NCBI RefSeq assembly: GCF_001427635.1
Contig: NZ_LMHA01000001.1
Coordinates: 1,533,415-1,560,967, forward strand
Direction of reading: 5' to 3'
Source: Pseudoxanthomonas sp. Root65
GTDB lineage: Bacteria > Pseudomonadota > Gammaproteobacteria > Xanthomonadales > Xanthomonadaceae
Length of the DNA: 27,553 nt
Made by a program: the position numbers and the translations under genes
The notes under the pieces: model-generated
Database searches by the model: none
Told to the model about the DNA's origin: nothing
The model's input: only the letters and a program-made list of their open reading frames with translations
In this document: in pieces, positions 1 through 27,553 of the stretch
Layout of the letters: the number at the start of each line of letters is the position of its first letter
Numbering within the stretch: position 1 is the first letter of the stretch

Positions 1-49
1 GAATTAAGCCGACCCGCGAAGCGGGTTCGGCTTGAATGAATTGTTAGGT
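1..49 (-). repeat. Integron attC site 1 (partial, cut by window edge)
   Basis: This is the recombination site at the 3' end of the leftmost cassette gene. The core GTTAGGT (43-49 on the plus strand, ACCTAAC in cassette orientation) and the central hairpin arms ACCCGC/GCGGGT match the four complete copies at 516, 859, 1193 and 1685. The distal R' core lies outside the window. The array therefore continues leftwards. Confidence 0.88.
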
Positions 50-511
50 TGCAACGCCGCCAAGCCTGCGCGCAACCGCTAGAACAATGATGGAGACAAG
101 CTCAAACGCTAGATAGCAAGCACCAAACACCGCGAGGAAGAACCAGCCGCTAGCACGGTTGGCGCCACAGTGCATCTCATTAAGGCAGCGGAATACGCCG
201 GCTATTTGCGGGATGCCAAATGCAATGGCCGCGATGGCAGCGGCACCTACAAGAATGAGAGCGGCCTTGCCAATGAGATTAAGGCAGCGGAATACGCCGG
301 CTATTTGCGGGATGCCAAATGCAATGGCCGCGATGGCAGCGGCACCTACAAGAATGAGAGCGGCCTTGCCAATGAGGGACGAACGCCACAGAAAGGCATT
401 GCGCCCTAGGGCAAGTGTCGCGCGGATTGGAAGTAGCGAAATGCCGAACAACCCAATAAACCCCAGGGCGTAGATGGACGAGGCAAACAGCTGATAGGGC
501 CAATCTGTCAT
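44..511 (-). CDS. Cassette-encoded small membrane protein with internal duplication
   Basis: I do not recognise this 155-aa protein. It is very hydrophobic, with a predicted membrane segment at about residues 10-28, two identical 33-residue units (about 46-78 and 79-111) that each hold one hydrophobic helix, and a last segment at about 123-146. The repeat comes from an exact 99-bp in-frame DNA duplication (179-277 and 278-376), so the ancestral protein was probably 122 aa with three helices instead of four. The extra helix would flip the predicted side of the C-terminus. The ATG at 511 follows the attC core GTTAGGT by only 6 nt, and the TAA stop lies inside the next attC core, so the gene fills its cassette. 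The function is unknown. Confidence 0.72.
   Translation of the reverse strand: MTDWPYQLFASSIYALGFIGLFGISLLPIRATLALGRNAFLWRSSLIGKAALILVGAAAIAAIAFGIPQIAGVFRCLNLIGKAALILVGAAAIAAIAFGIPQIAGVFRCLNEMHCGANRASGWFFLAVFGACYLAFELVSIIVLAVARRLGGVAT
179..376. repeat. Exact 99-bp tandem duplication inside a cassette gene
   Basis: Copy 1 is 179-277 and copy 2 is 278-376. I compared them base by base and found no difference. The unit is 33 codons, so the reading frame stays open. Perfect identity means either a very recent duplication or an assembly or sequencing artefact. Confidence 0.95.
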
Positions 512-515
512 TACA

Positions 516-575
516 ACCTAACACCTGAATTAAGCCGACCCGCGAAGCGGGTTCGGCTTGAATGAATTGTTAGGC
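516..575 (-). repeat. Integron attC site 2
   Basis: A 60-bp attC bounded by GCCTAAC (R'') and GTTAGGT (R') in cassette orientation. The folded strand (plus strand here) pairs TTAAGCCG with CGGCTTGAA, leaving an extra-helical G in CTTGAA, and pairs ACCCGC with GCGGGT around a GAA loop with an extra-helical T. These are the structural marks that integron integrases recognise. Confidence 0.93.
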
Positions 576-597
576 CGCAGCCTAGTTGGTGATTGAG

Positions 598-855
598 TCA
601 TTGCATGGGCCTCCGAACAGGAAACCATCGACCGAATATAGCCACAATGAACAAATACAGGACAAGAAAACTCAAAGCATAATCCGCTGCGCTCAGAGGA
701 ACGTTGCGGGTCCTAAAGTAGTGCCAGTTGATTGAGCTGGCAATCTGGTAGTTGATGATCCCGCCGCCCAGCAAGGCCAGGGCGACAAGAGCGATAAGCC
801 AGCGCCATAACGATCGCAGCCGCTTGCCTCTACCGTTGTCATGATTGTCTGACAT
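598..855 (-). CDS. Cassette-encoded small two-helix membrane protein
   Basis: An 85-aa protein that I do not recognise. A basic N-terminus (about residues 8-18, rich in Arg and Lys) precedes a hydrophobic helix at about 20-36. A second helix lies at about 59-76, before a basic Arg-rich C-terminus, so both ends are probably cytoplasmic by the positive-inside rule. I chose the ATG at 855, which follows the attC core GTTAGGC by three bases. An in-frame GTG four codons upstream lies inside the attC itself and is less likely. The AGG of the core, 4 nt before the ATG, is the only Shine-Dalgarno-like sequence. The function is unknown. Confidence 0.7.
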   Translation of the reverse strand: MSDNHDNGRGKRLRSLWRWLIALVALALLGGGIINYQIASSINWHYFRTRNVPLSAADYALSFLVLYLFIVAIFGRWFPVRRPMQ

Positions 856-858
856 GCG

Positions 859-918
859 GCCTAACACCGGAATTAAGCCGACCCGCGAAGCGGGTTCGGC
901 TTGAATGATTTGTTAGGC
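859..918 (-). repeat. Integron attC site 3
   Basis: A 60-bp attC with GCCTAAC and GTTAGGC cores. The hairpin is the same as in site 2. It differs by a T-to-G change in the left spacer (CACCGG) and a single change near the right core (TGATTTG). Confidence 0.93.
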
Positions 919-928
919 CGCAGACTCA

Positions 929-1189
929 TCAGCTGCGCCCGCGTCCCAGCCTGATCATAGCCACAATCACTAGTAGGCCGGAAGCTATCCAAGCGAATCC
1001 AATGACAAGATTGGAAAGCGGCGACCCGAGCAAGTCGAAGAGCGCTCGCTCCGTATTGCATTTGGCGCCGCAGTCGAGCATCGGCTCCGACGGGCTAAGG
1101 AACAACGCAATGGAACCATAGCCGATAGCAATCAGCCCAAGTAGCGAGCCAAAGATGGTGACGAACTTGGAGGTACGCCTATCTTTCAT
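929..1189 (-). CDS. Cassette-encoded small membrane protein with two cysteines
   Basis: An 86-aa protein that I do not recognise. It has a predicted helix at about residues 9-31, a polar loop of about 28 residues containing a CGAKC pair, and a second helix at about 60-79 followed by a basic tail. With the N-terminus inside, the two cysteines would face the periplasm and could form a disulfide, which is inference. The ATG at 1189 is three bases after the GTTAGGC core of its attC, as in the neighbouring cassettes. An upstream in-frame GTG lies within attC and was not used. The function is unknown. Confidence 0.68.
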   Translation of the reverse strand: MKDRRTSKFVTIFGSLLGLIAIGYGSIALFLSPSEPMLDCGAKCNTERALFDLLGSPLSNLVIGFAWIASGLLVIVAMIRLGRGRS

Positions 1190-1192
1190 GCG

Positions 1193-1252
1193 GCCTAACA
1201 CCTGAATTAAGCCGCGCCGCGAAGCGGCGTCGGCTTGAATGAACTGTTAGGG
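1193..1252 (-). repeat. Integron attC site 4 (hairpin variant)
   Basis: A 60-bp attC with cores CCCTAAC and GTTAGGC in cassette orientation. The inner stem is CGCCGC/GCGGCG instead of ACCCGC/GCGGGT. Both arms changed together, so pairing is kept while sequence is not. The extra-helical G (CTTGAA) and the extra T next to the stem are retained. Confidence 0.93.
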
Positions 1253-1672
1253 GCCATTGGAAGAAGCGCTCATCTGCAGCAACGGAATGATCACCGCTAA
1301 GAGACCCGTGCCACCAACAACGATGAAGGATAGGATGAAGCGCTTGTTGCCGAGCGTGCTTAGGCCCTTAGGCAAATAGTGGGCGACGTTCTGATCTTTG
1401 TAGATCTGCTCCAGTGCCGAGTGAACCGAATTGCAGATACGGCGGCTATTGATGAGCGCCAGCAATGCCGTGCAAGAGATCAATAGCGACCCAGCAGTGA
1501 ACAGCAAGTAGATCATCAGGTTGCCGCGCCCCTCAGACAATGAGCTGGCCTGAGCCCAATTGACGAATAGGACTAGGATGTTGAAAAGCACGCCAGACAC
1601 GACGAATACCGTGTCCGCGCGTCCGGCTCGATCCAGCTCGGACATCAGCTGTTTGTGGATGGCTTCGATCAT
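1247..1672 (-). CDS. Cassette-encoded three-helix membrane protein
   Basis: A 141-aa protein of unknown function. A short, probably helical, polar N-terminus (about residues 1-21) leads to a hydrophobic segment at about 22-40 and a second at about 53-75. A soluble stretch of about 34 residues (about 76-109) follows, and a third hydrophobic segment lies at about 111-130. This arrangement is seen in assorted small effector-like membrane proteins, but I see no diagnostic motif. The first in-frame ATG after the attC core is at 1672. An upstream GTG lies inside attC. The TAA stop overlaps the attC core at 1246-1252. Confidence 0.68.
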   Translation of the reverse strand: MIEAIHKQLMSELDRAGRADTVFVVSGVLFNILVLFVNWAQASSLSEGRGNLMIYLLFTAGSLLISCTALLALINSRRICNSVHSALEQIYKDQNVAHYLPKGLSTLGNKRFILSFIVVGGTGLLAVIIPLLQMSASSNGP

Positions 1673-1684
1673 GTTCGGTATGGC

Positions 1685-1744
1685 CCCTAACACCGGAATT
1701 AAGCCGACCCGCGAAGCGGGTTCGGCTTGAATGAATTGTTAGGG
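1685..1744 (-). repeat. Integron attC site 5
   Basis: A 60-bp attC with cores CCCTAAC and GTTAGGG in cassette orientation. The hairpin is identical to sites 1-3. The seventh base of GTTAGGG departs from the usual pyrimidine in GTTRRRY, matched by the complementary departure in the other core, so the two ends still pair. Confidence 0.92.
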
Positions 1745-2149
1745 CGCATTGGTTTGTGCCGCCAAGAACGCCCGGTTTGCCTCCGTGGCGGAAGCCAGTG
1801 TTGCCAAAAGATCCTTGGACAATGAGCGAATTGGCTCCCAAGCCGGATGTTGCATTGCTGCCAAATTTGGAACGCGACCAGAACCGGCGGGCATGTCGTC
1901 GACCGGGACAGGATGAACCGCGGCAAGGAACGTAAGGACGGCAGACTCTTGATGCTCTGTAAAGAGACCAGAGCCAATCAGGTAGTGACCAGCCAGTGCA
2001 TCATCTCGTAGCTCCCAAGCGGTGTTGTAGTCACCCATAGCCTCACACTGCTCTTCCGGCAAGCAGCTCAATGTCTCAACGGTGAAGATGAAGACGTCGT
2101 ACGCAAGATGCGACGCTTCTAGTACAGAAATTTGCTGTGGGTCTGACAT
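1739..2149 (-). CDS. First cassette: soluble protein of unknown function
   Basis: A 136-aa protein, the only one of the five cassette products without an obvious membrane segment. It is acidic and apparently helical, with a Cys pair (about residues 29 and 35). I do not recognise a domain. It could be a structural relative of other small integron-cassette proteins of unknown function. The ATG at 2149 follows the boundary core GTTAGGG by three bases. The TAA stop sits inside the attC at 1685-1744. As the gene nearest the array's 5' end, it would be the best expressed if the array is transcribed from the flank at about 2190-2225. Confidence 0.7.
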   Translation of the reverse strand: MSDPQQISVLEASHLAYDVFIFTVETLSCLPEEQCEAMGDYNTAWELRDDALAGHYLIGSGLFTEHQESAVLTFLAAVHPVPVDDMPAGSGRVPNLAAMQHPAWEPIRSLSKDLLATLASATEANRAFLAAQTNAP

Positions 2150-2152
2150 GCG

Positions 2153-2168
2153 CCCTAACACCTAGTAG
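2153..2168 (-). other. 5' boundary of the cassette array (attI-like or truncated attC)
   Basis: On the minus strand the sequence AGGTGTTAGGG precedes the first cassette. The last ten bases match the R' end of the attC sites, but beyond AGGTG the sequence changes and no attC hairpin follows. It is either the insertion point (attI) or the stump of a truncated attC. No integrase gene was found in the following DNA. Confidence 0.6.
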
Positions 2169-2183
2169 ACCCCATTCTGGGGT
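2169..2183. other. Short perfect hairpin in the array leader
   Basis: ACCCCA-TTC-TGGGGT is a perfect 6-bp inverted repeat between the candidate promoter and the first cassette start. It would lie near the 5' end of the array transcript. Confidence 0.5.
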
Positions 2184-2193
2184 GATAGCGCGG

Positions 2194-2223
2194 AGTATTC
2201 AGGTGGCGGGGTTGGGGCGTCAA
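2194..2223 (-). promoter_or_regulatory. Candidate promoter reading into the cassette array
   Basis: On the minus strand TTGACG (2218-2223) is followed after 18 bp by AATACT (2194-2199). These match sigma-70 -35 and -10 boxes at 5 of 6 and 4 of 6 positions. Transcription would start near 2187, about 40 nt before the first cassette ATG, the position expected of a cassette promoter. Confidence 0.45.
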
Positions 2224-2500
2224 CGTTGGAAAGGCATGGGCATCAAGGGCTTGCCGGGGTCGACCGGCGGCCGCCTGACTTTTCCTCGTGTCGATATCCG
2301 GGAGGAATGCGGGTATGGGTTGAATACCAGGGTGGGGTTGGGGTGATAGCGCCGTCGGTTCTCGTTGAAAGATCTATGTGGGATCGACGAAGTTGATTGC
2401 GGGATGAGGGTTTGCTGACGTGTTTGGCGCGATCCGGTCGTTGGCGTGGGGTGGATAGGCGTTCAGGCATCAAATGTGAGAGGTGGCTCCGCTCGGCGGC

Positions 2501-5500
2501 TTACTCCGGCATGGACGCGGGTGCAGGCACGTGGTGCGCGGCGAGAAACGCGCGCAGGGAGGCGGGCTTCACGGGTTTGGTGAGGAGGCGATAGCCGCGT
2601 TCGCGGGCGTCGCGCTTGAGTTCGTCGCGGCCGTCGGCGGTGAGCAGCGCGCCGGCGATGGGGCCGGGGCTGGCGGCGCGCAGGGCGTCGAGGATGGCGA
2701 GGCCGTCGAGGCGGTCGTGCAGGTGGTAGTCCACCAGCATCACGGCCGGGCCTTCTGCGATCTTCTGCAGGGCTTCGTCGACGGTGGTGGCGGTGATGAC
2801 CTCCACCTGCCAGCGTCCGAGCAGGGCCTGCATGCCGTCGATGATCTCGCGGTCGTTGTCCACGCACAGCACGCGCAGGCCGGCCAGCGAGTCGTTGGCC
2901 AGGGTGCTTCGACGCGGTGTGGCGCGGCGCTCGTTGAGCTGGGTGCCGCGGGGCACGACGATGCAGAACATGCTGCCGCGGTCGACGGTGCTGCGCGCAT
3001 CCAGTTCGTGTTGCAGCAGGCGCGAGATGCGCTGGCAGATGGACAGGCCCAGGCCGAGGCCGCGTTCGCCCCAGTCGAACGGCTGCTGGTAGCGGTGGAA
3101 CTCGTCGTAGATCTGTCGCATGTGGTTTTCGGGAATGCCCGGCCCGGTGTCCCAGACCTGCAGGGCGATACGTTCACCTTGCGCGCGCATGCCGATGACG
3201 ATGCGGCCCTCGCGCGTGTAGCGCAGCGCGTTGGCGAGGAAGTTCTGCAGCACGCGGCGCAGCAGGCGGCGATCGCTGCGTACGGGAATCGCACGCGCGT
3301 GCACGCGCAGCTTCAGCCCGCGGCCAGCGGCGACCGGGGCATACTGCGCCGCCAGTTCGCGCATCAGTTCGCCGGCATCGAAGTCGGTGATCTGCGTCTG
3401 CAGGCCACCAGCATCCAGGCGCGAGACGTCGAGCAGGCCGTCCAGCAGTTCCTCGGCGGCGCGCAGCGAGGCATCGACGCGTTCGGCCAGGTGCTGGCGC
3501 TCCTGCGCCTGCGCATCATCGCCCTGCTCGCTGTCGCGCAGGGCACTGACGAACAGGCGCGCGGCATTGAGTGGTTGCAGCACGTCGTGGCTGATCGCGG
3601 CGAGGAAGCGCGTACGCGACTGCTGCGCGTGCTCGGCGGCTTCGCTACGCTCGGCGACGCGCTGCTCCAGCGTCTCGTTGGTCTCCAGCAGCAGCGCTTC
3701 GGCATGTTTGAAGTCGGTGATGTCGTTGTAGCTGGTGACGTAGCCGCCGCCCGGCAGCGGTTGGCCGCGCATCTCGATCACCTGCCCATCGGCGCGCACG
3801 CGCTCGAAGATGTGCGGCGAGCCCGCGCGCATGTAGCGGATGCGCTTGTTGATCTGCGCATCAATGTCGCCTTCGCCCAGCTCGCCGCGCTCGGCGTTGT
3901 AACGGATCAGGTCGGCGACCGGGCGGCCGACGTAGAGCATGCCGTCGGGATAGCCGAACATCTGCTGGTAGCGGCGGTTCCAGGCGACCAGACGCATCTG
4001 CGGGTCGACCACGCTGACGCCGGCGCTGATGTTCTCCAGCGTCGTCGACAGGATCTCGCGGTTGAAGCGCAGTTCCTGCCCCGCCTGGTCGAGCACCGCC
4101 ACCACTTCGCCCAGCTCCATGCCCGAGCCGCGCAGCACGCTGGTCAACACGATGCGCGCGGACGCGGCCCCGATGGCGGCGGCGAGCAGGCGTTCGGTGA
4201 ACTGCACCCAGGCGCGGTCGGCCGGGACGTTGGGCTGGTATTCGCGTCCCAGTATCTGCGCCTGTTCGGCGAAGGCGCGGCGCGCATGGCGTTCCCCCAC
4301 CACGCGCTCGGCCAGCGTGCGCAGGTCGCCCACGCGCACGCTACCGGGCCACTCGCCGGCGACCAGCGCGGGACGCTGTGCGTAGGGATCGAGGAACGGG
4401 GCGGCGCGCAGGCGCTCGTCCACGCCGGGACGCGAGCGCGCCGACACGATCATCATCGCGCCGGTGTTCACCAGCAGCGACCAGAACGTGCCGTGCGTCA
4501 GCGTGTCCCAGCCGCTCAGGCCGAACAGCTGCTGCGGGCGCAGCCAGCGGATGCCGAACGGCCCGTCGTGCAGCCACAGCACGTCGAACCAGCCGGCCTG
4601 CGTCATGGTCGGCAGCAGCAGCGTGTAGATCCAGGTGGCGAAGCCGAGCACCATGCCGGCTTCCACGCCACGCCGGCTGGCACCGCGCCAGTACAGGCCG
4701 CCGATCAGGCCGGGAGCGAACTGCGCCACCGCCGCGAACGCCATCAGGCCGTACGAGGCCAGCGTGCTGTCGTTGCCGCTGCTGCGGTAGTAGCTGTAGG
4801 CGGTCAGCGCCAGCAGCAGGATCGCCACGCGGCGGATCCACAGCACGCGCGAGGCGACGTCGGCTTCCGCGTGGCGCTTGCCCCAGCCTCGGCGCAGCAG
4901 CACCGGCATGACCAGGTCGTTGCTGACCATCGTCGCCAGCGCGATGCTGGCCACGATCACCATGCCGGTGGCGGCGGAAAAGCCGCCGACGTAGGCGATG
5001 ATCGCCAGCGCCGTGCGGCCTTCGGCCAGCGGCAGCGCCAGCACGTAGCTGTCGTCGGCCACGCTGGTGCCACCGAACAGCGACGCACCGGCGGCGGCGA
5101 TCGGCACCACCATCAGCGAGAACAGCGCCAGGTAGCCGCCGAACAGCCAGCGTGCCTTGCGGATGTCGCCCACGTCGCTGCACTCCACCACCGCGACATG
5201 GAACTGGCGCGGCAGGCAGACGATGGCCAGGAAGCCGAGCAGCGTCTGCGCGATGAAGCCCACCGGCGGCGCGTTCTCGAACAGCGTGCGCGCAGAGTCG
5301 GTGATGCGGAAGGTGTTGTCGCCCAGCCACAGGTAGGCGAACACGCCCACCGCGATCATCGCCACCAGCTTGACCACCGATTCCAGCGAGATGGCCAGCA
5401 TCATGCCGTGGTGGTGCTCGGTGGCGTCCACCTGGCGCGTACCGAACAGCGCGGCGAACAGCGCCATCAGCAGCGCCACGTACAGCGCCGGATCGGTGAA

Positions 5501-5971
5501 GAAACCCTGCGTGCTGTCGCCGCCGTCGCCGCTGAGCACGCTCAGGCTCATCGCCACGGCCTTGTACTGCAGCGCCAGGTACGGCACCACGCCGATCAGC
5601 GCGATCACCGTGACCAGTGCGGCCAGCCGGCGCGAGCGGCCGTAGCGCGAGGAGATGAAGTCGGCGATGGAGACCGTGTTCTCGCTGCGCGCGATCAGCG
5701 CCAGCCGTTCGATGATGCGCCAGCCAAACAGCAACAGCAGCACCGGGCCCAGGTAGATCGGAAGGTAGCCCAGGCCATTGCGCACCGCGCTGCCGACCGC
5801 GCCGTAGAAGGTCCACGACGAGCAGTACACCGCCAGCGCCAGGCTGTAGACCACCGGTCGCAGCCAGGGACGGTCCGGGTACATCGGGCGGCGGTCGCCC
5901 CACCACGCCACGCCGAACAGCAGCGCGGCGTAGCCGACCGACACCAACAGCAGGATCCAGCTGGAAACCAA
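2501..5971 (-). CDS. SLC5-transporter hybrid sensor histidine kinase/response regulator (CrbS/MxtR-like)
   Basis: An 1156-aa inner-membrane sensor. Residues 1-510 carry about 13 hydrophobic segments of the sodium/solute symporter (SLC5) type. Residues about 515-625 form a linker where STAC domains lie in this family, and a PAS domain is at about 640-755. The H-box is AAISHDVLQP with phospho-accepting His795. The ATPase domain has an N-box at about 910-917, DTGPGIP (941-947) and GLGLGLSI (971-978). The C-terminal receiver has acidic D1038/D1040, phospho-acceptor D1081 and K1132. This order and length match CrbS of Vibrio and MxtR of Pseudomonas, which act with a separate LuxR-type regulator on acetate use; no partner gene is in this window. 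The start is TTG, supported by GGGGAG 6 nt upstream. It lies 63 bp downstream of the FAD protein gene and has its own candidate -10. Confidence 0.9.
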   Translation of the reverse strand: MVSSWILLLVSVGYAALLFGVAWWGDRRPMYPDRPWLRPVVYSLALAVYCSSWTFYGAVGSAVRNGLGYLPIYLGPVLLLLFGWRIIERLALIARSENTVSIADFISSRYGRSRRLAALVTVIALIGVVPYLALQYKAVAMSLSVLSGDGGDSTQGFFTDPALYVALLMALFAALFGTRQVDATEHHHGMMLAISLESVVKLVAMIAVGVFAYLWLGDNTFRITDSARTLFENAPPVGFIAQTLLGFLAIVCLPRQFHVAVVECSDVGDIRKARWLFGGYLALFSLMVVPIAAAGASLFGGTSVADDSYVLALPLAEGRTALAIIAYVGGFSAATGMVIVASIALATMVSNDLVMPVLLRRGWGKRHAEADVASRVLWIRRVAILLLALTAYSYYRSSGNDSTLASYGLMAFAAVAQFAPGLIGGLYWRGASRRGVEAGMVLGFATWIYTLLLPTMTQAGWFDVLWLHDGPFGIRWLRPQQLFGLSGWDTLTHGTFWSLLVNTGAMMIVSARSRPGVDERLRAAPFLDPYAQRPALVAGEWPGSVRVGDLRTLAERVVGERHARRAFAEQAQILGREYQPNVPADRAWVQFTERLLAAAIGAASARIVLTSVLRGSGMELGEVVAVLDQAGQELRFNREILSTTLENISAGVSVVDPQMRLVAWNRRYQQMFGYPDGMLYVGRPVADLIRYNAERGELGEGDIDAQINKRIRYMRAGSPHIFERVRADGQVIEMRGQPLPGGGYVTSYNDITDFKHAEALLLETNETLEQRVAERSEAAEHAQQSRTRFLAAISHDVLQPLNAARLFVSALRDSEQGDDAQAQERQHLAERVDASLRAAEELLDGLLDVSRLDAGGLQTQITDFDAGELMRELAAQYAPVAAGRGLKLRVHARAIPVRSDRRLLRRVLQNFLANALRYTREGRIVIGMRAQGERIALQVWDTGPGIPENHMRQIYDEFHRYQQPFDWGERGLGLGLSICQRISRLLQHELDARSTVDRGSMFCIVVPRGTQLNERRATPRRSTLANDSLAGLRVLCVDNDREIIDGMQALLGRWQVEVITATTVDEALQKIAEGPAVMLVDYHLHDRLDGLAILDALRAASPGPIAGALLTADGRDELKRDARERGYRLLTKPVKPASLRAFLAAHHVPAPASMPE

Positions 5972-6001
5972 CGCGTTCTCCCCGCGCTCAACCCGTCGCC
6001 G

Positions 6002-6007
6002 AGTGTA
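6002..6007 (-). promoter_or_regulatory. Candidate -10 box of the sensor kinase gene
   Basis: TACACT on the minus strand lies about 30 bp before the TTG start, in the gap after the upstream gene's stop. No good -35 box is visible, as is common in xanthomonads. It suggests that the kinase can be transcribed independently. Confidence 0.35.
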
Positions 6008-6034
6008 CCGGCTGCGGCGTGCCGCGGCGGACGG

Positions 6035-7432
6035 TCAGGGCGTGGGCAGCGCGAGCAGTTCGCGCACGGCGGTCTCGGCCTGGCCGCGCAGTTCGGGGAT
6101 GGCGATGCTCTCCCACACGCAGCCGATGCGCAGGCTGCCGAGGATGAAGATGCGCGGCTGCGGTTCGCCGTCGGCATCCACCATGCGGCCGTCGCGCGCG
6201 GCCTTCAGGCCGATGCCGTGCGGCCCGGGCTGGGCGTGGCCCTTGCCCAGCAGGTCGTGCAGCAGCGGGTTGCGCATGGTCTGTGCACGCATTTCCACGC
6301 CGGTGGCGTTGACCACGTAGTCGACATCGAACTCGTCGGTGCGGCCATCGCGGGTATGCGTGCTCACCCGCAGGCCGCGGTCCATGGCCATCACCGTGTC
6401 CAGGCGGCCGCGATGCAGCCGCAGCTGGCCGCGGTCGAGCATCGCCTGCAGCTTGGCGTGCACCTCCGGTGCGATGCGATGGCGGTGCACGTCCCACTGG
6501 CGCACCACGTGGCGCAGGAAGCGGCGCTGGTCGGTAATCGACATCGACTGCCACAGTGCCTGTACATGCGGACGGATCCGTTCCATCGCCGCCTGCCACG
6601 GTAGGCCGTCGGCGACGGCCTGCCTCGCCGCTGCGCGCAGGAAGCGCATGCGGGCGCGCAGGTCCATGGCCTGCAGCGGGGCGGGATCGTACGTCGCGGC
6701 GCCTCCGTGGCAATGCGGCAGCGGCAGCAGTGCGTGCCGCGACAGCACATGGATCGTGCCGGCGTGGCCGTTGTCGGCCAGGCTGAGCACGGTGTCGACC
6801 ATGCTCAGGCCGGAACCGACGATGCAGAGGTCGGCGTCGGCCGGGATGGCCTTCACCGCATCGAAATCCCAGGCCGCCAGCGAACGGCCTTCCGGCAGTT
6901 GCGGCGCGCCGCGTGCCGGCAGCGGCTTGGGCGTGTTGCCGACCGCCATCACCACGCCGCCGGCGTGGAGCGGACCGTGTTCCACCAGCTGCAGCGTCGC
7001 GTCGTCCTCGCGCGCATCGAGTTCGCACACGCTGTCGTGGATCACTTGCAGGGAAGCGGAGCTGGCGGCGATGGCCTCCTGCAGCCGGGTCCGCAGGTAG
7101 TCGCCATAGCGGCGGCGCTCGATGAAGGCATGCGCCAGCGTGTCGCGGTCCGGGCCATCGGGTGGCGCGGTGGCGACGACATAATCGAGGAAATCCGCGG
7201 GACGGTCGTCGAAGGCGCTCATGCGCGCGGCGGGTACGTTGAGCACGTGTTCGCCGTAGGTCGTCGCATACGCCACGCCCTGCGCCAGCACCTCGCGCGG
7301 CTCGATCATCACGATGCGCAGCGGCGTGGTGGCCAGGCGCAGCGCCTGCAGCGCCGCCAGCACGCCGCCGGCGCCGCCGCCGATGATCGCGAGGTCGCAG
7401 GGCGGCAGGGGCGTCGTGGTCGCGGCAGTCAT
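6035..7432 (-). CDS. FAD/NAD(P)-binding oxidoreductase-like protein
   Basis: A 465-aa protein with a dinucleotide-binding fold at its N-terminus: hydrophobic strand, then GGGAGG (residues 18-23) for FAD, and an acidic residue closing the strand at about 44. A second nucleotide motif, VGSGLS (205-210), probably binds NAD(P)H, and an ATG-type motif (VVNATG) lies near residue 380. The layout resembles the FAD-NAD(P)-binding family that includes E. coli YdhS and related hydroxyacylglutathione-type proteins of unknown substrate. The ATG at 7432 is chosen over a GTG 14 codons upstream because TACAAT lies exactly 6 nt before it and the conserved fold begins soon after. The substrate cannot be told from the sequence. 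Confidence 0.8.
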   Translation of the reverse strand: MTAATTTPLPPCDLAIIGGGAGGVLAALQALRLATTPLRIVMIEPREVLAQGVAYATTYGEHVLNVPAARMSAFDDRPADFLDYVVATAPPDGPDRDTLAHAFIERRRYGDYLRTRLQEAIAASSASLQVIHDSVCELDAREDDATLQLVEHGPLHAGGVVMAVGNTPKPLPARGAPQLPEGRSLAAWDFDAVKAIPADADLCIVGSGLSMVDTVLSLADNGHAGTIHVLSRHALLPLPHCHGGAATYDPAPLQAMDLRARMRFLRAAARQAVADGLPWQAAMERIRPHVQALWQSMSITDQRRFLRHVVRQWDVHRHRIAPEVHAKLQAMLDRGQLRLHRGRLDTVMAMDRGLRVSTHTRDGRTDEFDVDYVVNATGVEMRAQTMRNPLLHDLLGKGHAQPGPHGIGLKAARDGRMVDADGEPQPRIFILGSLRIGCVWESIAIPELRGQAETAVRELLALPTP

Positions 7433-7438
7433 GCCGCC

Positions 7439-7444
7439 ATTGTA
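7439..7444 (-). promoter_or_regulatory. -10 box placed for a leaderless transcript (FAD protein)
   Basis: On the minus strand TACAAT is followed by GGCGGC and then the ATG. The usual 7-nt distance from the -10 box puts the transcription start on the A of the ATG. No -35 box is obvious. Confidence 0.5.
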
Positions 7445-7481
7445 GGCGAACCGGCGCCGTCGACCGGACGGCACGCGGCCG

Positions 7482-8891
7482 CTACATCAGCGAATCCGCC
7501 AGCCGCGCGACGCCCTCGCGGCTGCGCTGCCAGCCGGGACGGCGGCGCCATGCCACGCGATCCACGTGATCGGCGTGGGCCAGGTAGTCGGCCTCGATCG
7601 CGCGGATCCGTGCCACGACGCCGGCGTCGTAACAGACCAGGCCGATCTCGGCGTTGAGGGCGAAGGAGCGGATGTCCAGGTTGATGGACCCGACCAGGGC
7701 GATGCCATCGTCCACGGTCAGGTGCTTGGCATGCAGGAAGTGCGGCCGGTACAGCGCGATCTTCACCCCGCAGGCCAGCAGTTCCTCGTAGTACGACTGC
7801 TGCGCCCACGCCGTCAGCGTCTGGTTGTTGGTGGCCGACAGCACCAGCTGCACATCCACGCCGGACAGGGCGGCGATGCGCAGCGCACTGAGCGTGGCGT
7901 CGTCGGGCACGAAGTAGGGCGTGGTCAGCACCACCTTCTGGCGGGCGAGATGGATCAGCGCGTTGACGGTGTCGCGTGCGTTCTCGAACGGATAGGCCGG
8001 CCCGCTGGGCAGCAGTTGCGCGGCCACGTCCTGCGCCTGCACGCTGAGGTCGGGCTGCACGTCGAGGCGCTCACCGGTCTCGATGTACCAGTCGCTGGCG
8101 AACACGCCTTCCAGGTGCGACACCACCGGCCCCTGCACGCGCGCGACCAGTTCGCGGTTCGGATGCCCGGGCACGAACACCGCATCGGCCAGGTTCTGCG
8201 AGCCCACGTAGCCGATCCGGTTGTCGATCACGGCGACCTTGCGGTGGTTGCGCAGATCCATGCGCCCGCTGCGCCGCCACTGCAGGCCGCCGGGCAGCAT
8301 GGCGTGCACCTCCACGCCGGCCGCACGCAGCCGAGCGGTGTAGGCGCGAAGCCCGCGCTTGGCGCCGACCGCGTCGAGCAGCAGGCGACAGGCCACGCCT
8401 CGCGCGGACGCGCGGCACAGCGCGGTGGCGACGGCATCGCCGACGGGGTCGTCGAACATCAGGTAGTACAGCAGGTGCACCTGCTGCGTGGCCGAGTCGA
8501 TGTCGTCGAGCAGGGCACGCAGTGAGGCGTCGTAGTCGTCCAGCAGCGCCACCGCGTTGCCATGCGTGGGCATGAAGGCGCCCTGGCGTTCGATCAGGGG
8601 CGCGATCTCGGCGGCCGCGCCTTCATGCGCCGTCCAGCGCAGGGCGCTGAGCGGACGCTGTTCCTCGCGGATCACGTCCGACGCCCGCGCCTGCCGTTCG
8701 ATGCGCTCGCGCGAAAGCCAGGGATGGCCGAGCAGCAGGTACAACGGCAGGCCGAGCAGCGGCACGAAGCCGACCAGCAACAGCCAGCTGCGCGCGGCCG
8801 CCGGCGTGGTCCGGCTGGGAATCCACCACAGTGCCGCCAACCGGATCAGCCAGTCGACGATCAGCAGCGCGGTGCCGTAGGACCAGTCCAT
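7482..8891 (-). CDS. cls: Cardiolipin synthase (phospholipase D family)
   Basis: A 469-aa enzyme that joins phosphatidylglycerol molecules into cardiolipin at the inner membrane. Two N-terminal hydrophobic helices (about residues 7-24 and 36-54) match the PLDc_N anchor of bacterial cardiolipin synthases. Two HKD motifs follow: H216, K218, D223 with the following GSQN, and H387, K389, D394 with the following GSINLD. The length is close to the family's usual 480 residues. I chose the ATG at 8891 because the hydrophobic anchor starts at once; an upstream in-frame GTG would add 27 residues unlike the family. It ends 49 bp before the FAD protein gene on the same strand. The exact paralogue (ClsA, ClsB or ClsC type) is not settled, but two membrane helices favour the ClsA type. 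Confidence 0.92.
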   Translation of the reverse strand: MDWSYGTALLIVDWLIRLAALWWIPSRTTPAAARSWLLLVGFVPLLGLPLYLLLGHPWLSRERIERQARASDVIREEQRPLSALRWTAHEGAAAEIAPLIERQGAFMPTHGNAVALLDDYDASLRALLDDIDSATQQVHLLYYLMFDDPVGDAVATALCRASARGVACRLLLDAVGAKRGLRAYTARLRAAGVEVHAMLPGGLQWRRSGRMDLRNHRKVAVIDNRIGYVGSQNLADAVFVPGHPNRELVARVQGPVVSHLEGVFASDWYIETGERLDVQPDLSVQAQDVAAQLLPSGPAYPFENARDTVNALIHLARQKVVLTTPYFVPDDATLSALRIAALSGVDVQLVLSATNNQTLTAWAQQSYYEELLACGVKIALYRPHFLHAKHLTVDDGIALVGSINLDIRSFALNAEIGLVCYDAGVVARIRAIEADYLAHADHVDRVAWRRRPGWQRSREGVARLADSLM

Positions 8892-8973
8892 GGGGTGGTG
8901 TATCCAAGGGGGATGGAGGGATTCTGCTGGCGGAAGCGGGCAAAAGAAAACCCGCTTCTGCGGGAGCACCAAA

Positions 8974-9055
8974 CCTCACTCGTCTCCTTCTCCCCGCCTG
9001 CGGGGAGAAGGTGCCCGAAGAGCCTGCCCCGTATTCGATACGGGGGCGGATGAGG
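8974..9055. repeat. Intergenic REP-like palindromic element
   Basis: Two perfect hairpins lie between outer CCTCA/TGAGG arms. The first has 12-bp arms, CCTTCTCCCCGC and its complement, around CT (8986-9011). The second is CCCCGTAT-TCG-ATACGGGG (9027-9045). The first hairpin shares the core CCCCGCCTGCGGGG with the elements at 27321-27442. This kind of element is dispersed between genes in xanthomonads. Confidence 0.65.
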
Positions 9056-9090
9056 GGCAGCTTCTATGCTTCCTCGAAGCCTGAAAACAG

Positions 9091-9114
9091 AAAACCCCGC
9101 CGGAGCGGGGTTTT
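9091..9114. terminator. Rho-independent terminator (bidirectional)
   Basis: AAAACCCCGC and GCGGGGTTTT form a 10-bp stem around CGGA, with A and T runs on both sides, so it can stop transcripts in either direction. It lies downstream of rpmB-rpmG on the minus strand and is the best terminator candidate for that operon. Confidence 0.85.
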
Positions 9115-9131
9115 CCTTGAGGCGCTGGATG

Positions 9132-9174
9132 AACCGCCATGCGGCGGTTGAAAAGCGCTTCCGGCTTTCGCCGG
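9132..9174. other. Two small hairpins in the rpmG 3' region
   Basis: AACCGCC-ATGC-GGCGGTT (9132-9149) and CCGGC-TTTC-GCCGG (9161-9174) are both perfect inverted repeats. They stand between the terminator at 9091 and the large hairpin at 9179, and would fold in the operon's 3' untranslated RNA. Confidence 0.55.
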
Positions 9175-9178
9175 GATG

Positions 9179-9221
9179 ACCTAGTGGCAAAGGCGTTCGC
9201 GTTGCGAACGCGCCACTAGGT
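9179..9221. other. Large hairpin touching the rpmG stop codon
   Basis: ACCTAGTGGC pairs with GCCACTAGGT, and inside it GCGTTCGC pairs with GCGAACGC around GTT. An AAAG bulge interrupts the left side. That is 18 perfect base pairs, whose right arm ends on the last base of the rpmG stop. There is no T run, so it looks more like an mRNA-stabilising structure or a repeat than a classic terminator. Confidence 0.6.
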
Positions 9222-9385
9222 CACTTGATCTTGCCTTCCTTGTAGATCACGTGCTTGCGCACGACCGGGTCGTACTTCTTGATTTCCATCTTGCCCGGGG
9301 TGTTCTTCTTGTTCTTGTCCGTCGTGTAGAAGTGGCCGGTGTTGGCCGAGGAGATCAGACGGATCTTGTCGCGCTTGGATGCCAT
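9221..9385 (-). CDS. rpmG: 50S ribosomal protein L33
   Basis: A 54-aa basic protein of the large ribosomal subunit. It reads [20 protein letters not shown] at the start and continues with [10 protein letters not shown], the typical L33 signature. It lacks the CxxC zinc pairs found in some L33 forms, so it is the zinc-independent type. AGGAG lies 9 nt before the ATG. It follows rpmB after 13 bp on the same strand, the usual rpmB-rpmG pair of proteobacteria. Confidence 0.97.
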
Positions 9386-9398
9386 GGTCGGTTACTCC

Positions 9399-9635
9399 TC
9401 AGATCTTCTCGCCGCGCGCGCGCAGCTCGGCCAGGACGGAGTCGATGCCGTTCTTGTCGATGGTGCGCAGCGCGTGCGCGGAAACTTTCAGTTTGACCCA
9501 GCGGTTTTCGCTGGCGACCCAGAAGCGGCGCTCGTGCAGGTTGGGCAGGAAACGACGACGGGTCTTGTTGTTGGCGTGGCTGACGTTGTTACCCGTCATC
9601 ACACGCTTGCCGGTCACTTGGCATACGCGGGACAT
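9399..9635 (-). CDS. rpmB: 50S ribosomal protein L28
   Basis: A 78-aa basic protein of the large subunit. It begins [20 protein letters not shown], which is diagnostic of L28, and has the expected length. I chose the ATG at 9635, preceded by GAGGTG three bases upstream; an in-frame extension of 18 codons to 9689 has no support. It is first in a two-gene operon with rpmG. A good sigma-70 promoter lies about 160 bp upstream, leaving a long leader. Confidence 0.98.
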
Positions 9636-9797
9636 ACGCACCTCGATGAATGATTGTGTCGCCCGTAGCCCGGGAGACGGCGGCCCCACCGCGAGCAGGC
9701 GCGGTGCACGAAACGGGCAGAATTTCTGCTGTCGGGAGCGGGTAGGAGACGTGCTTCCTGACCCGCACGGTCATGGACCGGACACAGCGAGCCGCGC

Positions 9798-9826
9798 ATT
9801 ATGCCGACGTTCCCCTTTCCCCGCAA
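9798..9826 (-). promoter_or_regulatory. Sigma-70-type promoter of rpmB-rpmG
   Basis: On the minus strand TTGCGG (9821-9826) and CATAAT (9798-9803) are separated by exactly 17 bp. Transcription would start near 9791, giving an untranslated leader of about 155 nt. That leader contains a perfect palindrome, GCAGAA-T-TTCTGC (9717-9729). Confidence 0.6.
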
Positions 9827-9924
9827 GCACTTAGGCGAGCCGGCCAAAGGCCGTCGGGTCGGCTATACGGTGGGCCGAGGCTCGCTCTGCGGGCTTGAAG
9901 CAGGCCGGCATCGAACCGAGGGGC

Positions 9925-10002
9925 GTAGGTCGGGCCTTGGCCCGACATCGCGGCGATTCGGGGTCCGGAAGAGTGGATCGGCACGGTGGGCCAAGACCCA
10001 CC
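9925..10002. repeat. GTAG-headed REP element, copy 1
   Basis: It starts with GTAG and a perfect hairpin, GTCGGGCC-TT-GGCCCGAC (9929-9946). It continues through GGGGTCCGGAAG to a second, nearly perfect hairpin GGTGGGCCAAGACCCACC. GTAG-headed palindromes of this kind are the REP class described in Stenotrophomonas and associated with RAYT transposases. Confidence 0.75.
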
Positions 10003-10071
10003 GACGAATCATGGTGCCGACTTGGATGCGCCGGCCCTCTCTCCGCTATCAGGGAACGGATACGGGCCCGA

Positions 10072-10152
10072 GTAGGTCGGGCCTTGGCCCGACATCGGAG
10101 TGCTTCGGGGTCCGGAAGGCGGGACGGGCAGGGTGGGCCAAGGCCCACCCTG
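10072..10152. repeat. GTAG-headed REP element, copy 2
   Basis: It has the same order as copy 1: GTAG, the identical hairpin GTCGGGCC-TT-GGCCCGAC, GGGGTCCGGAAG, and a terminal hairpin GGTGGGCC-AA-GGCCCACC that is perfect here. It is in direct orientation 147 bp from copy 1, and ends just past the stop of the DUF885 gene. It could serve as that gene's 3' end structure. Confidence 0.75.
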
Positions 10153-10155
10153 CGA

Positions 10156-11919
10156 TCACGGCGCCGCGGCCGCCGCCTTGCCCGGGCCCGCCTTGCTGGC
10201 GGCGATGAAGGCCCGGATCTGCTCCTCCAGCACCGGCAGGGTCACCGAGCCCTGCCTCAGCACGGCGTCGTGGAAGGCCTTGATGTCGAACTTCGGGCCC
10301 AGCGCCTGCTCGGCCTCGCCGCGCAGGCGGACGATGGCGATCTCGCCCAGCTTGTAGCTCAGCGCCTGCGCCGGCCAGGAGATGTAGCGGTCCACTTCGG
10401 TGGTCACTTCGTGCTCGGACAGGGCGGTGTGGTCGCGCAGGTAGGCCAGGGCCTGGTCGCGGGTCCAGCCCTTGTGGTGCACGCCGGTGTCGATGACTAG
10501 GCGGGCGGCGCGCCACATCTCGTAGGTCAACCGGCCGAAATCCTCGTACGGCGTCTCGTAGATGCCCATCTCCTTGCCCAGCTTTTCGGTGTACAGCGCC
10601 CAGCCCTCGCCGTAGGCGGAGATGTAGTTGTCGCGGCGGAACGCGGGCTGTTCGCCCTGCTCCTGTGCCAGCGCGGCCTGCAGCGAATGGCCGGGCGAGG
10701 ACTCGTGCAGGGTCAGCGCCGGCAGGTTGTACAGCGGGCGCGAGGGCAGGTCGTAGGTGTTGAGCCAGTAGGTGCCCAGGCCGCCGCGGCCGGCGGTCCA
10801 GAACGGCGCGATGTCGGCCGGCACCTCGACGATGGTGAAGCGCCCGCGCGGCAGGGTGCCGATGTACTTGCCGACCTCACCGTCGACGCGCTTGGAGATC
10901 CACGCGGCACGGTCGAGCAGCTGCTGCGGCGTCTTGGCGTAGAACTGCGGATCGGTACGCAGGAAGGTCAGGAACTCGGCGAACGTGCCCTTGAACCCGG
11001 TCTGCTTGATCACGTCCTGCATCTCGGCCTGGATGCGCGCGACTTCCTTCAGGCCGATCTGGTGGATCTGCTCGGCGCTGAGGTCCAGCGTGGTGTATTC
11101 GCGGATCTGCTGCGCGTAGAAGTCCTTGCCACCGGGCATCGCTTCGGCCGCCAGCGTGGTGCGCGCCTGCGGCACGTACTCGCTGCGGAAGAACGTCAGC
11201 AGCGTGCCGAACGCAGGCACCACCTGTTGGCGGATCGCCTCGCGCACGTCCTTGCGCAGCGCCTCCTGCTCGGCGGCGGGAATGCTGGACGGCATCTTCT
11301 TGTACGGGGTGTAGAACGTGGACTGTTCGGGGTCCTTCAGATCGGCGACTGCGGCGATCGATACGTCGCGGCCATCCAGCACCGCGCGCGGCACGGTGAA
11401 GCCGCGTTTCAGGCCACTGCGCATGTTGGCGATGTGCTGGTCGAAGTAGCGCGGCACGTCGCGCAGGCGCGCGGCATAGGCACGGTAGTCGTTCGCCGTC
11501 TTCATGGGCCGGCGGGCCATGAACGACAGGTTCGACCAGAACGAGGAGTCGGAATTGAACGGCATTTCGTAGGCGCCAAGCCGCACTTCGTCGGCCAGGT
11601 TCTGCACCTGCGGGCGGTAGATCGCCAGATTGATGCGGTTCTCCGGCGACAGCGCCGCCGCGTCGATGCCGTCGAGATCCTTCAGTACCTGCTCCCACAC
11701 CTTCAGCCGCGCCTGCTGCGCGTCGGCGCCGACGTCTGGCAGGCGACGCTTGTCGCCGCTGGTGTCGGCATCCTCGTCCGCCTGGCCGGTCTGTTCCTGC
11801 CGCCACTTCCATTCCTTCTCGTACAGCGCCTGGAAGCGCTGGTCGGCGTCGGAGGGGGCGAAGGCGAGCGCGTGCAGCGGGGTGCAGGCGAGCAGCAGGG
11901 CGGCGAGGCGGAGGTTCAA
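10156..11919 (-). CDS. Exported DUF885 family protein, putative metallopeptidase
   Basis: A 587-aa protein of the DUF885 family, whose members have a zinc-peptidase-like fold. The likely zinc ligands are H405 and H411 with E406 as the catalytic base (HESSPGH), plus E438 in AYGEGWALY. TGVHHKGW (478-485) is another conserved block. The N-terminus MNLRLAALLLACTPLHALAF is signal-peptide-like, with a possible cut after ALA; LLAC could instead be read as a lipobox, but the stretch before the cysteine is short. I chose a TTG start at 11919 because it gives this signal; upstream in-frame codons (GTG at the PLHYHP stretch, or 12051) add sequence from a REP region. The substrate is unknown. The gene stands alone between REP elements. 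Confidence 0.85.
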   Translation of the reverse strand: MNLRLAALLLACTPLHALAFAPSDADQRFQALYEKEWKWRQEQTGQADEDADTSGDKRRLPDVGADAQQARLKVWEQVLKDLDGIDAAALSPENRINLAIYRPQVQNLADEVRLGAYEMPFNSDSSFWSNLSFMARRPMKTANDYRAYAARLRDVPRYFDQHIANMRSGLKRGFTVPRAVLDGRDVSIAAVADLKDPEQSTFYTPYKKMPSSIPAAEQEALRKDVREAIRQQVVPAFGTLLTFFRSEYVPQARTTLAAEAMPGGKDFYAQQIREYTTLDLSAEQIHQIGLKEVARIQAEMQDVIKQTGFKGTFAEFLTFLRTDPQFYAKTPQQLLDRAAWISKRVDGEVGKYIGTLPRGRFTIVEVPADIAPFWTAGRGGLGTYWLNTYDLPSRPLYNLPALTLHESSPGHSLQAALAQEQGEQPAFRRDNYISAYGEGWALYTEKLGKEMGIYETPYEDFGRLTYEMWRAARLVIDTGVHHKGWTRDQALAYLRDHTALSEHEVTTEVDRYISWPAQALSYKLGEIAIVRLRGEAEQALGPKFDIKAFHDAVLRQGSVTLPVLEEQIRAFIAASKAGPGKAAAAAP

Positions 11920-11998
11920 GGCGGGCCATCCGGTGGAAGCGGAAAGCGGATGGTAATGCAGCGGCACTGTGCCCGTCCGGGCGGCTACGCCCTTCCTT

Positions 11999-12078
11999 GT
12001 GGGAGCGACGTCAGTCGCGAGCTTTTTGCTTGTCGGTGAATCAACTCTCACCGCTATCGCGACTTACGTCGCTCCCAC
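11999..12078. repeat. Inverted REP pair downstream of parB
   Basis: A 22-bp arm (11999-12020), starting GTGGGAGCGACGT, is repeated in inverted orientation at 12057-12078 with one mismatch. The arms are separated by 36 bp. It lies between the parB stop and the DUF885 start and is a typical dispersed palindromic intergenic repeat. It could protect or end the parB transcript. Confidence 0.75.
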
Positions 12079-12106
12079 ATTCCACATTCCCACAACAGGC
12101 TGGGCC

Positions 12107-13003
12107 TCAGGCCTTCGGGCGCAGCCGTTCCAGCACGCCGTCCAGCGTGTCCAGGTCGGTGTACTGGATGATCAGCTTGCCCTTGCCGCCGCGGCCGTGG
12201 GCGATGGTGACGCGGGTGCCGAGGCTCTCGGAGAGTTCGGTTTCCAGCGAGGCGATGTCCGGCTGCGGTGCCGCCTTGGCCGGCTTGGCCTTCTTGCCGG
12301 TGACCGGCACCTTGCCGGCGGCGAACTGCTGGGCGCGGTGTTCGACCTCGCGGACCGACCAGCCCTGTTCGGCGGCGTCGGAGGCGAGCTTGCTGGCGAG
12401 GTCCGGCGACAGCGTCAGCAGGGCGCGCGCGTGGCCCATTTCCAGGCGGCGGGCTTCCAGCAGGGCACGGATCGCCGGCGGCAGTTCCAGCAGGCGCAGC
12501 AGGTTGGACACCGCTGCGCGCGAGCGGCCGACGGCTTCGGCGGCTTCGGCGTGGGTGAGGGCGAATTCGTTGATCAGCCGCTGCAGCGACTGCGCCTCTT
12601 CCAGCGGGTTGAGGTCTTCGCGCTGGATGTTCTCGATCAGCGCCATCGCGATGACGGTGCGGTCGTCCAGGTCGCGCACCACCACCGGCACTTCGGCCAG
12701 CCCGGCTTCCTGCGAGGCGCGCCAGCGGCGTTCGCCGGCGACGATCTCGAACTTGCCCGGCGACAGCTCGCGCACGACGATCGGCTGGATCACACCCTGC
12801 GCCTTGATCGATTCGGCCAGCTCGCTGAGCTTGGAGGCATCCATCTGCATGCGCGGCTGGTACTTGCCCGGCTGCAGCTGCTGCACGGGCACGGTGCGCA
12901 GCGCCTCGCCCGGCTGGGCTTCCGGCGGCGGCGTCTCGGCGGCCTTCGGGCCGAGCAGGGCTTCCAGTCCGCGACCCAGGCCGCGCTTCTTGGGGGCGCT
13001 CAT
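12107..13003 (-). CDS. parB: Chromosome-partitioning protein ParB
   Basis: A 298-aa protein that binds parS sites near the replication origin, loads as a CTP-dependent clamp, and works with ParA to separate sister chromosomes. The N-terminal KKRGLGRGLEALLG (5-18) is the ParA-contact peptide. GERRWRAS (90-97) and ENIQRE (124-129) are the conserved boxes of the CTP-binding domain. A helix-turn-helix lies at about 148-170, and the C-terminus is the dimerisation domain. The ATG shares one base with the parA stop (TGATG), so the two are translationally coupled. The length is normal for chromosomal ParB. Confidence 0.97.
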   Translation of the reverse strand: MSAPKKRGLGRGLEALLGPKAAETPPPEAQPGEALRTVPVQQLQPGKYQPRMQMDASKLSELAESIKAQGVIQPIVVRELSPGKFEIVAGERRWRASQEAGLAEVPVVVRDLDDRTVIAMALIENIQREDLNPLEEAQSLQRLINEFALTHAEAAEAVGRSRAAVSNLLRLLELPPAIRALLEARRLEMGHARALLTLSPDLASKLASDAAEQGWSVREVEHRAQQFAAGKVPVTGKKAKPAKAAPQPDIASLETELSESLGTRVTIAHGRGGKGKLIIQYTDLDTLDGVLERLRPKA

Positions 13004-13800
13004 CACGCGTGCTCCATCTGTTTCTGTTGCTTCTTGCGGTCGGCGGCGCGGCGCAGGATCTCGCCGGCCAGGCCCAGGTAGGCGACGCCACCGCGCGAGG
13101 CGCGGTCGTAGCCGACGATGCTCTGGCCGTGGCTGGGCGCTTCGGCCACGCGCACGTTGCGCGGCACGATGGTGCGGAACACCTTGTCGCCGAAGTGGGT
13201 GGTCAGTTCTCCGGAGACCGCGTTGGCCAGGTTGTTGCGGATGTCGAACATCGTGCGCAGCACGCCTTCGATCTCCAGGCCGGGATTCAGGCGCGCACGC
13301 AGTGCCTCGATGGTTTCCATCAGCGCCGACAGGCCTTCCAGCGCGTAGTACTCGCACTGCATGGGCACCAGCACCGAATCGGCGGCGGTCAGCGCGTTGA
13401 GCGTCAGCAGTGACAGCGCCGGCGGGCAGTCGACGATGATGAAGTCGTAGTCGTCGCGGATGGGCTGCAAGGCGCTCTTCAGGCGCTGCTCGCGGCCGTC
13501 CACGTCCATCAGCTGGATCTCGGCGGCGGTCAGGTCGATGTTGCCCGGCATCAGGTCGAAACCCTCGGGCGTGGTGACCACCGCGGCCTTCGCGTCCACT
13601 TCGCCCAGCAGCACGTCGCAGGTCGAGGCTTCCACCTCGCGCTTGTCGACGCCGCTGCCCATCGTCGCGTTGCCCTGCGCATCCAGGTCGACCAGCAGCA
13701 CCCGCTGCGGCGCGCGTGCCAGCGCGGCGGCCAGGTTGACGGCGGTGGTGGTCTTGCCGACTCCGCCTTTCTGGTTGGCGACGGCGATGATGCGGGCCAT
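13003..13800 (-). CDS. parA: Chromosome-partitioning ATPase ParA
   Basis: A 265-aa ATPase of the ParA/Soj family. The deviant Walker A box is KGGVGKTT (11-18) with both signature lysines, and VDLDAQGN (37-44) is the A' motif. IIVDCPP (121-127) is Walker B. ATP binding lets it coat DNA, and ParB triggers hydrolysis to drive partition. I chose the ATG at 13800, where the conserved MARIIAVANQKGG begins; a 34-codon in-frame extension is unlike the family. It lies 172 bp after rsmG on the same strand. CATAAT about 40 nt before the start may be a -10 box of its own. Confidence 0.97.
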   Translation of the reverse strand: MARIIAVANQKGGVGKTTTAVNLAAALARAPQRVLLVDLDAQGNATMGSGVDKREVEASTCDVLLGEVDAKAAVVTTPEGFDLMPGNIDLTAAEIQLMDVDGREQRLKSALQPIRDDYDFIIVDCPPALSLLTLNALTAADSVLVPMQCEYYALEGLSALMETIEALRARLNPGLEIEGVLRTMFDIRNNLANAVSGELTTHFGDKVFRTIVPRNVRVAEAPSHGQSIVGYDRASRGGVAYLGLAGEILRRAADRKKQQKQMEHA

Positions 13801-13972
13801 GCGAGGGCGCCTTATCGGGTACGGAGGTGAAGGGGGATTATGCGGGCTCGGGCGGGGCCGTGCGAAATCAAGGGTACGCAGTCGGCGACGAAGCCCGGTC
13901 ACGGCTCCGCGCGAGCGCAGGCCCGGCCAGTCTTTTCAACGGCTTACGTGTCGCCGGTGCCGCGTCGCCCCC

Positions 13973-14629
13973 TCAGTCGCGGCGCACGACCACCATGTGG
14001 CGCTCCCCGACCAGGCCCGGCACCGCCAGGGGCTGGATCGTGTCCACCGACCAGCCGGCCGGCAGCGCGGCGATCTCCTCGTCGGGGCGCACGCCCTTCA
14101 TCGCCAGCAGGGCGCCACCGGGCTTCAGCAGGTGACCGCCGACCTCGATGATGCCGGCCAGCACGTCCAGCGCGCGGGCGGTGAGCGCGTCGTAGGCCTG
14201 CGGTTCGTCCAGCGCTTCGGCGCGAGATTCGGCCACGCGTGCGTTGTCCAGTTTCAACGTGCGCACGGCCTCGCGCAGGAAGCGCGCCTTCTTGCCGTTG
14301 CTCTCCACCAGGGTGACGCGCAGGCCGGGCTTGGCGATGGCCAGCGGAATGCCGGGCAGGCCCGGACCGGTGCCGAGGTCGGCCAGCGCGCCGCCGTTCG
14401 CCGCCAGGTCGTCCACGAACGGATGCATCGCCAGCGAGTCCAGCAGGTGGCGCGTGACCATCTCGCGGGGGTCGCGGATGGCGGTGAGGTTGTAGGTCCT
14501 GTTCCAGCGGTCGAGCAGGGCCAGGTAGGCGAGCAGCGGCGGCGCCAGCGCATCGGCATCCAGGCCCAGCGTGTCGAGGCCGCGGTGGAGGTCGTCACGC
14601 AGGTCGGCGGGGAAGGCGGAGTCGTTCAT
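13973..14629 (-). CDS. rsmG: 16S rRNA (guanine-N7) methyltransferase RsmG
   Basis: A 218-aa methyltransferase that uses S-adenosylmethionine to methylate G527 of 16S rRNA; loss gives low-level streptomycin resistance in several bacteria. The signature [15 protein letters not shown] (40-54) and the cofactor loop [12 protein letters not shown] (82-93) are clear. The ATG at 14629 overlaps the stop of the upstream phosphopantetheinyl transferase gene by one base (TGATG). Its linkage to parA-parB is the classic gidB-parAB order. GATAAT also lies 6 nt before the ATG, so an internal leaderless promoter is possible. Confidence 0.96.
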
Positions 14630-15255
14630 CACGGCATTATCGCAGGCCGCCACACGGCGCCGCGCGGATGCCAGGCGAGCGCGGCGCGGTAGCCGTCAGC
14701 AGGCGCCCATTCGTGCAGGCGCCAGTCGTCGGGACGACCCAGCGCGGGATCGCAGCTGGCCAGCCGCACGCGGTCATCGTCGAGCCGGACATGGAAGCGA
14801 TGCAGGCCGAAGGCGATGCCCTGGCCATGCGCCTTCAGCACGGCTTCCTTGACGCACCACAGGCGCACGAAGGCGAGCAGGCGCGCGTCGGCATCGTCGA
14901 GCGAGCGCAGCCAGGCGGTCTCGTCGGGATGATAGAAGCGCTGCGCCAGCTCCATCGCGCGGGGCCGCGGACGCAGGCGCTCGACATCGACGCCGAGTTC
15001 GATGTCCTCGCCCAGCGCCAGCAGCAGCGCCTCGCCGCTGTGGCTCCAGCCGGTTTCCAGATGGTGCAGCGGCGCGATGAAGTGCGGGCGGCCCTGCGTA
15101 TCGCGGGTGATCGGCAGCGCGTGCGGCGCCATGTCCAGCGCGCGCGCCAACTGCTCGCGGGCGGCCGGCTCGCCGCGCTGGCGGGCTGCATGCGGCAGCA
15201 GCCACACCGCGATGCCGTCGAGCCGCCAGTCGGCCGGCGTGTCAAGCCAGCTCAC
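14629..15255 (-). CDS. 4'-phosphopantetheinyl transferase superfamily protein
   Basis: A 208-aa enzyme of the Sfp/AcpT type that moves the phosphopantetheine arm of coenzyme A onto a carrier-protein serine, switching on fatty acid, polyketide or peptide synthases. The two diagnostic motifs are present: GVDVE (88-92) with the magnesium-binding acids, and [12 protein letters not shown] (133-144) with the W-KE-K pattern. The length is normal for the Sfp group. The start is GTG at 15255. It heads a tightly packed run with rsmG, whose ATG shares its stop. The target carrier protein is not in this window, so the pathway is unknown. Confidence 0.88.
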
Positions 15256-15427
15256 CGCTCAGTACCGCGCGTGGTGCGGCACAGCGTGCAAGCCTGCGAC
15301 GATGGCGTTATCAAGCACGGGCACGGAGGCTTCCCCCACGGAGTTAACGACGGTTTCACGCGGTACGTCGGAGATTGAAGCGTGCCCCGCGCCCAGGGGT
15401 CCTGTCCATCGAGGGAGAAGCGACGCA

Positions 15428-15685
15428 ATGAATTTTCTCATCTATCTGATCGTGGGTGGCATTGCCGGCTGGCTGGCGAGCATCGTGATGAAGCGGGATG
15501 GCTCGCAAGGCATCATCCTGAATGTGGTGGTCGGCATCATCGGCGGTTTCCTGGGTGGCTGGTTGCTGCCGACGCTGGGCCTTGGCCTGGGTGGCGGCTG
15601 GGTCGGCTTCCTGCTGACCGCCTTCATCGGTGCGGTAGTGCTGTTGCTGATCGTCAATCTGTTCACCCGCGGCCGCGCGAGGTAA
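15428..15685 (+). CDS. GlsB/YeaQ/YmgE family small membrane protein
   Basis: An 85-aa protein of three hydrophobic segments (about residues 2-20, 28-50 and 57-78) rich in glycine. The pattern IVGGIAGWLAS near the start, GIIGGFLGGWLL in the middle, and FIGAVVLLLIVNL at the end is the family signature, once called transglycosylase-associated. The family is often stress-induced, and its function is not settled. AGGGAGAA lies 8 nt before the ATG. It is divergent from the phosphopantetheinyl transferase gene and ends in a strong terminator, so it is a single-gene unit. Confidence 0.88.
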   Translation: MNFLIYLIVGGIAGWLASIVMKRDGSQGIILNVVVGIIGGFLGGWLLPTLGLGLGGGWVGFLLTAFIGAVVLLLIVNLFTRGRAR

Positions 15686-15741
15686 CGGTTCCGCTGCGGC
15701 CGCGTGCGCGTTCGAGACGCACCCAAGGCCCGTGGCACTGC

Positions 15742-15767
15742 AAAGGCCCGGCACCTGCCGGGCCTTT
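15742..15767 (+). terminator. Rho-independent terminator of the GlsB-family gene
   Basis: A perfect 12-bp stem, AAAGGCCCGGCA and TGCCGGGCCTTT, encloses a CC loop, 56 bp after the stop. A short T run ends the stem. It could work from either side. Confidence 0.8.
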
Positions 15768-15806
15768 GCTCGTTCTGGGTGCCGGGAATCCAGGGGTTTT
15801 TTCGAC

Positions 15807-15875
15807 ACGGATCAAAGCGGAGAAAGGCGGATCAAAAAGAATGCTTTTTATCCGTGTTGATCCGCTTTGGTCCGT
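15807..15875. repeat. Long imperfect inverted repeat with GGATCAAA units
   Basis: ACGGATCAAAGCGGA (15807-15821) pairs with TCCGCTTTGGTCCGT (15861-15875) with one wobble pair. Inside, GGATCAAAAAG pairs with CTTTTTATCC apart from one extra base. A T7 run follows at about 15882, so a plus-strand transcript could end here. It is A+T-richer than its surroundings and made of repeated CGGATCAAA-like units, so it is probably a dispersed repeat. Confidence 0.55.
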
Positions 15876-15920
15876 ATCTGTATTTTTTTGGGCTCTGTAA
15901 TCGCGATTGACGTCTCGGGT

Positions 15921-16691
15921 TCAACCGCCCAGTCGCACCCATGCCGGGGCATGGTCGCTGGGGCGTTCCCAGGTGCGCGGTTCGCGGTCGATGCCCGATT
16001 CCACCGCTTGCGCGCGCAATGCGTCGGACACCAGGGTCAGGTCGATGCGCAGGCCCAGGTTGCGGCGCAGGCCGCCCATCCGGTAATCCCACCAGCTGTA
16101 GACGTTGGCTTCGTCGGTGTGGAGGCGGAACGCGTCGTGCAGGCCCAGCGCGTACAGCCGCTGCAGCGCCGCGCGTTCGGCGGTGGAGGTCAGGATGTGG
16201 TCGTCGTTCCACACCTTGGGATCGAACACGTCGCGGTCGTCCGGTGCGATGTTGAAGTCGCCCATCACCACCAGCTTCGGATGCGTCTGCAATTCGGCGG
16301 CGATCCAGTCGTGCACGGCGTCCAGCCAGCGCAGCTTGTAGGCGTACTTGTCGGTGCCCACGTCCTGGCCGTTGACCACGTACAGGTTGACAATGCGCAC
16401 GTCGCCCACGGTCGCGGCGATCACGCGCTTCTGCTCGTCCTCGAAGCCGGGAATGCCGACCTGCACCTCGCCGATCGGCTCACGCGACAGCAGCGCCACG
16501 CCGTTGTAGGTCTTCTGCCCGGCGAACACGCTGCGGTAGCCCAGCTCCGCCAGCGCGGTATCCGGAAAGCGGTGGTCCTCCAGCTTGGTCTCCTGCAGGC
16601 CCACGACATCCGGCGCGAACGCGCCCAGCCACTGGGTGAGGTGCGGCAGGCGCACGTTGAGCGAATTGACGTTCCAGCTGGCGATCTTCAT
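15921..16691 (-). CDS. xthA: Exodeoxyribonuclease III (AP endonuclease)
   Basis: A 256-aa repair nuclease that cuts DNA at abasic sites and trims 3' ends, needing magnesium. Visible active-site residues of the family are N7 (SWNVNS), E34 (LQETK), Y104, D145 and N147 (MGDFNIAP), D217 (RIDL) and the closing D246-H247 (PSDHAP). Its length is that of E. coli ExoIII (268) within a few residues. It lies 27 bp after the MFS gene on the same strand. TAGAAT 7 nt before the ATG suggests its own leaderless or near-leaderless promoter, and no Shine-Dalgarno sequence is seen. Confidence 0.95.
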   Translation of the reverse strand: MKIASWNVNSLNVRLPHLTQWLGAFAPDVVGLQETKLEDHRFPDTALAELGYRSVFAGQKTYNGVALLSREPIGEVQVGIPGFEDEQKRVIAATVGDVRIVNLYVVNGQDVGTDKYAYKLRWLDAVHDWIAAELQTHPKLVVMGDFNIAPDDRDVFDPKVWNDDHILTSTAERAALQRLYALGLHDAFRLHTDEANVYSWWDYRMGGLRRNLGLRIDLTLVSDALRAQAVESGIDREPRTWERPSDHAPAWVRLGG

Positions 16692-16698
16692 GGCGGCG

Positions 16699-16704
16699 AT
16701 TCTA
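16699..16704 (-). promoter_or_regulatory. -10 box for a near-leaderless xthA transcript
   Basis: TAGAAT on the minus strand is followed by CGCCGCC and the xthA ATG. The transcription start would fall on or one base before the start codon. Confidence 0.45.
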
Positions 16705-16718
16705 AGCGAGGACGTCGT

Positions 16719-18278
16719 TCACGCGCCCGCGGTGTCGTCGGCCACGGCCATGCCGTGGGCGGCGCCTTCGCCATCGCGCATCAACCGCGCGGCCATCCAC
16801 GCCGCGAGCAGCATCATCGCCATGCCGAACACGGCGATGGCGCGCATGGCATCGGTGAAGGCGCTGCGTGCGGTGTCGGCGATGGCCGTTCCCGCGGCCC
16901 CACCGATCTCGCCGGCGACCGTGACCGCGCCGCCCAGCGTCGACAACGCGCGCGTGGCGTCCGCATCGGGCAATGCCGTGGGCAAGGCGGGGTCCAGCCA
17001 TAGCCGGTAGGCCAGCATGCCGAGACTGCCCAGGATCGCGATGCCCAGTGCGCCGCTGAGTTCGGCGCTGGTTTCCGCCAGTGCGGACGCCGCGCCCGCG
17101 CGCTCCGGCGGCGCGGTGGTGATGATCAGTTCGTTGCCGACGGTGAAGACCGGCGCCATGCCCAGGCTCATCGCCAGCATGCCGGCGATCAGGATCCACA
17201 GTCCGTAGGGCGGCACCACCAGCGCGGTGATGGCGAAGCCGACCGCGGCCAGCAGCAGGCCGCGCACCATCACCTGGCGCGCGCCCCAGTGCCGTGCCAG
17301 CCGGGGCGCCAGCAGCGAGCCGACGGTGAAGCACAGCGACCACGGCACCGTCGCAAGGCCGGCCTGCAGTGGCGTCAGCCCCAGCACCAGTTGCAGGTAC
17401 TGGGTCATGAAGATGTACACGCCCATCATCGACAGGCCGGCCAGCGCATAGGCGACGATGGCGGCAGAGAACGCCGGTCGCCGGAACAGGGTGACGTCGA
17501 GGAACGGATACGCCAGGTGCTTCTGCCGGCGCACGAACAGCACGCCCAGCGCGATGCCGGACACGAACACGGCGATGCCCCGCGGATCGATGCCGTACTC
17601 GGCGATGCGCTTGAGCCCGTAGACCACCGCCAGCACCGCGAACAGCGACTGCGCCATGCTGGCCGGGTCGAGTCTGCCGGCGTCGGGATCACGGTACTCC
17701 GGCAGCAGCTTCGGTCCCAGCACCAGCAGCAGCACCATCACCGGCACTGCCGCCAGGAAGGCCGCGCCCCACCACCACCATTGCAGCAGCAGGCCGCCGA
17801 CCAGCGGCCCGATGGCGCCGCCGACCGAGAACGCGGCGATCCACACGCCGATGGCGAACTGGCGTTGGTGTTCGTCATGGAACATGTTGCGGATCAGCGA
17901 CATCGTCGACGGTGCCAGGGTCGCGCCGGCCACGCCGAGCAGGGCACGCATCGCGATCAGCATCTCCGCGCTGCGCGAGAACGCCGCCAGTACCGAGGCC
18001 ACCGCGAACGCCGCCGCGCCGATCAGCAACAGCTTGCGCCGGCCGATCCGGTCGCCCAGCGTGCCCATGGTGATCAGGAAGCCGGCGACGAGGAAGCCGT
18101 ACACGTCGACGATCCACAGCAATTGGCTAGCGGTGGGATCGAGTTCGGCGCTGATCGCCGGCAGCGCCAGGTTCAGCACGGTCAGGTCCATCGCATAGAC
18201 CACGCAGGGCAGGGCGATGATGGCCAGCCCGATCCATTCGCGGCGGGTGGCTTTGGCGGGTACAGACGTGGTCGACAT
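16719..18278 (-). CDS. MFS drug exporter of the DHA2 (14-helix) type
   Basis: A 519-aa inner-membrane proton antiporter of the QacA/SmvA group. The motif MDLTVLNLALPAI (30-42) opens helix 1. GTLGDRIGRRK (72-82) is MFS motif A, and GGAIGPLVGG in helix 5 is the antiporter motif C. About 14 hydrophobic segments can be counted. Relatives export quaternary ammonium compounds, dyes and other cationic drugs, but the substrate cannot be read from the sequence. The start ATG is preceded by GGA five bases upstream. A perfect 19-bp palindrome lies 24-42 bp before the start, where a local repressor could bind, yet no TetR-type regulator gene is adjacent. Confidence 0.9.
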   Translation of the reverse strand: MSTTSVPAKATRREWIGLAIIALPCVVYAMDLTVLNLALPAISAELDPTASQLLWIVDVYGFLVAGFLITMGTLGDRIGRRKLLLIGAAAFAVASVLAAFSRSAEMLIAMRALLGVAGATLAPSTMSLIRNMFHDEHQRQFAIGVWIAAFSVGGAIGPLVGGLLLQWWWWGAAFLAAVPVMVLLLVLGPKLLPEYRDPDAGRLDPASMAQSLFAVLAVVYGLKRIAEYGIDPRGIAVFVSGIALGVLFVRRQKHLAYPFLDVTLFRRPAFSAAIVAYALAGLSMMGVYIFMTQYLQLVLGLTPLQAGLATVPWSLCFTVGSLLAPRLARHWGARQVMVRGLLLAAVGFAITALVVPPYGLWILIAGMLAMSLGMAPVFTVGNELIITTAPPERAGAASALAETSAELSGALGIAILGSLGMLAYRLWLDPALPTALPDADATRALSTLGGAVTVAGEIGGAAGTAIADTARSAFTDAMRAIAVFGMAMMLLAAWMAARLMRDGEGAAHGMAVADDTAGA

Positions 18279-18301
18279 GGGAGTCCATCAAGGGCGTGTC
18301 A

Positions 18302-18320
18302 TCCCGTTCGACGAACGGGA
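18302..18320. promoter_or_regulatory. Perfect 19-bp palindrome before the MFS gene
   Basis: TCCCGTTCGACGAACGGGA is two 9-bp arms around a single base. It lies between the stop of the upstream gene and the MFS start, and has no T run on either side. It fits an operator for a dimeric repressor better than a terminator, but neither role is proven. Confidence 0.45.
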
Positions 18321-18352
18321 GGGGCGATTCTCGACCAGGAGGAGCGGCGGCG

Positions 18353-18844
18353 TCAGCCGCCTTCCACGTCCACCCGGAGATGCGGGAAGTGCGTGGCCAG
18401 GTCCTCCGCCCATTGCACGGCGTCGTAGGGAACGCCGCGCTCGGACGGAAACCGCAGCAGCTCGCCGTCGTGGCGGTAGAGGAACACGCGGTCTTCGCTT
18501 TCTTCCGGACGCTGCACGCGGATGCGCGCCACGTCGTCCAGCGCGATCGCATGTTCGCCGGGCGACACCGCGTTGTCCCACCACCACAGCGTGCGCGCCT
18601 CGATGTCCAGGCGGCTGCCCCAGCGGCGCGCGTGCACCAGCATCGCCAGCGCCGATCCGGCCAGCGCCACGCCCATCACGAACGCCACCGGCACCAGCCA
18701 CGGCGCGCACTGCCGTCCGCTCGCGTCGCAGTTGCTGGCCGGATCCACGACCAGGCCGGCATACACGAACATCGCACCGACCAGCAGCATGCCGTAGACG
18801 CGGACGTCGCGCCGGCTGTTGCTGGCATGGCGGAGCTTGCGCAT
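18353..18844 (-). CDS. Small membrane protein of unknown function
   Basis: A 163-aa protein that I do not recognise. Two hydrophobic helices (about residues 17-33 and 49-70) flank a short loop with two cysteines (C39, C46) that would lie outside. A soluble C-terminal part of about 90 residues follows. The RLDIEARTLWWWDNA stretch and the later LYRHDGELLRFPS resemble the strand-rich, PH-like tails of small bacterial membrane proteins, which is a weak analogy. The ATG at 18844 lies 11 bp after the aldehyde dehydrogenase stop, so the two are probably co-transcribed. Confidence 0.75.
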   Translation of the reverse strand: MRKLRHASNSRRDVRVYGMLLVGAMFVYAGLVVDPASNCDASGRQCAPWLVPVAFVMGVALAGSALAMLVHARRWGSRLDIEARTLWWWDNAVSPGEHAIALDDVARIRVQRPEESEDRVFLYRHDGELLRFPSERGVPYDAVQWAEDLATHFPHLRVDVEGG

Positions 18845-18855
18845 GCGCGATGGCG

Positions 18856-20388
18856 TCAGCGGATGATGAAGTCGATGAACTTCGCCACCTTGGAATAGGG
18901 CGGCTTGAGCAGGTCGCTGCCCGCACGCCGGGGCTGCCACAGCACCGGCAACGCCTTGCTCATCGCATCGAAGCCGGCCCGGCCGTGGTAGGCGCCCATG
19001 CCGCTGGGGCCGATGCCGCCGAACGGCAGCGCGTTGATGCCGAAGTGCAGCACGGTGTCGTTGACGGTGACGCCGCCGGCCAGCGTATTGCGCAGGATCT
19101 TCTCCACCCGCGTGCGGTCATGGCTGAAGGGATACAGCGCCAGCGGGCGGTCGTGTGCATTGACGTAGGCCAAGGCTTCGTCCAGCGAAGCGACCGTCCG
19201 GATAGGCAGGATCGGGCCGAAGATCTCGTCCTGCATCACCTTCGCTTCGTCGCCGGGCTCGATCACCACGGTCGGCGCGAACAGCCGCTGCGCGCGGTCG
19301 TGCGTCGGCGCCAGCGGAATCACCTCGTGGCCGCGCTGGCGCGCGTCGTCTAGATAGCTGTCCAGTCGCGCGAACTGGCCGTCGTTGATGATGCGGGTGA
19401 AGTCGCCGGCATCGGACAGGTCGCCGTAGCGCGCCGCGACCTGCTCACGCAGCGCCTGCACCAGTGCATCACGGCGCTGGCGGCCGACCAGCAGCACATA
19501 GTCCGGCGCGATGCAGGTCTGCCCGCCGTTGAACCATTTGCCCGTCGCCAGGCGCGCGGCGGCCTGTTCCACCGGGAAGTCGTCGCAGACGATGGCGGGC
19601 GACTTCCCGCCCAGTTCCAGGGTGAGCGGGGTCAGGTTCGGCGCGGCGGCGGCCATCACCTTGCGGCCTACGGCCGTGGAGCCGGTGAACACCAGATGGT
19701 CGAACGGCAAGGCGGCGAACGCGCCCGCCACCTCGGCGCCGCCGGCGGCGACGCTGACGCGCTCGGGCGGGAAGACTTCCGCCAGCAGCGACCGCAGGAA
19801 GGCGGTCGTGCGCGGCGTGTGTTCGGAGGGTTTCAGGTAGACGTGGTTGCCGGCGGCGATGGCGGTGGCCAGTGGGATCAGCGCCAGGTTGACCGGGTAG
19901 TTCCACGGCGAGATCACGCCGACCACGCCCACCGGCTCCTGGCGGATCTCCGCGCGCGCCGGCCAGAAGCGCCAGCCCACGCCCACCCGCTTCGGCTTCA
20001 TCCAGCGGCGCAGGTGCGAGGCCAGGTGGTCGATCTCGTTGAGCACGGTCATGCCGTCGGCGATCAGCGACTCGTGTCGCGAGCGGTGGCCGAAATCGGC
20101 CGCGATGGTGTCGGCCATGTCCGGCAGGCGCCGCTTCAGTGCCTCGCGCAGTCGGTGCAGGTCGTCGCGGCGCTGTGCGTAGGCGGGCTTGTGCGCCTGC
20201 CAGGTCGCGCGCAGCCGGTGCAGCGTGGGGGCGAGGTCGCCGACCGGGGTGTCGCCCTGCGGCGCGCGGCTGCCGTGGCCGGCGGCAGCGGTGGTCCCGC
20301 TTTCGGCCGTGGCGGCGCTGATCGCGGCATTGGCGGCGGTGATGGCCGCGTTGGCGGCAGTGGTGGCGGCGTGCGGAAAGGTCGTCAT
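18856..20388 (-). CDS. Coniferyl-aldehyde-dehydrogenase-like ALDH
   Basis: A 510-aa NAD(P)-dependent aldehyde dehydrogenase. Catalytic C292 (GGQTCIAPD), general base E258 (LELGGKSP), N163 (PWNYP) and K186 (LKPSEH) are present, with FTGST (235-239) at the cofactor site. The features resemble CalB-type coniferyl aldehyde dehydrogenases and class-3-like enzymes that end in a hydrophobic tail (here FIDFIIR), which may sit against the membrane. The first 45 or so residues are an Ala-rich low-complexity stretch built of AANAAI-like repeats not usual in the family. I keep the ATG at 20388 because TACACT lies exactly 6 nt upstream and no other start is suitable. The real substrate may be a general long-chain or aromatic aldehyde. 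Confidence 0.88.
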   Translation of the reverse strand: MTTFPHAATTAANAAITAANAAISAATAESGTTAAAGHGSRAPQGDTPVGDLAPTLHRLRATWQAHKPAYAQRRDDLHRLREALKRRLPDMADTIAADFGHRSRHESLIADGMTVLNEIDHLASHLRRWMKPKRVGVGWRFWPARAEIRQEPVGVVGVISPWNYPVNLALIPLATAIAAGNHVYLKPSEHTPRTTAFLRSLLAEVFPPERVSVAAGGAEVAGAFAALPFDHLVFTGSTAVGRKVMAAAAPNLTPLTLELGGKSPAIVCDDFPVEQAAARLATGKWFNGGQTCIAPDYVLLVGRQRRDALVQALREQVAARYGDLSDAGDFTRIINDGQFARLDSYLDDARQRGHEVIPLAPTHDRAQRLFAPTVVIEPGDEAKVMQDEIFGPILPIRTVASLDEALAYVNAHDRPLALYPFSHDRTRVEKILRNTLAGGVTVNDTVLHFGINALPFGGIGPSGMGAYHGRAGFDAMSKALPVLWQPRRAGSDLLKPPYSKVAKFIDFIIR

Positions 20389-20394
20389 GGCCCG

Positions 20395-20400
20395 AGTGTA
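20395..20400 (-). promoter_or_regulatory. -10 box for a leaderless ALDH transcript
   Basis: TACACT on the minus strand is followed by CGGGCC and the ATG, so the transcription start falls on the start codon. It is divergent from the -10 box at 20426, within one 49-bp gap. Confidence 0.5.
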
Positions 20401-20425
20401 TGCCTTCGTTCCGGAGCGGGCGCAC

Positions 20426-20431
20426 TACAAT
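20426..20431 (+). promoter_or_regulatory. -10 box for a leaderless carbonic-anhydrase-like transcript
   Basis: TACAAT is followed by CCCGGC and the ATG at 20438. The spacing is the same as in the FAD protein and ALDH genes. No Shine-Dalgarno sequence or good -35 box is visible. Confidence 0.5.
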
Positions 20432-20437
20432 CCCGGC

Positions 20438-20998
20438 ATGGACCCCACTCTGACCGCGCTGCGCCCCTACCTTGACCGCTTTCCCGTCCTCGGGCCGCGC
20501 GTCTATGTCGACCCGGCCGCCACCGTCATCGGCGATGTCGAACTGGCCGAAGACGTCTCCGTCTGGCCGGGCACCATCCTGCGCGGCGACGTCAACTACA
20601 TCCGCGTCGGCGCCCGCACCAACGTGCAGGACGGCAGCATCGTCCACGTCAGCCACCACAGCCCGTACAACAAGGCGGGCCATCCCACGCTGATCGGCGC
20701 CGACGTCACCATCGGCCACGGCACCATCATCCACGCCTGCACCATCGAGGACCTGTGCCTGATCGGCATGGGCGCCTGCATCCTCGACGGCGCGACGGTG
20801 AAGAAGTACGGCTTCCTCGGTGCCGGCGCGGTACTCGGGCCGGGCAAGGTGGTCGGCGAGGCCGAACTCTGGCTCGGCAATCCGGCCCGGCTGGTGCGCA
20901 TGCTCAGCGAGCGCGACATCGAGAGCCTGCATTATTCGGCCGGCCACTACGTCAAGTTGAAGGACCGTTACCTGCAGCCAACAGTGCCCGGGGCATGA
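20438..20998 (+). CDS. Gamma-carbonic anhydrase-like protein (YrdA type)
   Basis: A 186-aa left-handed beta-helix protein of hexapeptide repeats (VIGDVE, VSVWPG, IRVGAR, TIGHGT, LIGMGA and FLGAGA are in register). The likely metal-binding histidines are H70, H94 and H99, in the pattern of the gamma class. Many YrdA-like members bind zinc but show no measured carbonic anhydrase activity, so the function is uncertain. The ATG at 20438 fits the conserved N-terminus. It is divergent from the ALDH gene by 49 bp; its stop TGA overlaps an in-frame ATG of the next gene, whose likelier start is further on. Confidence 0.9.
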   Translation: MDPTLTALRPYLDRFPVLGPRVYVDPAATVIGDVELAEDVSVWPGTILRGDVNYIRVGARTNVQDGSIVHVSHHSPYNKAGHPTLIGADVTIGHGTIIHACTIEDLCLIGMGACILDGATVKKYGFLGAGAVLGPGKVVGEAELWLGNPARLVRMLSERDIESLHYSAGHYVKLKDRYLQPTVPGA

Positions 20999-21036
20999 TG
21001 GCGGGCGGCGCATTCCGCGCTGCCTGGGAGTCGCGC

Positions 21037-21414
21037 ATGGCCTGGAAACCGCAGGGCTACACCTCGGTGGCCCCGTATCTCGTCGTCGACGGCGCGCAGC
21101 GCACGATCGACTTCCTCGTCGCCGTGTTCGATGCCGAACCGTTGCGCATGCATCCCATGGGCGACCGGCTGGGCCATGCCGAAGTGCGCATCGACGACAC
21201 CGTGCTGATGCTCGCCGACGGCATGGACGGCTGGCCGCCGGTGCCGGCGCACGTGCATCTCTACGTGCCGGACGTGGAGGCCACGTGGACGCGCGCGCTC
21301 GCCGCCGGCGCCGAGCCGGTGCAGGCGCCGGAAGAAAAGGGCGATGGCGACCGCCGCGGCGGCTTCCGCGATGCCGGCGGCACCACCTGGTGGATTTCCA
21401 CCCAGGTGCCGTGA
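21037..21414 (+). CDS. VOC superfamily (glyoxalase-like) protein
   Basis: A 125-aa protein of the vicinal-oxygen-chelate fold. It reads YTSVAPYLVVDGAQRTIDFL near the start, then HAEVRIDDTVLMLAD in the middle and HLYVPDVEAT, with a Gly-rich end. These are marks of the PhnB/glyoxalase-like subgroup. Relatives bind a metal and act on small substrates or antibiotics, and the substrate here is unknown. I chose the ATG at 21037, with GGGAG 6 nt upstream. Upstream in-frame ATGs at 20995 and 20998 overlap the preceding stop and would add 13-14 residues. Confidence 0.82.
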   Translation: MAWKPQGYTSVAPYLVVDGAQRTIDFLVAVFDAEPLRMHPMGDRLGHAEVRIDDTVLMLADGMDGWPPVPAHVHLYVPDVEATWTRALAAGAEPVQAPEEKGDGDRRGGFRDAGGTTWWISTQVP

Positions 21415-21430
21415 CGGCGACGCGCCGTCA
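21412..21430. terminator. Hairpin built from two convergent stop codons
   Basis: TGACGGCG-ACG-CGCCGTCA is a perfect 8-bp inverted repeat. The left arm begins with the VOC gene stop, and the right arm ends with the complement of the YkgJ-type gene stop. It is a shared end structure of the convergent pair, but it lacks a T run. Confidence 0.5.
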
Positions 21431-21694
21431 GGGCGCGGTGGCCTGTTCCAGCGCGGCCAGCAGGGCCATCGCCTCGGTGCGGCTGGCGCCGCACATCTCC
21501 GGCCCGGGTTTCAGCGTGCGGCAGAACGCCGGACGCTCCGGCATGCCGAACAGCCGGCAGCGCAAGGCGTCGTCCAGTTGCACGCAGGCCACGCCGGCCG
21601 GTTTGCCCTGCGGCATGCCAGGGATCGGCGAGGTGATCGAGGGCGCGGTGCAGCAGGCGGCGCAGCCCGGGCGGCAGGAAAAGGCGGTGTCCAT
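21428..21694 (-). CDS. YkgJ-type cysteine-cluster protein
   Basis: An 88-aa protein with eight cysteines (C7, C11, C14, C15, C37, C46, C58, C68). The opening FSCRPGCAACC and the later PAFCRTLKPGPEMCG match the CxxxCxxCC zinc or iron-binding pattern of the YkgJ/UPF0153 family. The role is unknown, and metal binding is inferred. I chose the ATG at 21694; an in-frame extension of 32 codons upstream has no family match. TACACT (21705-21710) lies 10 nt before it, so its leader is at most a few bases. It is convergent with the VOC gene, with 13 bp between stops. Confidence 0.85.
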   Translation of the reverse strand: MDTAFSCRPGCAACCTAPSITSPIPGMPQGKPAGVACVQLDDALRCRLFGMPERPAFCRTLKPGPEMCGASRTEAMALLAALEQATAP

Positions 21695-21747
21695 GGTGGC
21701 GCGCAGTGTAGGCGCTCGCGTGGCTGGGCAAGGATGGCGTTCGCGGC

Positions 21748-21753
21748 TAAAGT
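21748..21753 (+). promoter_or_regulatory. Candidate -10 box of the RDD-MoxR operon
   Basis: TAAAGT lies about 110 bp before the RDD ATG and 8 nt before a 33-codon leader frame. No -35 box is clear. It is the best promoter candidate in the gap between YkgJ and RDD genes. Confidence 0.3.
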
Positions 21754-21761
21754 CGCGAGGC

Positions 21762-21863
21762 ATGGGGAAGGCGCATGGACAGCGGGACACACGGGTTCCA
21801 CCACATCGATCCGGTCACGGCCATCGCGCTGCCAGGGGAACGCCGCCCGTGGTGAGCGCCTGA
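21762..21863 (+). CDS. Possible 33-aa leader peptide ahead of the RDD gene
   Basis: An ATG frame of 33 codons, rich in Arg, Gly and His, ends in a TGA whose last base is the first base of the RDD ATG (TGATG). The overlap suggests translational coupling, but the peptide has no recognisable family. A second frame (21775-21855) overlaps it. Either may be chance in high-G+C DNA. Confidence 0.2.
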   Translation: MGKAHGQRDTRVPPHRSGHGHRAARGTPPVVSA

Positions 21864-22543
21864 TGCTGGACACCTATCGCGAAGTCGTCACGCCGGAAGG
21901 CGTGGGCCTGCACCTGCCGGCGGCGGGTCCGGTGCCGCGTGCGCTGGCGTGGGGCATCGACCTGGCCATCCGCCTCGGCATCGTGCTGGTCATGGCCATG
22001 TTCCTCGCCCTGCTGGGCAAGGTGGGCCAGGGCCTGCACCTGATCGTGATGTTCCTGGTGTTCTGGGCGTACCCGATCGTGCTGGAGTCGGTCTGGCGCG
22101 GACAGACGCCGGGCAAGAAGGCGCTGGGGCTGCGCGTGGTGGCGATCGACGGCGCGCCGGTCGGCTGGCTGGCGGCGATCACCCGCAACCTGCTGCGGAC
22201 CGTCGACATGCTGCCGTTCGGCTATGCCGCGGGCCTGGTCGCCTGCCTGGCCGATGCGCATTCGCGCCGCCTCGGCGACATGGTCGCGGGCACGCTGGTC
22301 GTGCATGGCGGACGCGAGCGCAATCACGCGCCGGCACCGGTCAATACGGTATTCGTGCCGCCGGCGCAGTTGCTGCCGGAGGAACAGGGCGCGATCGTCG
22401 CCTTCGCCGAGCGCGCGCCGCAGCTGACGCCATCGCGCCAGGAGGAACTGGCCAACCTCGCCCAGCCGGTCACCGCCGCGCACGGGCAGGCCGGCGTGCA
22501 GCGGTTGTACGGCATGGCCAACTGGCTGCTGGGGCGGCGATGA
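21863..22543 (+). CDS. RDD family membrane protein
   Basis: A 226-aa inner-membrane protein. The RDD domain spans about residues 20-150: an Arg and Asp at the start of the first helix (RALAWGIDLAIR, 26-37), the GQTPGKKALGLRVV stretch (80-93) between helices, and the RRLGDMVAGTLVV close (135-147). Four hydrophobic segments can be drawn at about 27-51, 55-77, 99-107 and 116-132. The family is often found with transport or sodium-linked functions, and the role is unknown. It opens a five-gene run whose stop overlaps the next start (ATGA at 22540). Confidence 0.86.
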   Translation: MLDTYREVVTPEGVGLHLPAAGPVPRALAWGIDLAIRLGIVLVMAMFLALLGKVGQGLHLIVMFLVFWAYPIVLESVWRGQTPGKKALGLRVVAIDGAPVGWLAAITRNLLRTVDMLPFGYAAGLVACLADAHSRRLGDMVAGTLVVHGGRERNHAPAPVNTVFVPPAQLLPEEQGAIVAFAERAPQLTPSRQEELANLAQPVTAAHGQAGVQRLYGMANWLLGRR

Positions 22544-23538
22544 GGCAGGAACAGTTCGTCGCCCGCCACCAGGCCGAATGGCTCGCCTTCGAAACATGGC
22601 TGCACGCCCGCGGCGACAACGCCCGGCGCGCACGCCGCGAGCGCAACAACGGCGCGTTGACCGACGAGGAGGTGCCGGCGCGCTACCGCCGCATCTGCCA
22701 GCATCTGGCGCTGGCGCGCCGGCGCGGCTACAGCCCGGTGGTCGTCGATCGCCTGCAGGCGCTGATGCAGGCCGGCCATGGTGTGCTGTACCGCACACCG
22801 CCGCCGCGCTGGCAGCGGGCGGTGCGTTTCCTGCTGGCGGACTTTCCGCGGCTGGTGCGCAGCGAGGCCGGCTGCATGTGGGTGGCGGCGGCGGTGTTCG
22901 TGGTTCCGCTGGTGCTGATGTTCGTGCTGCTGCAGGTCCGCCCGGAGCTGGTGTACAGCCTGGCCTCGCCCGAACAGGTGGCGATGTACGAGCGCATGTA
23001 CGACCCCAGCGATCCCAGCCATGCGCTGGGCCGCGAGAGCGGCACCGACTGGCAGATGTTCGGCCACTACATCTGGAACAACATCGGTATCGGCCTGCGC
23101 ACGTTTGCCGGTGGATTGCTGGCCGGCGTGGGCGCGCTGTTCGTGCTGGTGGTCAACGGCATCGGCATCGGCACGGTGTTCGGCCACCTGCAGCAGATCG
23201 GTTACGGCGATCCGCTGTGGCGTTTCGTCTGCGGGCATGCGCCGTTCGAGCTGACCGCCATCGTGCTGGCCGGCGGCGCCGGCCTGCGGCTGGGGCTGAG
23301 CCTGGTGGCGCCCGGCCGGCACCGGCGCATCGACGCGCTGGCGATCGCCGGCGCCAAGGGCGCGCGGCTGTGCCTGGGCGTGGCCTTCATGCTGCTGGTG
23401 GCGGCCTTCATCGAAGCCTTCTGGTCGTCGACCCAGTCCATACCGGCGGCGGTGAAGTACAGCGTGTCCGGCGTGCTGTGGACGCTGGTGGCGGTGTGGC
23501 TGGGCCTCGGCGGACGCGGGGTGGCCGATGAGGATTGA
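22540..23538 (+). CDS. Stage II sporulation protein M (SpoIIM)-like membrane protein
   Basis: A 332-aa inner-membrane protein. An N-terminal soluble helical part (about 1-105) is followed by a helix at about 113-132, a loop, and several C-terminal helices (about 190-212, 236-257, 278-294, 309-325). The motif GHAPFELTAI (232-241) is the conserved mid-membrane segment of the SpoIIM/DUF95 family. In a non-spore-former the name reflects only homology; the family often sits beside RDD, DUF4129 and MoxR genes, as here. The start overlaps the RDD stop (ATGA), and it ends 11 bp into the next gene. Confidence 0.86.
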   Translation: MRQEQFVARHQAEWLAFETWLHARGDNARRARRERNNGALTDEEVPARYRRICQHLALARRRGYSPVVVDRLQALMQAGHGVLYRTPPPRWQRAVRFLLADFPRLVRSEAGCMWVAAAVFVVPLVLMFVLLQVRPELVYSLASPEQVAMYERMYDPSDPSHALGRESGTDWQMFGHYIWNNIGIGLRTFAGGLLAGVGALFVLVVNGIGIGTVFGHLQQIGYGDPLWRFVCGHAPFELTAIVLAGGAGLRLGLSLVAPGRHRRIDALAIAGAKGARLCLGVAFMLLVAAFIEAFWSSTQSIPAAVKYSVSGVLWTLVAVWLGLGGRGVADED

Positions 23539-25093
23539 ACAGCTGACCGTGCGCCTGCGCGCGCGCTCGGACTGGGAAGCCATCGAACTGGGCATGGCGC
23601 TGGTGCGCCAGCATGCGGGCGCCATCTGGAAGCCATGGCTGTGGTTCACCCTGCCGGTGTTCGCGCTGCTCAACCTGGGCGCGTGGTGGATCGACCAGAT
23701 GTGGGTTGCGGCGCTGCTGATGTGGTGGCTGAAGCCGGCGTTCGACCGCATCCCGCTGTACGTCATCTCGCGCGCGGTGTTCAGCAGCGTGCCGGCCACG
23801 CGCGACACGCTGCGCGCGCAGGCGCACTGGGGCCTGCGCACGCTGCCGCACCTGCTCAGCTGGCGCCGCTTCAGTCCGGTGCGCGCGCTGTACATGCCGA
23901 TCGACCTGCTGGAGGGCGTGCAGGGCGAGCGCCTGCGCCAGCGGCGCCGCGTGCTGGGGGGTCAGGCCTACGGCACGGCGATCCTGCTGACCTGGATCTG
24001 CCTGCTGTTCCAGGGCGTGCTGATGCTGGGCGGCATCGTGGCGGTGGTGATGTACCTGCCGCAGGACCTGCTGCCGGACAGCGTGCAGGCGGCGTTCCAG
24101 ATCGCCGCCATCGCATGGCCCGCCTGGTTCGAGCTGGCATGGAATGCGCTGGCCTGGGCAGCGATCAGCGTGATCGAGCCGTTCTACGTCGGTGCCGGCT
24201 TCGGCCTGTATCTCAACCGGCGCACGCAGATCGAGGCCTGGGACCTGGAGATCGTGTTCCGCAAGCTGCGCGCCCGCCTGGCCGCGGCCGTGCCGATGGT
24301 GCTGGCCGCGGTGTTGTGGGCCGGTGCCGGTATCGCCGATGCGCAGGAGCGCCACGGTGCGCCGCCGGTCACGCCGGCGCCTGCGGAGACGACGGAAGAA
24401 GAAAAGCCGACACCGCCGACCCTGCCGCGGGTGTTCGGCGACCAGCGCGTGGACGATCGCGCATTCCGCAAGGCCGCGGACCAGGCCTACCGCGATCCGC
24501 TGCTCGACCGCCGGCACGTGCAGTCCGGCTGGGAGCGCCGCACTCCCGAAGAGAAACAGCAGGAAGAGGACGCGCAGGACGGCGACCGCGCGCTGCTGGC
24601 CGGCTTCGGCACGGTGCTGGCCTTCATCGGCGAATGGGGGTTGTGGCTGGTCGTTGGCGTGCTGGTGGTGATGCTGCTGGCGACGGTGCGTTACTGGTGG
24701 CCGTGGATGCGCGGCCTGGCGCGCGCGCCGGTGACGGCCCCCGAGGCGCCGCAGACCGGGGCACTGGTGCTGCCCGAGGCGCTGCCCGACGACATCGCCA
24801 CCGCGGCGCGCCGGTTGTGGCGCGACGGCCGTCCGCGCCATGCGCTGGCGCTGCTCTATCGCGCCAGCGTGGACAGCATGAGCCAGCGCGCCGACCTGGT
24901 GCTGCCGCCGGGCGCGACCGAAGCCGAATGCCTGCGCGCGTCGCGGCGCATGCCGCTGGCGGAGGACCGCCGGAGCTTCGCGCGCATCGTCCGCACGTGG
25001 CAGTACGCCGCCTACGCGGAACGGTTGCCCGGCGATGACGAATTCGACGCGCTGGTCGGCGAATTGCAGCAGCGCTACGGGTGGGCGGCATGA
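23528..25093 (+). CDS. DUF4129 domain membrane protein
   Basis: A 521-aa membrane protein. Helices are predicted at about 36-54, 56-68, 148-176, 188-214, 253-270 and 367-386. Between the fifth and last is a polar Pro- and Glu-rich stretch of about 95 residues (275-360). The C-terminal soluble part (about 420-515), with ATAARRLWRDGRPRHALALL, is the DUF4129 domain. The EAWDLEI stretch at 236-242 recurs in this gene's relatives. DUF4129 is often fused to transglutaminase-like proteins or placed beside MoxR and DUF58 genes. The start lies inside the SpoIIM-like gene by 11 bp, and the stop overlaps the next start. Confidence 0.84.
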   Translation: MRIEQLTVRLRARSDWEAIELGMALVRQHAGAIWKPWLWFTLPVFALLNLGAWWIDQMWVAALLMWWLKPAFDRIPLYVISRAVFSSVPATRDTLRAQAHWGLRTLPHLLSWRRFSPVRALYMPIDLLEGVQGERLRQRRRVLGGQAYGTAILLTWICLLFQGVLMLGGIVAVVMYLPQDLLPDSVQAAFQIAAIAWPAWFELAWNALAWAAISVIEPFYVGAGFGLYLNRRTQIEAWDLEIVFRKLRARLAAAVPMVLAAVLWAGAGIADAQERHGAPPVTPAPAETTEEEKPTPPTLPRVFGDQRVDDRAFRKAADQAYRDPLLDRRHVQSGWERRTPEEKQQEEDAQDGDRALLAGFGTVLAFIGEWGLWLVVGVLVVMLLATVRYWWPWMRGLARAPVTAPEAPQTGALVLPEALPDDIATAARRLWRDGRPRHALALLYRASVDSMSQRADLVLPPGATEAECLRASRRMPLAEDRRSFARIVRTWQYAAYAERLPGDDEFDALVGELQQRYGWAA

Positions 25094-26289
25094 CCTCCGC
25101 GCGCCGCAATGGCCGGCTGGTGGGCGCGACGCTGGTCGTGGCGGTGGTGCTGCTGGTGCTGGTGGGCCTGTGGTTCCGGCACAGCTTCCACCGCGTCGAG
25201 AAGACGCTGTACCTGCCGCCCTCCGGCGAGGCCGCCTACAACCCGTTGTATGCGCTGGCCAAGGCGCTGGAAGCCGACGGGGTAACGGTCAACGCGCGCC
25301 AGCGCCTGATGCTGGACGACAACGTCCTGGCGCCCGGCGATACGCTGCTGCTGTTCAACGATCCGCGCGCGCTGTCGCCGCCCGAGGCCGAGCGCCTGCT
25401 GGCGTGGGTGGAGGAGGGCGGCCACCTGCTGATCCGCACGCCGGTGTACTCGCCGGGCGAGGACATCTCCGGCCCCAATGCGCCGCAGTCGCAGATGCTG
25501 GACCTGCTGTCGGCCTGGCTGGTCGACGAGATGCCGTCCTGCGAGGACTTCCAGGTGGAAGGCGAGGACCACCACGTCGAGTTCTGCCGTGGCCGCCGCT
25601 TCGCCTTCGAGGACGTGGTGCCCGAACTCGCCTGGGGCGACCTGCAGAACGGGTACGTATATGCCCGCATCGCGGTGGGCAAGGGCCATGTCGACGTGCT
25701 GGCCGACTTCGATTTCCTCGCCAACACCGCCACGCGCGGTCCGCTGCAGGAGGAACTCGACGCCCCGCCGGACGGCGGCCTGCGCGATGGTCCGCATCGC
25801 GCCCTGGCGCGGCAGGTGCTGGCACCCAACTACCGCCAGGGCACCCTGCATCTGGTCTATGCGGCCGAAATGCCGTCGTTGTGGCGCACGCTGTTCCTGC
25901 GTGGCTGGATGGTGTGGGCGCCGCTGCTGCTGGCGCTCGCGGCGTGGCTGTGGATGCGGATGCAGCGGTTCGGCCCGCCGGTGCCGTCGCCGGCCGGCGA
26001 GCGCCGCTCGCTGCTCGAACACGTGCGCGCCAGCGGCGAACATCTCTACCGCTACGGCCGTGGCGTGATGCTGTACTCGGCGGTACGCGCGGCCTTCCTC
26101 GCACGCCTGCGCCGCCGTGATCCGGTCGCCGCCGCGCTGACCGGCGAACCGCAGGTCGCCGCCATCGCCGAGCGCACCGGCCAGCCGGCCGAGCGCATCC
26201 GCACCGCCCTCCATGTTCCTGCCTCGCACGACCGGCAGGCCTTCCGCGACCGCATCGCCCTGTTGATCCAACTGAGAAACCGCCTATGA
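25090..26289 (+). CDS. DUF4350 domain membrane protein
   Basis: A 399-aa protein with one N-terminal helix (about 11-29), a large domain of about 240 residues and a second helix at about 274-298. The domain opens with PPSGEAAYNPLYALAKALE and continues with GDTLLLFNDPRALSPPEAERLLAWVEEGGHLLI cut into familiar blocks: a hydrophobic strand and loop pattern of the DUF4350 family, whose fold resembles glutamine amidotransferase-like sugar or peptide binding domains. The C-terminal 100 residues face the cytoplasm by the helix count. The ATG at 25090 overlaps the preceding stop (ATGA), and its stop overlaps the moxR start. The function is unknown, and the operon context suggests an assembly partner of the MoxR ATPase. 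Confidence 0.8.
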   Translation: MTSARRNGRLVGATLVVAVVLLVLVGLWFRHSFHRVEKTLYLPPSGEAAYNPLYALAKALEADGVTVNARQRLMLDDNVLAPGDTLLLFNDPRALSPPEAERLLAWVEEGGHLLIRTPVYSPGEDISGPNAPQSQMLDLLSAWLVDEMPSCEDFQVEGEDHHVEFCRGRRFAFEDVVPELAWGDLQNGYVYARIAVGKGHVDVLADFDFLANTATRGPLQEELDAPPDGGLRDGPHRALARQVLAPNYRQGTLHLVYAAEMPSLWRTLFLRGWMVWAPLLLALAAWLWMRMQRFGPPVPSPAGERRSLLEHVRASGEHLYRYGRGVMLYSAVRAAFLARLRRRDPVAAALTGEPQVAAIAERTGQPAERIRTALHVPASHDRQAFRDRIALLIQLRNRL

Positions 26290-27287
26290 ACGACGAGACC
26301 GCCGCCGCGCCGCCCGCGCTGCCGCCGACGCCGCGTAACGCTCTGTCCGACCGCGTCGAGGCCGTGCGTGAGGAAGTGTCGCGCGCCTTCATCGGCCAGC
26401 CCGACGTGCTGGACCAGATCCTGATCGCGCTGCTTGCCGGCGGCCACGTGCTAATCGAAGGCGTGCCCGGGCTGGGCAAGACGCTGCTGGTGCGGGCGCT
26501 GGCGCAGGCGCTGGAACTGACCTACGCGCGCGTGCAGTTCACCCCCGACCTGATGCCCAGCGACGTCAGCGGCCACGCGGTCTACGACCCGAAGACCGAG
26601 AGCTTCCAGATCCGTCGCGGCCCGGTGTTCACCCACATCCTGCTCGCCGATGAGATCAACCGCGCGCCGGCCAAGACCCAGTCCGCGCTGCTGGAAGTGA
26701 TGCAGGAAGGGCAGGTCACCATCGAGGGCACCTCGTTCCCGCTGTCGCCGCCGTTCATCACCCTGGCCACGCAGAACCCGGTGGAACAGGAAGGCACGTA
26801 TCCGCTGCCGGAAGCGCAGCTGGACCGCTTCCTGCTGAAGGTGCTGATCGACTACCCGTCGGTCGAGGACGAGAAGCGCATGGTCGATGCCATCACCACC
26901 GGCCGCACCGCCGCCGACTTCGACCTGTCGCAGGTCAAGCGCGTGCTCGGCGCCGCCGACATCGCCGCGATGCAGCGCGAGACCGCTGCGGTGCGCGTGG
27001 ACCCGGAAGTGATCGACTACGCCGTGCGCATCGTCGCCGCCACCCGCAAGTGGCCCGGCATCTCGCTCGGCGCCGGTCCTCGCGGCAGCATCGCGCTGGT
27101 GCGCGCGGCGCGTGCGCAGGCGGTGCTGCAGGGCCGCGACTTCGTCACCCCCGACGACGTGCGCGACATTGCACGGCCGGCCCTGCGCCACCGCATCACG
27201 CTGGCGCCCGAACTGCAGATCGAAGGACAGTTGCCGGACGACGCACTGCGTGCGCTGCTGGCGAAAGTGGACGCGCCCAGGAAATGA
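26286..27287 (+). CDS. MoxR family AAA+ ATPase
   Basis: A 333-aa chaperone-like ATPase. The Walker A box is GVPGLGKT (59-66), Walker B with its loop is HILLADEINRAP (117-128), sensor 1 is ATQNP (161-165), and the arginine-bearing EAQLDRF (176-182) follows. MoxR proteins are thought to remodel or activate partner proteins, often with a von Willebrand A-domain or DUF58 protein. Its start overlaps the DUF4350 stop (ATGA), so the five-gene run is tightly coupled. A REP pair lies immediately after its stop, which breaks the pattern of overlaps. Confidence 0.93.
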   Translation: MNDETAAAPPALPPTPRNALSDRVEAVREEVSRAFIGQPDVLDQILIALLAGGHVLIEGVPGLGKTLLVRALAQALELTYARVQFTPDLMPSDVSGHAVYDPKTESFQIRRGPVFTHILLADEINRAPAKTQSALLEVMQEGQVTIEGTSFPLSPPFITLATQNPVEQEGTYPLPEAQLDRFLLKVLIDYPSVEDEKRMVDAITTGRTAADFDLSQVKRVLGAADIAAMQRETAAVRVDPEVIDYAVRIVAATRKWPGISLGAGPRGSIALVRAARAQAVLQGRDFVTPDDVRDIARPALRHRITLAPELQIEGQLPDDALRALLAKVDAPRK

Positions 27288-27320
27288 TCATCCGCACGTT
27301 CGCCGCCCATCTCGCGATCC

Positions 27321-27442
27321 GCTCCCGCCCCCGCCTGCGGGGGAGGGCCGGGGTGGGGGCGCGCGGCGAGCTTGACCGTTTGCCGACATATCCGGTCTCC
27401 GGTCGCCCCCATCCCAGCCTTCCCCCGCAGGCGGGGGAAGGA
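27321..27442. repeat. Inverted REP pair between moxR and the next gene
   Basis: The left element (27321-27362), with the perfect palindrome CCCCCGCCTGCGGGGG, is repeated in inverted orientation at 27403-27442 with several mismatches. A spacer of about 40 bp separates them. The core is shared with the element at 8986-9011. The right arm ends in GGGGGAAGGAG, which would serve as the ribosome site of the frame at 27451. Confidence 0.7.
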
Positions 27443-27450
27443 GCATGTCC

Positions 27451-27553
27451 ATGAGACCTGCGCCGCTGTTGAACTTGCTCAGCGGACGTGGACGCTCGCC
27501 GCTCATGACCGCCCACGCGGTCCCGACCGACTCCGCGATCCGCTCCCTCCCCC
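27451..27553 (+). CDS. Start of a further operon gene, cut by window end (DUF58 suspected)
   Basis: An open frame of 34 codons, starting MRPAPLLNLLSGRGRSPLMT, runs to the window edge without a stop. AAGGAG lies 7 nt before the ATG at 27451, and another ATG is two codons upstream (27445). The position after moxR is where a DUF58 gene usually stands, but the visible residues are too few to show that family. A later in-frame ATG at 27508 is also possible. Confidence 0.4.
   Translation, partial: MRPAPLLNLLSGRGRSPLMTAHAVPTDSAIRSLP

Follow-up and report, generated by a model that had tools for sequence, protein, structure and literature searches.

The left end of the analysed stretch of DNA from Pseudoxanthomonas sp. 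Root65 (27,553 nucleotides, hereafter the window) carries five minus-strand cassette ORFs with attC sites between them, followed by an attI site, a candidate cassette promoter, the decayed leader of an integrase gene and the gene of a hybrid sensor kinase (Table 1). The ORF list and a comparison of the repeats confirmed the five cassettes with near-identical attC sites reported in the preliminary description: the repeats are 82-96% alike across 67 nt, and each of them has numerous matches elsewhere in the genome, in a second array. In a whole-genome search, the four complete attC sites of the window reached 88-93 bits (E 1.5e-22 to 3e-21) with a covariance model that has these four among its 20 training sites. 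The array extends beyond the left edge of the window to about C1:1530150-1530493 and comprises 13 attC sites according to the covariance model and 14 according to an HMM, one match being a partial copy only. The five cassette proteins of the window found no match in PADLOC, Pfam or NCBIfam, and no Rfam family matched in the window at gathering thresholds. Two exact 99-nt duplications, one in tandem at 179-376 and the other spanning an N just left of the first base (C1:1533414), are probably assembly artefacts, so the ORF at 44-511 may be mis-assembled. A 98% identical copy of its cassette, free of the duplication, is the third from attI in the complete integron of the same genome.

Table 1. 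Features at the left end of the window
Feature	Position	Strand	Remarks
attC cut by the window edge	1..48 (about)	-	preceding base is N; part of a 99-nt duplication
Cassette ORF, 155 aa	44..511	-	no Pfam, NCBIfam or PADLOC match; exact 99-nt tandem repeat inside
attC	516..575	-	repeat comparison and covariance model
Cassette ORF, 89 aa	598..867	-	no family match
attC	859..918	-	repeat comparison and covariance model
Cassette ORF, 90 aa	929..1201	-	no family match
attC, variant central stem	1193..1252	-	repeat comparison and covariance model
Cassette ORF	1247..1693	-	148 aa from GTG, 141 aa from ATG at 1672 (latter searched); no family match
attC of first (attI-proximal) cassette	1685..1744	-	repeat comparison and covariance model
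First cassette ORF	1739..2161	-	140 aa from GTG, 136 aa from ATG at 2149 (latter searched); no family match
attI	2150..2243	+	recombination point CCTAAC 2154-2159; conserved core 2160-2202; conserved CGTCAA 2218-2223
Candidate Pc (cassette promoter), directed towards the cassettes	2194..2223	-	-35 TTGACG 2223-2218, 18-nt spacer, -10 AATACT 2199-2194
Decayed intI leader and remnant of first intI codons	2224..2396	+	profile matches
Hybrid sensor kinase, CrbS-like, flanking host gene	2501..5971	-	bounds the array on the right in 15 species

The stretch from 2160 to 2500 is not the featureless non-coding sequence it had been taken for, as attI lies there and positions 2151-2350 were matched at E 3.7e-21 by a profile of 10 intI-linked platforms, all from other Pseudoxanthomonas species and none from this genome. 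The attI scored 82.2 bits (E 5.9e-23) with a model that includes the window in its training set, and E 3e-22 in a search of four loci with the window left out of training. Among 12 aligned attI sites the TTGACG (CGTCAA on the opposite strand) is invariant and a GAGTATT block is conserved, and from this sequence pattern we infer the candidate promoter Pc. A profile of the leader only gave a match at about 2292-2396. A second copy of TGGGGTGATAGCGC at 2339 was considered as a second attI and rejected; it is located in what remains of the first codons of intI, and these codons read much alike in the intI genes of other species. This genome (G000) also contains weak sites at C1:1218984 and C1:1227702. 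The sensor kinase to the right has an NCBIfam NahK/ErcS-family C-terminus and is CrbS-like.

The absence of an integrase beside the array was borne out by tblastn with the genome's own IntI: neither the 18-kb locus nor the window yielded an intI (best match at E 0.69). An intI directly left of the window was considered as well, but there the array continues, with a 151-aa ORF, the gene of a CrbR-like regulator and acs beyond it, in this order. A remnant of intI between 2160 and 2500, which the preliminary description had named as evidence against an array without integrase, is present in weak form, as a collinear degenerate leader with a remnant of the first codons. The genome-wide search for intI and attC sites that it had proposed yielded, besides the 13-14 attC sites of the crbS array, the single integron integrase of this genome on contig C3, together with its own attI and 21 attC sites. 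This IntI matches TIGR02249 with 473 bits, its ORF is intact and the conserved recombinase motifs are present; the complete integron adjoins a comEC-like gene, and its attI differs from the crbS-linked one. Of the two interpretations offered earlier, a CALIN fits the usual definition of an attC cluster without intI nearby, while the loss of the platform holds for the integrase gene but not for attI, the candidate Pc and the decayed leader, which remain.

In 15 species, the integrase-less platform is found between a CrbR-like and a CrbS-like gene. A crbS tree of 26 genomes of the genus unites the 15 with attC or attI at the locus in a single clade (support 100/99), and attI is kept in 14 of these species. 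G014 has lost the attI at this position, and G017 has just three weak attC sites. At the 15 other crbS loci (L035-L049; 13 from the genus and two from the family) no attI or attC was matched by HMM in 1.5 kb, and the crbR-crbS gap of G016 measures about 110 bp. Within the genus, the survey covers the 28 of 38 genomes for which the crbS locus was retrieved. The order crbR-array-attI-crbS without intI also occurs in G015 and G037, whose genomes are single contigs, as well as in G017 and G020. The crbS array has about 30 attC sites in G008 and about 40 in G037. Two to six attI-like sites occur in 21 of the 38 Pseudoxanthomonas genomes.

Conservation was compared in fixed windows that require no motif. 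The attI core at crbS has an identity of 0.863 across 14 species (shuffled 0.694), and in 11 species it amounts to 0.882 at crbS versus 0.869 beside intI. For the leader (offset 75-165) the identity is 0.773 beside intI (shuffled 0.710) and 0.728 at crbS (shuffled 0.719). In other words, the attI core at crbS is conserved as much as beside intI, and the crbS leader retains hardly more identity than shuffled sequence. The same picture had emerged from an anchored comparison, in which the identity is partly given by construction because CGTCAA and parts of the core served as anchors; it was made without G029, G037 and G020, which have a divergent attI type and are restored in the 14-species value. 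It was also considered whether the two attI sites of a genome evolve in concert. The attI pair of one genome is more similar (0.866 versus 0.801, permutation p 5e-5; without G020, for which no intI-linked attI was found), but the own pair is the best one in only 6 of 13 genomes and, compared with the nearest relative, it is better in eight, tied in one and worse in four. In this genome, the intI-linked attI is no better match to the crbS attI core than the intI-linked sites of other genomes are (rank 10 of 13). This strong first hint is not relied on.

In some genomes the two arrays have cassettes in common. Counting cassettes longer than 120 nt and shorter than 1,500 nt, attC sites no weaker than E 1e-9 and alignments of at least 60% of the shorter cassette, pairs with at least 98% identity made up 18 of 4,621 between arrays of one genome versus 4 of 109,334 between genomes, and the 18 stem from G008, G015, G024 and G037. 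Cassettes with more than 97.5% identity are common to both arrays in five of the 12 genomes with both arrays sampled; the other seven have matches of at most 91% or none, several of them having few cassettes due to contig ends. In this genome, the only one in which the junction was inspected, the sixth crbS cassette and the first cassette of the intI array are 97.9% identical, and the identity stops at CCTAAC. In G037, position 3 of the crbS array, near attI, equals position 34 of the intI array (100%), and three further matches at the neighbouring positions 26-28 may represent one block. In three Xanthomonas genomes, no cassette of the ilvD array reached 90% identity with a cassette of the second array.

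We assume, with a probability of roughly 0.75, that the array represents a truncated integron of the chromosome, which would be operated in trans by the distant IntI. In the ancestor of the Pseudoxanthomonas clade, an integron platform would have come to lie between two convergent genes, one CrbR-like and one CrbS-like, and intI would have been lost except for its first codons, with attI and probably Pc being kept. The single IntI of the complete integron could then excise cassettes from either array and insert them at either attI, where Pc would be able to express them. This assumption builds on what sequence comparison documents, namely an attI without intI at this locus together with an intact intI elsewhere, a position and an attI that are both conserved, and the exchange of cassettes between the arrays; it implies that IntI would insert at the crbS attI, that Pc would be active and that selection would keep the site. 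We count against operation in trans that the crbS attI would not be needed if the exchange ran by attC x attC or homologous recombination, as well as the limited similarity of the two attI sites within a genome, the missing attI of G014, the weak attC sites of G017, the seven of 12 genomes without recent sharing and the negative result in Xanthomonas.

Most of these points would also suit a passive relic, that is, a dead integron with an undecayed but unused attI and with cassettes shared by one of the two routes just mentioned. The loss of intI and the decayed leader would agree with such a relic, as would the clearly dying copies in G014, in G017 and at the weak sites of G000, the lack of recently shared cassettes in seven genomes and the lack of recent exchange in the three Xanthomonas genomes. 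An attI core conserved like the intI-linked sites next to a leader near shuffle level in 11 species, the retention of attI in 14 of 15 species and the recently shared cassette near attI in G037 speak against it, and we consider a relic unlikely, although it deserves to be kept in mind. Off-target insertion by IntI, with the cassettes landing by chance at a place in the genome that was never a platform, would account for an attG-type CALIN; such an event was reportedly described by Loot et al. in 2024, a study cited in PMC12444791, but it is rejected as highly improbable because the right border is a full attI (core and CGTCAA) running into a collinear intI leader, and the same site serves as the border in 14 species. 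An assembly artefact, with a piece of the complete integron placed here in error or with intI lost at a contig join, could be suspected from the draft of six contigs with the N and the two duplications within the array, but it is hardly credible in view of the same intI-less order in four other genomes, two of them single contigs, and of the difference between the two attI sites of G000.

The truncated integron proposed here shares with CALINs the attC-delimited cassettes without intI nearby, and it differs from them by its attI, probable Pc, intI leader remnant and orthologous locus across a clade. For CALINs, off-target insertion, intI loss and rearrangement have been proposed as origins (PMC8618304). 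The detection of attI by IntegronFinder is confined to class 1 (PMC9024848), and attI in CALIN-like arrays is therefore easily missed. The closest precedent that we found in print is the one attI-bearing CALIN of a Shewanella sp. prophage; this integrase-less array has the attI type of the complete integron beside it, but it concerns a single inactive prophage, for which the text at hand describes no conserved locus or cross-species comparison. Sedentary chromosomal integrons likewise have near-identical attC sites, small cassette genes of unknown function, attI and a candidate Pc; the window array has the attI between platform and first cassette as in a complete integron, but no intI in cis. 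In Delta-attI-type cassettes of mobile integrons, attI sequence is also oddly placed and usable by IntI1, but there the attI pieces belong to cassettes (PMC12901181), whereas the attI of the window is the fixed end of the array. For Xanthomonas, integrons have been reported at ilvD, and CALINs at conserved loci that include secF/lamG, which resembles the combination of one intI locus with integrase-less arrays at conserved positions; the accessible portion of that report does not mention attI for these CALINs (PMC12444791), whereas in Pseudoxanthomonas attI is retained at the conserved position. We found attI and a broken intI in the array beside secF/secD of two Xanthomonas genomes.

It is tentatively suggested, with somewhat more doubt than confidence, that integrons of the family are distributed systems in which one IntI would serve several chromosomal attI-Pc docking sites, so that cassettes could be moved between distant expression slots, and that many conserved CALINs are satellite platforms kept by selection. 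If many CALINs carry a cryptic attI, they would be capture-ready platforms with a shared integrase, and the cassette capacity per genome would be larger and more dispersed than counts of one integron suggest. This would also offer a possible explanation for the conserved positions of the Xanthomonas CALINs (PMC12444791).

As a separate observation, G002 contains three copies of the orphan platform, whose ends lie near one common point inside intI. Prompted by these copies, a precise mobile unit was considered for the orphan platforms.

The five minus-strand cassettes with near-identical attC sites noted in the preliminary description were borne out, as open reading frames sit between such sites in positions 1-2160, and the whole array comprises 13 attC hits with a covariance model (20 training sites, four of them taken from the window) or 14 hits by HMM search. 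A 151-aa open reading frame, a LuxR-type regulator and acs flank the array on the left and a hybrid sensor kinase on the right. We take the regulator to be CrbR-like and the kinase to be CrbS-like; against NCBIfam the regulator is ErdR-like with a score under the family cut-off, and the kinase matches the C-terminus of the NahK/ErcS family. One cassette, of which a second copy exists elsewhere in the genome, carries two exact 99-nt tandem duplications, which are probably assembly artefacts because they are typical of unmerged contig overlaps.

The stretch to the right of position 2160, described as non-coding, proved not to be featureless. The right array border shares 46 of 56 bases with the attI of the complete integron of this genome (E 1e-10 in a pairwise comparison). 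In searches of four loci it was matched by an attI profile trained without the window (E 3e-22) as well as by one built on 10 platforms of other species that are linked to intI (E 3.7e-21), the latter covering attI, the leader between attI and the intI start, and the first intI codons. Past these codons tblastn detected no intI sequence at the crbS locus. The proposed lack of an integrase in the array stands, whereas the proposed loss of the platform is contradicted by the retained attI and the decayed leader. With a leader-only profile, 7 of the 14 crbS flanks scored 11.7-24.4 bits (E under 1e-3) in unchanged register, against at most 3.7 bits among 280 shuffled flanks. The motif CGTCAA is invariant across 12 aligned attI sites, and since it reads TTGACG on the cassette strand and stands 18 nt before AATACT, the sequence suggests a candidate cassette promoter (Pc).

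Location of the array, the attI sites and related features
Feature	Location	Remark
Window	C1:1533415-1560967
crbS array	C1:1530493 to C1:1535158	covariance model hits
99-nt duplication	window 179-376
99-nt duplication	left edge across N (C1:1533414)
attI	window 2151-2231	profile trained without window
attI, leader, first intI codons	window 2151-2350	intI-linked profile
crbS-like gene	window 2501	3' end toward platform
Integron integrase	C3:244059-245063
Integrase-less attC cluster	C1:1330242-1332773 (L011)	6 HMM hits, no detectable attI
Weaker attI-like site	C1:1227702-1227793 (L012 5704-5793)	cassette-side attC, no intI hit; flanks common to 4 other species
Weaker attI-like site	C1:1218984-1219055 (L196 12984-13056)	cassette-side attC, no intI hit; flanks common to 2 other species
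Fused attI of G017	L146 13893-13981 (contig C4)	joined to attC at GATAAC/GCC within attI core

A search of the whole genome (3.89 Mb, 6 contigs) for intI and further attC sites, as proposed in the preliminary description, found one integron integrase, on contig C3, and none beside the array. Against TIGR02249 this integrase reaches 473 bits where the cut-off is 265; an attI and 21 attC sites lie upstream of its gene, and on the downstream side is a ComEC-like gene. We infer that the crbS locus is a truncated integron whose attI is used in trans by the IntI of the complete integron, a reading to which we assign a probability of about three in four; genomes without shared cassettes slightly lower this confidence. 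Among 488 cassettes from 54 arrays, pairs with at least 98% identity amounted to 18 of 4,621 between different arrays of one genome versus 4 of 109,334 between genomes, a contrast that is partly expected because different genomes represent different species. Of the 12 genomes in which both the crbS and the intI array supplied cassettes, 5 (the studied genome G000, G008, G015, G024 and G037) share cassettes of more than 97.5% identity between the two arrays, and the other seven share none at that level. In the studied genome, crbS cassette 7 in the raw numbering (6 once the artefact site is discounted) and the first cassette of the intI array are 97.9% identical over 280 nt. At the attI-ward end identity breaks off exactly at the recombination point CCTAAC, whose neighbour is attI in one of the two arrays and attC in the second; at the far end the limit of identity falls inside the attC/CCTAAC border. 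The single-contig genome G037 has matches of 99-100% to intI-array cassettes at crbS positions 3, 26, 27 and 28. Against the trans reading stand these seven genomes and three Xanthomonas genomes, which revealed no recent cassette exchange, the only partial support for a greater attI similarity within the own genome, and the platform decay in G014 and G017 (below).

A crbS tree of 26 genomes of the genus groups the 15 species that have attC or attI here in a single clade (support 100/99). The attI is kept in 14 of them and G014 has attC sites only; in G030 the contig stops 81 bp left of attI, so that the cassettes lie outside the sequence. CrbR is found on the far side of the array in G000, G015, G017, G037, G020 and G014, and platform decay is seen in G014 and G017. 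No attI or attC HMM match was obtained in 1.5 kb at each of 15 other crbS loci (L035-L049; 13 from the genus, two from the family), one of which (L047) has a single 18-bp BLAST match to attC. The crbR-crbS distance is about 110 bp in G016 and about 1.2 kb in G026, with neither attI nor attC in between in the latter. In fixed windows (a motif-anchored version was also computed) attI core identity across 11 species is 0.882 at crbS (shuffled 0.717) and 0.869 beside intI (shuffled 0.716), and 0.863 over all 14 crbS sites; for the leader 75-165 nt on, the crbS sites give 0.728 against 0.719 when shuffled, and the intI-linked sites 0.773 against 0.710.

A CALIN, i.e., a cluster of attC sites without a nearby intI, that carries its own attI is already described for a Shewanella prophage (PMC9892861). 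The accessible literature, with most subscription papers outside its scope, contained neither a conserved multi-species integrase-less attI platform nor an account of one IntI serving several attI sites; for both this is weak evidence of absence.

Genus g39 is taken as Xanthomonas because intI adjoins ilvD in G131. The attI pattern of this genus was recovered from 26 of 35 genomes, 14 of which have it twice (reversed control: 3 hits in 2 genomes), and in 12 of these 14, the exceptions being G323 and G325, one site has only an intI fragment. The second attI of G131 and G183 adjoins secF/secD (Pfam check for G131 only) and is accompanied by 17 and 20 attC hits on the same strand, respectively; this position coincides with that of the published Xanthomonas CALINs (PMC12444791).

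Among 38 Pseudoxanthomonas genomes, 21 contain between 2 and 6 sites by the attI model (E <= 1e-3), and 28 have an intI match, a single one in 24. Apart from the crbS sites, the retrieved sequence holds 35 orphan attI hits, of which 33 have same-strand attC sites on the cassette side and 3 on the opposite side; the two hits lacking cassette-side attC are both near contig ends. Fragments of intI occur at 8 of these loci and at no crbS locus. One orphan locus, which adjoins a PhzF-like gene in the studied genome, recurs in five species and another in three.

In G002 (L171-L175) four orphan platforms match the intI-linked one at 93-98% identity immediately past attI; three of them stop near the same point soon after the intI start codon and one extends deeper into intI. 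The fifth platform is divergent. The fused attI of G017 has a second, complete attI at a distance of 1.7 kb and looks as if an insertion had occurred at a secondary crossover point. G037 (L112) and G035 (L113) encode a second integron integrase, which is 50-53% identical and has a different attI-like sequence upstream. The intI match of Luteimonas suaedae (L132), which has an attI of the same type, suggests a broken gene, as it consists of two overlapping pieces in different frames. As at crbS, the 3' end of the host gene points toward the platform for phzF-like (L012), ilvD (L229) and secF (L278). Across the family, the attI model scored E 1e-5 or better in 38 of 247 genomes, distributed over 13 of 54 genera.
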